Source: Vulcanimicrobiota bacterium (GTDB taxonomy: Bacteria; Vulcanimicrobiota; Xenobia; Xenobiales; JADMJV01). Taken from it: a DNA stretch of 64,000 nt. Under the pieces are notes generated by a model. That model did not search any database. It had not been told where the DNA came from and saw only the letters and a program-made list of their open reading frames with translations. This document shows, in pieces, positions 1-64,000 of this stretch. The stretch is taken from assembly GCA_019637395.1 (NCBI GenBank), contig JAHBVR010000001.1, positions 1 through 64,000 on the forward strand, in the 5' to 3' direction. The translations under genes were made by a program, and so were the position numbers. The first letter of the stretch is position 1, and each line of letters opens with the position of its first letter.

Positions 1-98
1 GACCCCCCTCTTTGTCCAGGAGGAATACTCATGACATGAAGGGTAAAAGCCCTCAGTCTACTCTTCTCTTGATTCTACACAGCAAAGGTAACACAAGC

Positions 99-3005
<2,907 letters not shown>

Positions 3006-3019
3006 TTCGTTCTCCTACC

Positions 3020-3054
3020 AAAAAAGGGCGCACTCGCGAGAGTGGGCCCTTTTT
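3020..3054. terminator. Bidirectional intrinsic terminator
   Basis: A run of A at 3021-3025 is followed by GGGC, then CACTC, a GCGA loop, GAGTG, GCCC and TTTTT at 3050-3054. The hairpin has U-runs in both orientations, so it can end both ppdK and the convergent membrane-protein gene. Confidence 0.85.
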
Positions 3055-3057
3055 CGT

Positions 3058-3441
3058 TTAGTGACGCCGGAAGCCGAAGTCGTCGGCGGTCGGGGCAAGC
3101 GAAACCCGCACCGGAGTGAGGACCGCCACCACGACCTGGATGAGCGCCAGCAAAGGCAAAAAACAACTGAGTCCCCAGAGTTCCGCGCCAAAATCCAACC
3201 ACGGGCCCCGCTGATAGGTTACCGACTTATAGTAGCACCAGCCGGAAAAAGCCAGACCCAACAGCATCGTGAGGAAAAGACAGGCCCAGGCGGCCCGGCG
3301 CACGGCCCGGGCCGCTTCAGGCAAGCGCGGGTCGGGCCAGCGGTGGGCGACCCAGAGCAGGCAATTGCCGGTGAGGTAGTAGGGGGCCGGCAGCAGCAAG
3401 CCCATCGCAGTGAGAAACCCTACCAGGTAAAAAACTTCCAT
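3058..3441 (-). CDS. Small integral membrane protein, unknown function
   Basis: 127 aa with three or four hydrophobic segments (about residues 4-25, 47-68 and 86-110) separated by a basic Arg-rich stretch around residues 35-48 (DPRLPEAARAVRR). This looks like a polytopic inner-membrane protein with a short cytosolic loop. I recognise no family and see no catalytic motif. It runs convergent to ppdK and shares its terminator. The start is the ATG at 3441, preceded by an AT-rich spacer on the minus strand. It lies 37 nt downstream of the lectin-domain gene, so the two may be co-transcribed. Confidence 0.6.
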   Translation of the reverse strand: MEVFYLVGFLTAMGLLLPAPYYLTGNCLLWVAHRWPDPRLPEAARAVRRAAWACLFLTMLLGLAFSGWCYYKSVTYQRGPWLDFGAELWGLSCFLPLLALIQVVVAVLTPVRVSLAPTADDFGFRRH

Positions 3442-3478
3442 ACAAGCAACTTAACACTGTTAATATTATTTTGTCAAA

Positions 3479-4294
3479 TTAGCGTACCGGGCTCCAAACC
3501 GGTTGGCCATGGTTCCCTTGACGGCGATAGATTACGAGATTCCCGTCGTCCTGGACCTGCAGTTGGTAGTCGCCAGGAGACTGCTCCGGGGACGACCAGA
3601 TCGTCTCTCCGGTGGCCGACAGAATCAACATTCGACCTCGACTATCCAGCCGCAGGCGCACCCCCGCGCCACGCGTTTCGGTTCCCCAGAGCGGCTTCAA
3701 ACTGGCTCCATCCACCCGATACAAGACGCAATTACCATCGCTTTGCACGGCCAGCCGGAAGCGCTGGTTAGGCGACTCCAGCATGGCCCCCGCCGGCAAA
3801 TCGGTGCCGATAAGCAAGCGCTCCGGAGCCTGCGCCGAAGTGGGGGACGGGGATGGAGTTGGCGAGGGGGACGGGGACAAAATCAATCCCAGTTGACCGT
3901 CGAGAGCGGCCAGGGCCTCGGAAGCGGAAGTATAAGCAATTCGCCAGGATACCTTGACCGGCCGGTCCTTCCCGTCCAGTTGCGTCAGGCACAGATAAGT
4001 ACCGTTGCGAGCCACACCCATCCGCTTGAGGCTGGCCGCCATCCGGGATTCGGCGAAATCGTAAATTTGGAAGTACTGCTCCAACCCGGTGCCGGCAAAA
4101 TGACCCTCGGCCCTTTTCTGCCTCAGCAGTTCGACTAACTGTTTATGGCGCAGCGATTGCCCCGTCTGAGCCGAGTCAAAAACCACCAGCAGACCGCGAT
4201 GGGGCTGGGCCCAGGCCACCATCAGCCCTATCCAGAGCACCAGCCAGGCCGCGAAGCGGCTGGCGCTCATCATTGTAAGCAAGGCCCGCCTCAT
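3479..4294 (-). CDS. Exported protein with C-terminal bulb-type lectin domain
   Basis: About 271 aa from the chosen ATG. An alternative ATG at 4270 starts just before SASRFAAWLVLW. A signal peptide (hydrophobic, ending AWAQ) leads into a region with VVFDSAQTG and QIYDFAESRM, resembling a thioredoxin-like DUF4174-type domain without visible Cys pairs. After a Ser/Pro linker (SPSPTPSPSPT) the last ~110 residues form repeats of the B-lectin type: LAVQSDGNCVLYR, RLDSRGRMLIL and QVQDDGNLVIYR. The QxDxNxVxY sugar-binding signature is intact in the last repeat and nearly so in the first. The protein probably binds mannose-type glycans outside the inner membrane. It is divergent from cysD. Confidence 0.65.
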   Translation of the reverse strand: MRRALLTMMSASRFAAWLVLWIGLMVAWAQPHRGLLVVFDSAQTGQSLRHKQLVELLRQKRAEGHFAGTGLEQYFQIYDFAESRMAASLKRMGVARNGTYLCLTQLDGKDRPVKVSWRIAYTSASEALAALDGQLGLILSPSPSPTPSPSPTSAQAPERLLIGTDLPAGAMLESPNQRFRLAVQSDGNCVLYRVDGASLKPLWGTETRGAGVRLRLDSRGRMLILSATGETIWSSPEQSPGDYQLQVQDDGNLVIYRRQGNHGQPVWSPVR

Positions 4295-4367
4295 AAGCTC
4301 AGCGTTTCGCAACGATCCCACCAATGCCTTGCACAGGAATTCAAGAATCGCCACCCAATAGCCGTGC

Positions 4368-5210
4368 GTGGCCAACCTCCTCGAGCACGAAGCCATCTAC
4401 TATCTACGCGAAGCTGTGGCCCAACTGGAACGACCCGCGCTGCTCTTCTCGGGAGGCAAAGACTCCATCGTGCTGGCGCATCTCTGCCGCCAGGCTTTTC
4501 TGCACCTACCCTGTCCCTTGCTGCACGTGGATACCGGCCACAACTTTCCAGAAACCCTGGAATTTCGTGATCGCTTCGTGCAAGAATTCAAGGCCCGTCT
4601 GATCGTGGCCCGAGTGCAGGACTCGATCGATCGGGGGACCGTGCACGAAGAAGCAGGCCCCCGGCCCAGCCGGAACGCGGCCCAGAGCGTGACCCTGCTG
4701 GAGGCGGTGGCCGAACACCGCCTGGACGGGCTGTTGGGAGGCGCCCGCCGGGATGAAGAAAAGGCACGCGCCAAGGAACGCTTCTTCTCCCATCGCGACC
4801 AGCACGGGCAGTGGCGTCCCAAGGAGCAACGGCCGGAATTCTGGAATCTGGTCAATGCCTTCCATCATCCCCACGAACACTTCCGTGTTTTTCCGTTGAG
4901 CAACTGGACCGAACTGGATATCTGGAGATATATCCAGCGCTATCAGATCGAAGTACCTTCGCTCTATTTCGCTCGGCCCCGGCGGGTGAATTCCCAGTTG
5001 CTGGCGGACGAGCAGGGCCGGGAAGAGCTCGTTCGCTTCCGCACCATCGGCGACATGACCTGTACCGGAGCGATCCGTTCCCGGGCGCGCACCGTCGAAG
5101 AAATCCTTCACGAATTGGAAACAACCCGGGCAAGTGAACGCGGCACGCGGGCCGACGATCAACGCAGTCAGGCCGCCATGGAGGACCGCAAAAGATTGGG
5201 CTATTTCTGA
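4368..5210 (+). CDS. cysD: Sulfate adenylyltransferase subunit 2
   Basis: Forms APS from ATP and sulfate together with the GTPase subunit CysN. The PP-loop SGGKDS is at residues 28-33 of 280. VDTGHNFPET, GGARRDEEKAR and LSNWTELDIWRYI are family hallmarks. Length is slightly under the 300 aa typical of enterobacterial CysD. The stop TGA overlaps the ATG of the next gene by one base, so the two subunits are translationally coupled. The start ATG at 4368 has no obvious Shine-Dalgarno. Confidence 0.95.
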   Translation: MANLLEHEAIYYLREAVAQLERPALLFSGGKDSIVLAHLCRQAFLHLPCPLLHVDTGHNFPETLEFRDRFVQEFKARLIVARVQDSIDRGTVHEEAGPRPSRNAAQSVTLLEAVAEHRLDGLLGGARRDEEKARAKERFFSHRDQHGQWRPKEQRPEFWNLVNAFHHPHEHFRVFPLSNWTELDIWRYIQRYQIEVPSLYFARPRRVNSQLLADEQGREELVRFRTIGDMTCTGAIRSRARTVEEILHELETTRASERGTRADDQRSQAAMEDRKRLGYF

Positions 5211-7012
5211 TGCTGCGTTTCGTGACGGCCGGCAGCGTCGACGACGGCAAAAGCACCTTGATCGGGCGCCTCCTGCACGATAAAGAACTCATCCCCAGTG
5301 ACGTGCTCCAAGGTCTGACCGATCTGGCTTACTTGACCGACGGCCTGCGTGACGAACGCGAGCAAAAAATCACTATCGACGTCGCCTACCGCTATTTTGA
5401 AATCCAGGGACGGAAATTCATCCTGGCCGATACCCCCGGGCACGAGCAGTACACCCGCAACATGCTGACGGGAGCCAGCACCGCCGACCTGGCCGTGATC
5501 CTGGTCGACGCGCGCAAGGGGGTGACCAGTCAGACGCGGCGCCACACTTTGCTTTGTTCTCTGCTGGGGGTCCCGCAAATCGTGCTGGCCGTCAATAAAA
5601 TGGACACCGTCGAATTCCAGCAAAACGTTTTTCAACGTATTGAACAGGATTTTTACGACTACGCCGACCGCCTTAAGATCGCCAGCATCGTGACCATCCC
5701 GGTCAGCGCTCTGGAAGGCGACAATATCGTCCACAAGAGCGCTCACATGGAATGGTACGACGGCCCCACCCTGCTGCATCACTTACAGCACGTCCATCTG
5801 GGCAGTTTGCTCAATCAGGTGGATTTCCGCCTGGCCGTGCAATGCGTAGTCCGTCCCCATCAGGATTTTAGAGGTCTGGCCGGACGCGTCCTTTCCGGAA
5901 GGATCCGTCCGGGTCAACAGGTGACTTTATTGCCCGCTGAAACCACCACCACCATCCGGACCATTTTGGGCCCGGGAGGCGAACTGGACGAAGCGGTGGC
6001 CGGCCAATCCGTCCTTCTCACTCTGCAAGACGAGCGGGAGGCCGCTCGCGGCACTATGGTGGCGCGCACCGCCAACCAACCGGAACGGGCCACGCGCCTG
6101 GACGTCAACCTGTGCTGGACCGACGCCCGCCCGTTGCAGGTCCATACTCCCTACTGGCTACTGCACACCTCGCGCAAAATCCGCTGCCAGGTAGAGCACG
6201 TGCACTATCAGTTAGACGTGGACAGTCTCCACCGCCAACCGGCCCAAACTCTCGAGCTCAATCAAATCGGGCGGGTCCGCCTGGTGTGCAGCGAAGCCGT
6301 CTTTTTTGATCCTTACGACCGCAATCGCGAAACCGGCAGCCTGGCGCTGGTCGACCCCCAGTCCCACCACACCGTGGCCGCCGGGATGATCCGCGGAGCC
6401 GCCCTTGATCCCGAAAAAGACCAGCGGATTTACCCGTATCAGGCCTCGATCGACCGGGTCCAACGCGAGCAACGGCAAGGGCATCTGGCCTGCGTACTGT
6501 GGTTCACCGGCCTCTCCGGCTCGGGTAAATCCACCCTCGCCCAGGAACTGGAAAAGCTCCTCTTCGCCCAGAACTGCAACACTTTCAGCCTGGACGGCGA
6601 CAATCTGCGCCACGGCTTGAATTCCGACTTGCCCTTCAGCCAGGCCGCCCGCAAAGAAAACGTGCGCCGCGCCGCCGAAGTGGCCCGATTGGCTTTTGAG
6701 CACGGCCACATCGTGCTGGCCAGCTTCATCTCACCCTTCGCCGAAGATCGCCAGCAGGCACGCCAAAGAATCGAGCCCGGCCGTTTTCTGGAAATCTTCC
6801 TCGACTGTCCCCTGGAAGAGTGTCTGCGCCGCGATCCTAAAGGCCTCTACGCCCGCGCTCAACGGGGCGAAATCCCCGAATTCACGGGTATTTCCTCGCC
6901 CTACGAAAAGCCTCAAAACCCGGAACTGCACCTGCCCCTACAGCCCCTGGAACGCTCCCTACAACAACTCCTGGATCTCCTCAAAATCAGGCATATTCTC
7001 CCGCCGTCCTGA
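5210..7012 (+). CDS. cysNC: CysN-CysC fusion: sulfate adenylyltransferase GTPase subunit / adenylylsulfate kinase
   Basis: Bifunctional sulfate-activation enzyme producing PAPS. The N-terminal translation-factor-like GTPase has G1 GSVDDGKST (residues 8-16), DTPGHE and NKMD. The EF-Tu-like beta domains reach to about residue 400. The C-terminal APS kinase has P-loop GLSGSGKST (434-442), DGDN, and the FISPFAEDR region carrying the conserved Ser. At 600 aa it matches the fused NodQ/CysNC architecture. The N terminus begins almost at G1, without the extension of enterobacterial CysN. No cysH or cysI is nearby, so PAPS could serve assimilation or sulfation. Confidence 0.95.
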   Translation: MLRFVTAGSVDDGKSTLIGRLLHDKELIPSDVLQGLTDLAYLTDGLRDEREQKITIDVAYRYFEIQGRKFILADTPGHEQYTRNMLTGASTADLAVILVDARKGVTSQTRRHTLLCSLLGVPQIVLAVNKMDTVEFQQNVFQRIEQDFYDYADRLKIASIVTIPVSALEGDNIVHKSAHMEWYDGPTLLHHLQHVHLGSLLNQVDFRLAVQCVVRPHQDFRGLAGRVLSGRIRPGQQVTLLPAETTTTIRTILGPGGELDEAVAGQSVLLTLQDEREAARGTMVARTANQPERATRLDVNLCWTDARPLQVHTPYWLLHTSRKIRCQVEHVHYQLDVDSLHRQPAQTLELNQIGRVRLVCSEAVFFDPYDRNRETGSLALVDPQSHHTVAAGMIRGAALDPEKDQRIYPYQASIDRVQREQRQGHLACVLWFTGLSGSGKSTLAQELEKLLFAQNCNTFSLDGDNLRHGLNSDLPFSQAARKENVRRAAEVARLAFEHGHIVLASFISPFAEDRQQARQRIEPGRFLEIFLDCPLEECLRRDPKGLYARAQRGEIPEFTGISSPYEKPQNPELHLPLQPLERSLQQLLDLLKIRHILPPS

Positions 7013-7018
7013 CACTCT

Positions 7019-7490
7019 ACGATTCGCCTTGAGTGATATTCTCGAGCTACATTACGTGGAGTCGAGAAAGTTCCGCAAGTCCAAGCCCCACTCGCTGCAA
7101 AACCCGTTTCGAGCGTTGGCTCTATTTTTGAAATTTGCCGATCTCTACAGCGACGAAACCTTGCCGCTTCCCGACAATCTGGCTCAAGAGGAGGGCATCC
7201 CTATGTCTTTGGAAGAATGCGCCGCGCCTATCCATTCGCGAACTGATCGAGGCCCGCGAAAAGGCGGAGCGCGATGAAATAAGTCGGTTGCGCACCGCCG
7301 AGGCCCGAGGCCTGGAAGAGGGTCTCCTCAGAGGCCGGCAGGAGGCTGCCTGGGGCTACTGGGACAGGGCATCGCCTTGGAAATCATCGAAAAAGCCACG
7401 GACTTTCTCAGACCGAGCTCGAGGCGCTCAAGCAGGTCGATCTCGATCGATGGAGCCAGGCAAAACGGCCGCGGAGTAAGCCCCGCGGCC
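7019..7490 (+). pseudogene. Remnant of an Rpn-family (PD-(D/E)XK) transposase-like nuclease
   Basis: The region carries pieces of one protein family in three frames. First comes LSDILELHYVESRKFRK with a LALFLKFADL segment. Then, after a shift near 7230, ELIEAREKAERDEISRLR and AEARGLEEGLLRGRQEA. Then, after another shift near 7370, GIALEIIEKATDF and TELEALKQVDLDRW. These blocks match in order the C-terminal half of Rpn/PF12784 proteins. The catalytic N-terminal half is absent, because cysNC ends immediately upstream. I read it as a decayed gene with at least two frameshifts. Confidence 0.75.
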
Positions 7491-7491
7491 G
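7462..7491 (-). terminator. Intrinsic terminator of the EF-hand gene
   Basis: CGGCCGCGG (7466-7474) pairs with CCGCGGCCG (7483-7491) around an 8-nt loop. On the minus strand the stem is followed by TTTT (AAAA at 7462-7465). Confidence 0.7.
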
Positions 7492-7516
7492 CAATGTCAG
7501 GCCTTATGAAATTCGA

Positions 7517-8233
7517 TTAGTAGAAACCGCCACCAAAGCCACCGCCGAAGCCGGGGAAGCCGCCGGGGAAACCGCCGGGGAAACCGCCGCCCCAGACGTT
7601 GCCGCGGTGGTTGACGCCGGTGAAGTTATGGAAGGGGTCGATGGTTCCGACCGAGCCGCGGCCGAAACCAGGGGTGGGGAAATTGAAGGGGCTGTGCTGC
7701 TCCCAGGGCTGGAACTTGCCGTCGCGATTCTGATCCACCAGCACGCGTCCGCCCGACTGGGCAAACTCCCACTGCGACAGGCGGCCGTCACCGTCCTGAT
7801 CGCGGGCGCGCATCTCGCGGCTGAAGGCCCGGCCCTGCACGCGCTCGAGCAGGCCTACGCGGCCGTCGCCATTGAAGTCATAGTTGCCGCCCATCGACAT
7901 CAGGCGCCGGCGGCTGCCTTCGATCTCGCTACGGTCAATCTTTCCGTCGCGATTCAGGTCCATCGCCAGCACGCCGTCCTGACCGGCGTCATAGCGGCCG
8001 TTGCCATTGAGATCGGTAGCGTAACCGCCGCGCTGCTGCAATCCGAGGAAACCACCGTCTCCAACCTGAGCGTAGGGCAGATTGCCGTGACCCTGCTGCC
8101 ACATCGGGGGCTGTTGCGGGAAAAAACCCGGCCCCTGGAAGCCACCCATCATCTGGGCGCGGCGCATCGAGTTGAGCAGCATCTGCTGGTCCATTGCCTG
8201 CTGGTTGAAATTCGTGATGTTTCCGATTGCCAT
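7517..8233 (-). CDS. EF-hand calcium-binding protein with Gly/Phe-rich tail
   Basis: 238 aa with no signal peptide. Asp-rich loops typical of EF-hands recur: DLNGNGRYDAGQD, DLNRDGKIDRSE, DFNGDGRVGLLE, DQDGDGRLSQWE and DQNRDGKFQPWE, so about five Ca2+ sites between residues 70 and 185. The first 60 residues are Gln/Met-rich. The last 40 consist of GGFPGGFPGG-type repeats. GGGAGGT precedes the ATG at good spacing, so the start is secure. Calcium binding is a firm inference from the motifs; the biological role is unknown. The Gly-rich tail could mediate self-assembly or surface attachment. Confidence 0.85.
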   Translation of the reverse strand: MAIGNITNFNQQAMDQQMLLNSMRRAQMMGGFQGPGFFPQQPPMWQQGHGNLPYAQVGDGGFLGLQQRGGYATDLNGNGRYDAGQDGVLAMDLNRDGKIDRSEIEGSRRRLMSMGGNYDFNGDGRVGLLERVQGRAFSREMRARDQDGDGRLSQWEFAQSGGRVLVDQNRDGKFQPWEQHSPFNFPTPGFGRGSVGTIDPFHNFTGVNHRGNVWGGGFPGGFPGGFPGFGGGFGGGFY

Positions 8234-8402
8234 AGTGTCTCGTTACCTCCCGGCTTTTATTCAGTGTATCGTGTGCAAGAGAGTTATCCCTCGAAAATCA
8301 CGGAAGTATAAAGACAGGAAGTAAAGCGTTTGTAAACTTCTTGTAAAATCCTCGACAGTCGCAATTCAGGCCCTTTTCAGGCTCCAGCACTACATTCATC
8401 GG

Positions 8403-9977
8403 GTGAAGATCCATTCTCAGGGAATTATCGCTCCTTTTACAGAGCCCCCGCGCAAGCAAGCCCAGGTCTCCAACCTTAGGGAAGATACCGTAACGATTTA
8501 CTCCTTCCCTGAACTCTCGCCCCTGAACCGGCCACAGTCAGCCCTGGTCAACAGTCAGAACTACAGCTTAAAAACTCTGGGGGGTCAACCGGCCGCTCGC
8601 CAAGCCCTGCAAACCCTGGCCCAAGCTCTAGAGCAGAACCACAAAGGCTGGCCCGTACTCCTGTGCGGTAATTCCGGCTCGGGTAAAACCACTCTATTGC
8701 GCGGTCTGGCCGGCGATCTTCAGAATGCCAACATCGCCACCGTGGGCGTGGAAGCGGACGCTCTGAACTCCGACAACCTGCAGGCTTACTTCAGTCAGGC
8801 CACTCAACTGGCCGACCAGAGTCCGCACGGCGTCAGCCTGCTGGCCCTGGAAGATCTCGATCTGGCCGCCCGCGTGCGCAGCAGCGAAGCTGGCGAAGTC
8901 AGCACCCGCCAGCATCAACTGCTGGCCTGTCTGTGCCGCAATTTAAAAGAAAATCCCAGAGTGGTGGTGGTGGCCACCACCAGCCGCCCGGAAATCGTCG
9001 ATCGCGAAGCCAGTGAACTCTTCCAGAAGATCGAAGTCAAGACGCCGTCAGGGCCCGAAGAGCGCCTGGAAATTCTCCAAAGCATCTGCCGGCAGCGCAA
9101 TATCCAGGCCGACCCCCAAGCCTTGCAAGAAATGGCCGAGGCGACCCGGGGTGATCAAACCAGTCAACTGGTCGAGCTGGCTCAAAAAGCCTCCCCCCAA
9201 GGCCTTATCACCCCTCAATCGGGCCGCCAGGCACGCCTGGAAAAGGTCTTTGGCGCGGCCGGGCCGGTTACTTTGGACGATGCCAATTTTCGCGTCACCG
9301 TTTGCCACGAACTCGGCCACGTGGTGGTGCGCCACCTTTTCCAGCAACTGGCCGAGCGTACCGGTCACCCGGAACATCTACCCCAAGCTATCGACAGCCT
9401 CAGTTTCGCCCCCCGGGGCGGCTCCAATGCGGCCGTCTTCCTGAAGAACTCCGGCAATCCGATCTCCAGCTTTGAATATTACTTTGCCGAAGTGTCCTCC
9501 AATCTGGCCGGGCGAGCCGCCGAGAACCAGTGCGGCGGCGGCCAACTCACGGCCGGACCGGCCGACGACATCCTCAATGCCACCCGGCTGACTCAGGAAG
9601 CCGTGCGCCTGAAAGGGATGGGCCAAAACCTGGGACCGTTTAACCCGAACAACGCCATGTCCGGCAATACGCTGAGGCTGGCTGAAGAGGATGAAGACCG
9701 CTTTACCAAGACAGCCGACCGGGCGGCCGCCAGCATCGTCAACTACTATCGCCCGATGATCGAGGATTACGCCGAGCAAATCGTGCTCAAGCGCAACGAT
9801 CCCGAGGCTCTCTGCGTGAGCGGAACCGATTTACTGCAGCGTATCAAAGATTGGGAACACGGGCGTCGGGAACCAGTGGAAAAGCTCCAGAATTGGGTAT
9901 CTAAGGAAATGGAATCGCTCAAACCCAAACCCCCCGCCATCTACGACCCGGTTAGCGATAAGCTGGTGGGCTATTAA
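8403..9977 (+). CDS. FtsH-like AAA ATPase with M41-type zinc protease domain, no membrane anchor
   Basis: 524 aa. The AAA module has Walker A GNSGSGKTT (residues 89-97), a Walker B-like LLALEDLD and a sensor-like VVVVATTSRPE. The C-terminal half carries HELGH (302-306) as the HEXXH zinc site and LAGRAAE...GPADDILNAT, equivalent to the FtsH segment whose Asp supplies the third zinc ligand (here near D389). FtsH normally has two N-terminal membrane helices; this protein has none, so it should be soluble. Start GTG at 8403 lacks a clear Shine-Dalgarno. Function is inferred as ATP-driven proteolysis; the substrate is unknown. The upstream 169 nt probably hold the promoters of this gene and the divergent EF-hand gene, but I could not identify boxes. 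Confidence 0.8.
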   Translation: MKIHSQGIIAPFTEPPRKQAQVSNLREDTVTIYSFPELSPLNRPQSALVNSQNYSLKTLGGQPAARQALQTLAQALEQNHKGWPVLLCGNSGSGKTTLLRGLAGDLQNANIATVGVEADALNSDNLQAYFSQATQLADQSPHGVSLLALEDLDLAARVRSSEAGEVSTRQHQLLACLCRNLKENPRVVVVATTSRPEIVDREASELFQKIEVKTPSGPEERLEILQSICRQRNIQADPQALQEMAEATRGDQTSQLVELAQKASPQGLITPQSGRQARLEKVFGAAGPVTLDDANFRVTVCHELGHVVVRHLFQQLAERTGHPEHLPQAIDSLSFAPRGGSNAAVFLKNSGNPISSFEYYFAEVSSNLAGRAAENQCGGGQLTAGPADDILNATRLTQEAVRLKGMGQNLGPFNPNNAMSGNTLRLAEEDEDRFTKTADRAAASIVNYYRPMIEDYAEQIVLKRNDPEALCVSGTDLLQRIKDWEHGRREPVEKLQNWVSKEMESLKPKPPAIYDPVSDKLVGY

Positions 9978-10593
9978 GCAGAAACTGGCCCTGGGGGTCT
10001 TTTTTCTGGTCGCCCTGCTGTGGTGGCTCTGGCCGCGCCGCATTGACTTTCTGACTCCCAGGTCCGGCCCCATCGTCGTGCTTGGCGATAGCCTTTCTTA
10101 CGGACTGGGCGCGGAAAGCAACCACGGCTATATTTGCGTGCTGCAGAAACGCCTGGGGATTGAAATCGTCAACAAAGGCGTCAACGGAGACACCAGCAAA
10201 ATGGCCCTGGACCGCCTCCAGAAAGACGTCCTGGACCTCAAACCCGCGCTGGTGCTGGTCGAGTTGGGCGGTAACGACTTCATGCAAAAGGTCCCCCTCG
10301 ACGAAACCTTCGCCAACCTGGACCGCATCATTACCTCGGTGCAAGCGCAGCAAACCCCGGTGTTATTGATCGGAGTGCAGAACGGACTCTTCTCCAACAA
10401 AGCCGCCGGGCGCTACCGCAAGCTGGCCGACCTTCGCCATACCGGACTGGTGGCCAACGCCTTGAGCGACATCCTGACCAGGGCGGACCTCAAATCCGAC
10501 GCCATTCACCCCAACGACAAAGGTTATGAAAGGATGGCCGACGAGGTGGAACCGGAGCTGCGCCGTATGCTGCGCAAGCTGGGCCGCCTCTAG
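9973..10593 (+). CDS. Membrane-anchored SGNH/GDSL hydrolase (esterase)
   Basis: Block I GDSLSYG contains the nucleophile Ser, NKGVNGD the block II Gly, LVELGGNDF the block III Asn, and SDAIHPNDKGY the Asp/His pair, so the triad is complete. The first canonical start is GTG at 10078, which would begin the protein one residue before GDS. The frame is open upstream and encodes KQKLALGVFFLVALLWWLW, a typical signal anchor. I therefore place the start near ATT at 9973, overlapping the stop of the protease gene (9975-9977), or at CTG 9985. About 206 aa. TesA-like esterase or thioesterase activity outside the inner membrane is likely. Confidence 0.75.
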   Translation: MKQKLALGVFFLVALLWWLWPRRIDFLTPRSGPIVVLGDSLSYGLGAESNHGYICVLQKRLGIEIVNKGVNGDTSKMALDRLQKDVLDLKPALVLVELGGNDFMQKVPLDETFANLDRIITSVQAQQTPVLLIGVQNGLFSNKAAGRYRKLADLRHTGLVANALSDILTRADLKSDAIHPNDKGYERMADEVEPELRRMLRKLGRL

Positions 10594-10898
10594 AAGGGCC
10601 AGCCGTTGTTGGACTTCTGATTGATGTTGACCTGGCCGTTGCGCTTCACACCGATGGTGCTGGAATTACGGCTGAACCAATCGCCCTGGTTGGTCTTGTA
10701 CTGGATCCCGCGTTTATTCAGAGAATAGGTCTGGCTATTCTGGTTCAGTGGGAAGCCCAGCACCGAGTTCTGGTTCTGAGTGGTAACATTGATATTCGGA
10801 AAGAAAGGTTCTTTCTTCTTCTGCTTGGCCAGCGCGGCGTCGGTGCTGAGCAGGGTAAGGGCCGCGCACAGTGGCAAAATCCAGGGTAATTTTCGCAT
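10590..10898 (-). CDS. Small exported Asn/Gln-rich protein
   Basis: 102 aa from the ATG at 10898, chosen because GGAGG at 10903-10908 precedes it. The signal peptide (MRKLPW, hydrophobic core, cleavage after ALA) is followed by a mature part rich in Asn and Gln with short beta-like stretches (NVTTQNQNSVLG, GVKRNGQVNINQ). No family recognised. Its TAG stop shares the palindrome CTAG with the stop of the convergent SGNH gene. Confidence 0.6.
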   Translation of the reverse strand: MRKLPWILPLCAALTLLSTDAALAKQKKKEPFFPNINVTTQNQNSVLGFPLNQNSQTYSLNKRGIQYKTNQGDWFSRNSSTIGVKRNGQVNINQKSNNGWPF

Positions 10899-10996
10899 AG
10901 GTTCCTCCAAAGTGGGTCTACTGGAAGCAACCCGGGAAAATCCAGCTCAGGTTCCCCGCCCGGCCTTTTGGTTACCGGCATACCCGCCGAGTGGGA

Positions 10997-11761
10997 TCAC
11001 GGTTCCAACCGGGTATCCACTCGCCCGCCCTGCCCCGGCCGGCCGGCTGCGCCGTCTGGAGCCTGGACAATGTCGTCGCCATCCTGATAGAAGCCGCCCC
11101 TTCCACCCCGGCCGGCCTGGCCCGGCGTCACGTCCAGATCCAGGTAGTCCCGCCAGGGCGCGTTGCGAGTCAGCACGCGGATATTTCCTCCCCAACCGGC
11201 TGCTCCCCCGTCATACCCCTGAGGATGGCTGGAAAAGTCGCGTCCGGCTGCACCATCGCTTCCGTTTCCACCCCGGGCCGTGATCAAGAAACGCAGGCCG
11301 GGTTCACAAAACAGGTAACGGCGGCTCGCCTGGCGCTCCACGATGTAGAGATTCATGCCATGCTCATCGCGCACCAACTCCACGCGCAGTTGCCCGCCGT
11401 TGCTGCCCGGCAACCCCCGAACGTCGCTGGCAGTGCCCGACCGCCCGTCCGAATGGTAGGCAAAACTGCCGGCCACGGAAAAAGCATGATTCTCTACAGG
11501 ACCTCCGGCCGTGGACTGGACCGACCAGAGATAAGTCCCGCCGCTTTCCACCGAAACGGGAAAGCTTCTCTCGGTGGTGGTAACCTGCGACTGCAGCACC
11601 TCACCCTGCCAGAAGCGCACCACGAATTTCTTGCCGGGGCGCGTCCAGCGGAGCTGCACCTGGCCCGAATTCTGCAGCAAGATACTATCATCGGGCGGAT
11701 AAAAAGCCGGCCCCACAGGTAGCCGCGGAACTGCCAACCAGAGCCAGAAGATCCACCACAC
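10997..11761 (-). CDS. Secreted protein with Gly-rich C-terminal region, unknown function
   Basis: 254 aa starting at GTG 11761, with AAGGAGAAAGG upstream. A Trp-rich hydrophobic N terminus is probably a signal or anchor. Residues 25-100 resemble a fibronectin/Ig-like beta domain (SGQVQLRWTRPG, GTYLWSVQS). The remainder is Gly/Asp-rich with collagen-like but irregular glycines (RGGNGSDGAAG, GQAGRGGRGG). No catalytic motif. It probably acts in the envelope or outside the cell. Confidence 0.55.
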   Translation of the reverse strand: MWWIFWLWLAVPRLPVGPAFYPPDDSILLQNSGQVQLRWTRPGKKFVVRFWQGEVLQSQVTTTERSFPVSVESGGTYLWSVQSTAGGPVENHAFSVAGSFAYHSDGRSGTASDVRGLPGSNGGQLRVELVRDEHGMNLYIVERQASRRYLFCEPGLRFLITARGGNGSDGAAGRDFSSHPQGYDGGAAGWGGNIRVLTRNAPWRDYLDLDVTPGQAGRGGRGGFYQDGDDIVQAPDGAAGRPGQGGRVDTRLEP

Positions 11762-11849
11762 CCCCAGCCTTTCTCCTTACACGGAAGGGCACCCCCCGCC
11801 CTGGATGGAATCCTCCAGAACCAAACCGTTCCGCTGGAAGGAGCACAGC

Positions 11850-11948
11850 ATGGCTCAGAAAGACCAAAAAGCGAAGAAAGAAGTGAAAAAGCCCAAAGCC
11901 GATCCCAAACTCAAGAAAGAGAAGAAGTCGAAGAAGAACTACGAATAA
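11850..11948 (+). CDS. Very basic 32-residue protein
   Basis: A short gene with Shine-Dalgarno GGAAGGAG directly upstream of ATG 11850. The product begins MAQKDQKAKKEVKK and is about half Lys, with Glu and Asp interspersed, ending NYE. It ends 54 nt before pyrB. No family recognised. The lysine repetition and lack of hydrophobic residues suggest a disordered nucleic-acid- or polyphosphate-binding peptide. The good ribosome site is the main evidence that it is real. Confidence 0.5.
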   Translation: MAQKDQKAKKEVKKPKADPKLKKEKKSKKNYE

Positions 11949-13332
<1,384 letters not shown>

Positions 13333-13336
<4 letters not shown>

Positions 13337-14568
13337 TCGTCGAGGGACGTCTGGTCGACGCCCATTTTGGCCCCCGCTGGGGCCAGGTGGAAATCCGCGA
13401 CGGCAACATCGCGCGCGTGGGCAACCTGGGAATGCGGCCCGACTTGAAACTGGGCGAAGGCCAGTTGATCTTCCCGGGATTTGTGGACGTGCACACTCAC
13501 CTGCGCCAGGGCGACGAACACAAGGAAGATTTTACCACGGCCACGCGGGCCGCCCTCAACGGCGGCGTCACCTGCCTGCTCGACATGCCCAACAACCCGA
13601 TTCCTCCAGTCACCCAAAAAATGTTATCCGACAAAGAACGAGCCGTGGCCGAGCTACCTGTCGATATCGGCTTTTATGTAGGGGTCGGGCCCGGCACCAA
13701 GCCGTCCGGCCACCGTCACTACAAAGCCTTCATGGGACCCAGTATCGGCCCGCTTTTTTTCCACGACGACGCCGAGCTGGCCGAGACCGTCCAACACTAC
13801 CAGAACTGCCGCTTGACCATGCATTGCGAAGACCCGGAAATGCTGCGCCAGCTGGCCGAGGCCCCCAACCACGAAGCCTCCCGTCCGGAAAAGGCCGAAC
13901 AACAGGCCATCAGCACTGCCCTGGGACTGGCGCGCCGCTATGGTTTTCGCCTGCACGTGGCCCATTTATCCCAGGCCGACAGCCTGCCCGAGCTGATGGC
14001 GGCCGAGCGCCACTCCTGGCCGGATGCCAACGGGCTGCCCGGGGTCGTCTGGGAAGCCACTCCGCACCATCTCTTCTTCGATTGGGACAACCGCAAGCAA
14101 TTTGCCCGCAACCCCTTCCTGAAAATGAACCCCCCACTGCGCAGCGCCAGTACCCGCGCGCGCCTGCTGGAAGCTTTCCTGAGCGGAGCCATCCACTTTC
14201 TCTCCACCGATCATGCTCCCCACACCGTGGACGAAAAGTCCGGCCCCAATCCGTCCGGCGTCCCCCTCCTCGATACCTACGGTTCCTTTGTGAGCTGGCT
14301 CATGGCCCAGGGCATGTCGGCCCGGCAACTGTGCCGTCACGCCTGCGAACTTCCGGGGCTTTTTAGCGGCCGCAAGGTCGGGCGCATCTTGCCGGGCTAT
14401 CGCGGCCATCTCACCGTGCTCGATTGGAATCAGCCCTGGACGGTGCGCGCCGAGGAGTGCCGCACCAAGTGTGGCTGGTCTCCTTTCGAAGGCGTCACCT
14501 TCCCCGCCCGGGTGGCCTATACCATCGCATCTGGACGCCTTTTTCGCCATGGGCTCGAGGTGACCTGA
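13333..14568 (+). CDS. pyrC: Dihydroorotase
   Basis: Cyclises carbamoyl aspartate to dihydroorotate. 411 aa from ATG 13333, which overlaps the pyrI stop. Metal ligands are visible in DVHTHLRQGDE. The carrier-loop region TCLLDMPNNP, the LHVAHLS His and STDHAPH with its catalytic Asp follow. This is the long, class I-like type (over 400 aa), not the 340-aa E. coli form. Third gene of the operon. Confidence 0.94.
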
Positions 14569-14570
14569 AG

Positions 14571-15530
14571 ATGTATGGGCTGTTACGCCAACTGCTTTTC
14601 CGAGTCGACTCCGAAACCGTCCACGAATGGGTGGTGCGCGCCACCCATCTCTTCGAGCCCGTGTTGCGGCTGCTGCCGCCGGCCGATGACCCGGTCGAAG
14701 TAGCCGGTATCTCCTTCCTCAACCGTGTTGGCCTGGCCGCCGGTTTTGACAAAAACGCTCGTTGGATTCGAGTGGCCGAGGCGCTCGGATTCGGCCATGT
14801 GGAGGTCGGCGCGGTCACTCCTCGTCCCCAACCCGGCCATCCACGCCCGCGATTGTTCCGCCTGCCCGAACACAAAGCCCTGCGCAATCGCATGGGTTTT
14901 AACAACGACGGGCTGGAAGTCATTAAAGCCCGCCTGCAGAATGCCCGCCCCCGGCGCATCCGGGTCGGCGTCAATCTGGGCAAGAACGCGGATACCCCCT
15001 TGGAAAACGCGGCGGACGACTACCAGCAGGTCATGGACGGTCTTTGGCACAGTTGTGACTACTTTTCCCTCAATATCAGCAGCCCCAATACCGAAGGTCT
15101 GCGCAGCCTGGCTCAGGTCGACACTCTGCAGGCTCTGCTCGCCCAACTGAAACCGCAACGCCCCCTCTTCTTAAAGCTCAGTCCCGATGAGGAACTGGAA
15201 ACCTATCAAGCCATCGGGGCCCGGGCCCGGGACTGGGGTCTGGCAGGCATCGTTTTCTCCAACACCACCGCCCGCCGGGAAGGCCCTCTCCGCTCGGTGG
15301 ACTCCCTGGGCGGTATCAGCGGGGCGCCCTTGCTGGAGCGCAACCTGGACCTGCTGCGCCGTGTCCAGTGGAGTGTTCCGCTCATCGGTGTGGGTGGTAT
15401 ATGCTCGGGAATGGACGCCATGCGCTACCTCCAGGCCGGCGCCGAGCTGGTCCAGATTTACACCGGTCTGATCTATGCCGGGCCCTCCCTGCCCCGCCAC
15501 CTCGTTCGCGTCATGAAAGGATGCCCATGA
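14571..15530 (+). CDS. pyrD: Dihydroorotate dehydrogenase, class 2 (quinone)
   Basis: Oxidises dihydroorotate to orotate with FMN and passes electrons to quinone at the inner membrane. 319 aa. The N-terminal helix pair typical of class 2 enzymes is short. GLAAGFDKNA, EVGAVTPRPQPG, NRMGFNN, NISSPNT with the catalytic Ser, and the FMN phosphate motifs GVGGI and QIYTG are present. Start ATG 14571 lies two bases after the pyrC stop. Confidence 0.95.
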   Translation: MYGLLRQLLFRVDSETVHEWVVRATHLFEPVLRLLPPADDPVEVAGISFLNRVGLAAGFDKNARWIRVAEALGFGHVEVGAVTPRPQPGHPRPRLFRLPEHKALRNRMGFNNDGLEVIKARLQNARPRRIRVGVNLGKNADTPLENAADDYQQVMDGLWHSCDYFSLNISSPNTEGLRSLAQVDTLQALLAQLKPQRPLFLKLSPDEELETYQAIGARARDWGLAGIVFSNTTARREGPLRSVDSLGGISGAPLLERNLDLLRRVQWSVPLIGVGGICSGMDAMRYLQAGAELVQIYTGLIYAGPSLPRHLVRVMKGCP

Positions 15531-16135
15531 ACAATCCCGATTTCGCCGATTTCCTGCTCGACGAAGGAGTCTTCCAGGTCGGGGATTTCACTCTGAAAAG
15601 CGGTGCTAAATCCTCGTTTTTTCTCAACTTCGGTGAACTGTGCACGGGACGCCAACTGGCCCGGCTGGGCCATTTTTTCGGAGTCGGCCTGCAAGAACTC
15701 AAACCGGCCCCCACGCTGATCTTCGGACCGGCCTACAAAGGCATTCCGCTGGCCGTGTCGCTGGCTCAGGCCCTCAACGGCGATCTCCCCTACTTCAGCT
15801 TCCGCAAAGAAGCCAAAACCCACGGCGAGATTTCCACGCTACTCGGCCGGAAACCGCGCCATGGGGATCGCCTGGTGCTGATCGACGACGTCATCACTAC
15901 CTCGGAGACCAAGGTCGAAGGCATGCTGCAGGTGGCCGAGTATGCTCGCGCTCAGAATATCGAATTGAGCTGGAGCGGGGTGCTGGTGGGCGTCGATCGC
16001 CAGGGCCTGACCCCGGCCGGCGACACCTGGGCCGAAGCCTTCGAGCGCGACCAGAAAGTGCCGGTGCACAGCCTGATCAAGCTGGAGGATTTGCTGGCCC
16101 GCGCCCGCCAGCGCGGGCTCAAGGTGCCCTCATGA
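15527..16135 (+). CDS. pyrE: Orotate phosphoribosyltransferase
   Basis: Transfers phosphoribose from PRPP to orotate. 202 aa. The PRPP motif is VLIDDVITT. Substrate segments FTLKSGAKSSFFLNFGEL and GPAYKGIPLA, and the flexible-loop lysines FRKEAKTHGE, are all present. ATG 15527 with AAAGGA at 15515-15520 is the start and overlaps the pyrD TGA. ATG 15521 is in frame but too close to the ribosome site. Confidence 0.95.
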   Translation: MNNPDFADFLLDEGVFQVGDFTLKSGAKSSFFLNFGELCTGRQLARLGHFFGVGLQELKPAPTLIFGPAYKGIPLAVSLAQALNGDLPYFSFRKEAKTHGEISTLLGRKPRHGDRLVLIDDVITTSETKVEGMLQVAEYARAQNIELSWSGVLVGVDRQGLTPAGDTWAEAFERDQKVPVHSLIKLEDLLARARQRGLKVPS

Positions 16136-16926
16136 CCAGCTACCAGGACCGCCTCCGCCAGGCCGCCCAAAAAGCCGGACACATCCTGTGCCTGGGTATC
16201 GACCCCGACCTGGATCGTCTACCGCTTTCTCTGGACGCCTGGGAAGAATACGTCAACCTGCTGCTCGAGTCGGTTCAGCCGGCCGCCATCAAACCCAACG
16301 CCGCTTACTTCGAGGTCTACGGCTGCGAAGGCTGGGCCTGGCTGGAGCGCCTGTGCGGGCGCTGGCGCGGCAAGCTCCCCATCATTCTGGACGTGAAGCG
16401 CGGGGACATCGGGCCCTCCAGCCGGGCCTACGCCAGAAGCGCTTTTGAACGCCTGGAGGTGGACGCCTGCACGGTCAATCCCTGGATGGGCCGCGACTCC
16501 ATTCAACCCTTCGCCGACTACGCTCCCAAACACGGCTTTTATGCTCTGGTGCGCACCTCCAACCCGGGGCATCGGGATTTGCAGAAGTCAGCGGTAGACG
16601 GTCGGGAACTGTGGCAAAAGCTGCTGCGCGACTTGCCGCAGTGGTTTCCCGGAGCCGGCATGGTGGTGGGTGCCACCGGACCCGAAGACCTGGCCTATAC
16701 CTGTAGCCAGCTGGCCCCCAACTGCCCGCTGCTGATCCCGGGCGTAGGCAGCCAGGGCGGCCAGGCCGGCGAGGTCCTGAACGCCCTGCGCCAGACGGAT
16801 ATCGAGCTGCACCGCGTCAACGTCTCCTCCAAGATCCTCTACGCCCGGGAGGACTACCCCGAGCTGACCCCGGTCGAGGCAGCCCAGAAAGCATTCGCTG
16901 ACTACGCGACCCGGCTACGCCTTTAA
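16132..16926 (+). CDS. pyrF: Orotidine-5'-phosphate decarboxylase, type 2
   Basis: Final UMP-forming step. 264 aa, the longer subfamily. The catalytic Lys-Asp network is in ILDVKRGDIG. LCLGIDPDL at the N terminus, TVNPWMGRDS, and the phosphate-binding PGVGSQGG complete the site. ATG overlaps the pyrE stop. It is the last gene of the operon. Its 3' end overlaps the convergent Uma2 gene by 12 nt and no terminator is visible between them. Confidence 0.95.
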   Translation: MTSYQDRLRQAAQKAGHILCLGIDPDLDRLPLSLDAWEEYVNLLLESVQPAAIKPNAAYFEVYGCEGWAWLERLCGRWRGKLPIILDVKRGDIGPSSRAYARSAFERLEVDACTVNPWMGRDSIQPFADYAPKHGFYALVRTSNPGHRDLQKSAVDGRELWQKLLRDLPQWFPGAGMVVGATGPEDLAYTCSQLAPNCPLLIPGVGSQGGQAGEVLNALRQTDIELHRVNVSSKILYAREDYPELTPVEAAQKAFADYATRLRL

Positions 16927-17448
16927 GAAAAAGGCTCGCAAGGGCACCTCGACTTCCGGCGCAAAAAGCGGGCGGACCGATTCCTCAGGCCGGCACAGCC
17001 TGACTTGCCGGAAGCGGTCGCCCTCCGGCTGGCGGCGTACTTCGACCACTTCGCCCGGCAGGTTGACGATCCAGTATTCCTGAACGCCATTGCGGGCGTA
17101 GAGCCTGCTCTTGCGGTTACGATCGAAGCTCAAGGAAGTCTGGCTGACCTCGATCACCAGATCGGCCCGATCAAAGTCCGTAAGCGGGCTCAGCACAAAG
17201 TCCGGTTGGGGCTGAGAGTCCAGACCCAGTCCCAGATCGCACTGAACCCTGATCAGGTGGGTGTCGCCAAAAAGTCGAACCAGAACGGTATTGGGAAACG
17301 AAACCCCGCAGATGTGATCTCTACCTTGGGGCGGCAGGATCAAAATCTCGCCTTCGATCAACTCGACATTGGGCCCCTCGAGAAAAACTCCCTGGTCGAT
17401 GAGCTGGCAATAAGCTTCGCGCGTCCACAGGTAAGGGGAATGGCTCAT
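16915..17448 (-). CDS. Uma2-family (DUF820) putative restriction-like endonuclease
   Basis: 177 aa from the ATG at 17448. Matches the family: VELIEGEIL, PQPDFVL, DLVIEVSQTS, KSRLYARNGVQEYWIVNL. The PD-(D/E)XK core residues are the Asp of PDFVL, Glu of VIEVS and the following Lys. Uma2 proteins are abundant in cyanobacteria and some other phyla and often come in many copies; their cellular role is uncertain. A start at 17478 would run into the next gene. Confidence 0.85.
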   Translation of the reverse strand: MSHSPYLWTREAYCQLIDQGVFLEGPNVELIEGEILILPPQGRDHICGVSFPNTVLVRLFGDTHLIRVQCDLGLGLDSQPQPDFVLSPLTDFDRADLVIEVSQTSLSFDRNRKSRLYARNGVQEYWIVNLPGEVVEVRRQPEGDRFRQVRLCRPEESVRPLFAPEVEVPLRAFFLKA

Positions 17449-17471
17449 TTTGCTTATTTTTCCCCACGGCC

Positions 17472-18956
17472 TCACCACCCCTGCTGGTCCAAACAGCGGT
17501 AGTGCACGGCCTCTTGCACCTGCTCCAGGTCGATGCGAGGCTTACCGTCCAGGTCAGCCACCGTCTGGGCCACCCGTAGAATCTTCTCCAGAGCCCGCAT
17601 GCTCAAGAACTTCTGACTTGCGTAGTCGAAGACAAAATCCAGGGCTTTTTCTTCGATGACTCCCTTCTCCTCAAAGTAACTTCGAGACAAATCGCGGTTC
17701 AAGCAGCCCCGCCCGGCCTGGCGGGCGCGCGCCCGCAGCACCTTGGCGCGCGCCTGAACGGTGGTGGTTTTGTCCCTGGCCTTCCAACTCTCGCGCAAGT
17801 CCGGTCGCTTGAGCATGACCTGCAGATCCACCCGGTCGCGGATCGGTCCCGACAATCGGTTCAGATACCTGAGCCGGCGATGGTCCGAGCAGCAACAGAC
17901 CTTTTTCTCGTCACCGGCGTAACCGCAAGGACAGGGATTGCAGGCGGCCACCAGTTGAAAGCGGGCTGGATAGCGCACCCGGGTCTTCACCCGGCCCACT
18001 TCCACCCAACCGGTTTCCAAAGCCGTGCGCAGACCTTCCAGGCCGTCCCGGGCAAATTCGGTGACTTCGTCGAGGAAGAGTACACCCTGGTGAGCTCGCG
18101 ATAGCTCGCCTGGACGGTGACTGCCCAGCAAGGCCGGGGTGCTGATATGGCAATGCGGCTGAGCCAGGGGTGCACTCAACTGGTCAGCGCGCGCCTGTCC
18201 CATGGCCGAGGCCACCGAGAGGACTTCTAAAGCCTGCTGCTCTTCCAACTCCGGCAACAAGGCGGGCAAACAGCGGGACAGCATGGTCTTGCCGCAGCCG
18301 GGCGGCCCGATCCAGAGGAGATGGTGGCCGCCGGCGGCGGCCACCTGGAGCACTCGCTTGCCCATCTCCTGACCCAGCACCTCGCCCAGGTCGAGTCCGC
18401 CTTCGACCGGCTCACCGCGGCGGGCCCGGCGTTCTAGCAGGGGGGGTCCTGACGGAAGCCTTTCCAGCATTTCCGCCAGCGACCCGACCGGCCAGAGCTC
18501 CAGACCGTCCAGCCAGTCCACTTCCGGCAGGTTCTCGTTGGGCAGAAAGAGGCGTCGCAAACCGCGTTCCCGCAGGGCCAGAGCAGTGTTCAGCACGCCC
18601 CGCACGGGGCGCACCTCCCCCTCCAGGCTAAGTTCTCCCAACACCACGGAATCGGCCACCAGCTCCGGAGCCACCACTCCGTTTCCGGACAGAAGGCCCA
18701 GGGCAATCGCCAGATCAAAACGGGGTCCTTCCTTACGCAGATCTCCCGGCGCCAGGTTAATGGTGCAACGTCTGGGAGGAATCGGGTGTCCGACACTGCG
18801 CAAGGCGCTGCGCACGCGGTGTACCGATTCACCCACGGCGGTGTCGGGCAAGCCGACGATGTGGAAACCGGGCAGGCCCGAAGCCAGGTCTACTTCCACG
18901 CGCACAAACTGAGCCTCCACCCCGACCAGGGTGGTTGAAAACAACTGAGATACCAT
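17472..18956 (-). CDS. comM: YifB/ComM-family Mg-chelatase-like AAA+ ATPase
   Basis: 494 aa from ATG 18956 (MVSQLFSTTLVGVEAQ). The N-terminal lon-protease-like domain has LPDTAVGESVHRV. AAA+ Walker A is GPPGCGKTM, Walker B LFLDEV, and a Cys cluster NPCPCGYAGD lies before the C-terminal lid. In naturally transformable bacteria ComM is a helicase that drives branch migration during integration of incoming DNA. Its neighbourhood with a secretin-like and pilus-related genes fits that role. It is divergent from the secretin-like gene across a structured 114-nt gap. Confidence 0.92.
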   Translation of the reverse strand: MVSQLFSTTLVGVEAQFVRVEVDLASGLPGFHIVGLPDTAVGESVHRVRSALRSVGHPIPPRRCTINLAPGDLRKEGPRFDLAIALGLLSGNGVVAPELVADSVVLGELSLEGEVRPVRGVLNTALALRERGLRRLFLPNENLPEVDWLDGLELWPVGSLAEMLERLPSGPPLLERRARRGEPVEGGLDLGEVLGQEMGKRVLQVAAAGGHHLLWIGPPGCGKTMLSRCLPALLPELEEQQALEVLSVASAMGQARADQLSAPLAQPHCHISTPALLGSHRPGELSRAHQGVLFLDEVTEFARDGLEGLRTALETGWVEVGRVKTRVRYPARFQLVAACNPCPCGYAGDEKKVCCCSDHRRLRYLNRLSGPIRDRVDLQVMLKRPDLRESWKARDKTTTVQARAKVLRARARQAGRGCLNRDLSRSYFEEKGVIEEKALDFVFDYASQKFLSMRALEKILRVAQTVADLDGKPRIDLEQVQEAVHYRCLDQQGW

Positions 18957-18964
18957 TGAAATGA

Positions 18965-19035
18965 TCCCGCCTTTGCGGGACTCGTACTTCAGAGAATCCT
19001 CTGTGTACGGCTGCATCGCCCTCGGATGCGATGCA
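18965..19035. promoter_or_regulatory. Three tandem hairpins in the comM / secretin-like intergenic region
   Basis: Three perfect or near-perfect stems follow one another: TCCCGC/GCGGGA (18965-18980); CGTAC plus CAGAG with CTCTG plus GTACG (18983-19009); TGCATCG/CGATGCA (19012-19035). None has a U-run on either strand. They lie in the presumed 5' leaders of both divergent genes. Confidence 0.45.
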
Positions 19036-19070
19036 CAGGTTTGTTGAAAGGGGGGAACGAATCCTGCCGC

Positions 19071-19835
19071 ATGAAGAAGCTCTTCCTGGCTCTCCTGCTC
19101 AGCGCTCCCCTGGCGGCCCAGCCCCAATTGAAGGTTTTCCCCCTCTCCAACCGGCCGGCCGCGGCCACCGTGGAACCGGTCAGAGCTCTGTTACAACCAG
19201 GCGAGACCGTTATGGCCGAAGAGCGCCTGCAACGCCTCATCGTGCGCGCCGCCCCCGAGCGATTGGAACAAATTCGTCAGCTTTTGGAAGCCATCGACGT
19301 GGCCGCGCCCCAGGTCTGGATCACGGTGGCCCAGAGCGCCAACCAAAGCTTTTCCAACGGCGGCCTGCTACAGACCGGCCAGGGTCAACAGAATATCGGC
19401 AGCAGCCAGCAGTTATTGGTGATGAGCGGGGAAAAGGGCAGCATTACCGTGGGCGAGGACATTCCCCAGGTCCAACCCTTCTGGAACTTCGCCCACGGAC
19501 TGGGCCTGGTGGCTCCCGGCGTGGTCTTCCAGCGCGTCAGCACCGGCTTCTCGGTGGAACCCACCGTCATCGGTCAGAACGTGCGCTTGCGGCTGACTCC
19601 CTGGCTGGCTTATCAAAGCGCTCAGGGTCCGGGCCGCATCGAGTTCAGCGAGGGCTCCACCCAGGTCACTATGAAGAACGGCGAAACCCTGACCATCAAC
19701 AACGGAGGCAGCAGCAACAATCGGCAAGCCTCGGCCTTCGGCCTGATCATGGGCTTTGGCAGCGCTCAGAACTCGAACAGCAATTCTCTTATCGTCACCA
19801 CGCTGATTCGCGATGAGCCCCCGCCTGTTCCCTAA
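19071..19835 (+). CDS. Short secretin-like exported protein
   Basis: 254 aa from ATG 19071 (signal peptide MKKLFLALLLSAPLAAQ). Residues ~25-85 resemble a secretin N-domain: EERLQRLIVRAAPERLEQIRQLLEAIDVAAPQV follows the pattern of GspD/PilQ N1 modules. The rest has secretin-core-like strands (SGEKGSITVGEDIPQVQ, VSTGFSVEPTVIGQNVRLRL, ENGETLTI-like). It is too short for a full outer-membrane gate, so it may be a modifier or a minimal secretin. The adjacent PilZ protein supports a link with type IV pili or type II secretion. Confidence 0.65.
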   Translation: MKKLFLALLLSAPLAAQPQLKVFPLSNRPAAATVEPVRALLQPGETVMAEERLQRLIVRAAPERLEQIRQLLEAIDVAAPQVWITVAQSANQSFSNGGLLQTGQGQQNIGSSQQLLVMSGEKGSITVGEDIPQVQPFWNFAHGLGLVAPGVVFQRVSTGFSVEPTVIGQNVRLRLTPWLAYQSAQGPGRIEFSEGSTQVTMKNGETLTINNGGSSNNRQASAFGLIMGFGSAQNSNSNSLIVTTLIRDEPPPVP

Positions 19836-19887
19836 CTGCAGGATCGGTGTCACCTCCTGAAAAGCGCCGGGTGTGTTAGCATAGAGG

Positions 19888-20562
19888 GTGTTTTCCCTCT
19901 GGAAGTCCCCCAAAATTCAGTGCCTGGCCTTCGAGTCAGGACTGCTCTATTTTCAGAGCGAAAGCCCCTTGAAGCCGCTCAAATCCTATCAAATCCAGGC
20001 CGAAGTCCCTCAGGATGGACCTCCTCTGAAGGTCAAGATCCCCTTCAAAGTAACCGAGGAAATTCCGTCCACTCCACTCTGGCGGAACCGGGCCGAGCAA
20101 CTCTTTCACAACGCTTGCCGGCATCTTTATGCGGCCCTGGTTGAGAGTCCGGCCACGGCTGACTCACTGGCCCAACTGCTCGATCCTCAGCCCCAGGCGC
20201 AAGAGCTGCGCCGGGCCCCGCGGGCCGAGAAGCGCCTGCGAGCCACCTCTCATCAGTTGCCCGGCTATCGCGGCACCGTGATCGATCTCTCCGTCACGGG
20301 CCTGGGAATGCTGGTGGAAAAAGCCGTTCCCCAGGGCAGCCAGCTCGAGTTCGCCATCGACTTTGAGGAACAGCGCAGCCGCCCACTGGATTTGCGCGGC
20401 CGCGTCTGCTGGTGCCGACCGGAACAAGGAACTGGCTATCGCATCGGCATCGAGTTTGTCGGGCTCTCCCAGCAACAGTCCTGGGAACTGCGCCAGGTTT
20501 TGGAGCGGCTCCTGAAGGCCGAACCGGGCGTAATTTCCGACAGCAACTTCCTGCGCGGGTGA
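19888..20562 (+). CDS. PilZ-domain protein, probable c-di-GMP receptor
   Basis: 224 aa, GTG start at 19888. Residues ~1-100 form a YcgR-N-like beta domain (GLLYFQSESPLKPLKSYQI). The PilZ part carries RRAPRAEKRLRA, an Arg-rich switch with RxxxR, and VIDLSVTGLGML, the D-x-S-x-x-G motif, then RVCWCRPEQGTGYRIGIEF. Both c-di-GMP contact motifs are present, so binding is likely. Encoded 52 nt after the secretin-like gene and convergent with the rhomboid gene five bases away. Confidence 0.85.
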   Translation: MFSLWKSPKIQCLAFESGLLYFQSESPLKPLKSYQIQAEVPQDGPPLKVKIPFKVTEEIPSTPLWRNRAEQLFHNACRHLYAALVESPATADSLAQLLDPQPQAQELRRAPRAEKRLRATSHQLPGYRGTVIDLSVTGLGMLVEKAVPQGSQLEFAIDFEEQRSRPLDLRGRVCWCRPEQGTGYRIGIEFVGLSQQQSWELRQVLERLLKAEPGVISDSNFLRG

Positions 20563-20567
20563 TAACC

Positions 20568-21206
20568 TTAAAACGGGCTCCAGGGAGGCCGGGCCACCCA
20601 GCCGGCCCAACCCAGCAGGGCCAGCAACGCTCCCCAGCGCACCACTCCGCCCACGCGGAAGGCCAGGCAGGCGATCACCCCACCGAGCATTCCGGCAAAG
20701 TGACCGACGTGGTCGACGTTGACGCCCATGCGGGCGGGCACGATGGTCAGCAGCACGCTGAAAATAAACAGGGCCACAAAGCGAAAACGCTCTTCCTCCC
20801 GGGGTGGGCACCAGCAGTGCACCACCCGGGCCGCCCAGATGCCGAAAACCGCCCCCGAGCAACCCAACGAAGTCACCTGAGGGTTGGCCAAAAACGATGC
20901 CGACAGCGAAGCGATGCCGGCGAAGAAGAAAACGTAGATCAGACCCAAAGACCCGAGCACGATCTCCAGTGCCGCGCCGACCATCGAGAGGCTTAGAAAA
21001 TTGCAGCCGAAGTGGACCCAGCCGCCGTGCAAAAAGAGCGGCGCCAGCAGATGCTGAGGGCGCGGATGAAAGCCGTAGAGAGGAGGGCGCGCCCCCAACC
21101 GGCGCAGTTCGGCCACATCGGTGCTGACCCCGCCCAACAGCGCCGCCAGCAGCAACAACGCCAGCAAGACCCAGGTGGCCCGCACCGGGTAAAAGCGCCG
21201 CTCCAT
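20568..21206 (-). CDS. Rhomboid-family intramembrane serine protease
   Basis: About 212 aa with six hydrophobic segments. The catalytic Ser lies in LGCSGAVFG (GxSG) and the His in DHVGHFAGMLGG; HGGWVHFGCNFLSL supplies the usual oxyanion His and Asn region. The start is uncertain. ATG 21206 is used because an upstream extension to 21323 would overlap the 75-aa gene. Cuts substrates within the membrane; the substrate is unknown. Confidence 0.88.
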   Translation of the reverse strand: MERRFYPVRATWVLLALLLLAALLGGVSTDVAELRRLGARPPLYGFHPRPQHLLAPLFLHGGWVHFGCNFLSLSMVGAALEIVLGSLGLIYVFFFAGIASLSASFLANPQVTSLGCSGAVFGIWAARVVHCWCPPREEERFRFVALFIFSVLLTIVPARMGVNVDHVGHFAGMLGGVIACLAFRVGGVVRWGALLALLGWAGWVARPPWSPF

Positions 21207-21267
21207 CGGTTCTGATCGAGGGGCCGGAGCAACAGGTCCTCCGCCCTCTTCGGGACGTTGCCAGGTG

Positions 21268-21495
21268 CTACTCAGGGGGAAAAGCCTCGAATCGTTCACA
21301 GTCGAAAGGTTCCTGCCTGGCAAAGCTCCGGGCCGGTTCCGAATCCATCAGGTAGTCTTCCCGATTGCTCCAGCCAAAAATTTTACAGCGATACTTAACG
21401 TATTCGGTATCGGCAATACCCGGAAACTCGCGGCCCTGTTCCAGCACCTGGAGATTCTTGCAGAGGGCGCAAATGCGGTGCTCGCGCTTCTTCAT
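21268..21495 (-). CDS. Small Cys-containing protein of unknown function
   Basis: 75 aa. CALCKN near the N terminus plus YRCKIFGW and FDCERF give four cysteines, in a spacing that could form a zinc or Fe-S site. The family is not recognised by name. The ATG overlaps the rluD stop by ATGA, so it is translated from the rluD transcript. Confidence 0.6.
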   Translation of the reverse strand: MKKREHRICALCKNLQVLEQGREFPGIADTEYVKYRCKIFGWSNREDYLMDSEPARSFARQEPFDCERFEAFPPE

Positions 21496-22451
21496 CGCAG
21501 CTCTCGCAAAATGGCCTGCATGTCCTCGGGGGCTGGAGCGGTGAATTCCAAAGGACGGTGCTCGACGGGGTGGCGAAATCCCAGGCGCGCGCAGTGCAAA
21601 GCCTGACCCACGATGGCAAACGGATGATTGCGCCTTCCATAGAGCGGATCGCCGACGATAGGAAAGCCCAGCCAGGTCAGGTGCACGCGAATCTGATGAG
21701 TCCGGCCGGTATGAATCTGCAAATCCAGCAGTGAATAGTTGCCGAGGTTCTGACTCACCTCATAGTCGGTGATGGCCGTCTTGCCGCGCGGATTGACGGC
21801 CATGCGAATGCGATCGACGGGATGGCGCCCGATGGGCTGTTCGATACGCCCGCGCGTGGGTTGAGGATGGCCGTGCACGATAGCCTGATAGTGCTTGTTG
21901 ACCAGACGCTCGGAAAACTGGTGGGTCAATCCCAGATGGGCCTGATCATTCTTGGCCACCACCATCAGGCCGGAGGTATCCTTGTCCAGACGGTGCACGA
22001 TGCCCGGCTTCTCTACTCCGCGAATGCCTGACAGGTCCCGGCAGTGGCCCAGCAAGGCGTTGACCAGCGTACCGCTATAGTTGCCCGCGGCCGGATGCAC
22101 CACCATGCCGCGCACCTTGTTGAGCACCAACAGATGCTCATCCTCAAAAACTACATTCAGAGGAATGTCTTCGGCCTCCGGCTCGGCCGGCTCCAGAGCG
22201 GGGATCTCCACCAGGATTTCCTGGCCGGCCTTCAAGCGCGTGGACGCCTTGCCCGGCCGCATCCCCACCAATACCTGACCCGACTCGATCCAATCCTGCA
22301 GCAAGGAACGGCTGCGCTCGGGGAACTGGCCCACCAGAAAGAGATCCAGGCGCATGCCTTCATGCTCGAGCAGCACGCTGACTTCCCGAACCTCATTCTC
22401 CTGCTCCTCGACTTCCTCGTCGAACCAGGCGGGGTCTACTTTACGCCTCAC
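21492..22451 (-). CDS. rluD: RluD-type large-subunit rRNA pseudouridine synthase
   Basis: 319 aa with GTG start at 22451. The N-terminal S4 RNA-binding domain (GMRLDLFLVGQFPERSRS) precedes the RluA-family catalytic core with IVHRLDKDTSGLMVVAK, whose Asp is the nucleophile. LHTGRTHQIRVHL-like and VGDPLYG motifs follow. Converts uridines in 23S rRNA helix 69 if a true RluD; RluC-like specificity cannot be excluded. The start is directly next to the stop of the MFS gene. Confidence 0.92.
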   Translation of the reverse strand: MRRKVDPAWFDEEVEEQENEVREVSVLLEHEGMRLDLFLVGQFPERSRSLLQDWIESGQVLVGMRPGKASTRLKAGQEILVEIPALEPAEPEAEDIPLNVVFEDEHLLVLNKVRGMVVHPAAGNYSGTLVNALLGHCRDLSGIRGVEKPGIVHRLDKDTSGLMVVAKNDQAHLGLTHQFSERLVNKHYQAIVHGHPQPTRGRIEQPIGRHPVDRIRMAVNPRGKTAITDYEVSQNLGNYSLLDLQIHTGRTHQIRVHLTWLGFPIVGDPLYGRRNHPFAIVGQALHCARLGFRHPVEHRPLEFTAPAPEDMQAILRELR

Positions 22452-24104
22452 TTAGTCTAAAAACCACAAGGGGATCTCCTGATAGGTATGATCCTCATGT
22501 TCCTCGTCCGCCTTGCCGGGGAAACGTTCGTCGCAATAACCGTAGTGAAAAACTTCGGGCATTTCCTCACCGCGGTGATAGCAATAGGCGGCCGCGGCCA
22601 CTTCCGCCTCATAATTACTGACCCGCTCGTGCTGGCGCAGATGAGCGGCCCAACTTTCCTCCAGATAGACTTCGCGAAACCGATGGGGAGCGGCCAGATC
22701 GCAATAAAGCGCCCAGCGAAGCACGCCATTGCGCAGGCGAATGCGCTTGAGTCTCTCCATGGCGGTGACGAATTCGCGCGCCTTCTCGGGGGCGATATCA
22801 TATTCCACCACGACCTGGATGGGGCCGTGGTTGAGCGGGATATCGACTTTAACATCCGGGTCTTCCCAGTGGTGAGAGGGATCATGATCATAACCTTCGC
22901 CGGTATGCAACGGAGCCACCCAGGCGGTGACGGCGCTGACAAAGAGCACGGCGCTGCTCAGTAAAAGACAGGAGCGCAGCCCCAAACCTCGGGCCAGATA
23001 ACCCCAGAACAAACCCCCCAGGGCGGCCGAACCGGCATAAACCAGCAGATACACCGACATGGCTCGCGCCCGCACCCAGGGCGGAGCCAACGACTGCGCG
23101 GCCAGATGAAAGCACGAGAGAATGCAAATCTGACAGCCGCCCGCCCAGAAAATCACCAGGTAGGGCAGCCAGTTGTTGGTGCATTCGGCCAGCATCCAAA
23201 AGACCGGCAGATAGGCCAGCCAGGCCCGGCTCACCATGGTATTGGCCGGATACCTGGCCCGCCAGCCCGGCAAAAGAAAGGAAGCCGTCAAGATGGAGCC
23301 CATCCCGAAGGTCACCAGCAGCAAGCCATAGCCCTGAGCTTCCATCTTGTATTCGCTCTTGCACAGCAGCGGCAGCAGCGACCATAGGCAACTGGTGGTG
23401 AACACAAAAATCCCGCTGCGCACCAGCACCAGGCGCAACACGGGGGAGTGGCGCACATGTTGGGCTCCCACTCGCATGGCCGAGACGAAGCGCTCGGCCG
23501 GCAAATTGCCCATTCGCTGTTTGCGCCGCCAGGCCAGCAGCACGCCGATCACGGCCAGAAAGGAGAGGCTGTTGATCAGAAAAGCTTTGCCCGCCCCCAG
23601 ATTGACCAGCACCAGGCCGGCCAGACCCGGCCCCACCGCGCGTGCGCAACTGATGCCCAGGCCGTTCAAAGTCACGGCCGCGGCCAGCTCTTGCTTGGGC
23701 ACGATTTCGGGGGTGATGGCGTGCCAACCCGGCGAATTCAGGGCCGAGCCCACCGCCAGATAAAAGGTGCAAATCAGCAAAATCCAGGGATTCATCATCC
23801 CCATCAAGGTGACCACCGCCATGGTGGCGGCCGCGATCAGCATCCAGGCCTGGGTAAAAATAAGCAATTTGCGCCGGTCCAGCACGTCCGCCAGAGCCCC
23901 GGCGGGGATGGCCAACAAGAACACCGGCAAGGCGCTGGCCACTTGAGCCAGAGAAACCATCAAAGGATCCGGCGCCATGGTCGCCATTAACCAGGTGCTC
24001 GACACTTCTTGAATCCAATTGCCGATATTGGATACAATGGTGGCCACCCAGAGCATGCGAAACAGCGGGCGCCGTAGCGGGCTCGGACCGGGACTTTGAC
24101 TCAC
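22452..24104 (-). CDS. MFS_3-type exporter with C-terminal monooxygenase-like domain
   Basis: 550 aa. Twelve-helix major facilitator of the EntS/PF05977 type (PLFRMLWVATIVSNIGNWIQEVSSTWLM at the N terminus, split here as in family members; loop 2-3 GALADVLDRRK). After helix 12 about 130 cytosolic residues contain an antibiotic-biosynthesis-monooxygenase-like fold (VVVEYDIAPEKAREF, FREVYLEESW), usual for this family. Such proteins export siderophores or hydrophobic compounds; the cargo is unknown. It is first in a minus-strand run with rluD and the 75-aa gene. Confidence 0.85.
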   Translation of the reverse strand: MSQSPGPSPLRRPLFRMLWVATIVSNIGNWIQEVSSTWLMATMAPDPLMVSLAQVASALPVFLLAIPAGALADVLDRRKLLIFTQAWMLIAAATMAVVTLMGMMNPWILLICTFYLAVGSALNSPGWHAITPEIVPKQELAAAVTLNGLGISCARAVGPGLAGLVLVNLGAGKAFLINSLSFLAVIGVLLAWRRKQRMGNLPAERFVSAMRVGAQHVRHSPVLRLVLVRSGIFVFTTSCLWSLLPLLCKSEYKMEAQGYGLLLVTFGMGSILTASFLLPGWRARYPANTMVSRAWLAYLPVFWMLAECTNNWLPYLVIFWAGGCQICILSCFHLAAQSLAPPWVRARAMSVYLLVYAGSAALGGLFWGYLARGLGLRSCLLLSSAVLFVSAVTAWVAPLHTGEGYDHDPSHHWEDPDVKVDIPLNHGPIQVVVEYDIAPEKAREFVTAMERLKRIRLRNGVLRWALYCDLAAPHRFREVYLEESWAAHLRQHERVSNYEAEVAAAAYCYHRGEEMPEVFHYGYCDERFPGKADEEHEDHTYQEIPLWFLD

Positions 24105-24162
24105 AGCCGTCGCCCTTCGCTACCGCAACCCCCCCTTCATCCTCCCGTAGCGGCGCGAAGGT

Positions 24163-24744
24163 CTAAAGCCAACAGGTCTTCATCAAGAGTTCCCAGGTCA
24201 TGGGTCGCGAAGCTCCGGTTTCGCGCAGTAGCGGCTCCAGAGTGCCGGCCACCACCGCCTCCACCTGCTTGAGGTCCTTTTCCTGGAATGATCCGTCGCT
24301 GTGGACCCGCCGGTCGAGGTAGTAAAAGCCACAGACCTCCCCCGAGCGACAGCGGATGGGCACGAAGAGCACGCTGGTGATTCCGGTTATCAAGACGCTG
24401 GTCACGGAGAATCGATCGGGTTCTTCCATATGCACGAGCAAACGCGGCTCCGCTTCCTCAATCAAGGACTTGAGAATACTGACACTGATCAGCTCGGTGG
24501 TCCAGAGACTTTCCGGATCCAGGTTATGCAGCCGCCCGTTCCCTGAATACGTGACCATTGCGCGCTCGGCCCGCAACCCTTCTTCAGCGAAAGTAAGGGC
24601 CTGGGCAAAAGCCTGCTCATAGAGAGAGCGAAGGTGCACCTCTTCGTACATCCCGCCCTTTTCGCAGAGTCGGTGGCCGTGGCCTTCACGACTACGCAAA
24701 CACGCGCACACATCCCCCTGAAAACCGTGCCGACAAATTAACAT
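24163..24744 (-). CDS. GAF-domain protein with N-terminal Cys/His motif
   Basis: 193 aa from ATG 24744. The first 30 residues hold C/H residues (LICRHGF, DVCACLRSREGHGHRLCEKGG) that could bind zinc. The rest is a GAF domain (ALTFAEEGLRAERAMV, VTSVLITGITSVLFVPIRC, VCGFYYLDRR, then a helix FQEKDLKQVEAVVAGTLEPLL), like GAF parts of sigma54 activators and FHA-GAF regulators. No effector domain follows, so it is a stand-alone sensor. Divergent from the orphan-protein cluster. Confidence 0.7.
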   Translation of the reverse strand: MLICRHGFQGDVCACLRSREGHGHRLCEKGGMYEEVHLRSLYEQAFAQALTFAEEGLRAERAMVTYSGNGRLHNLDPESLWTTELISVSILKSLIEEAEPRLLVHMEEPDRFSVTSVLITGITSVLFVPIRCRSGEVCGFYYLDRRVHSDGSFQEKDLKQVEAVVAGTLEPLLRETGASRPMTWELLMKTCWL

Positions 24745-24845
24745 TTTGCTTACATCGTTACCCCAAAATCGACCTTTTTCAGGACCGCCCCCCCTAGAGT
24801 TCTGCCAGTAGCAGGTGCAAAAACGAGACTGAGAGGGAATGATCG

Positions 24846-25646
24846 ATGAACGGTTTGCAGACCTTGAACAGTAGGGTGCTTCTTCAGCGCTATCACCAGG
24901 AGCCATCCTATCGCCTCGCCGAGGAAGCTCCCCCCAAAAGTGAAGACACACTGGTAGCCGCTCCTCAAATAGATCCTCTTATATACACGCGCAAGATGTT
25001 TTCCCATGAAGATACCAGGGAGCAGGACCGCGCCATCGCCGCGGGCAGTCAGGCCATCAGCGCGGACCTGGGCCAGGTAAGCAATATTTTGTGGGCCAGC
25101 GAGCTCTCCGTGGACTATCGGGCGAAGAAAGCCGCCGCGGAAGCATTCCGCCAAAACGTCGGCGGCGCCAAGGAAGACGTCGTCAAGGCCGCCGCTCGAC
25201 AGGCCGCCAGGGAAGCCATTGCAGACGCCACCCAAACAGCAGCCAGCCGCTCCGTGGAGAGTGTTGCCCGCGAAGCGGCGAAAAAGGGAGGAACTCTGGC
25301 GGGCGCCACTGGCACCGCCAACCATGCCGCCGCCAGGCAAGCGCTCGCCGAAGGCGCGGAAGCTGCCGCGGAGGCTGGCGCCAAAGCGGCTGGTAAAGGC
25401 TTGCTGAAACAGGGCGCCAAAATGGCCGGCCGCTTTGTTCCCTTTCTCAACTACGGCATCATGGCAGCCGATTGGACCACCGCAGCGGCCACCTGGCGCG
25501 ACCCCGAAGCTTCCCTCACGAAAAAAGTCACCTCGGGCGTGACCGCGATTGGCTCCACCATCGCGGCCGTCACTCCACCACCCGTCAGTTGGATTGGATC
25601 GGGTATTGCAATGGTGTCCGGTTGGCTCGGCAGCCTGTTCGGATAA
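24846..25646 (+). CDS. Orphan Ala/Gly-rich protein with C-terminal hydrophobic segment
   Basis: 266 aa. GAGAGGGA precedes the ATG. Residues 60-200 are Ala-rich helices (KAAARQAAREAIADATQ, EGAEAAAEAGAKAAGKG). The C terminus (GVTAIGSTIAAVTPPP, GSGIAMVSGWLGSLFG) is a glycine-zipper-like hydrophobic region. No signal peptide. The composition recalls membrane-inserting effectors or translocators, but I recognise no family. First of three small orphan genes in the same direction. Confidence 0.6.
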   Translation: MNGLQTLNSRVLLQRYHQEPSYRLAEEAPPKSEDTLVAAPQIDPLIYTRKMFSHEDTREQDRAIAAGSQAISADLGQVSNILWASELSVDYRAKKAAAEAFRQNVGGAKEDVVKAAARQAAREAIADATQTAASRSVESVAREAAKKGGTLAGATGTANHAAARQALAEGAEAAAEAGAKAAGKGLLKQGAKMAGRFVPFLNYGIMAADWTTAAATWRDPEASLTKKVTSGVTAIGSTIAAVTPPPVSWIGSGIAMVSGWLGSLFG

Positions 25647-25703
25647 CGATTCAGGTCCACGCGGAAGTTTTGCATCACCAACACACAAATGGAGGATAAA
25701 ATC

Positions 25704-26039
25704 ATGGATCTGACCACCAGGGCAGCTAATTTCGTCAGCAACCCGCGCACCCGGCAGTTTTTGAGTGATCGCCGCAATCAGCAATTGCTGGGCGAAGCCG
25801 CTTTAGATTTGCCCGGGATGTGGCGCGATCGAAGCATGCTTCTACAGGGAAAAAATCTCAAATTTGCAGCCAATCACAACCATTTGATCCGGTTGGCTGA
25901 CAACAATCGGGCCCTGATCGCGCATCTGGCAGAGACAACCGGCAATCCCACCTTGGAGAAAGCGGCCAACTGGCCCACCCTGATTCATCTGGCCGCCGAA
26001 AATCCCCAAACCACGCGTTTTCTAGCGAATTTAACCTGA
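25704..26039 (+). CDS. Orphan helical-repeat protein, 111 aa
   Basis: ATG 25704 with GGAGGA at 25690-25695. Three loosely similar helical units can be aligned: TRQFLSDRRNQQLLGEAALD, NHLIRLADNNRALIAHLAE and WPTLIHLAAENPQTTRFLANL, about 22-24 residues each and rich in Asn, Leu and Ala. No family recognised. It could be a helical-repeat binding protein or chaperone for its neighbour. Confidence 0.6.
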   Translation: MDLTTRAANFVSNPRTRQFLSDRRNQQLLGEAALDLPGMWRDRSMLLQGKNLKFAANHNHLIRLADNNRALIAHLAETTGNPTLEKAANWPTLIHLAAENPQTTRFLANLT

Positions 26040-26127
26040 TCTGAAGCCGTGGCGGCGCTGCTGAAGCGCTGAACCAACCGTTCACAGTGCGAGCAGAAAT
26101 AGACCCAACAAACGGAGGTAATCAACA

Positions 26128-26328
26128 ATGAATTCGCTTGGCCATATTCTCAACCCCAACCGTCGCCAACCCGCCCTTGAGCTCTATCAGTCCTCCCCTA
26201 CCGCTTTCGAAGCGCCGCCCCCTTTATTATGCCCGGTAGATCGTCTCGATCTGGGTGACTGCTTTGTGCCCGAGCAGCCGGAACAGTTGCGCTGGCTGCT
26301 GCAGGGCCTGGCCTCCAACTTCGCTTAG
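26128..26328 (+). CDS. Small orphan protein, 66 aa
   Basis: A strong Shine-Dalgarno GGAGGT precedes ATG 26128. The product is Pro/Leu-rich, with PPPLLCPVDRLDLGDCF holding its two Cys. No membrane segment or known domain. It ends 26 nt before the FHA-BTAD regulator start and is probably on the same transcript. Confidence 0.6.
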   Translation: MNSLGHILNPNRRQPALELYQSSPTAFEAPPPLLCPVDRLDLGDCFVPEQPEQLRWLLQGLASNFA

Positions 26329-26354
26329 TGCCTCGCTGACAAACCAGGGAGCGA

Positions 26355-27734
26355 TTGCAGTTGCTAGAACTGACTGGTTGGATGTCTTCCGACGAATTGG
26401 ACGAGTTGACCGATAATGTCCGGGCCGAGACCTTCGTCCCGGCGGGAGCGCATCTGGAGCTGCAAATTCAACAGCCGGGGGGACGGGAGTTCCGCTTCCC
26501 CTTCCTCGACTCGGAAATCGCCTTTCCCGAACCGTCTCTCTGGCGAGCCCGGCTGGTCTCGGACACGGTCATTCTGCACAATGCCGGCACCGGCCAGTCA
26601 CTCCCCCTACCGGCCGGCACCACTATCGACCTGGAGGAAAGCATGGTCTCCTTGATAGATGCTCGCCAGGCCCCGGTGGGACGGCTCGAGGGCATCAGCG
26701 AGCCCTACACCGGCAGGTTCTGGACTATCGATCTGCAGCAAACCCGGCTGGGCCGGCGCGGCAAGCGGTTCAACCACATCGAGCTCAACCATCCCAGCAT
26801 CTCGCGAGCTCACGCTTCTTTTCTGCCGGACCAGCACGGCCGGGTCACTCTGATGGCGGAATCGGCGGGTAGCGCCGTCAGCCTCAACGGCCAGGCCCTC
26901 AATCCCGGCGACAGACGCCTGGCCAACCACGGAGACCTGCTCACCCTGGGAGCCCTGCAGTTCCGCTTTCACGCCTCGGAAACGGCCCAGACCGGACGCA
27001 GCCTGCTCAATGTTCTCTCCCTGGGAACCTTTCAGGCGGCCCTGGGAGGCCCGGCCGAGACGGGCGTTCAGCTCACCACCAAAAAAGCTCGCTGGTTGCT
27101 GGCCGCACTGGCCGCCAACTGGGGCACGGCCAAGCCGGTGGAGACGCTGATCGACTGGCTCTGGCCAGAGCTCACCGAGGATCGCGGCCGGCGCAACCTC
27201 AGCCACGCCATCAGCCGCATTCGCGAAGAATTGCAGTGTGCGCCGGCTGACTTTGAAACCCTGATGCTGCGCACTCCTTCTACCCTGAGCCTGAACCCGG
27301 AACGGTTGGGCAGCCACGATTATCACGAAGTGCGCAAACTGACGCAAAGCCGAGGCGCCCTGACCTCACCAGCGGCGCTGGAATTGCTGCTATCTCTCTA
27401 CAAAGGTCCCTATCTGCCAACCTGCCTGGAAGACTGGGCCCACCACATCCGGCAGAGCCTGGAACTCGACGTGCTGGGCACGCTGCTGGCCACGGCCCGC
27501 TACTTCCACGGCCAGTCAGACTGGGAACCGGTCGCCCGGGCCGCCGAAAAAGGCCTGGAATTGGACAACCTTAATGAAGATGCGCTCGCCCTGCTGATGG
27601 AGAGCTGTCTCCAAAGCGGCCGTCCCGAGCGCGTCATCAGGCTCTACGAGGGGCATCTTCGACGGCTCCAGGCGGAAGGGCTCGAGCCCGGCATGGAGCT
27701 GGTCCGACTTCACCTGCGGGCGACCTTGTCTTGA
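26355..27734 (+). CDS. FHA-domain / BTAD (SARP-like) regulator
   Basis: 459 aa, TTG start at 26355 with AGGGAG upstream. After a 120-residue N-terminal region comes an FHA domain: LGRRGKRFNHIEL, HPSISRAHASF and SLNGQALNPGDRR, with the phosphothreonine-binding Arg, Ser and Asn positions present. A winged-helix segment (TKKARWLLAALA, LIDWLWPE, GRRNLSHAISRIRE) is followed by a bacterial transcriptional activation (BTAD/TPR) domain to the end. FHA reads phosphothreonine, and a Ser/Thr kinase is encoded four genes downstream in the same overlapping run. It probably controls this operon's transcription. Confidence 0.85.
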   Translation: MQLLELTGWMSSDELDELTDNVRAETFVPAGAHLELQIQQPGGREFRFPFLDSEIAFPEPSLWRARLVSDTVILHNAGTGQSLPLPAGTTIDLEESMVSLIDARQAPVGRLEGISEPYTGRFWTIDLQQTRLGRRGKRFNHIELNHPSISRAHASFLPDQHGRVTLMAESAGSAVSLNGQALNPGDRRLANHGDLLTLGALQFRFHASETAQTGRSLLNVLSLGTFQAALGGPAETGVQLTTKKARWLLAALAANWGTAKPVETLIDWLWPELTEDRGRRNLSHAISRIREELQCAPADFETLMLRTPSTLSLNPERLGSHDYHEVRKLTQSRGALTSPAALELLLSLYKGPYLPTCLEDWAHHIRQSLELDVLGTLLATARYFHGQSDWEPVARAAEKGLELDNLNEDALALLMESCLQSGRPERVIRLYEGHLRRLQAEGLEPGMELVRLHLRATLS

Positions 27735-28294
27735 GGCGAGCTTTTTCATTAGCCGAGCTGGTGGTGGCTCTGGGGTTGGGAATCGTGCTCAGCATCCTGC
27801 TCTACCAGGCCTTGATTACGGCCATCCGGCTCACCGCCAGAGCCAGCGAGCGCAGCAAGGCCCAACTGGAAGCCACCGTCGTCTGGAACCGTCTGGTGCG
27901 CGACCTGCAGGCCAGCGACGTCAGCCAGGTCATCCTGGTGGCTCTGCCCAATCCAGCCGGACAGGGACTGCTTTTGCCCATCCTGGACGGGATCACCGCC
28001 TCGGGCGCGCGGGAATGGTCTAAAAATCAGGTGATGCTCCACTGGGACCGCACCAGCAAAGAACTCCACCGCCGCCTGGCCTTCCAGCCGGTGGTCGACC
28101 CGGCCAATCCTCTGCCCGGTTTCCTGGTCCTGCTGGAGGCTCCCAAAGGGCCCACCGACCGCCTTTTGAGCAACTGCCTGCAGAGCTTTCAGGCCACCCT
28201 CACGCCCTCGTCTTTGATCAGCCTGGATTTAACCTTTGAGGTATCCCCCGGCCGGCAACTGAGGCTGGCCGGCAGCATCGGAGCCAGAAATTGA
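27731..28294 (+). CDS. Pseudopilin / minor type IV pilin
   Basis: 187 aa, TTG start overlapping the preceding stop (TTGA). The prepilin leader is very short: MRRAFSLAELVVALGLG, with Ala at -1 and Glu at +5, followed by the hydrophobic helix. The rest is a globular beta domain like PilW/GspJ. It is expected to be cut and N-methylated by a prepilin peptidase not seen here. Confidence 0.8.
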   Translation: MRRAFSLAELVVALGLGIVLSILLYQALITAIRLTARASERSKAQLEATVVWNRLVRDLQASDVSQVILVALPNPAGQGLLLPILDGITASGAREWSKNQVMLHWDRTSKELHRRLAFQPVVDPANPLPGFLVLLEAPKGPTDRLLSNCLQSFQATLTPSSLISLDLTFEVSPGRQLRLAGSIGARN

Positions 28295-28656
28295 CCATGA
28301 TTGAAAGTGTGGCCTCAGCCACCGTCCTGGCGCTGACCCTGGTCGCCATGGTGGCGCTGGCCCCACGCGCTCTGCGCGCGGCCACCCACATCGAAACCCG
28401 ATCGCAGGCCCACAAACTGGCCCAGACGATTTTAGAACAGCATCGTCGCCTGCCGGCCGCCCAACTTCAGCCCCAAGCGAGTCTGGCCCTGACCGCCTAC
28501 GCGCTCGACACGCAAGGGACGCGGCTGACCCCTGAGCTGCAAATCGTCGGGGTCAAACCGCTGACTCGGGAGTTACGCGTCAAGGTAAGTTGGGAAGAAG
28601 GCGGAGCCCGCCGGGAGATTCTCCACAGCGCCGTGGTGACGGAGTTGAGGCGATGA
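28291..28656 (+). CDS. Pilin-like protein without a recognisable leader
   Basis: 121 aa. ATG 28297 or TTG 28291 starts directly at TMIESVASATVLALTL, which looks like the mature end of a pilin with the +5 Glu but no basic leader or Gly/Ala cleavage residue. The globular part is short (VGVKPLTRELRVKVSWEEGG), similar to PilV/GspI. Overlaps both flanking genes. Confidence 0.65.
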   Translation: MTMIESVASATVLALTLVAMVALAPRALRAATHIETRSQAHKLAQTILEQHRRLPAAQLQPQASLALTAYALDTQGTRLTPELQIVGVKPLTRELRVKVSWEEGGARREILHSAVVTELRR

Positions 28657-30437
28657 AACGCCGGGGCAACTTGCTGCTGGCCCTGGTGGTTTCTCTGACC
28701 TGCTTTGCCTTACTCTTTGTAGCCGCAGGAGTGGCCATTTCGCCGGTGGGCTTGAGTCAGCGCCTGGACCAGCAACAGGCGGCCCGCAACGCAGCCGAAT
28801 CGGCCATTCAGCTGGCCCTGGCGGAACTCTACGACAACCCCGACTGGGGCAAAGACCAACAGGCCCAACTGAGCTGGAAGTCTGCCGAAGGAGGAACGGC
28901 CCGACTGACCTTCGAGCCCTCGGACCCCAACTACAGTACAAACCGGATCGGGCTTGAAACGCCGGGACGCGGCTCGCGCGGGCCCGTTCCCCCCGATGCT
29001 GTCCAACTGATCGGTATTGGCCATTTTGGAGAGCTACAGGTTCGGGTGCTGGCCGTCTACCACGTTCCTCCGTTTCCTTACGCCGTAATCAGCACCGCTC
29101 AATTCCAAAGCGGGGGGAATCTTCTGGTCGGAGCCCTGCTGCCCGGCCAGGATCCGGCCAACCTGCTCAAGCCACAGGCCGAGGAACTGCTGCAACCAGC
29201 CGGTGTGGCCTCGCAAGAGCGATCGGTGGAAGCGGTCAAGCTGGTCACGTCGGACCTGGTCCTGGGCGATCTTGTCTCCCCCGGTGGAATCGTGGCGCCC
29301 ACCGGCACCTACCGAGGCAAACTGCGCGCGGGCGAACAGGTGCAGGCGATTCCCAGCATTGATCTGGATCGTTTTCGGCCGCCCGAGGGGGTGACGGAGG
29401 AATTGGAAGCCGGCGGCATCGCCTCCCGATCCGACAAACTCAACCTGGCCAGCTTTCATCACGTGGGCGGCAGCCTGAGCATCCCCAACGGTTTGAACCT
29501 CGACTCCGGAGCGCTCTACGTGGACGGCGACCTGACCATCGAAGGGGGCGTGAGCGGCAAAGGTCTGATTGTCAGCAAAGGAAAGGTCACGATTCACGGC
29601 GGGGCCGACCTGACCAGCCAGAACCAACTGGCGCTGCTTTCGAAAGGCTCGGTTACACTGGAGGGGGGCAACCAGGACAACAGCTTCCGGGGAATGGTTT
29701 ACACCGAAGGCGATTTGAAAGCCGACCGGGTACAGATTGCGGGAGTTCTGGTGGCCAACGGAAAAACGCCGGGCACCGGCAAAATCGAGATGAGTGACAC
29801 TCGGCTGGCAGTGGACCCGTCTCTTACTTTTAAAGCCAACTGGCTCTCGCCTCAAAGCACCAACTATCGCAAGAACGTCATCGGCGCGCCCGGAAAGAAC
29901 GACTTCAGCGCCACCACCCACCAGACGGTCGAACCGCAAAGGGACGGTAGCTTTAAAGTCCGTTGGAACCTGGACCTGGGATTCTCCAAAATTTCCAGCA
30001 TTCCGCGGGGCGACTGGAATCAGTCTCCCACGCCGGTGGCGGTCGGCAAATACTCGGGGCTGGTGCGTGAAGATGTGTATGACCGCGAGGGCAAACTGGT
30101 TTCTCAAAAGAAAAAAACCGCGGCTGAAATCGTAGCCGCGCTGAAAGCCGATGCCTTCTTAGCGCAACTGGATATCCGCCATACCACCCGAAACTATCGC
30201 AGCAACGGCCAGAAAGGCTTCTATCAATACCAAACCAACAGCTACAGCCGCTCGGTCGATACTGAAGTGGATATTCTCGACTGGATTGCGCAGGATGTCG
30301 CTTTCTTCGTGGCCAGGGCCGGTCCGCAATCCACCGGCGGGCACCATCTCGATTTGAATTTTGACCTGAATCAGTTTTTGCCTCTGAGTGACACTTTGCG
30401 CATCCTGCAATGGAAGCAACTCCAGGACAGCGAGTAG
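28653..30437 (+). CDS. PilX-like membrane-anchored beta-helical protein
   Basis: 594 aa from ATG 28653 (ATGA overlap). The N terminus MKRRGNLLLALVVSLTCFAL and the NAAESAIQLALAEL segment resemble PilX/GspK minor pilins. The long middle part (residues ~250-400) has repeating GGSLSIPNG, DGDLTIEGGV, SKGKVTIHGG and KGSVTLEGGN units, a bactofilin- or adhesin-like beta-helix. The large exposed domain suggests a tip adhesin or cargo of the pilus. Confidence 0.75.
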   Translation: MKRRGNLLLALVVSLTCFALLFVAAGVAISPVGLSQRLDQQQAARNAAESAIQLALAELYDNPDWGKDQQAQLSWKSAEGGTARLTFEPSDPNYSTNRIGLETPGRGSRGPVPPDAVQLIGIGHFGELQVRVLAVYHVPPFPYAVISTAQFQSGGNLLVGALLPGQDPANLLKPQAEELLQPAGVASQERSVEAVKLVTSDLVLGDLVSPGGIVAPTGTYRGKLRAGEQVQAIPSIDLDRFRPPEGVTEELEAGGIASRSDKLNLASFHHVGGSLSIPNGLNLDSGALYVDGDLTIEGGVSGKGLIVSKGKVTIHGGADLTSQNQLALLSKGSVTLEGGNQDNSFRGMVYTEGDLKADRVQIAGVLVANGKTPGTGKIEMSDTRLAVDPSLTFKANWLSPQSTNYRKNVIGAPGKNDFSATTHQTVEPQRDGSFKVRWNLDLGFSKISSIPRGDWNQSPTPVAVGKYSGLVREDVYDREGKLVSQKKKTAAEIVAALKADAFLAQLDIRHTTRNYRSNGQKGFYQYQTNSYSRSVDTEVDILDWIAQDVAFFVARAGPQSTGGHHLDLNFDLNQFLPLSDTLRILQWKQLQDSE

Positions 30438-31702
30438 TGAAATGGCTGTTGGCGGCGCTGCTGATCGTTCCGGCCGAGGCCCAGGAACTCAAGGTTCGCT
30501 TCTACTGCAATCCGGTCGACGCGGAGGTCTACATGGTAGACACGGCCGACCACTATCTGGGACCGGCCAGCCAGTCTGTAAACATCACCTTTCCCAAGGA
30601 TGGCGGAGTTTACTTTCGCTTCGAGCGAGCCGGTTTCGCACCGCGCACGACCCTCGACCCCGTCTCTCGAGGCCGCTTGCAGCAGCAGGCCGAGGGCTTC
30701 CGCTACCCCCCGGACAGTCTGGGCCCGGTCGAGTTGGAGCCGCTCAAAGACTGGTCCAGTCGAGTGCTACAAGTCCGGCTGGGGCTAAGGCGTTGGGGGT
30801 GGTGGCTGCTGCTGCCCATCCTGGGTTTACCGGCCTTACGGAGCCGGCCGGCTCGAGCCGTGGTCGGACCGGCCGGAATGAAAGTCGGTGATTTCGAGGT
30901 TTTCGAGCAAATCGGCAAAGGCGGTATGTCGGAGGTCTATCGAGGGCGCCGCAGCCAGGACACGGTAGCCGTCAAAATCCTGCAGCTGGAGTTGGCCCAG
31001 GCGCAGGACGCAGCCGAGCGATTCCGGCGGGAAGTGCAGACTCATCTGGCTCTGAGCCATCCCAATCTGCCGATGCTGATCGATTGGGGCGAGCACAAGG
31101 ACGGCAGACTCTACCTGGCCATGGAATTATTGGAAGGCGAGACCCTCAAGGAGCGCCTGCTGCGTCAAAAAGTGCTGCCGGAGGCGGAAATGCTGACCAT
31201 ACTCACGGGAGTCGCCGCCGCCCTGGATTATCTCCATGAGAAAGGCTTCGTGCATCGCGACGTCAAGCCGTCCAACATCTTTTGCCTGGCCAACGGCGGT
31301 ATCAAGTTGACGGATATGGGCATTGCCCAGAATCTGGAACTGGCGCCGCTAACGCGCACAGGAACGATTGTGGGCACTCCTCAATATATGGCGCCCGAGC
31401 AAATCTCCGGCCAGGCGGTTCCTGCTTCGGATCAGTACGCGCTCGGGGTGATCGCCTTCGAAATGCTGGCCGGGAGGCGTCCCTTCCGGGCCAGCGAGGC
31501 GCGGGAACTGCTGCACCTGCAGCTCAGCCAGATGCCACCTTCTATCTTGGAACTCCGGCCGGAAGCTTCTCCGCTCCTCGAGGAAGCGCTTTTTCGCATG
31601 TTATCCAAGAATCCCAAGGCGCGCTTCGCGGACTGCGAATCGGCCGTGGCGGCGCTACGCCTGGGAATGACGAACGCGGCCTCGGACGAAACGATAGCTT
31701 AG
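30410..31702 (+). CDS. Membrane Ser/Thr kinase with exported PEGA-like N terminus
   Basis: 430 aa. Order: signal or anchor segment (VVKWLLAALLIVPAEAQ), a PEGA-like beta domain (~30-120: FYCNPVDAEVYMVDT, GVYFRFERAGFAP), a membrane helix (WGWWLLLPILGLPAL), then a Hanks-type kinase from ~158. Kinase motifs: IGKGGMSEVYRG, VAVKIL, HRDVKPSN, GTPQYMAPEQ. The DFG triad is DMG. This is inverted compared with PknB, where the kinase is N-terminal. GTG 30437 may be the true start. Probable partner of the FHA regulator in the same run. Confidence 0.85.
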   Translation: MEATPGQRVVKWLLAALLIVPAEAQELKVRFYCNPVDAEVYMVDTADHYLGPASQSVNITFPKDGGVYFRFERAGFAPRTTLDPVSRGRLQQQAEGFRYPPDSLGPVELEPLKDWSSRVLQVRLGLRRWGWWLLLPILGLPALRSRPARAVVGPAGMKVGDFEVFEQIGKGGMSEVYRGRRSQDTVAVKILQLELAQAQDAAERFRREVQTHLALSHPNLPMLIDWGEHKDGRLYLAMELLEGETLKERLLRQKVLPEAEMLTILTGVAAALDYLHEKGFVHRDVKPSNIFCLANGGIKLTDMGIAQNLELAPLTRTGTIVGTPQYMAPEQISGQAVPASDQYALGVIAFEMLAGRRPFRASEARELLHLQLSQMPPSILELRPEASPLLEEALFRMLSKNPKARFADCESAVAALRLGMTNAASDETIA

Positions 31703-32124
31703 GCCGGCACGATGAGAGCCCATCTGACGCCGAATTTATCGGCCAGGGTGCCAAAAGCGGTGGCGAAGAACGTCTTGGAGAGAGGCATCTCAGCCTGACC
31801 TCCGACACTCAGGGCCTGGTAGGCCTTCTCGGCGGAGGCCAGGTCCGGCAGGTTCAGAGTCAAGGAAAATCCTTGGAAGCCGGAGGAAGCGGTGCAACCA
31901 CCATCGGTCGCCAGCATTTCGGTTTCCCCAATGCGGAAGCAGGCATGCATAATCTTGTCCGCCGGCGGAGCTTCACCTGGACAGGGCTCGGGAGAGTCGC
32001 TGAAGCGCATGAGCATCAACACTTCGGCGCCCAGCGCGCCTTTGTAAAACTCCAGCGCTTCCTCGGTGCGCCCGTTGAATTGCAAGTAGGTCTGGACCTG
32101 GGTCCTGGCTTTCACGGTAGACAT
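31699..32124 (-). CDS. PhnB-like VOC-family (glyoxalase fold) protein
   Basis: 141 aa from ATG 32124, with AAAGGA upstream. Family pattern: TYLQFNGRTEEALEFYKGALG, DKIMHACFRIGET, SLTLNLPD and KTFFATAFGTLADKFGVRW. These small dimeric proteins resemble PhnB and 3-demethylubiquinone methyltransferase-like domains; the reaction is unknown. The stop overlaps that of the kinase by three bases. Confidence 0.88.
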   Translation of the reverse strand: MSTVKARTQVQTYLQFNGRTEEALEFYKGALGAEVLMLMRFSDSPEPCPGEAPPADKIMHACFRIGETEMLATDGGCTASSGFQGFSLTLNLPDLASAEKAYQALSVGGQAEMPLSKTFFATAFGTLADKFGVRWALIVPA

Positions 32125-32240
32125 AAAGAAAATTCCTTTCAAATCCGGTTGAGCAATCAGCTCATGAACTAGACGAATGAGAGGCCGCCTGATCGACATC
32201 CTGCTGAAGGGAATTCTGCGGCCGAGGCCAACTTTGCTCT

Positions 32241-33008
32241 ATGCAAAAGACAGCGGCGCTTTTCCTTCTTCTCGGCCTGGTCGGCTGCGGAGGCAGCGGC
32301 GACCTGGGCTCCAACAGCGCCACTTCCGGCGGATTCTCCAGCAACCCGGCCCCGGCGAGCTCCAATGTCTCCACCCGGCTTGTACCGCCGGCTCCGCCCG
32401 GAGCCCCCGGCAGCGTAACTTCTCGCGTCGTTCTGTCCAGGCTCGAAGCGGAGCCGATTCGGCCACTGGGAGAACCGCTGACGGTCTCGTTGCGCCAGGG
32501 CTGGAACCTCTTCGCCATGCCGTTTTCTCCGCCCACCTCGCTGATCGTCAGTCAGCCCGCCAATATCCTTGGACTTTCTCGTTACGATGCAAGCGCCGGC
32601 CAGTACGTGGACGTGCCCTTCACCGCCGGTTCCTTTACCACGGCCAACCCGTTCACCGGCTACTGGCTTTACTGCAGCGCTGCGACTCAGGTCACCATGG
32701 ATGGCGTGGATCAGCACCAAACCACCCTCACGGCTCCGCTGGCGGTGGGCTGGAACCTGGTAGGCACCCCCCTGAGCAGCGATGTTCCCACCGGCGACCT
32801 CCTCTACGGCGGGGATACCCTGCCGCAGGCCTTCGCCACCTTCCGCCTCTGGCCCGGCGTGCTGGGCTATGACGGATCCGCCTACGCCGAACTGGGCCAT
32901 CCGCCCACCGTCTTGCGAGCCGGCGAATCACAATGGATTTACGCTTACCAGGCCGACAATCTCAGGCGCCTGGGCGACGCGATCGGCGCCAAGCACAGCT
33001 CCGAATAA
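32241..33008 (+). CDS. Lipoprotein with repeated GWNL beta motifs
   Basis: 255 aa. Signal peptide ends in lipobox LVGC, so it should be lipidated on Cys16. A Ser/Pro linker leads to a domain with GWNLFAMPF and GWNLVGTPL separated by about 100 residues, and NPFTGYWLYC and GESQWIYAYQ in equivalent places. This points to a duplicated beta module known from other secreted bacterial proteins. Function unknown. The 116-nt gap to the divergent VOC gene presumably holds both promoters. Confidence 0.75.
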   Translation: MQKTAALFLLLGLVGCGGSGDLGSNSATSGGFSSNPAPASSNVSTRLVPPAPPGAPGSVTSRVVLSRLEAEPIRPLGEPLTVSLRQGWNLFAMPFSPPTSLIVSQPANILGLSRYDASAGQYVDVPFTAGSFTTANPFTGYWLYCSAATQVTMDGVDQHQTTLTAPLAVGWNLVGTPLSSDVPTGDLLYGGDTLPQAFATFRLWPGVLGYDGSAYAELGHPPTVLRAGESQWIYAYQADNLRRLGDAIGAKHSSE

Positions 33009-33014
33009 GCGCGG

Positions 33015-33452
33015 TTAACAGCCGCGATATCCACTGGCGTAACGGCCGTAGGGATAGCGCCCGCCGCCGTAGTGGCCCCAACCGCCATGGTGATAATGAT
33101 GATGGGGAGGACCCCAGCGGCGCTGTTGCCAGGGCCGCCAGGAAGCTCTCTGCCAGTCCTTGAATGTGTCCGGCAAGGGTTCGGAGGGATTTTCGGCGGC
33201 CAGTTGGGCCGCCAACTGGTCGGCCCGGTGCTGGCGCACCGTCAGGCGGCTATAAGCCAGCTCAAACTCGTTGCACATCTGTGGCGGGCGGCCTTTCATC
33301 TCGAGAACGTCCAAATAGCCCTGCCAGGGGTCATTGTCGGTCGCCGGCCTGGGCGGCAGTTCGAACCCCTTGGGTGGATAAGTGGGGGATCCAGGGGGAG
33401 GCGCGTTAGCCCCCCATGGAACACAAGTGCAGGAACAGTCCCGGATGAACAT
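33015..33452 (-). CDS. His/Gly/Tyr-rich hypothetical protein
   Basis: Up to 145 aa. The middle is helical (FELAYSRLTVRQHRADQLAAQ). The tail is rich in His, Gly and Tyr (PPHHHYHHGG, GRYPYGRYASGYRGC), suggesting metal binding. No good ribosome site precedes the ATG at 33452, so the start and even the gene are less certain. Convergent with the lipoprotein gene. Confidence 0.4.
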   Translation of the reverse strand: MFIRDCSCTCVPWGANAPPPGSPTYPPKGFELPPRPATDNDPWQGYLDVLEMKGRPPQMCNEFELAYSRLTVRQHRADQLAAQLAAENPSEPLPDTFKDWQRASWRPWQQRRWGPPHHHYHHGGWGHYGGGRYPYGRYASGYRGC

Positions 33453-33604
33453 GATCCAGATATGTCCGAGAGACCTGAAAATTCCCTGAAAACCCGTGCA
33501 CGGCCCAAATGTTAAAAAATTGATCGTACCCTTAGCTTGTTCTGGAAATGGCCTTACGCATATACTGGGTGCGCTATAAAAGACAGATAAGGCGGTCGTT
33601 CACT

Positions 33605-35548
33605 ATGGCAGGTATCAACGGAATCCCGGTCAATGCGATGGGCGCGGTGGGAGTGCCGGTCAGCAAATACATCAGCAACGCCACCCATGTGGGTGCGGCT
33701 CAACAGACCGGTAAAGACGCCACCCAGGTGCAGGATACGACCTCCGCCCCGCCTGCCGCCCAGGCGGAGGAAGCGCAATTCGTGCCCGGCCTCAAAGTCT
33801 CCAGCCGGGAAGACGGCACCCAGTGCTTCCAGGCTCAGAGCGGCCTGGTCATGAACACCACCGCCGATAGCAAGATCACCAGCATTGAGGTCCCCGGCGA
33901 AGGCCTGGTGCAGCGCCAGGCCGACGGCAGCCTGGCCATGGAATTGGCCAACGGCGCGGTCATCCCCGTCAGGACCTTCGGCAACGAACAGACCGACTTC
34001 CTCGGCTACACCTACACCCGCAACGACGGAACCGCCGTCCACATCAACCTGGCCGATATGGCCGTGGGCTACGTGAAAGGCGACCAGGAGAAGGGGGTCT
34101 GGCAAGAAGTCGAGGCGACCGGCACCCAGGTCATCAGCACCAGGACCAACGCTTTTGATCCGAAGGACGGCAAAAAAACGCAACTCATTACCAGAGTCAC
34201 CGTCTTTCCCGATGGCGCGGTGGAGGTGGAAGGCCATGACAAGGACTTGCAGCTCGGTGCCAACCGGATCCAATTCAAAGACCTGACCAACTTCACTCAA
34301 ACGTTCGAGCTCCCGCAGGCCGTGCCGGCCCTCATTCCACCAGCCAGGCCCGAGCCCCCGGTAACTCCCAAAACCGCCAACACAGGGCCCATCTTTGTAG
34401 ACGACACTCCTCCCCCGCCCCAGCCGGAACCCCCCGTGAACATTCCCGCCAAACCCGTGGTGCATGCCTTGCTGCCTTCCCAAATCGGCTTTGATCGCGA
34501 CGAAGCGGGACAGACTGGCATCACGTTTCCGTCCGGCGTCTCCTTCATCTACACGACCAACTCGGGAGGCGCTTTGCGCGACCCGAGAGTCATGGACCGG
34601 CTGTTGCCCTGCACGGTCGAGAACTTCACCTCCGCGGACGGCCGCCTCGAAAAGCAGTTCAAGTTTGAGGACGCGGTGGGCATCAAGTACCGTTGCTTCC
34701 AAGAATCCATGGATGTGCTCGTCGATAGCCAGGACGGCAAAGTGCGCCAGCACATTCTGCCTAACGGCACCATTCTCGGCCAGGTCCAGGGCCCCGACGG
34801 GCAATTCCGCCGCTTCGAGGTAACCCCGCGCGGCGAAGTCAAGGCCGACCCGGGCATCAGCGTGCCGCCTTCCAGCGGAGGGCGCACTCAGGCCTATTGG
34901 ACCGGAGCGGACGGCAAGACCGTGCCGATTGCACTGCCTTACCCGATCCCGGCCGACCAGGCGAACTCGGGAATGTATGCGGACATGTACGGCACCCCCA
35001 AGTATCCGCAATCGGGCGAACGCCTGCCCGCCTTCGCGGAAGGTGGGTCGCCGCCCAACTCGGGACCGATTCCGCCTGGACCGCCCCCGGGAACCCAGGC
35101 TCCAGGGCCGATGGCGGGATTCGATCCCAACCAGGGTCCGATGGCCGGCACCAGCTTCGTGCCCTCGCAGCCGCCCCCCCAACCGGGAGGTTACAACCCC
35201 CCGCCCAACATGGGCCCCTACCCGGGAACCTATACCGGTTATCCCGGCGGCTCCACCTGGTCTCCCAACTATCAGCAGCAAGCTCCCTACCCCGGGCAGG
35301 GCCCGCAAACGCCGGGCTTTACCGGCCAGCAACCCGGCTACCCGGGAGAGATGCCCGACATGCCCACGCTCATGGAGAAAATGAAGGCGGACTTCGACCG
35401 CACCAATGCCATGATGTGGGGACAGTTGGCTCAGAGCAGCGCCACCACTCAAATGATGACCATGGGACAGACCATGAACAGCGCCATGTATGGCCTGCAG
35501 TTCGGCATGGCCATGTGGCCGCGCACCATGTTCCCCTTCTGCTGGTAG
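33605..35548 (+). CDS. Large orphan protein with Pro-rich middle and Met-rich C terminus
   Basis: 647 aa from ATG 33605 (MAGINGIPVNAMGAVG); AAGG at 33588 is a weak ribosome site. Residues 50-250 and 300-430 are beta-rich with repeating D-G turns (QADGSLAMELANG, DSQDGKVRQHILPNG, QGPDGQFRRFEV). Pro-rich linkers (PPPQPEPP, GYNPPPNMG, QGPQTPGFTGQQPG) connect them. The last 60 residues are helical and Met-rich (MMTMGQTMNSAM), ending FPFCW. No signal peptide and no known family. Its style resembles the protein at 42328. Confidence 0.6.
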   Translation: MAGINGIPVNAMGAVGVPVSKYISNATHVGAAQQTGKDATQVQDTTSAPPAAQAEEAQFVPGLKVSSREDGTQCFQAQSGLVMNTTADSKITSIEVPGEGLVQRQADGSLAMELANGAVIPVRTFGNEQTDFLGYTYTRNDGTAVHINLADMAVGYVKGDQEKGVWQEVEATGTQVISTRTNAFDPKDGKKTQLITRVTVFPDGAVEVEGHDKDLQLGANRIQFKDLTNFTQTFELPQAVPALIPPARPEPPVTPKTANTGPIFVDDTPPPPQPEPPVNIPAKPVVHALLPSQIGFDRDEAGQTGITFPSGVSFIYTTNSGGALRDPRVMDRLLPCTVENFTSADGRLEKQFKFEDAVGIKYRCFQESMDVLVDSQDGKVRQHILPNGTILGQVQGPDGQFRRFEVTPRGEVKADPGISVPPSSGGRTQAYWTGADGKTVPIALPYPIPADQANSGMYADMYGTPKYPQSGERLPAFAEGGSPPNSGPIPPGPPPGTQAPGPMAGFDPNQGPMAGTSFVPSQPPPQPGGYNPPPNMGPYPGTYTGYPGGSTWSPNYQQQAPYPGQGPQTPGFTGQQPGYPGEMPDMPTLMEKMKADFDRTNAMMWGQLAQSSATTQMMTMGQTMNSAMYGLQFGMAMWPRTMFPFCW

Positions 35549-35551
35549 TTC

Positions 35552-36082
35552 GTGGAAGAACGGATCCTCTCGCGGGAGACCCGCTTCCAGGGTAAATTAT
35601 TGCGTCTGGAAGTGGCCGAGGTTGAACTGCCCGACGGCAGGCGCGCCCAGCGGGAACTGGTCTATCATCCCAATGCGGTCTGCGCCGCCGTGCTCACCCG
35701 TGAAAAGAACTGGGTCTTCGTGCGTCAATGGCGCGTCCCCACCGAGCAACTGATTTTAGAGTGCACCGCCGGCAAAATCGACGGCGACGAGCATCCTGAC
35801 CGGGCCATCGAACGTGAGTTGCGCGAAGAGATTGGTTTCCAGAGCGGTAAGATCGAGCGGCTGATGGAATTCTGGTCGACCCCCGGCTTCTGCAATGAGC
35901 GCATGACCTGTTACCTGGTCAGTGACGCGATTCTCGGGCCAAGCGCTTTGGACGACGGCGAATTCCTGGAGGTCGTGGAAGTTCCCCTGCAGGAGGGCTT
36001 AGGGATGGCCCTCGACGGGCGCCTCGGGGACGCCAAGTCCGTCGCCGCCGTGCTCGCCGCCGCCCGCTTCCTGGGCCTCTAA
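35552..36082 (+). CDS. Nudix hydrolase, ADP-ribose pyrophosphatase type
   Basis: 176 aa, GTG start at 35552, three bases after the preceding stop. The Nudix box GKIDGDEHPDRAIERELREEIGF fits GX5EX7REXXEEXG. FVRQWRVPTEQLILECTAG and STPGFCNERM are typical of NudF/ADPRase. It hydrolyses ADP-ribose or related nucleotide sugars. The C-terminal 84 nt overlap the convergent gene. Confidence 0.9.
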   Translation: MEERILSRETRFQGKLLRLEVAEVELPDGRRAQRELVYHPNAVCAAVLTREKNWVFVRQWRVPTEQLILECTAGKIDGDEHPDRAIERELREEIGFQSGKIERLMEFWSTPGFCNERMTCYLVSDAILGPSALDDGEFLEVVEVPLQEGLGMALDGRLGDAKSVAAVLAAARFLGL

Positions 36083-36499
36083 CAACTGGGCGGTGGTGAT
36101 GTCGGGCTTTTTCCAAAACTGCCACCAACTGGGCTGAGGGCCGGGTTTCGGGACCACCCGGTTGATAAACCACCACCAGTGGGTGCGCGGCGGATCATTC
36201 ATGATGTGGTATTGCTTGAAGTTGGCATGGCCGATAGTGCGCACCAAAAGCTCCTGGTTGGCCCGCAGGATTTCGTCGAATTCCTTGACCTGCGTCCAAA
36301 CGCCGCGGAAATCCACGCGGGGATCTCCTTTGAACTCTTCCAGCATCTCCTGAATTTCATCGCGGTAGTAGAGCACGTTCGGCGCGGAATAGCCCAGGTT
36401 CTCGATATCGCTCAGGTAACGCCCGTAGTCTTTGACCACGTCCAAAAGGTAAGCCCAGGCCTGTTTCTCATCGGGCGTCAGCGCCGGTTGCTCAGACAT
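35999..36499 (-). CDS. Hypothetical cytosolic protein
   Basis: 166 aa, helical and rich in Trp (HWWWFINRVVPKPGPQPSWW). No family recognised. The ATG at 36499 overlaps the ispD stop by eight bases, so it is co-translated with ispD. Its last ~28 codons overlap the Nudix gene on the other strand; the true end could be disputed, but no earlier stop exists. Confidence 0.6.
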   Translation of the reverse strand: MSEQPALTPDEKQAWAYLLDVVKDYGRYLSDIENLGYSAPNVLYYRDEIQEMLEEFKGDPRVDFRGVWTQVKEFDEILRANQELLVRTIGHANFKQYHIMNDPPRTHWWWFINRVVPKPGPQPSWWQFWKKPDITTAQLLEAQEAGGGEHGGDGLGVPEAPVEGHP

Positions 36500-37160
36500 A
36501 AGCTCCGACCAATTCCAAGTCTTCCGGAGTGGTCACCTTGAGATTGCGATAGTCCCCTTCGACCGCACGAATGGTGCCACCGTAATATTCGATCAGAGAG
36601 CAATCGTCGGTGCCCAGATAGCCCTCGCGGTGAGCCCGTTGATGAGCCTCGAGGATGGCGGCATAGCGAAAGACCTGAGGAGTCTGAGCCGCGAACAACT
36701 CGCTGCGCACCAGCGTTTGCAATACCCTGCCCTGGTCATCCAGGCGCTTGATCGTGTCTTTCACGGCCACCATGGGCAGGCTACCCTGAGCCTCGTCCAG
36801 CGCCGCCAGCAGACGCTCCAGCAAATCGCCGCTCAGGCAGGGCCGGGCGCCATCGTGAATGGCCACGGCCTCGTCCCCGGCGCAGCTCAAAGCGGCCAGC
36901 GCGTTGCGGATACTATCCTGGCGCTCGGCTCCCCCGGCCACCACCGCGGAAACCTTCTGTAAACCATGCTCGCGCACCAATCCCAGGTAGACCTCTCGCT
37001 GCTCGGCTGGAGCCGACACGATCACGCCTCGGACCAGCGGATGCTTCTCGAAATAGCTCAGGGTATGCACCAGCAAAGGTTTCCCCTGGAGAGGCAAAAG
37101 CAGTTTGTTGGCCCCGCCCATACGGCGGCTCGAGCCGGCGGCCGTAACAATCACCCACAC
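36492..37160 (-). CDS. ispD: 2-C-methyl-D-erythritol 4-phosphate cytidylyltransferase
   Basis: Third enzyme of the MEP isoprenoid pathway, joining CTP and MEP. 222 aa, GTG start at 37160. TAAGSSRRMGGANKLLL binds CTP; IHDGARPCLS, VKDTIK, TPQVFRY and GTDDCSLIEYYG are conserved. Its start is adjacent to the stop of the PIN/TRAM gene. The yacL-ispD order is also found in Firmicutes. Confidence 0.94.
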   Translation of the reverse strand: MWVIVTAAGSSRRMGGANKLLLPLQGKPLLVHTLSYFEKHPLVRGVIVSAPAEQREVYLGLVREHGLQKVSAVVAGGAERQDSIRNALAALSCAGDEAVAIHDGARPCLSGDLLERLLAALDEAQGSLPMVAVKDTIKRLDDQGRVLQTLVRSELFAAQTPQVFRYAAILEAHQRAHREGYLGTDDCSLIEYYGGTIRAVEGDYRNLKVTTPEDLELVGAYV

Positions 37161-38270
37161 TCAGGCGGACTCCTCGCTGGCCGAGTTGGCTTCCACCAGG
37201 TGGCGAAACTTGGCGAAGACCATTTTACCGGTGGCCGTCTGCATCACCGAACTCACCTCGGCAATGACGTCCTTACCGATGTGGGGACGGCCGCGCTCCA
37301 CCACCACCATCGTTCCATCTTCAAAGTAAGCCACGCCTTGATGGGCTTCCTTGCCCTCGCGCTGCAGGCTGAGCTGCAGCACCTGCCCGGGCAGGACCGT
37401 CGGCTTCAAAGCGGCCGCCAACTGGTTTAGATTGAGCACCTTCACTCCTTGCACGGAGGCGACTTTCTGTAAATTGTAGTCATTGGTCAGCAGGGCGGCG
37501 TGCGTGGTGCGGGCCAATTTCACCAACTTCTGATCGGCGCCCTTACCTTCCACCGGGTCATCGGCCACCTGGAACGGATGGGACGAGCGCAGTTCCTCAA
37601 GAAGCTCCAGGCCGCGCCGCCCGCGCACCCGTTTGAGCGGGTCCTCCGAATCGGCCAGCGTCTGCAATTCGCCCAGCACGAACTGCGGCACCACCACCTG
37701 GCCGGGCAGGAAACCCGTTTCCAGCACGGCCGCCAGGCGCCCGTCCACGATGATGCTGGTATCGATCAGCACCAGCGACTCCGCCTTCTCGCCTTTCGCT
37801 TCCAAAAATCCGCGCACCGACTTGGCCGCCGAGAAACGCACCCCCACGAACGCGCCCAACGTCCCAAACAGAACCGCATTAAAAAGAATCAAAACAGGGC
37901 TGAGCCAGGCGCCGATCAGCGGCACACTTTCGAACTTGAACGATTGAATGGCCAGACTGACAAAGAAAGCCAATCCCAGACCAATGATCAATCCGAGAGC
38001 TCCCAGCACCACTTCCGAAAGAGCCATTTTCTGCAGAGAACTGGTGGCCGACTCCACCGTTTCGGCAGCCGCATCGGCGACCGGATCGGCCAGCAAAATC
38101 CCCAGGACCAGGCCTAGAATAGTGAAGGCCGCATAGCAAGCGTAAATGGTGACCTGAGTCAAACCGACCAGGTAACGGGCGGAGTAGAGCCCGAAGAGGA
38201 TACCGGCAATCCCCCCCAGACCTGTCACGACCCCGAAGAGGACGCGATGGACTGTTTGCTTGAAGGCCAT
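37161..38270 (-). CDS. YacL-like membrane PIN/TRAM-domain protein
   Basis: 369 aa from ATG 38270. Four N-terminal membrane helices (to about residue 150) are followed by a PIN domain with VLIDTSIIVDGRL, VLGELQTLAD and LLTNDYNLQKVA, whose acidic residues coordinate metal. A C-terminal TRAM-like beta domain (EGKEAHQGVAYFEDGTMVVVE) probably binds RNA. Homologous to B. subtilis YacL; a role as a membrane-tethered RNase is plausible. Confidence 0.9.
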   Translation of the reverse strand: MAFKQTVHRVLFGVVTGLGGIAGILFGLYSARYLVGLTQVTIYACYAAFTILGLVLGILLADPVADAAAETVESATSSLQKMALSEVVLGALGLIIGLGLAFFVSLAIQSFKFESVPLIGAWLSPVLILFNAVLFGTLGAFVGVRFSAAKSVRGFLEAKGEKAESLVLIDTSIIVDGRLAAVLETGFLPGQVVVPQFVLGELQTLADSEDPLKRVRGRRGLELLEELRSSHPFQVADDPVEGKGADQKLVKLARTTHAALLTNDYNLQKVASVQGVKVLNLNQLAAALKPTVLPGQVLQLSLQREGKEAHQGVAYFEDGTMVVVERGRPHIGKDVIAEVSSVMQTATGKMVFAKFRHLVEANSASEESA

Positions 38271-38325
38271 TGGTCTCTGGTTTAGGGAAAACAGGCAACT
38301 TCCCTCCGTCGGCAAAGCCCGAGGG

Positions 38326-39846
38326 GTGAGTTCCAAAAGCTATGAGGTGGCGTTGCTACGCAGCCAGTTGCAGGGCATCGCCGAAGAAATGGGCCGGTTG
38401 TTGGCCCGTTCCGCTTTCTCCCCGAATATCACCGAGCGCCTCGACTTTTCTTGCGCGCTTTTCGGTGCCCGGGGCGAGTTGCTCGCCCAGGCTGCGCATA
38501 TTCCCGTTCACCTTGGCTCCCTGCCGGATTTACTGGCGGCCATTCATGCCAAAGAGCAGCGGCCCGGCCACTGCTGGATCGCCAACAGTCCTTACCACGG
38601 CGGTACCCATCTGCCCGATCTCACCCTGGTCAAGCCCATTTTTGAGGAGAAGACTCTGGCCGGCTATGCAGCTGCCCGCGCCCATCACTCCGACGTGGGA
38701 GGCATGACCGCCGGCTCCATGCCCGATTCTCAGGAGGTCTTTCAAGAAGGTCTGATTCTACCGCCGCTTTTATTGTTCAAATCAGGAAAACCCACGGAGC
38801 TATGGGAACTCTTGTTGGCCAATGTGCGCACTCCGACGGAACGCGAGGGCGATCTCAGAGCCCAGGTGGCCGCCTGCGACCTGGGAGCCAGACGATTCCT
38901 CCAGCTCAAGCCGGATCAGGCGCTGGTGCAACGCTTGCTGGATTCGGGCGAAGCTCAAATGGCGGCGCTGCTAGAACCTCTGGGCAGCCGCCAGGTCGAG
39001 GCCGAGGAGGTGCTGGACTGGGGGGAGCAGCGAATCCCCTTGCGCGTCCGATTGAGCCTGGAGGACGGCCGCGCCACCATCGATCTACGCCAGGCCGCGC
39101 AGGCGCTACCCGCTCCCATCAACGCCACTCGCGCCATCACCTGCGCCGCCGCTTATTATCCGTTCTTCTGCCTGGCTCAAGCGCAACAGGGTAACGTAGT
39201 CATCAATGCCGGCAGTCTGCGCCGCCTGGAAGTGATCACCCGGCCGGGAACGCTGCTGCACGCCCGGCCTCCCTTTCCCGTCTGCGCCGGCAACGTGGAA
39301 ACCTCGCAACGAGTCTGCGACCTGGTCTGGCGCGCGCTGGCCCAACTGTTTCCCCAACTGGTGCCGGCCCAATCGGCCTGCACCATGAACAACCTGACCA
39401 TCGGGAATGCCCGCCTGGCCACGCCTTTTACCTATTACGAAACCTGCGGCGGCGGCCACGGAGCCAGCGCCCAGGGTCCCGGCGCTTCCGGCCAGCAAAT
39501 CGCCATGACCAACACTCGCAACACGCCCGCCGAAATCCTCGAGACCTATTACCCTTTGCGCCTGTGGAGCTATCGCCTGCGGCGCGGCTCGGGCGGAGCC
39601 GGCCGCCACCCGGGGGGAGAAGGCGTGGTGCGCGAACTGGAGTTGCTGTGCCCGGCCCAGATCAGTCTGCTGGCCAGCCGTCGCCGTCTGGCGGCGGCCG
39701 GTCTGGCCGGCGGAAAAAGCGGTGAAGTGGGTCTGGACCTGGCCAATGGCCGGGTCCTCCTGCCTCCCTGGAGCGGTTGGCTGGAAGCGAACACAAGATT
39801 GGTCCTGCATACTCCCGGCGGAGGAGGCTGGGGGTCGGCCTCGTAA
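38326..39846 (+). CDS. hyuB: Hydantoinase B / oxoprolinase-family protein
   Basis: 506 aa with GTG start at 38326. Typical HyuB motifs: SPNITERLDFSCALF, HIPVHLGSLPD, NSPYHGGTHLPDLTL, ARAHHSDVGGMTAGSMP, and the C-terminal YETCGGGHGASAQGPGASG. It normally works with HyuA in ATP-dependent opening of hydantoin or oxoproline rings; no hyuA is in this window. Divergent from the PIN/TRAM gene with a gap of 55 nt. Confidence 0.88.
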   Translation: MSSKSYEVALLRSQLQGIAEEMGRLLARSAFSPNITERLDFSCALFGARGELLAQAAHIPVHLGSLPDLLAAIHAKEQRPGHCWIANSPYHGGTHLPDLTLVKPIFEEKTLAGYAAARAHHSDVGGMTAGSMPDSQEVFQEGLILPPLLLFKSGKPTELWELLLANVRTPTEREGDLRAQVAACDLGARRFLQLKPDQALVQRLLDSGEAQMAALLEPLGSRQVEAEEVLDWGEQRIPLRVRLSLEDGRATIDLRQAAQALPAPINATRAITCAAAYYPFFCLAQAQQGNVVINAGSLRRLEVITRPGTLLHARPPFPVCAGNVETSQRVCDLVWRALAQLFPQLVPAQSACTMNNLTIGNARLATPFTYYETCGGGHGASAQGPGASGQQIAMTNTRNTPAEILETYYPLRLWSYRLRRGSGGAGRHPGGEGVVRELELLCPAQISLLASRRRLAAAGLAGGKSGEVGLDLANGRVLLPPWSGWLEANTRLVLHTPGGGGWGSAS

Positions 39847-39854
39847 CAAGCGGG

Positions 39855-42269
39855 ATGGGTTGGGATCAGGGCCAGAGCAAGTCGGTGCAGTACATTTCGC
39901 CCACCGACTTACGCCACATCGTGGACTGTCTACCCGATCCTCTGCTGGTGGCCGACACCCGGGGGCTGATCCGTTTCGCCAACCCCGCCTCGGCCACGCT
40001 TTTTGACGGTGAAATCGAAGACTTCATCGGCACCCAGGTCCCCTTTTCCCCCGACGACGCGCGCGTGCGCCTGCGCGTCCGGGACCGCGAGCTGGATGTG
40101 CTGCTGCGCTGGGCGCGCACTCACTGGGAAGGCAACGCCGCCTGGTTGGTGACGGCCCGGGCCGCCACCGGACAGGAAGCGGCGGCTCCTGCCAAACCCG
40201 CCTCTGAAGGCGACCAGGCGCTGGAACATCGAGCCGTGCAGGCCGAGTTGCGCAGCGAACAGCTTCAGGAACAACTGCATCGCCTGCAGGAACAACTGAG
40301 CGCCAGCGACGATCTGCGCCATGAACAGCAGGTCTTGTTGGAACAGCGCAACCAGGCCCTGAGCGAGGTGCAGGAGCAAGTCGATTATACGCATCATCGC
40401 GCCCGCCAGCTGGAACAGCGCGCTCAGGAGGCCGAAGCCACCGCGCTGGAGCAATGGAACCAATCGGAAGAAAAACGACGCGAGCTGGAGCACCGCCTGC
40501 AGGTAAGCACCCAACAGTTGGAACAACTGGAGGGCGAACGCGCCCGACTGGAAGGCCAGATCAAGGAGACCAGCGTGCGAGTGGGTCCGCCCACTCAAAT
40601 GGAACGCCAGTTGGAACAGGCCCATAAGCGCTTTGCCGAGCAGTTACAACGGATCCAGACTCTGGAAGCGGAGCTGGAGGGATTGCGCGAGCGAGCCGTG
40701 CCCCGCGACGAGGGCGCCTGGGACGATCTGCGCCAACAGGTCAGCAGTAGCCGGGAACAAGCCTTCCGCGCCGAGCAACGAGCCGCCCAACTGGAGCAGC
40801 GCCTGTTTGACCAGGAGCAGCGTTCCCGCGACTCAGACCAACGCTCCGAAGCTCTGGCGGCCCGCCTCAGCCAGATGGAGTTCGATTCCGAGCAGACTCG
40901 CCTGGGGCTGGAGCAACAACTCCAGCATGTCACCGCCGAAGAGCAGGAAGCCAAGCGCCTGGCCTTCGAGGACCAGCTGACGCGCCTGCCCAACCTCAAC
41001 ATTCTGCAACAGTACCTGGACTTCACCACCGGACTGGTCGGGCGTGACGAAGGCGCGGCCATCCTGGTGCTGATCGACATCGATCGCCTGCGCAGCGTCA
41101 ACCAGACGCTCAGCACTTTCGCCGGGGACGAGCTGCTGCGCCAGTTTGCCGAGCGCCTCAAAAGCTTGTGCCGCAATACCGACGTACTGGGCCGGCGTGG
41201 TGACGACGAATTTCTGGTGGTGGTGGCCCACAAGGCCGTCGATCCGCGCGAACTGGCCCTGGCCCGCACCACCGTCGTGCAAATGTCGCAAAGCCTGGGC
41301 AACAAAATCTTGAATGCCTGTCAGGAGCCCTTCTACCTGGACGGTTCGCCGGTGCAAATGACCTGCAGCATCGGCATGACCATGTTCGGGGGGGAGGCCC
41401 TGGAACAGACACTGGAGCAGGCTCAGGTGGCCCTCGATCGAGCTCGCGAATTGGGCCGCGCCCGCTTTCAATTCTTCGGCCCCGAACTGCAGGACCGCAT
41501 GCGCAAAAAGCATGCGGTAGTGCCGCGCCTGGTGGAAGCCCTGGAGCGCCAGGAATTCGTGCTGCTCTACCAACCCATCGTCGATCTGCGCAATGGCAAA
41601 ATGGTGGGTCTGGAGGCCTTGCTGCGCTGGAACGACCCCAACCTCGGGCTGATCTCGCCGGGTGAATTCTTGCCCGCAGCCGAAAGCTCGGGTCTCATCG
41701 TGCAGATCGGCGAATGGTCGGTCCAGGAAGCCTGCTTGATGGCGGCTCAATACAAGGACCTTTTTGTCTCGGTCAACCTCTCGGCCCGCCAGTTGATGCA
41801 CGGCGACTTTTCCAAGCGCTTTATGAAAGCCATCGAGCGGGCCCGCGTCAAGCCCGACAAGATCGTGGTGGAAATTTCCGAATCGACCACCGCCGCCGAT
41901 CCCGAACGCGTTTCTCAGGTCCTGGCGGAACTGGCCCGCTGGCATGTGGGTCTGGCCATCGACGACTTCGGCACCGGCAGCTCCAACCTGCTCAAGCTGC
42001 AGCGGGAGAAGCCGCGCTTCTTGAAGATCGACATGGCCTTCGTGCAGCAGTTGCCGGATGACAAAACCAGCTTTCACATCGTGCTGGCCGCCTGCAATCT
42101 GGCCGCCAATCTGCAGATGCAGTCGCTGGCCGAAGGCGTCGAGAAGGACGCCCAACTGCAGAACCTGCGCAAAATGGGCTGCAATCTGGCCCAGGGCCTG
42201 TTTCTCTCCCCACCCGTCAGCCCGGCCCAGGTCAAAGAACTCACCAAGAAAACCTGGAAGCTGAATTAA
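39855..42269 (+). CDS. PAS / coiled-coil / degenerate GGDEF / EAL c-di-GMP phosphodiesterase
   Basis: 804 aa. An N-terminal PAS-like domain (VDCLPDPLLVADTRGLIRFANP) is followed by a Gln/Glu-rich coiled coil (~125-370). The GGDEF domain starts at DQLTRLPN, but its signature is RGDDEF, so cyclase activity is unlikely. The EAL domain has LEALLRW, VNLSARQL, VEISES, DDFGTGSSN, FLKIDMAFV and AEGVEKDAQ, giving a complete metal and substrate site. It should hydrolyse c-di-GMP. Soluble. ATG 39855 follows hyuB by eight bases. Confidence 0.9.
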   Translation: MGWDQGQSKSVQYISPTDLRHIVDCLPDPLLVADTRGLIRFANPASATLFDGEIEDFIGTQVPFSPDDARVRLRVRDRELDVLLRWARTHWEGNAAWLVTARAATGQEAAAPAKPASEGDQALEHRAVQAELRSEQLQEQLHRLQEQLSASDDLRHEQQVLLEQRNQALSEVQEQVDYTHHRARQLEQRAQEAEATALEQWNQSEEKRRELEHRLQVSTQQLEQLEGERARLEGQIKETSVRVGPPTQMERQLEQAHKRFAEQLQRIQTLEAELEGLRERAVPRDEGAWDDLRQQVSSSREQAFRAEQRAAQLEQRLFDQEQRSRDSDQRSEALAARLSQMEFDSEQTRLGLEQQLQHVTAEEQEAKRLAFEDQLTRLPNLNILQQYLDFTTGLVGRDEGAAILVLIDIDRLRSVNQTLSTFAGDELLRQFAERLKSLCRNTDVLGRRGDDEFLVVVAHKAVDPRELALARTTVVQMSQSLGNKILNACQEPFYLDGSPVQMTCSIGMTMFGGEALEQTLEQAQVALDRARELGRARFQFFGPELQDRMRKKHAVVPRLVEALERQEFVLLYQPIVDLRNGKMVGLEALLRWNDPNLGLISPGEFLPAAESSGLIVQIGEWSVQEACLMAAQYKDLFVSVNLSARQLMHGDFSKRFMKAIERARVKPDKIVVEISESTTAADPERVSQVLAELARWHVGLAIDDFGTGSSNLLKLQREKPRFLKIDMAFVQQLPDDKTSFHIVLAACNLAANLQMQSLAEGVEKDAQLQNLRKMGCNLAQGLFLSPPVSPAQVKELTKKTWKLN

Positions 42270-42283
42270 GCTTTTTTTTGGTC

Positions 42284-42324
42284 TTCGCTCCTATCCTGAA
42301 GCGACACAGATACACAGGAGCGAA
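42284..42324 (+). promoter_or_regulatory. Hairpin that can hide the ribosome site of the next gene
   Basis: TTCGCTCCT (42284-42292) is the exact reverse complement of AGGAGCGAA (42316-42324). The 3' arm contains the Shine-Dalgarno AGGAG of the GTG at 42328. The loop is 23 nt. The poly-T at 42272-42279 upstream may belong to a weak terminator of the EAL gene. Confidence 0.5.
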
Positions 42325-42327
42325 CCA

Positions 42328-43800
42328 GTGAAGATTCAACGCCCGCAAATCGAAGCCCGCAATAGCCTGAATTTCAGCCAGATCAAGCAGGCCCCCGGCC
42401 TGCAGGCAGAACGTTTCAAGTCCTTTGTCGACGGCTACGAAGAAAAACCCGTCAAGACAGCCCTGGAAAACGCCACCAAGCTCCAAAAGAATGCCCTCTA
42501 TGAGAGTGCAGATTCCCGAGTACTCCGCAACGGCTGGGGCGCGGCGGCACTGGTAGGAACCGGCGCCGGTGCGTGGGCGGCGGGCTCTGGAAGTCTGGTC
42601 CTGGGAGGCGCCATCGGAGCGGCTGTGACGGGCGCCGTGGGAGTGGCCGTTTATTTTCACGTCCAGTCTAAGAAACAGGACGCCGAGGCGGCTTTGGCCG
42701 GCGAAGCCTTGCAGGCTATGACCAGGGCCGCCGACGAGCTGGCCGCCGGCCTGGTCTGCGACGGACCGGGTCCCGACCAGTTTACCGACAAGCGTTATTT
42801 CACCGGCGGTGTGATCAACCAGATCGCCACCGTGCACTCGCGTGAGTCCGGGGCCGTGTTACGCACCCAGGTCGATCTGGGCGGAGCGGTGCCCCGCCGC
42901 CTGGAAGCCAATATAGCTAAAAACACCGTTTCCGTTCGAAGCCCTAAAGGAGACCAAACTTTTGCCGGTGAGCTCAAGCTGAATGACCAGGGTTTCGCGC
43001 TGATCGCTCACGGCCAACCGACCGATACCGATGGCCCGCTGACCCAGACCATCCATCCCGACGGCTCCAGCCGCATCAACGCCAAAGTGAACAACTGGAG
43101 CGGCCTCTCCTTTTCCAGCTCGGAAGCCTCGGGCAAAGACAAGGGCTTCCAGGCCTCGACCTATGTCTGGGAGAACGGGCAACTGGCCTCCCTTTCCAGC
43201 GACACGCTCTATGTTGCAAATCCTATCGTGCCCTTCCAAGACTTGAGCAAGGTCCGCGTGCTGCCGGACGGCGTGGTGGGCGGCTATTCCGATTCAGCAG
43301 GAACCCACCAGGCCGACGAAGCCGTGCTGCCTCCTTCGCACGGCATCGGTACCTGGAGTTCGGTTTCCAACCCGCAACTCACCCCTCGGCTGATCGAGAC
43401 CCACTTCCCCGGCGGCTTTACCGCTCTCAGCGATCAGAAAACCGGCATCGTGCGCATCACGGCCGGCGACGGAGCCACCCTGGACACCAACTCGACTCTG
43501 GTAGAGACCAACCAGGCCTATCGTCTCCACACCCAACATACGCTGGGCGCCCTGGAGCAATCTCTGCTGCCCAACGAAGTGCTGCTGCACCTGCAGGACG
43601 GTGCTCGCACCGTCTCTGTGCAGCATAAATCGGGCAGCCAGCCCACCGCCAGCGAGCACAAAGACGAAGAGTTCCTCAGCTCCGGCCATAACCTGGAGGT
43701 CAGCCTCGATGAGAAAGGCATCTACCGGGTCGGTGAGGGCGCTGCCAAGATCGATATCAAACCGCTGATGCCGCTCGAATTCCTGGAAAAAAGGGCCTAA
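42328..43800 (+). CDS. Large orphan protein with an internal membrane hairpin
   Basis: 490 aa, GTG start after AGGAGCG. Residues 70-110 (AAALVGTGAGAWAAGSG, GAIGAAVTGAVGVAVYF) form one or two glycine-rich membrane helices. The following 370 residues are beta-rich with D-G turns (HPDGSSRINAKVNNW, LPDGVVGGYSD, ETHFPGGFTALSD) that resemble the composition of the 33605 product. No signal peptide. No known family. The helix plus beta-repeat layout recalls polymorphic effectors, but this is only a guess. Confidence 0.6.
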   Translation: MKIQRPQIEARNSLNFSQIKQAPGLQAERFKSFVDGYEEKPVKTALENATKLQKNALYESADSRVLRNGWGAAALVGTGAGAWAAGSGSLVLGGAIGAAVTGAVGVAVYFHVQSKKQDAEAALAGEALQAMTRAADELAAGLVCDGPGPDQFTDKRYFTGGVINQIATVHSRESGAVLRTQVDLGGAVPRRLEANIAKNTVSVRSPKGDQTFAGELKLNDQGFALIAHGQPTDTDGPLTQTIHPDGSSRINAKVNNWSGLSFSSSEASGKDKGFQASTYVWENGQLASLSSDTLYVANPIVPFQDLSKVRVLPDGVVGGYSDSAGTHQADEAVLPPSHGIGTWSSVSNPQLTPRLIETHFPGGFTALSDQKTGIVRITAGDGATLDTNSTLVETNQAYRLHTQHTLGALEQSLLPNEVLLHLQDGARTVSVQHKSGSQPTASEHKDEEFLSSGHNLEVSLDEKGIYRVGEGAAKIDIKPLMPLEFLEKRA

Positions 43801-45701
43801 CGGTAAGGCAACTCACACAGGCCGCCGCCTAAAAACAGGTGATGCCATAACTGAGTGGCAATCACGCCGACCATCGCCAGATCTTCGCGGCCGCTCAAGG
43901 GCTGGCCCAGGCGGCTGCGGGCGTAGTCGACGCGAGCCGGGTCAAAATAGCCGGTGCGGCCGAGGGATTCGGAACTCAGCAGTTGCCGCACGTAAGCTGG
44001 TTCAGGATCGAGCAACGAGCCGGCATAACGGGCCCGAAAAATGTGCTTGGGACGATTGGCGATGACGGCGGGAAGATGGCCGGCGGCGTAAGTCCGCAAC
44101 AAGTGCTTATCGCGGAACCAGCCCTTGAGCTTCTGGTCCGGGTCCAGCGCGGCGCAGAAGGCCACCACCTCTTCATCTAGAAAAGGGAAGCGCGTTTCCA
44201 CCGAGTTGGCCATGGCGGGCCGATCGCCCTTATGCGACATCAAAAGACCCGCCAGCATGACCTTGTAGCCCAGGTAAAGAGAGCGATTCAGAGGGTGCCA
44301 GCGGCGCATCCGCTCATGATTGAGGAGCAAATCCTCGCAGGCGGTGTGCTCCCCCATCTGTTCGAGATGGGCATCGGAATAGACCCGGTAGCCCGATAAG
44401 GAGCAAGCTCCATAAAGGTCGGAAGTGGCATGAAAACCCCCCATGCATTCATAACGCCGGGCAAAGACCGGCCATTCTTGCCCGCGGCGGTTGGCGCGCC
44501 CGTAAAACCGGCGGCGCAGCCCCTCTCCCAGCCCCAATCGGTCGAACAAGCTGAGCAGACGATTGACCTTAAACCAGGGATAGCCGGCCAGCGCCTCGTC
44601 CGCTCCTTCTCCCGTCAACGCCACCTTGTAACCCTGCCGGCGCACCGCCGCGGCCAGGCGGAAAATAGCGGCCGAAGAGGTGTCGATCACGGGACTTTCC
44701 GAGGCAGTGACCAGGGCGGGATAGGTCTCCGCGATTTCCCGGGCGCCGCACTCGACAATGAAGGGCTGGCTGCCAATCTGGCGGGCTGTGAGCAGGGCGC
44801 GCGGAACCTCATCCAACTTGTCCTGCAGAATTCGAATGCTGAAGGTGGGGATGGGGCGGCCCAACTGGCGACTGGCCAGGCTGGCCACCAGGCTGGAATC
44901 CACTCCTCCGGAAAGATAGCTCACCACCGGCACGTCGGCTCGCAAGCGCACGGCCACCGAGCGTTCCAGCCGCTCACCCAGTTGGGCCGCCAGATCGGGC
45001 CCGCGCAACTCCTGGCCCTGGTCCGGGAAATCCAGATCCCAGTATTGGCGCTCGCTCACGCTGCCGTTCTCCAGCTTGAGGTAGTGTCCGGGCAGAAGCG
45101 CTTGAACGCCCGCGAACATGGTGCGCCGCATGCCCATGGCGAAGAAGCTGAAGATGTGGTCGAGCGCCAGGGGGTCGGCTCGCGGGGCAATCTGCCCGGA
45201 AGCCAGCAACGCCTTGATCTCCGATCCAAAGTAAAACCAACCATCTGATTGGCAAGTATAGAGCGGGCAGATGCCCAGGCGGTCGCGGGCTAAAATCAGC
45301 CATCGCCTGCGTCGGTCAAGCAGTGCGAAAGCAAACTGGCCGCGCAGATGATCAAAAAGAGCTTCGCCGTACTCTTCCCAGAGATGGACCAGAATCTCGC
45401 TGTCGGACTCGGTGCGGAAGCGATGCCCGCGCTGTTCCAGGCGCCGCCGCACCTCCCGGTGATCGAAGAATTCTCCATTGCATACGACCGCCACCGTGCC
45501 GTCTTCATTCTCGATAGGCTGGCGCCCGGACTCCAGGCCGACAATGGCCAGTCTTTGGGAAACCAGGCCCACGCCGGGCTCACTCAGCCAGCCGCTCTCA
45601 TCGGGACCACGCTGTTGAATGGCCGCCCCCATTTGACCCAGCATCTCCGGGTGGGTGTCCCGACTTGCCTGAAGATCGAAACGGCCGGCGATACCACACA
45701 T
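43797..45701 (-). CDS. asnB: Asparagine synthase (glutamine-hydrolysing)
   Basis: 634 aa from ATG 45701, chosen because the mature N terminus must begin MCGIAG, with Cys2 the glutaminase nucleophile. RLAIVGLE and NGEFFDH belong to the glutaminase domain. The synthase domain has the PP-motif SYLSGGVDSSLVASL and TGEGADEALAGYPWF. Converts aspartate and glutamine to asparagine, or amidates a related carboxylate. Its stop overlaps that of the convergent orphan gene by two bases. Confidence 0.94.
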   Translation of the reverse strand: MCGIAGRFDLQASRDTHPEMLGQMGAAIQQRGPDESGWLSEPGVGLVSQRLAIVGLESGRQPIENEDGTVAVVCNGEFFDHREVRRRLEQRGHRFRTESDSEILVHLWEEYGEALFDHLRGQFAFALLDRRRRWLILARDRLGICPLYTCQSDGWFYFGSEIKALLASGQIAPRADPLALDHIFSFFAMGMRRTMFAGVQALLPGHYLKLENGSVSERQYWDLDFPDQGQELRGPDLAAQLGERLERSVAVRLRADVPVVSYLSGGVDSSLVASLASRQLGRPIPTFSIRILQDKLDEVPRALLTARQIGSQPFIVECGAREIAETYPALVTASESPVIDTSSAAIFRLAAAVRRQGYKVALTGEGADEALAGYPWFKVNRLLSLFDRLGLGEGLRRRFYGRANRRGQEWPVFARRYECMGGFHATSDLYGACSLSGYRVYSDAHLEQMGEHTACEDLLLNHERMRRWHPLNRSLYLGYKVMLAGLLMSHKGDRPAMANSVETRFPFLDEEVVAFCAALDPDQKLKGWFRDKHLLRTYAAGHLPAVIANRPKHIFRARYAGSLLDPEPAYVRQLLSSESLGRTGYFDPARVDYARSRLGQPLSGREDLAMVGVIATQLWHHLFLGGGLCELPYR

Positions 45702-45801
45702 GCTGCCGCGCCTTCTGGCTGGCCTCGCCAGCGACCTTGGTAGGAATATACTCTGAACCAGAAAGCCGGACGCGGCCGTAACTTTCCCCAAGGAGGTGGA
45801 A

Positions 45802-47391
45802 ATGCGACGGAAAGCGTTTACTTTGATTGAACTCATGATCGTGGTGGCCATCATCGCCATGATCGCGGCCATTCTGATCCCCACCCTGCTCAAGGCGCGC
45901 CGGGCGACGCGCCAACCCGTGATAGCAGCGACAGTCCCGGAGGTTCCGCCCGAGATGGGCGCCCCTCCCGACCTGACCGAGGTGCAGGCGGACATGCGCT
46001 TAAAACACTGGACCACCCGCTCCGGCATGGACGTCACCAGCCGCTACCAGTTGAGTTATACAGGGAAATTGCGCGTCAGCGTGCCGGACAGCCGGCCCGG
46101 CTACCAACTGCGCATTCCCTTCCCGCTCCAGACCGAAGAAGCGCTCAACGTGAAACTGCGCTTCCACCAGGGCGAGCGCAGTTGGGAGCCGGCAGGCTGG
46201 ACGGTGTCCCGCTGGGGCCTGGTGGCGCCTCTCAACCTGCCGGTGGGCCAGAGTCTGGAAGCGGAAGTGGCCTTCGAAGCGATTGGCCGCGACCAGATGC
46301 GGTTGGAACTCCCGCCCGCCCGCCGGCTGGGGCGCCTGAAAATGCAACTTATCACCGACGCGGCCGGCGGTGAACTATCGGAACACAGCCTGCAGCCTCA
46401 GGCGACCCCGACGGCCGGACATTTTCGTTGGGACCTGGAGAATCTGGTTTCTCAATCTCCCATTCTGGTGGACTTGCCCGGTTCCCACAGTCTGATGGGA
46501 CGGGTTATGCTGCTCTGCCGCCTGGCCGGCCTGGCCGTGCTGCTGTTTGGACTGGGCTTCTGGTACGTAGGGGAACTCTATCGCCCGGGCTGCCTGTCCC
46601 GCTTTGGCTGGGGACACTTCCTGATGCTGGCCCTGACCTACAGCAGCTTCTTTCCCGCCTTGTGCGTGCTCACCTTAAGCCAGGGCCTACCTTTGGGCCA
46701 GGGCCTGGCCATGGCGGCGGCGCTGGCCCAGCCGCTGTTGCTGCTGCACGTCTGGCGTACCGTCAATCTGCGCTTCTCGCTGCTTTATGTGCTGCCCCTG
46801 GCCGATTTGACGCTGGCATTGGTGGTCAACGGCGTCTTCGGCGGCCCCTGGCGGGAAGCGGTTTTTCTGGGCGCCGGTTTCCTGGCCATGGCTCTGGTAA
46901 CTTTCACTTATCCGCGTTGGCGCAGCCATCGTCAAGCCTGGCAGGGCATGCAAATTCGCCAGCTGCAAACGCGCCTGCAAGACCTGGCGGACCAGGCCGA
47001 AGAGCTGCTCGAAATCGTTCGCACCAGGCCACAGCTCACTCTTTTGAACGATCCCAGCAGCGAGGCCGAGGCCTTGAGCACCTATATCCAGCGTCTACGC
47101 CCGGAGGACTACTCGGCGGTACGCGAGCGAGCAGACCAGCTCGAGCGCAGCCTGGAGAGGGCCCTGCAAACCGCGAAACGGGCCCGTCCCGCGCCTGTGG
47201 GCAGCGAAGCTCACTGCATTGCCTGCGGACAGGCGGGCTGCTCCGGCGCGTTCTGCGCCGCCTGTGGCCAGGCCAAGGCTCTGCCGGTGCACTGCGCCTG
47301 TGGCAGCAAAGTTTGGTTTGAGCGCGCCCCCGACCGGGACTGCTACTGTCCGGACTGTGGCGCCAGGCAAGCCCGGGCGCCTAAGGGTTGA
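45802..47391 (+). CDS. Chimeric protein: prepilin leader, beta domain, five-helix membrane part, coiled coil, zinc ribbons
   Basis: 529 aa, ATG 45802 after AGGAGGT. The N terminus MRRKAFTLIELMIVVAIIAM is a textbook prepilin signal with Ala at -1. Residues ~60-230 form a beta-rich domain, probably periplasmic. Five membrane helices follow (~234-372), then a coiled coil (~380-460) and a Cys-rich end with CIACGQAGC, CAACG, CACG and CYCPDCG, two likely zinc ribbons. Topology counting places the zinc end in the cytosol. I know of no described protein with this order. Divergent from asnB. Confidence 0.8.
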   Translation: MRRKAFTLIELMIVVAIIAMIAAILIPTLLKARRATRQPVIAATVPEVPPEMGAPPDLTEVQADMRLKHWTTRSGMDVTSRYQLSYTGKLRVSVPDSRPGYQLRIPFPLQTEEALNVKLRFHQGERSWEPAGWTVSRWGLVAPLNLPVGQSLEAEVAFEAIGRDQMRLELPPARRLGRLKMQLITDAAGGELSEHSLQPQATPTAGHFRWDLENLVSQSPILVDLPGSHSLMGRVMLLCRLAGLAVLLFGLGFWYVGELYRPGCLSRFGWGHFLMLALTYSSFFPALCVLTLSQGLPLGQGLAMAAALAQPLLLLHVWRTVNLRFSLLYVLPLADLTLALVVNGVFGGPWREAVFLGAGFLAMALVTFTYPRWRSHRQAWQGMQIRQLQTRLQDLADQAEELLEIVRTRPQLTLLNDPSSEAEALSTYIQRLRPEDYSAVRERADQLERSLERALQTAKRARPAPVGSEAHCIACGQAGCSGAFCAACGQAKALPVHCACGSKVWFERAPDRDCYCPDCGARQARAPKG

Positions 47392-48070
47392 TCGCCTGCC
47401 AGAAAATCCGGCGGATCTCGCTCGAGCCGCGCTGAGTGGGTTCGATCTCCCGATAGATCCAGGCGGCCGCCTGACCGAGAAAATGCGCGTGGATATCGGC
47501 CAATGGGAGGCTCCATTGGGCGGCCATCCGGCGCAATAAATCATTCATTGTCTCCAATGCAAAGTGGCGCGTGCCCAGGCTCGCGCCACTTTGTAATTTT
47601 CCCGTTCCATCTGTGGGGTCGTAGATGTTGCCGATTATGATGACGGCATCCCGATAGGTCTCTTCGACCTGCTCCAGCCACCTGTGCAACGACTCCCGCC
47701 ACTGCTCGAAGCCCTGGACCGGCTCGGACCCAAAGTAATTCCCGCAGGCATAACCGATCCGGTTCTCGGTCTGCCCCAAACCGGTGAGCACATCGTTGCC
47801 GCCTACCGTGACCGTCACCAGCACCCGGCCCTTCACTCGAGGGGCCTCGGTCAACTGTCTCCAAACCCCGCTCAAAGTAGCCCCGTTACAGGCCAGCCGG
47901 GTGTAGCCGCAACGGGGGTTGAGAGAGACCAGGTCGAGCCGGTCAAACTCGGGCCAAAAATCCGCTCGATTGCGATGCAATAACGAAGCAGCCCCCAACT
48001 GTGGCCCGGCGTATTCATCAATGCTCAGGCTGTCGCCGAAGGCCAGGTAGTGGTCGAACATCGCCGCCAT
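47381..48070 (-). CDS. SGNH/GDSL-family hydrolase
   Basis: 229 aa from ATG 48070; ATG 48061 is the other choice. FGDSLSIDEY holds the nucleophile Ser, NGATLSG the block II Gly, VTVGGNDVL the block III Asn. LPLADIHAHFLG supplies the Asp-x-x-His pair. No signal peptide, so probably cytosolic esterase or lipase-like. The 3' end overlaps the convergent chimeric pilin gene by 11 nt. The leader contains an intrinsic terminator. Confidence 0.8.
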   Translation of the reverse strand: MAAMFDHYLAFGDSLSIDEYAGPQLGAASLLHRNRADFWPEFDRLDLVSLNPRCGYTRLACNGATLSGVWRQLTEAPRVKGRVLVTVTVGGNDVLTGLGQTENRIGYACGNYFGSEPVQGFEQWRESLHRWLEQVEETYRDAVIIIGNIYDPTDGTGKLQSGASLGTRHFALETMNDLLRRMAAQWSLPLADIHAHFLGQAAAWIYREIEPTQRGSSEIRRIFWQAINP

Positions 48071-48098
48071 TTCAGCCCACCGGCTGGACTGCCTGCTC

Positions 48099-48240
48099 AA
48101 AAAAAAAATGCCTCCGCGGAAATCCGGGAGGCTACAGGAGACTGACGTCTCCATTGATTCAGAGGGAGCGACCTTCAACGTTCAATTGAAATCGATGCTA
48201 CCGGGTTGGTATCACCGATGAACCTATCTTATCAGGGATG
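48099..48240 (-). ncRNA. Structured leader or small RNA ending in an intrinsic terminator
   Basis: On the minus strand GCCTCC...GGAGGC (48110-48132) is followed by ten U (A-run 48099-48108), a strong terminator placed 29 nt before the SGNH start. Just upstream is a perfect hairpin GGAGAC-TGAC-GTCTCC (48137-48152). No gene on this strand lies upstream, so the terminator either attenuates the SGNH gene or ends a separate small RNA. The 5' limit is a guess. The rest of the 341-nt gap between 48070 and 48412 shows no other gene. Confidence 0.45.
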
Positions 48241-48345
48241 CTCAAAGCGATTCCAAAATCCGCCGCCCGCAAATGAACGAGTTGTAAAACTCTTCGCCCA
48301 CTTTGGCCTGTCTGTTTGAGATTTCTTTGGCTCAAAATGAACGCC

Positions 48346-48375
48346 TTGAGTTCCACCCGCCCGGTTTGCTACACT
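48346..48375 (+). promoter_or_regulatory. Sigma70-like promoter of the 63-aa membrane-protein gene
   Basis: TTGAGT (48346-48351) and TACACT (48370-48375) are separated by 18 nt and lie 36 nt upstream of the start codon at 48412. Confidence 0.4.
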
Positions 48376-48411
48376 GAGGGAGTATTCAAAGAGACGGAGC
48401 TCACTGCACCC

Positions 48412-48603
48412 ATGGCAAAAATCATCGGTTTCCTCGTCCTTCTGGTTCTGCTGGTCCTGGGAGCCAAAATCGCCCTGGCGGGATTCGCCTTTATGGCCTC
48501 AGCCGCCTCATTTATGGCTGTGGCAGCCTCCGTGGCCATCTTCGGAGTCTTCGCGGTCGGTGTCTTTACCGTCAGCCGCTTCTTTCTCAAAAAGGGCAAG
48601 TGA
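48412..48603 (+). CDS. Small hydrophobic membrane protein, 63 aa
   Basis: ATG 48412 with GGAGCT upstream. Almost all of the protein is two hydrophobic helices (IIGFLVLLVLLVLGAKIAL and AAASVAIFGVFAVGVFTV), ending FFLKKGK. No family recognised. A promoter-like sequence precedes it and a strong terminator follows, so it is a single-gene unit. Confidence 0.6.
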   Translation: MAKIIGFLVLLVLLVLGAKIALAGFAFMASAASFMAVAASVAIFGVFAVGVFTVSRFFLKKGK

Positions 48604-48636
48604 AAAGAGCGCCGACTCTCCGGCGCTCTTTTTTTG
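48603..48636 (+). terminator. Intrinsic terminator
   Basis: AAGAGCGCCG, loop ACTCTC, CGGCGCTCTT, then a T-run. Perfect ten-base stem directly after the 63-aa gene. Confidence 0.85.
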
Positions 48637-48642
48637 GCCCTT

Positions 48643-48674
48643 AATTAGGTTTTGACTTAATTAAGTAGATACTA
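48643..48674 (+). promoter_or_regulatory. Probable ArsR-type operator/promoter
   Basis: A direct repeat TTAATTA and palindromes CTTAATTAAG and GTAGATACTAC lie in the AT-rich 50 nt before the ArsR gene, together with TTGACT. Such palindromes are usual self-binding sites for ArsR repressors. Confidence 0.45.
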
Positions 48675-48686
48675 CATGATGGTTTC

Positions 48687-49001
48687 ATGCAGGCCTTCGC
48701 CGCCCTGGCCGACCCGACTCGACGCCGCATTGTGGAAATTCTGTCTCGGGGTTCCCTCTCGGCCGGAGAGATTGCCGGTCGCTTCACCATCACGGCGCCG
48801 GCTATTTCCCAGCACCTCAAAGCCTTGCGCCAGGCCCGGCTGGTCCGGGTTCGTCCGCTGGCTCAGCAGCGAATCTATGAACTCGACCCGGCGGGTATCG
48901 GCGAACTTTCGCAATGGCTGCAATCCATCCAGGCTTTCTGGGCCCCCCGACTGGATCGCCTGGGAGCCGCCCTGAAGGAGCCTCCCGATCATGAAAGGTG
49001 A
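48687..49001 (+). CDS. ArsR-family HTH repressor
   Basis: 104 aa. ADPTRRRIVEILSRGSLSAGEIAGRF and ISQHLKALRQARLVRVRPLAQQRIYELD match the winged-helix ArsR fold of the subgroup paired with SRPBCC proteins. It lacks the classical arsenic Cys motif (CVC), so the signal is not arsenic-type. It overlaps the next gene by 11 nt and probably represses its own operon. Confidence 0.9.
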   Translation: MQAFAALADPTRRRIVEILSRGSLSAGEIAGRFTITAPAISQHLKALRQARLVRVRPLAQQRIYELDPAGIGELSQWLQSIQAFWAPRLDRLGAALKEPPDHER

Positions 49002-49485
49002 AATGTCCCCCGTCCCCAGCGTGCGTTTTGAGCGCCGACTGCCCGGACCCATCGAGCGTGTCTGGCAGTACCTGACGGATCCAGAAAAACTTCCCGAGTG
49101 GTTCGGTCAGGGCACCATCGAACTCTGCGAAGGCGGGCAGGTCAGCCTGATGGATGGCCACATTCGCGGCATCGTCACCCAATGCCGCCCCCCGCACCTG
49201 CTCATCTACACCTGGAACGTGTTGGCGCCGGGGCAAACCGTCTCCGACTATCCGGAGTCCTATCTCAAGCTGGAGCTGGAAGCCCTCGAAGACGGTCAGA
49301 TCCTGCTAACCCTTACCCACCTGCCCATCCTGAAACGCTTCGAGAAGCAGAACGCCATGGGTTGGCACACCTTTCTGGACCTGATGGAGAACGGAGTCCG
49401 CGGCGGCCCACTCAAAAGTCGCCGGGACTTCATGCAGGCCAACGCGAGCCTTTACGGCGTGGATCTGACTCAGTTGGCGAAATAA
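48991..49485 (+). CDS. SRPBCC/AHSA1-type START-like protein
   Basis: 164 aa. SVRFERRLPGPIERVWQYLTDPEKLPEWF is the classical start of the family, and LTLTHLPI and MGWHTFLDLM the end. It should form a hydrophobic ligand cavity. ArsR plus AHSA1 is a common two-gene operon whose ligand is generally unknown. ATG 48991 (AAGGAG upstream) or ATG 49003 could be used. Confidence 0.88.
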   Translation: MKGEMSPVPSVRFERRLPGPIERVWQYLTDPEKLPEWFGQGTIELCEGGQVSLMDGHIRGIVTQCRPPHLLIYTWNVLAPGQTVSDYPESYLKLELEALEDGQILLTLTHLPILKRFEKQNAMGWHTFLDLMENGVRGGPLKSRRDFMQANASLYGVDLTQLAK

Positions 49486-49552
49486 GCTATTTTTCAGCTC
49501 GCCCGAGTAATCTGTGAGCATAAAGCTACACACGCATTCGGAGGGTAAGATT

Positions 49553-49831
49553 ATGTCGCTGGTTGGTTCACCGTTTGGCAACTGCTGGGGTACGGGCCGT
49601 CCTCAATCCAAGAGACCGGCTGAGAAGCGCGCAGAGAAGCCTCCCGCCGAGGAGCCCCAGGAGACCTACCGCCCGCGTCGCAACGAGCCTTTCGGCAACT
49701 GCTGGGGAACCGGCTCGGCCAAATCCAAGAAGCAGGCTCCCAAGAGCGAAGGCCAGGAACCGGTCGAGAAGTATTACGAGAGCTTCAACCCCACCCGCAA
49801 CGAACCGTTCGGCAACTGCTGGGGCACCTAG
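49553..49831 (+). CDS. Small protein with three exact PFGNCWGT motifs at 39-residue spacing
   Basis: 92 aa, ATG 49553 after GGAGGGT. The motif PFGNCWGT occurs at residues 7-14, 46-53 and 85-92; the last ends the protein. The period is exactly 39 residues. The linkers are hydrophilic, Lys/Glu/Pro-rich (SKRPAEKRAEKPP, SKKQAPKSEGQEP) and end in RNE before motifs 2 and 3. The three DNA copies differ at synonymous positions, so the motif is under selection. There is no signal peptide and no known domain. It looks like a multi-core precursor peptide or a three-site binding protein. A DUF385-type gene follows 55 nt on. Confidence 0.8.
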   Translation: MSLVGSPFGNCWGTGRPQSKRPAEKRAEKPPAEEPQETYRPRRNEPFGNCWGTGSAKSKKQAPKSEGQEPVEKYYESFNPTRNEPFGNCWGT

Positions 49832-49886
49832 ATTCAAGTATTCCGGTTCCTATCCATAAGCTTTTGAGCGGGCATATCCTCTGGAT

Positions 49887-50264
49887 ATGCCCGCTCCTCG
49901 TTGGTTAGCTAAATTCAACCGCTACGTCACCAACCCGCTCCTCAGCGGAATAGCCCGGGTTCTTCCGTGCTTTGGCATCGTACGCCATTTGGGACGTCGC
50001 AGCGGTCGGGCCTATGAAAATCCGGTTTGCGTCTTTCGATACGGATCGATCTATACCATCGCCCTGACCTACGGTCCAGAAGCCGATTGGGTGCGCAACG
50101 TGCTTGCCCAGGAAGGCTGCACCCTGGTAACTCAGGGGCGCCTGCAAAAGCTTACCCAACCTTTCCTGTTCTACGACCCCGAACGAAGAGCCGTCCCTCC
50201 CCTGATCGCCCGCCTGCTCGGCCTGGGGCGCGTCAACTACTTCCTCGAGCTTCGCGCGGCCTAA
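49887..50264 (+). CDS. DUF385/Ddn-like nitroreductase-family protein
   Basis: 125 aa. LPCFGIVRHLGRRSGRAYENPVCVF, IALTYGPEADWVRNVLAQEG and a C-terminal FLELR match deazaflavin-dependent nitroreductase (Ddn/PF04075) proteins, which bind F420. Whether this one uses F420, FMN or heme cannot be read from the sequence. The LLM-type gene nearby supports F420 use. Confidence 0.75.
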   Translation: MPAPRWLAKFNRYVTNPLLSGIARVLPCFGIVRHLGRRSGRAYENPVCVFRYGSIYTIALTYGPEADWVRNVLAQEGCTLVTQGRLQKLTQPFLFYDPERRAVPPLIARLLGLGRVNYFLELRAA

Positions 50265-50305
50265 GGACCCGACGCTTAATAACTCAGACGTTTGGGCGCC
50301 GGGCC

Positions 50306-50833
50306 CTAAGGCTCTTTCGGCGCGGGTGCGCTGGCGGCCGGCGGACTGATGATCTTGAAAGATTGCAGGAATTGCGAATCCAGGGCCGGCTTCAAACTCG
50401 TCTCCGAGCGCACGTCGATGACGTAGAGGCGGTATTTTTCCAGACGGAAAATGGTTTCTCCGCGATGGCCCGGGGCGTTGTAAAGCAGCCGCCGTGTCTG
50501 CGCGTCCCGCCGTTGCCAGGAGGTCTGGGTGCCGCTGCACTGCTGCAGCATTCCGTCGCGAGCCTCATCGAAGATACGGTCACGTCCGGCCAAAATGGCC
50601 AGCTTCGGCAAATCCGTAAAGCTGACCGTCAGAAACCGTCCGGGCTGCTTGTCCAAAAAGACGGTGGTGACGACCGCCCCTACGGGAGAATCAGAAGACG
50701 AAGTCGTGCAGGTGGTGGCGGGAGAGAGTTCAGCCGAAAAGCGACCGTCGGTAGATACGTAAGGCTCGGCCCAGGCTACCGTGGTGAACCACAGGAGCGC
50801 GCTTAAACCCCAGTTCCAGCGCTGATTGGCCAC
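50306..50833 (-). CDS. Exported hypothetical protein
   Basis: 175 aa with a signal peptide (LSALLWFTTVAWAEP, cleavage after AWA). The mature part is beta-rich (GRFSAELSPATTC, GRFLTVSFTDLP, NAPGHRGETIFRLEKYRLYVIDV) and ends in an Ala/Pro-rich tail. It resembles many small periplasmic proteins with no assigned function. Two Cys might form a disulfide. Confidence 0.65.
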   Translation of the reverse strand: MANQRWNWGLSALLWFTTVAWAEPYVSTDGRFSAELSPATTCTTSSSDSPVGAVVTTVFLDKQPGRFLTVSFTDLPKLAILAGRDRIFDEARDGMLQQCSGTQTSWQRRDAQTRRLLYNAPGHRGETIFRLEKYRLYVIDVRSETSLKPALDSQFLQSFKIISPPAASAPAPKEP

Positions 50834-50929
50834 AATTTCAGAGTATCGAAATTCGCAGATTTGGTCAAGTGGAGGAGCGCGCCGCTCGGCGCGGGAAGGC
50901 TTCGGCGATTCCCATTAGGAGGACGCAAA

Positions 50930-51742
50930 ATGCCCGTACGTGTCGGAGTCCAACTCCATCCACAACATTGCACTATGGAAGAATTACTGGAAGCGACCAG
51001 AGCTTGTGACGGCCTGAAAGTCGACAGCCTGTGGGTCTGGGATCACTTCTATCCCCTCTACGGTGAAGAAGGAGCTCCGATGGCGGACGCTCCCGTCACC
51101 GCTTCGCCCAATAAAGGGGCGCACTTCGAAGCCTGGACCACCCTCACGGCCATGGCCTGCCATAGCCAGCACGCCACCCTGGGCCACCTGGTGGGCTGCA
51201 ACAGCTATCGCAATCCGCAATTGGTGGCCGATATGGCCCGCACCTTGGACCACATCAGCCGGGGCCGGGCCGTGCTCGGCATCGGCTCGGGCTGGTTCGA
51301 GCGTGACTATAAAGAATATGGCTTTGAGTTCGGTACCGCCATTTCGCGTTTGAAAGATTTAGGCGAGAATTTGCCCATCATCGAAGAGCGCTTGAACAAG
51401 TTAACTCCACCCCCCGTGCAGAAAAAAATTCCTATTATGATCGGGGGCGGCGGTGAAAAAGTCACCCTGAAATTGGTGGCCAAGCACGCGCAAATGTGGA
51501 ATGGATTCGGTCCTCCAGAGGTTTTTGCGGCCAAGAATAAAATTCTAGATCAGCATTGCGCCACGGTGGAACGTAACCCCAAGGAAATCGAACGGACCGT
51601 GATGGTCATGCGCCCCGAAGAAATGGCCCAGTTAGACCAGTATGTGGAAGCCGGAGCCGAGCACATCATCCTCGGCCTGGGCTGGCCTTTTTCCATCAGC
51701 GGAGTGCAAAAACTCCTGGAATGGCGGGACTCGCGTAAATAG
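50930..51742 (+). CDS. LLM-class (F420-dependent type) oxidoreductase
   Basis: 270 aa from ATG 50930, AGGAGG upstream. Luciferase-like barrel: SLWVWDHFYPLYG, ATLGHLVGCNSYRNPQLVADMARTLDHISRGRAVLGIGSGW and PIMIGGGGEKVTLKLVAKHAQMWN follow the F420-dependent subgroup pattern. The substrate is unknown. The next gene starts on the base after its stop. Confidence 0.88.
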   Translation: MPVRVGVQLHPQHCTMEELLEATRACDGLKVDSLWVWDHFYPLYGEEGAPMADAPVTASPNKGAHFEAWTTLTAMACHSQHATLGHLVGCNSYRNPQLVADMARTLDHISRGRAVLGIGSGWFERDYKEYGFEFGTAISRLKDLGENLPIIEERLNKLTPPPVQKKIPIMIGGGGEKVTLKLVAKHAQMWNGFGPPEVFAAKNKILDQHCATVERNPKEIERTVMVMRPEEMAQLDQYVEAGAEHIILGLGWPFSISGVQKLLEWRDSRK

Positions 51743-52681
51743 ATGGCCAGGGTTGTCTATCATCCCAACCTGGTGATGGGCTTCCCCGGCCTGAGTTTGC
51801 TCCACCCCTTCGACGGCTCTCGGCCCCGGCGCGTCCGTCAGGCGCTGGACCGGGAATTCGGAGCCGGTCAGTGGGGCCTGCTCGAGCCGGAGGGGCCCGT
51901 TCACGATGATCAACTGGTTCGGGTGCATCATCCGGAATATCTCAAGAGCCTGCAACGCCCGCAAGTTCTGGCGCGCGCTTTCGAGGTGGGTCCGCTGGCT
52001 TTGTGCCCGGCCAAATTTCTAGACTGGATCGCCCTCACCCCGATGCGTTGGGCCACGCAGTGCGCATTGCGCGGAGCCCGTTCAGCTTTGCGCGATGGCA
52101 TCGCCATCAGCCTGGGGGGCGGCTTTCACCACGCCAAGCCGGCTCAAGGCGAGGGGTTTTGCGTGTTGGCCGACGTGGCCTACCTGGTGCGCACACTGCA
52201 GGACGAAGGCAAACTGAAAAAAGTGCTGCACGTCGACCTGGACGCCCATCAAGGTAACGGTGTGGCCCACTGCTTCGCCGAGGACCAGAGCGTCCAGTTG
52301 TTTGACATCTACAACCGCGACACCTATCCCGCCGGAGACGAGCTGGGAAGAAGCCGGCTCAATGTCGACCTCGGGTTACCCCAGGGGGTGGGAGATGATC
52401 AATACCTGAGCACTCTGACCGAGAACCTGCCGGGCTTTTTGGATCAGGGAGCCGACCTGGTCATTTATAACGCCGGCACCGACGTCCTGGCCGGCGATCC
52501 TCTGGGGGGCATGACGCTCAGCCCCAAAGGAGTGCTGGAGCGCGATATGTTCGTCTTCGCCGAAACCCAACGGCGCGGCCTGCCCATCCTGAGCCTGCCC
52601 AGCGGCGGCTACAGCCAGGGAAGCACCCGGGCTCTGGCCGCCACCACCATCCATGTGCTGAAACGCTACGGAGTCGGATAG
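51743..52681 (+). CDS. Histone-deacetylase-superfamily amidohydrolase
   Basis: 312 aa. Zinc ligands are in VDLDAHQGNG (Asp, His) and NAGTDVLAGDPLGG (Asp); GGGFHHA supplies the catalytic His pair and GGYSQ the oxyanion Tyr. Closest in layout to class IV HDAC11-like and AcuC proteins. In bacteria such enzymes deacetylate small amines or proteins. Directly downstream of the LLM gene. Confidence 0.9.
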   Translation: MARVVYHPNLVMGFPGLSLLHPFDGSRPRRVRQALDREFGAGQWGLLEPEGPVHDDQLVRVHHPEYLKSLQRPQVLARAFEVGPLALCPAKFLDWIALTPMRWATQCALRGARSALRDGIAISLGGGFHHAKPAQGEGFCVLADVAYLVRTLQDEGKLKKVLHVDLDAHQGNGVAHCFAEDQSVQLFDIYNRDTYPAGDELGRSRLNVDLGLPQGVGDDQYLSTLTENLPGFLDQGADLVIYNAGTDVLAGDPLGGMTLSPKGVLERDMFVFAETQRRGLPILSLPSGGYSQGSTRALAATTIHVLKRYGVG

Positions 52682-52683
52682 CT

Positions 52684-52760
52684 CTAAATTGCCCCCGCCC
52701 ATGCGGCCGCTCGCAGCAAGCTGCTTCGACTCCCGCGAGCTGTTAGTGGGGGCAATTTAG
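52684..52760. repeat. 77-nt inverted-repeat element
   Basis: CTAAATTGCCCCC (52684-52696) is the exact reverse complement of GGGGGCAATTTAG (52748-52760). Inside, GCTCGC (52709-52714) pairs with GCGAGC (52735-52740) and GCAGC pairs with GCTGC. The nested arms form one long cruciform or stem-loop. Without a U-run it is not an ordinary terminator; it resembles a small palindromic (REP- or MITE-like) unit. Confidence 0.55.
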
Positions 52761-52777
52761 ACCACATCCTGGTGAGC

Positions 52778-52803
52778 GGCTATCCCGCTTCGCGGGACTA
52801 GCC
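52778..52803. repeat. Hairpin in front of the PKS gene
   Basis: GGCTA-TCCCGC-TTC-GCGGGA-C-TAGCC, 11 base pairs with one bulge. The TCCCGC/GCGGGA core also occurs at 18965-18980. It lies 37 nt before the PKS start. Confidence 0.5.
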
Positions 52804-52839
52804 AGAGGGACATGCCGGGGACGGACCGAAACCGCCAGC

Positions 52840-58943
<6,104 letters not shown>

Positions 58944-58947
<4 letters not shown>

Positions 58948-60359
58948 AACCTTCGCTCCAATCGCTATCTCCGGAACAAAAGCGGGCCATGCTGGCCCGC
59001 CTGCTCAAGCAGCAGGCGGCCGTGTGCAAGACCGCCTTCATCCTGCAGGGTCTTTATCTGGACTGCATCCTCAGCCATGGACCGGTATGGAACATGCGCT
59101 CCACCGTGCGCTTTCTGCACAAGCAAGATCCGGAACGGCTGCGCGAACGCACCCAGCGCATTGTCGATCGCCACCCGGCCCTGCGCACCACTTACCATGT
59201 GCCCAAAGAAAAGGAAATCGAATACCACGCCAAGGTTCTCATGATCCGCTTGGATTCGCTGGGGCTGCATGAGCTCAATAGCGAGTGCCTGGTGGAGCAG
59301 CGGGTCCACGAAAACCACCAGCTCGACTTTAAGCTGGTGGACGCCCGTGACTGGAGCGTGGAACAGGTGCGCGAGGCCCTGCTGGCCGATGCTCTCGAGC
59401 CTTTCGATATGGGCAAGTTGCCGGTCTGCCGCTTGCGCCTCTACCAGAGAGAAAACGAAGATATCATGCAGTTTGACGTGCACCACTGCGCGGCCGACCT
59501 GTGGAGTCTCGAGCAAATCATGGCCGAGCTGGAAATCCCCCCCGAAGATCCGCCTCCTCCCAGCTTCGCCGAGTTCTGCGCCTGGCAGCACGCCTGGTTC
59601 GCCCTGCCCAAAGCCGAGGAAATGCGTTCCTGGTGGATTCAGGAGCTGGCTCACTGCCCTCACCTGGCCTTCCCCCACTCGGAGGGCGACGATCACGCCT
59701 TCAAGGTGTTCTTTCGCCTGGAGGGAGAGGTCGTCGAGCAGGCCCGGCAGATCTGCCGCAGCCATAAGATCACCATGTTCAACCTGATGCTCTCGACCCT
59801 GCAGGCCACCCTGGGCGCCGACTTGTGCCTGGATGACTTCGCCATCGGCGGTGCGGTGGCCAACCGCCCCCATCAGCGCTTTGACCAGACCATCGGATTT
59901 TTCGCCCAGTTAGTGCTCTACCGCCGCAAGCTTCACGAGTTGAAAAGCTGGCAAGAACTCTGGGCGGCCAACCGCACCACCATCAACGAGGTGGTCAGTC
60001 GCCAGTTTTTTCCGGTGGTCACCACCCTGCCGGTGCCGCGCACCGACGTCTGGATTATGTTCCAGCAGTACCAGAAGGCGCGCTGGGTGGAAGGGGAAAC
60101 GCCCGCCCGCGAAGATCTGGGGCTGCGCAGCGGCGGCCTGATCAGCAGCCCGCTCGGCCCCTGGGAATTTCTCTTCGTCGACCCCCCCTTCAACTCATCG
60201 CCGGTCCAACTGGAAATCGTCGAGCAGAAAGACGCCCTGCAGGGAATTTTGCACTATCGAGTGAGCTGCTTTTCCAAGAAAAAAGCGCGTTTCTACGTCG
60301 AAGATTTTCAAAAGCGCCTGCGCGCCTCGCTGGCCGATCCCGCCTCGCCTATTGCTTGA
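58944..60359 (+). CDS. Stand-alone condensation-domain acyltransferase
   Basis: 471 aa. The catalytic motif HHCAADLW (HHxxxD, residues 180-185) belongs to the NRPS condensation / PapA superfamily. RIVDRHPALRTTY is the conserved first-lobe motif and TIGFFAQLVLYR a late one. No adenylation or carrier domain. ATG overlaps the PKS stop (ATGA). It very likely takes the chain from the PKS carrier domain and joins it to an alcohol or amine, as PapA5 does after Mas. Confidence 0.88.
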
Positions 60360-60401
60360 AGTGCAAAGGACCTGCCTTGAAGCGGAAGGAACCAATCACG
60401 G

Positions 60402-61505
60402 ATGATCACCCGCATATACGCCGACAACTACAAATCGCTGAGCAATTTTACTCTCGAGTTGAAAAGTCTCAGTCTGATCCTGGGCGAGAATGGAACGGGC
60501 AAGACCACGGCGGTTGAGGTGGTCGACAAGCTGCGGCGGTTGGTGGTCGAGGGTCAGTCCTTGGGGGATTTGTTTGCACGGAAAAGCTGCACTCGTTGGG
60601 ACGAACGTTTGCAGCAAAAATATGAGCTGGACTTGACTGAGCAGGGCTCGGAGTACCGTTACCTCCTGACCCTCGAGTTCTGGGGAGTGGATGGTTGCCG
60701 AATCCTCAGTGAGAAGCTCCTGTTAGGGGGGAAGCCGCTCTTTGAGGCTGAGCTGGCGGGCGATGGCGATTTTCAGACCCAGTTATATCGAGATGACCAT
60801 TCCAAGGGGCCCAAGCTCCTGTCTGATTGGGAGCGATCCGGCCTGGCTCGACTGCAGGCTCGTCATGACAATACGAAGTTAGTGCGCTTTCGCCAAAGGC
60901 TGAACGAAGTCTTTTGGGTCACGGTGGATCCCTGGGGGATGAAAGGGCGCTCCGAATCGGAAGATGCCCGACCCGATCCGACTTTGAGCAATTGGGTCTC
61001 GTGGTATCGGCACGTGCTCCAGGAGGAGAACGGCTTTTTCGTGGGACTACAGAAAGATGTAGAGCAGGCCATACCTGGTTTCAGAGACTTGCAGTTGAGC
61101 AAGGTCGGCTCCAGCCAGCGCGATCTTCGGGTTCAGTTAGGCTCGCACTACTACGACTTGATGGAACTTTCGGAAGGCCAGAGAACCCTGTTGGTCCTTT
61201 ATATTCTGCTTCACCGAGCCATCCGGAGCGGTCAAACTTTGATTCTGGACGAACCCGAAAATTTCGTCACTCTACGCGAAATGCAGCCGTGGCTAACGGC
61301 AGTTCAAGATCGTGTGGCGGAGGGGGCTCAGGTCGTTTTGATTTCTCATCATCCTGAGTTCGTAAACTACCTGGCAGCGGACTGCGGCATCGTGTTTTCC
61401 AGAGAGGCAGGTACTCCGGCGCGAGCCAAACGTTGGGAGGAATCGGAGTCCACCCTCGCTCCGGCCGAGTTGATGGCCCGAGGACTGCTCGGTGCCGCCG
61501 AATAG
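60402..61505 (+). CDS. AAA ATPase, RecF/OLD-like (AAA_21 type)
   Basis: 367 aa. Walker A GENGTGKTT (near residue 30), Q-loop and signature region MELSEGQRTLLVLY, Walker B ILDEPENFV and switch His ISHHPEF: an SMC/Rad50-like ATPase head without a long coiled coil. Codon choice seems less C-ending than the flanking genes, hinting at transfer. It overlaps the next gene by 14 nt, so the two work together. Similar ATPases pair with nucleases in anti-phage systems such as PARIS, Septu and OLD/Gabija. Confidence 0.85.
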   Translation: MITRIYADNYKSLSNFTLELKSLSLILGENGTGKTTAVEVVDKLRRLVVEGQSLGDLFARKSCTRWDERLQQKYELDLTEQGSEYRYLLTLEFWGVDGCRILSEKLLLGGKPLFEAELAGDGDFQTQLYRDDHSKGPKLLSDWERSGLARLQARHDNTKLVRFRQRLNEVFWVTVDPWGMKGRSESEDARPDPTLSNWVSWYRHVLQEENGFFVGLQKDVEQAIPGFRDLQLSKVGSSQRDLRVQLGSHYYDLMELSEGQRTLLVLYILLHRAIRSGQTLILDEPENFVTLREMQPWLTAVQDRVAEGAQVVLISHHPEFVNYLAADCGIVFSREAGTPARAKRWEESESTLAPAELMARGLLGAAE

Positions 61506-62034
61506 AAAGCCCTACGCCGTCCTCCTCGTCGAAGACACCCAGCAAGAGAGCCTGCTCCGTCAGGCGCTATATCTTAAGGGATGGACTCGTCACGACATGC
61601 GCATCGTGAAGAGCCCGGCAGGAGCGGGTTCGGGCAAAGCATTTGTGCTGTCGCAATTTCCATCAGAGCTGCGGGAATTGCGCAGGCAACTGAGAGCCGC
61701 CGTCCTCCTGGCCGTAGTGGATGCCGACCAGCAAACGACCGGCGAAGTCCTGGCTGCACTCAAGAAGTCCGTCGCCGACTCGGGACAGGCACCGGTCGCC
61801 AGCGAAGAACCCGTGGCTCGTCTCGTTCCCAGACGCAACGTGGAAACCTGGCTGTGGTTCCTGCAAGGCCATCTAGTGAACGAGGGCGAGGACTACAAAA
61901 ACAAGGTCGGTGAAGTGGGCTGCTGGAAAGACGAGGCGGCCAGGTGGCTGGCCGGTTGCGCGTCTTCTTTCGATAACGCTCCCCCGTCGCTGGCTGAATC
62001 TTGCGCAGAGTTGCAGCGAGTGGGCCTGAGTTAA
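61492..62034 (+). CDS. TOPRIM-like putative nuclease partner of the AAA ATPase
   Basis: 180 aa, GTG start at 61492. AVLLVEDTQQESLLRQAL could be the TOPRIM Glu motif and LAVVDADQQT the Asp-x-Asp motif. RLVPRRNVETWLWFLQG near residue 115 resembles conserved segments of proteins encoded next to AAA ATPases, from memory only. No membrane segment. The stop overlaps the convergent methyltransferase by four bases. Probable effector of a two-gene module, but I cannot name the exact family. Confidence 0.65.
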   Translation: MPPNRKPYAVLLVEDTQQESLLRQALYLKGWTRHDMRIVKSPAGAGSGKAFVLSQFPSELRELRRQLRAAVLLAVVDADQQTTGEVLAALKKSVADSGQAPVASEEPVARLVPRRNVETWLWFLQGHLVNEGEDYKNKVGEVGCWKDEAARWLAGCASSFDNAPPSLAESCAELQRVGLS

Positions 62035-62798
62035 AGATCAAACCTCAGCAGAGAGTAACCGATCCCGCCCATCTCCATGAAAAACTTGGAGAGCCGGGTT
62101 ACTTCGCCGGCCACCGGTAAGTAGCGGCCCAGCAGGCCGCCGAGAAAGTCGTAGCTGGGCAGCACTTGCGGGCTGATGTCCTCGCTGGCCGTCAGTTGCA
62201 GGTCGACCTCGGCGGCCAGCGCCCGATACTCCGGGATCTCGATGGCCGTGTGCCGCCCCCAGAGCATTTCGGTGGTGTGATCATAGGATCCGGGCGGAGT
62301 CCCCTCGGGCACCACAAAGTCACAAAGGGTCAGGTTGCCACCGGGGCGCAGCACACGGCGCGCATGCTCGAAAAAAGCCCGCCGGCTGGGAAAGTGGAAG
62401 ATACATTCCACCGCCAGCACACGGTCGAAGGATGCGTCCGGGAAAGGCATCGCGCAAGCGTCTCCCTGGACGAAATCAACTCCCGGGCAGCGGCGGCGGG
62501 CCACCTCCAGTTGGCGCGGGTCGATGTTCAGCCCGGTCAAGGCATTGGCAGGAAACTGCTCCTTCAGGCTCATCAGGGTGCCCCCGAAGCCGCAACCCAC
62601 GTCGAGCACGGCCTCGCCGGGCTGGATTTCGGCCAGATCGATCAACAACTGGGTCAACTGCTCCATAGCTTCGGCCGGGCTCTCGTTGCCGAAGTAGGCG
62701 CCAAAGTGCACATGACGGTGAAAAGCCTCGACGAACTCCGGATCGCCGCTCTCGAGGCGTGCCAGGATGATGTCAAAGTAGGGCAGTTGGATCTGCAT
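62031..62798 (-). CDS. Class I SAM-dependent methyltransferase
   Basis: 255 aa, GGGAGGCC before ATG 62798. Motif I VLDVGCGFGG, an acidic-strand LTGLNIDPRQLEVAR, DACAMPFPDASFDRVLAVECIFHF, and RVLRPGGNLTLCDFV are classical Methyltransf_11 features. It resembles sterol/tocopherol and GPP-type C-methyltransferases and polyketide O-methyltransferases. Being on the other strand beyond the AAA pair, its link to the PKS product is only possible. Confidence 0.9.
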   Translation of the reverse strand: MQIQLPYFDIILARLESGDPEFVEAFHRHVHFGAYFGNESPAEAMEQLTQLLIDLAEIQPGEAVLDVGCGFGGTLMSLKEQFPANALTGLNIDPRQLEVARRRCPGVDFVQGDACAMPFPDASFDRVLAVECIFHFPSRRAFFEHARRVLRPGGNLTLCDFVVPEGTPPGSYDHTTEMLWGRHTAIEIPEYRALAAEVDLQLTASEDISPQVLPSYDFLGGLLGRYLPVAGEVTRLSKFFMEMGGIGYSLLRFDL

Positions 62799-62817
62799 AG
62801 GCCTCCCGGAAAGAGAA

Positions 62818-62840
62818 CAGGCCGGAGTTTCCTCCGGCCT
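62818..62840 (-). terminator. Hairpin terminator of the acidic-protein gene
   Basis: ACAGGCCGGAG and CTCCGGCCTGT pair perfectly around a short loop. On the minus strand TTCTCTTTCC follows, a weak U-tract. Confidence 0.55.
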
Positions 62841-62854
62841 GTCCGATGCGCAAT

Positions 62855-63439
62855 TTATTCTTCGGACTCGTCTTCGTCGGCCGCTTCGGCGGCCTGAGCG
62901 CGCCGGGCTTTCTCTTCCTTCTTGCGCTCGTCAATGGCTTCTTTTTCGATCTTGGCTTCTTTCTGAATATCGCGAGAAGCGTTCATGGCATCGATACAGG
63001 TCTGCAGGCCGCTATCCAGGTCGGCCTGGTCCTGGGTGTTGGGATAGTTGAGCAAGACGGTCAGGCCCTCTTTGAGGCGATGCAATTCGACCTCCAGGGC
63101 GTTGACGATCTCGTTTTGATGATCGGTGAGCTTGCCCGGCAGGTCCTTCTTGACGGTCGGAATGGCGTAGACTCTCAAAGCATTGTCGGTAATCACGTCC
63201 AGCTTGGAGACACCCTCGACGAATTGTTCCTCGGTCAACACACCGGCCTTCAAGCCGGCCACCGCCTGCTTGAGTAGAATGACGTAGGGGAGTTCGCCGG
63301 ACTCATCGACTCCCTCGCCGGAAAGACCGCCGCCGCTAACGACGTTGACCCCTTCTTCGTCTTCTTCGTCGCCCGCCTGGCTGATCGCGCTTTGAATCGC
63401 ACCACCCCACGCGGGGACTTCTTCTTCGTCCGTAGCCAT
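62855..63439 (-). CDS. Acidic coiled-coil protein, unknown function
   Basis: 194 aa from ATG 63439, chosen for GGAGGG upstream. Very acidic ends (MATDEEE, AGDEEDEEG and a tail ADEDESEE) flank helical segments (VKKDLPGKLTDHQNEIVNALEVELHRLKEG, split by short turns). Lys/Glu-rich coiled coil near residues 160-190. No family recognised. Encoded just downstream of a Gly/Lys-rich peptide of opposite charge, so the two might bind each other. Confidence 0.6.
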   Translation of the reverse strand: MATDEEEVPAWGGAIQSAISQAGDEEDEEGVNVVSGGGLSGEGVDESGELPYVILLKQAVAGLKAGVLTEEQFVEGVSKLDVITDNALRVYAIPTVKKDLPGKLTDHQNEIVNALEVELHRLKEGLTVLLNYPNTQDQADLDSGLQTCIDAMNASRDIQKEAKIEKEAIDERKKEEKARRAQAAEAADEDESEE

Positions 63440-63504
63440 GTTCAAAACCCTCCAAAAATTCAAAAAACCCGAACCGTTGCCGGCCGAGTTTTTTTGTTTG
63501 CTAA

Positions 63505-63521
63505 AGGCCTGCTTCAGGCCT
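63505..63521 (-). terminator. Short hairpin after the 46-aa peptide gene
   Basis: AGGCCTG-CTT-CAGGCCT, a seven-base stem between the two small minus-strand genes. T-rich sequence follows only after some bases, so it may slow rather than stop transcription or act as a processing site. Confidence 0.4.
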
Positions 63522-63535
63522 CTATTAGGAAATCT

Positions 63536-63676
63536 TTAGCCGCCCTGACCGGTGATGGCGCTCACCAGCTTCTGGACGATTTCCATGGCACCGCCACCCG
63601 CGTCGCCTTTACCGCCACCTTTGCCACCGCCGGCAATGCCGCCGATCACTTTACCGATAATTTCACCAATGGCCAT
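63536..63676 (-). CDS. 46-residue Gly/Lys-rich amphipathic peptide
   Basis: ATG 63676 with AGGAGG at good spacing, so translation is well supported. The sequence begins MAIGEIIGKVIGGIAGG, continues with GGGKGGGKG, and ends in an amphipathic helix MEIVQKLVSAITGQGG. Two short hydrophobic helices joined by a flexible glycine link resemble class II-type bacteriocins or phenol-soluble peptides. No leader or transporter is seen. Confidence 0.6.
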   Translation of the reverse strand: MAIGEIIGKVIGGIAGGGKGGGKGDAGGGAMEIVQKLVSAITGQGG

Positions 63677-63795
63677 GATTGAGGTCCTCCTGTGATTTGG
63701 TTGAGCCAATTCTCTCATAACCCGGGCCGCTTGGGAAGCTTTTCACAATCATTTAACATGCGGCCCGCTCGACTATTTGCTTATTTTCGCAATGC

Positions 63796-64000
63796 TTATC
63801 CGCGGCAATCCAGAGCATAGCGGATGGTATCCACCGGATAGCCCATCTGGGTATGCCAGCTCGACAGCGAGGCTACCGCCAGGCTGCCGTCGCCATATAC
63901 AAAACCTCCCTCTCGTCCCGCCACAGACTCGGCCGCTCCTTGCAAAAAAACCGACAGACCGCGGCCGGCAAACTCCGGCGCAATGGCTACATCATAAACG
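63796..64000 (-). CDS. GNAT-family acetyltransferase, C-terminal part
   Basis: Open from the window edge to a TAA at 63796-63798. The readable 68 residues begin VYDVAIAPEFAGRGLSVFL, which fits GNAT motif A with the acetyl-CoA loop (A-G-R-G-L). Then come a Ser/Trp segment (LAVASLSSWHTQMGYP) and the end ALDCRG. The N terminus lies beyond the window, so the substrate class cannot be told. Confidence 0.65.
   Translation of the reverse strand, partial: VYDVAIAPEFAGRGLSVFLQGAAESVAGREGGFVYGDGSLAVASLSSWHTQMGYPVDTIRYALDCRG

Follow-up and report, generated by a model that had tools for sequence, protein, structure and literature searches.

The window, by which we mean the whole 64,000-nucleotide stretch analyzed, contains a real and constrained gene for a 92-aa protein in which, judging from its sequence, the octapeptide PFGNCWGT is held fixed within a diverged 39-aa tandem duplication. 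Our favored reading, which is tentative and which we consider quite possible, is that the product may act as a cytosolic disordered tether whose PFGNCW(GT) copies dock a putative partner and cluster or bridge it, with the same peptide serving as an address tag on an unrelated protein of a sister species. The comparisons involved the genome of the window (G000), two congeneric genomes (G001 and G002), the sister species (G003), a further member of the same genus (G004), and a member of the same family (G005).

The motif recurs with a start-to-start period of exactly 39 residues, twice, and the protein terminates with copy 3 (Table 1), in agreement with the number, spacing, and terminal position given in an earlier sequence-only reading of this DNA. 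Compared pairwise, the 24-nt motif copies differ by 4, 3, and 2 bases, exclusively at third codon positions and with no change of amino acid, so the earlier statement that the motif is invariant while its DNA copies diverge synonymously also holds. When the residues of the 92-aa protein were shuffled (5,000 trials), the longest triple-repeated string was ≤4 residues, and none of the other window frames of ≥50 aa contains a complex 7-mer three times. The linkers had been described as drifting, and divergence was indeed seen, but they are not unrelated: units 1 and 2 share 12 of 31 linker residues, including E-[T/S]-[Y/F]-x-P-x-R-N-E ahead of the next motif. The protein is thus a diverged tandem duplication rather than a motif set amid unrelated linkers. 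No signal peptide or transmembrane stretch was apparent on inspection of the sequence. The AF2 prediction, a weak model built on 3 aligned sequences, shows no secondary structure (pLDDT 57, pTM 0.13), and the chain is predicted to be disordered; by this model the protein combines two hallmarks of a multivalent linker or scaffold, a disordered chain and a repeated conserved motif.

Table 1. Positions in the window of the repeat gene, its internal units, and its flanking signals.
Feature	Position	Strand	Evidence or remark
92-aa protein, MSLVGS-PFGNCWGT-linker-PFGNCWGT-linker-PFGNCWGT (ATG 49553, stop 49829-49831)	49553..49831	+	ORF, orthologues, codon-position pattern
Motif copy 1, aa 7-14	49571..49594	+	
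Motif copy 2, aa 46-53	49688..49711	+	
Motif copy 3, aa 85-92, C-terminal	49805..49828	+	kept in G002; G001 has ...PFRYPGNI instead
Linker 1 (31 aa), homologous to linker 2; a charged, Pro-rich segment predicted to be disordered	49595..49687	+	
Linker 2, 31 aa	49712..49804	+	
Conserved upstream stretch, TATTTTTCAG ... ACACACGCATTCGGAGGG, including ribosome-binding site GGAGG	49490..49552	+	alignment of three orthologous loci
Strong hairpin 3' of the gene, 14-bp stem, GAGCGGGCATATCC-TCT-GGATATGCCCGCTC	49866..49896	+	fold -27.9 kcal/mol, z = -4.75

Orthologues are encoded by the two congeneric Ca. Eremiobacterota genomes, with 90% identity in G002 and 82% over 86 aa in G001. The G000-G002 differences at codon positions 1, 2, and 3 number 3, 3, and 34, and Nei-Gojobori counts gave 1 nonsynonymous to 8 synonymous changes for the motif segments and 9 to 22 for the linkers, which indicates constraint on both, stronger on the motif. 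A spurious ORF was considered and rejected because orthologues with this third-position substitution pattern exist; the ribosome-binding site, the downstream hairpin, and the mostly synonymous differences between orthologues likewise establish the gene as real. All three motif copies are retained in G002. The G001 protein has exact copies 1 and 2, its copy 3 being replaced so that the C-terminus reads ...REPFRYPGNI; three copies are therefore not essential. The earlier suggestion of a trivalent binding scaffold is accordingly upheld in part: predicted disorder, strict motif conservation, and reuse of the peptide in G003 favor a scaffold, but "trivalent" was too specific.

The signals that flank the gene suggest a single-gene transcription unit, since the ∼60 bp upstream with the ribosome-binding site and the hairpin after the stop codon are conserved at all three orthologous loci. 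GGAGGG precedes the ATG, and the conserved upstream stretch is the probable promoter region of the gene itself; no sigma-70 consensus promoter was found upstream. Equivalents of the hairpin are present in G001, G002, and G003. It is probably a terminator or a processing element; the T-run of a textbook terminator is absent from it, and no T-tailed terminator was called.

Searches of Pfam, NCBIfam, PHROG, and PADLOC returned no family above cut-off for the repeat protein, the best PDB match had an E value of 0.57, and no homologues were found in phages, plasmids, or viral contigs. The assertion that no family with PFGNCWGT had been described is thus borne out in these libraries, and the possibility raised with it, that the motif might prove to be a known domain such as a zinc site, an SH3 ligand, or another structural element, found no match above cut-off. 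A literature search for FGNCWGT retrieved no paper. The wider genome search proposed in the same reading restricts the family to one genus: a scan of 85,000 species genomes recovered the two congeneric orthologues and none outside the genus, and a profile search with the repeat unit gave only weak, chance-level matches besides the known loci. A search of 149 phylum genomes for the N-terminal pattern, allowing ≤3 mismatches, found it in G000-G003 only, and neither the repeat gene nor the G003-type protein described below was found in G004 or G005. The repeat gene is lost or absent at the G003 and G004 loci. Candidates for further PFGNCW or MSLVGSPF proteins were discarded, since everything else in the genus that matched FGNCW or MSLxGSPF lay in short frames of non-coding appearance. 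The pattern GGNAAYTGYTGG occurs 50-65 times per genome in G000-G004 versus 7-27 times for its reverse; a genome-wide GNCW protein family was rejected on inspection of these matches, which were mostly short or stop-limited frames unlike the motif protein, and the over-representation in the genus is apparently not a protein signal.

The peptide was found again in G003 at the start of a different protein. This 146-aa protein, encoded on the - strand at C141:9042-9479 (also L016:9042-9479), begins with MSLVGSPFGNCW, the same N-terminus that is formed in the window protein by copy 1 and the six residues before it, and then continues into an unrelated, non-repetitive body, so that it carries one N-terminal motif copy. 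All 12 residues of MSLVGSPFGNCW are identical between the two proteins, with 11 of the 36 bases differing and the serine codons drawn from different families (AGT/AGC against TCG/TCA). The G003 gene has its own ribosome-binding site, AAGGAG, and is unlinked to the original locus. Its body has no match in G000-G002, no accepted relative among 148 phylum genomes, and nothing in Pfam or PDB. We considered whether it might be a piece of Fpg/MutM, since 38 aa show a 45% match to the stretch between the MutM domains; with a per-genome E of ∼0.01, this match is at chance level over 148 genomes, and together with the empty Pfam and PDB searches it was not accepted. When the protein was modeled alone, its first 13 residues formed no helix, and the helices predicted for the body were of low confidence. 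This model is also weak; the body is probably helical, and the predictions for both proteins are weakly consistent with disorder. The syntenic locus of G003, L084 (G003:C130), lies at about 8500-8720 of the reverse complement and lacks the repeat gene; it contains a gene for a small hydrophobic protein, then the hairpin, and then a decayed DDN-like gene. Identical residues, differing DNA, and unrelated bodies point to a portable N-terminal peptide module, probably selected as a peptide and carried on two proteins, with one such fusion known.

The neighbors of the repeat gene in the window encode an ArsR regulator, an AHSA1 protein, a DDN-like deazaflavin-dependent oxidoreductase, an F420-type LLM oxidoreductase, an HDAC-fold hydrolase, a PKS, and a condensation-domain protein. 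None of them tracks the repeat gene across the compared species, and there is no conserved operon partner. The DDN-like gene is not beside the repeat gene in G002, and a 175-aa flanking gene is common to the loci yet also occurs in species without the repeat gene. The upstream ArsR/SmtB-type regulator gene (48687-49001) matches the HTH_metalloreg model; the ArsR-family and AHSA1 pair (48687-49485) is species-variable, G002 having just an ArsR-like gene and G001 neither gene at that position. Farther downstream, 52840-60359 encodes a single-module PKS of 2,035 aa and, after it, a stand-alone condensation-domain protein; together with the F420-type oxidoreductases and HDAC-fold hydrolase upstream of the PKS, these form a possible biosynthetic cluster. 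A candidate two-gene defense module lies at 60402-62034, where an AAA-ATPase with best matches to AbiLi/OLD-like defense ATPases is accompanied by an overlapping 180-aa partner.

For the tether that we favor, the gene product would be small, cytosolic, and intrinsically disordered, and we infer that the PFGNCW(GT) copies serve as short linear motifs, each docking on one partner, either a protein or a membrane-bound complex. The charged 31-residue linkers would set a fixed maximum spacing of two or three docking sites, copies of the partner would be clustered or bridged, and copy number would tune avidity; the peptide at the N-terminus of the G003 protein would act as an address tag, directing that protein to the same partner. 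The third-position-only motif differences, the 3/3/34 pattern, the structureless AF2 model, and the reuse of MSLVGSPFGNCW in G003 all favor this proposal, as do the lack of any enzymatic or structural family match and of an apparent signal peptide or transmembrane stretch. The selected triple motif suggests a repeated docking tag rather than a recognizable peptide antibiotic. Against the tether stand the failure to find a further motif protein in the genus, so that no client network is seen, the loss of the third copy in one orthologue, the Cys in every copy, which suggests chemistry beyond docking, and the facts that four genomes only carry the peptide and that the disorder comes from a shallow model. 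A broader proposal, that PFGNCW is an undescribed bacterial address or docking peptide (an octa- to dodecapeptide, repeated or N-terminal) that recruits proteins to an assembly peculiar to this genus of large-genome Eremiobacterota, we regard as doubtful.

Identical Cys-Trp octapeptides between charged, Pro-rich, drifting linkers could also be the cores of a multi-core RiPP precursor, cross-linked at Cys/Trp by an unlinked enzyme and freed from the linkers by proteases, and the PKS and condensation-domain gene downstream indicate secondary metabolism in the region. Scans with Pfam, covering about 38 of the window ORFs, identified no maturation enzyme of the classes sought (radical-SAM, YcaO, LanM/LanB/LanC, ATP-grasp (graspetide) ligase, MNIO, P450, and linked peptidase/transporter cassettes), and thus none of the linked radical-SAM, YcaO, or protease genes that the sequence-only reading had proposed to look for. 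Copy 1 begins at residue 7, which leaves no room for a leader, the linkers are conserved between orthologues, and the G003 protein, which is non-repetitive, has just one copy of the peptide. The RiPP interpretation offered in that reading has therefore lost its main supports, and we consider it quite unlikely; were it correct, the protein would be a multi-core precursor that has neither a leader nor a linked enzyme. The single Cys per motif, always kept together with its neighboring residues, could instead bind a soft metal or contribute to a redox-sensitive set of thiols, perhaps with a buffering role, and the ArsR/SmtB-type gene that lies upstream in both the window and G002 would fit such a function. 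That gene is not seen beside the repeat gene in G001, however, and here it is paired with an AHSA1 gene; ArsR-AHSA1 pairing is common and unrelated to metals. The protein has no CxxC and no His ligands, and conservation of F, G, N, W, and P is as strict as that of Cys, more than a simple metal site would require. This thiol or metal function is also quite unlikely, and both Cys-based chemistries, RiPP and metal/redox, are weaker explanations than the tether.

Encapsulin loading peptides, such as LTVGSLRR, are loosely similar to MSLVGS, and a short, portable terminal peptide together with an encapsulin gene in G000 (PF04454, E 2e-95) raised the idea of targeting to an encapsulin or as shell cargo. 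No encapsulin was found in G001, G002 (82% complete), or G003, all of which have the peptide, and SLVGS is missing from copies 2 and 3. With no shell gene found in three of the four peptide-bearing species, such targeting is unsupported; encapsulin cargo as a family-wide role is largely refuted, the shell gene having been found in G000 alone among G000-G003, and we rate this explanation as very improbable. An orphan gene with a lineage-specific role, for example as a regulatory or anti-phage peptide, would mean that the repeats go back to an old tandem duplication and that the motif has been retained so that it can fold on a partner. Confinement to one genus and the lost or absent gene at the G003 and G004 loci agree with this account; the lack of a match to defense or phage families and of a conserved operon partner speaks against it, and we judge it unlikely, though worth retaining. 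At present the proteins constitute a well-conserved orphan family rather than a demonstrated new system. If the motif is a docking tag, a short peptide (SLVGSPFGNCWGTG, RNEPFGNCWGTG) would be enough for a pull-down that would directly reveal the partner, and it would provide a clean handle on cell organization in an uncultured phylum; docking tag or leaderless RiPP, the finding would be new either way, if true.

Among known systems, encapsulin cargo-loading peptides resemble the peptide studied here in being short, terminal, and portable between proteins, but differ in that most species bearing the MSLVGSPFGNCW peptide yielded no encapsulin gene. Multi-core RiPP precursors, which include those of cyanobactins and graspetides, have identical short cores between drifting spacers. 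The repeat protein shares this layout; it differs in having no leader or linked enzyme that could be found, in its conserved linkers, and in the presence of the peptide on an unrelated protein as well. The carboxysome protein CsoS2 is a disordered repeat scaffold with sticker motifs. The pyrenoid Rubisco linkers EPYC1 and CsLinker (PMC11570498) are likewise disordered scaffolds in which sticker motifs are repeated. The repeat protein is like these three in its short conserved motifs, regular spacing, charged disordered chain, and species-variable copy number, but it is far shorter (92 aa with 2-3 copies), has no sequence similarity to them, and uses an extended Cys-Trp peptide rather than a helix as its motif, with clustering only proposed here. 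We conclude that the family and its motif are new to the libraries searched and that the architecture, in which a disordered chain carries short repeated motifs, is a known one.
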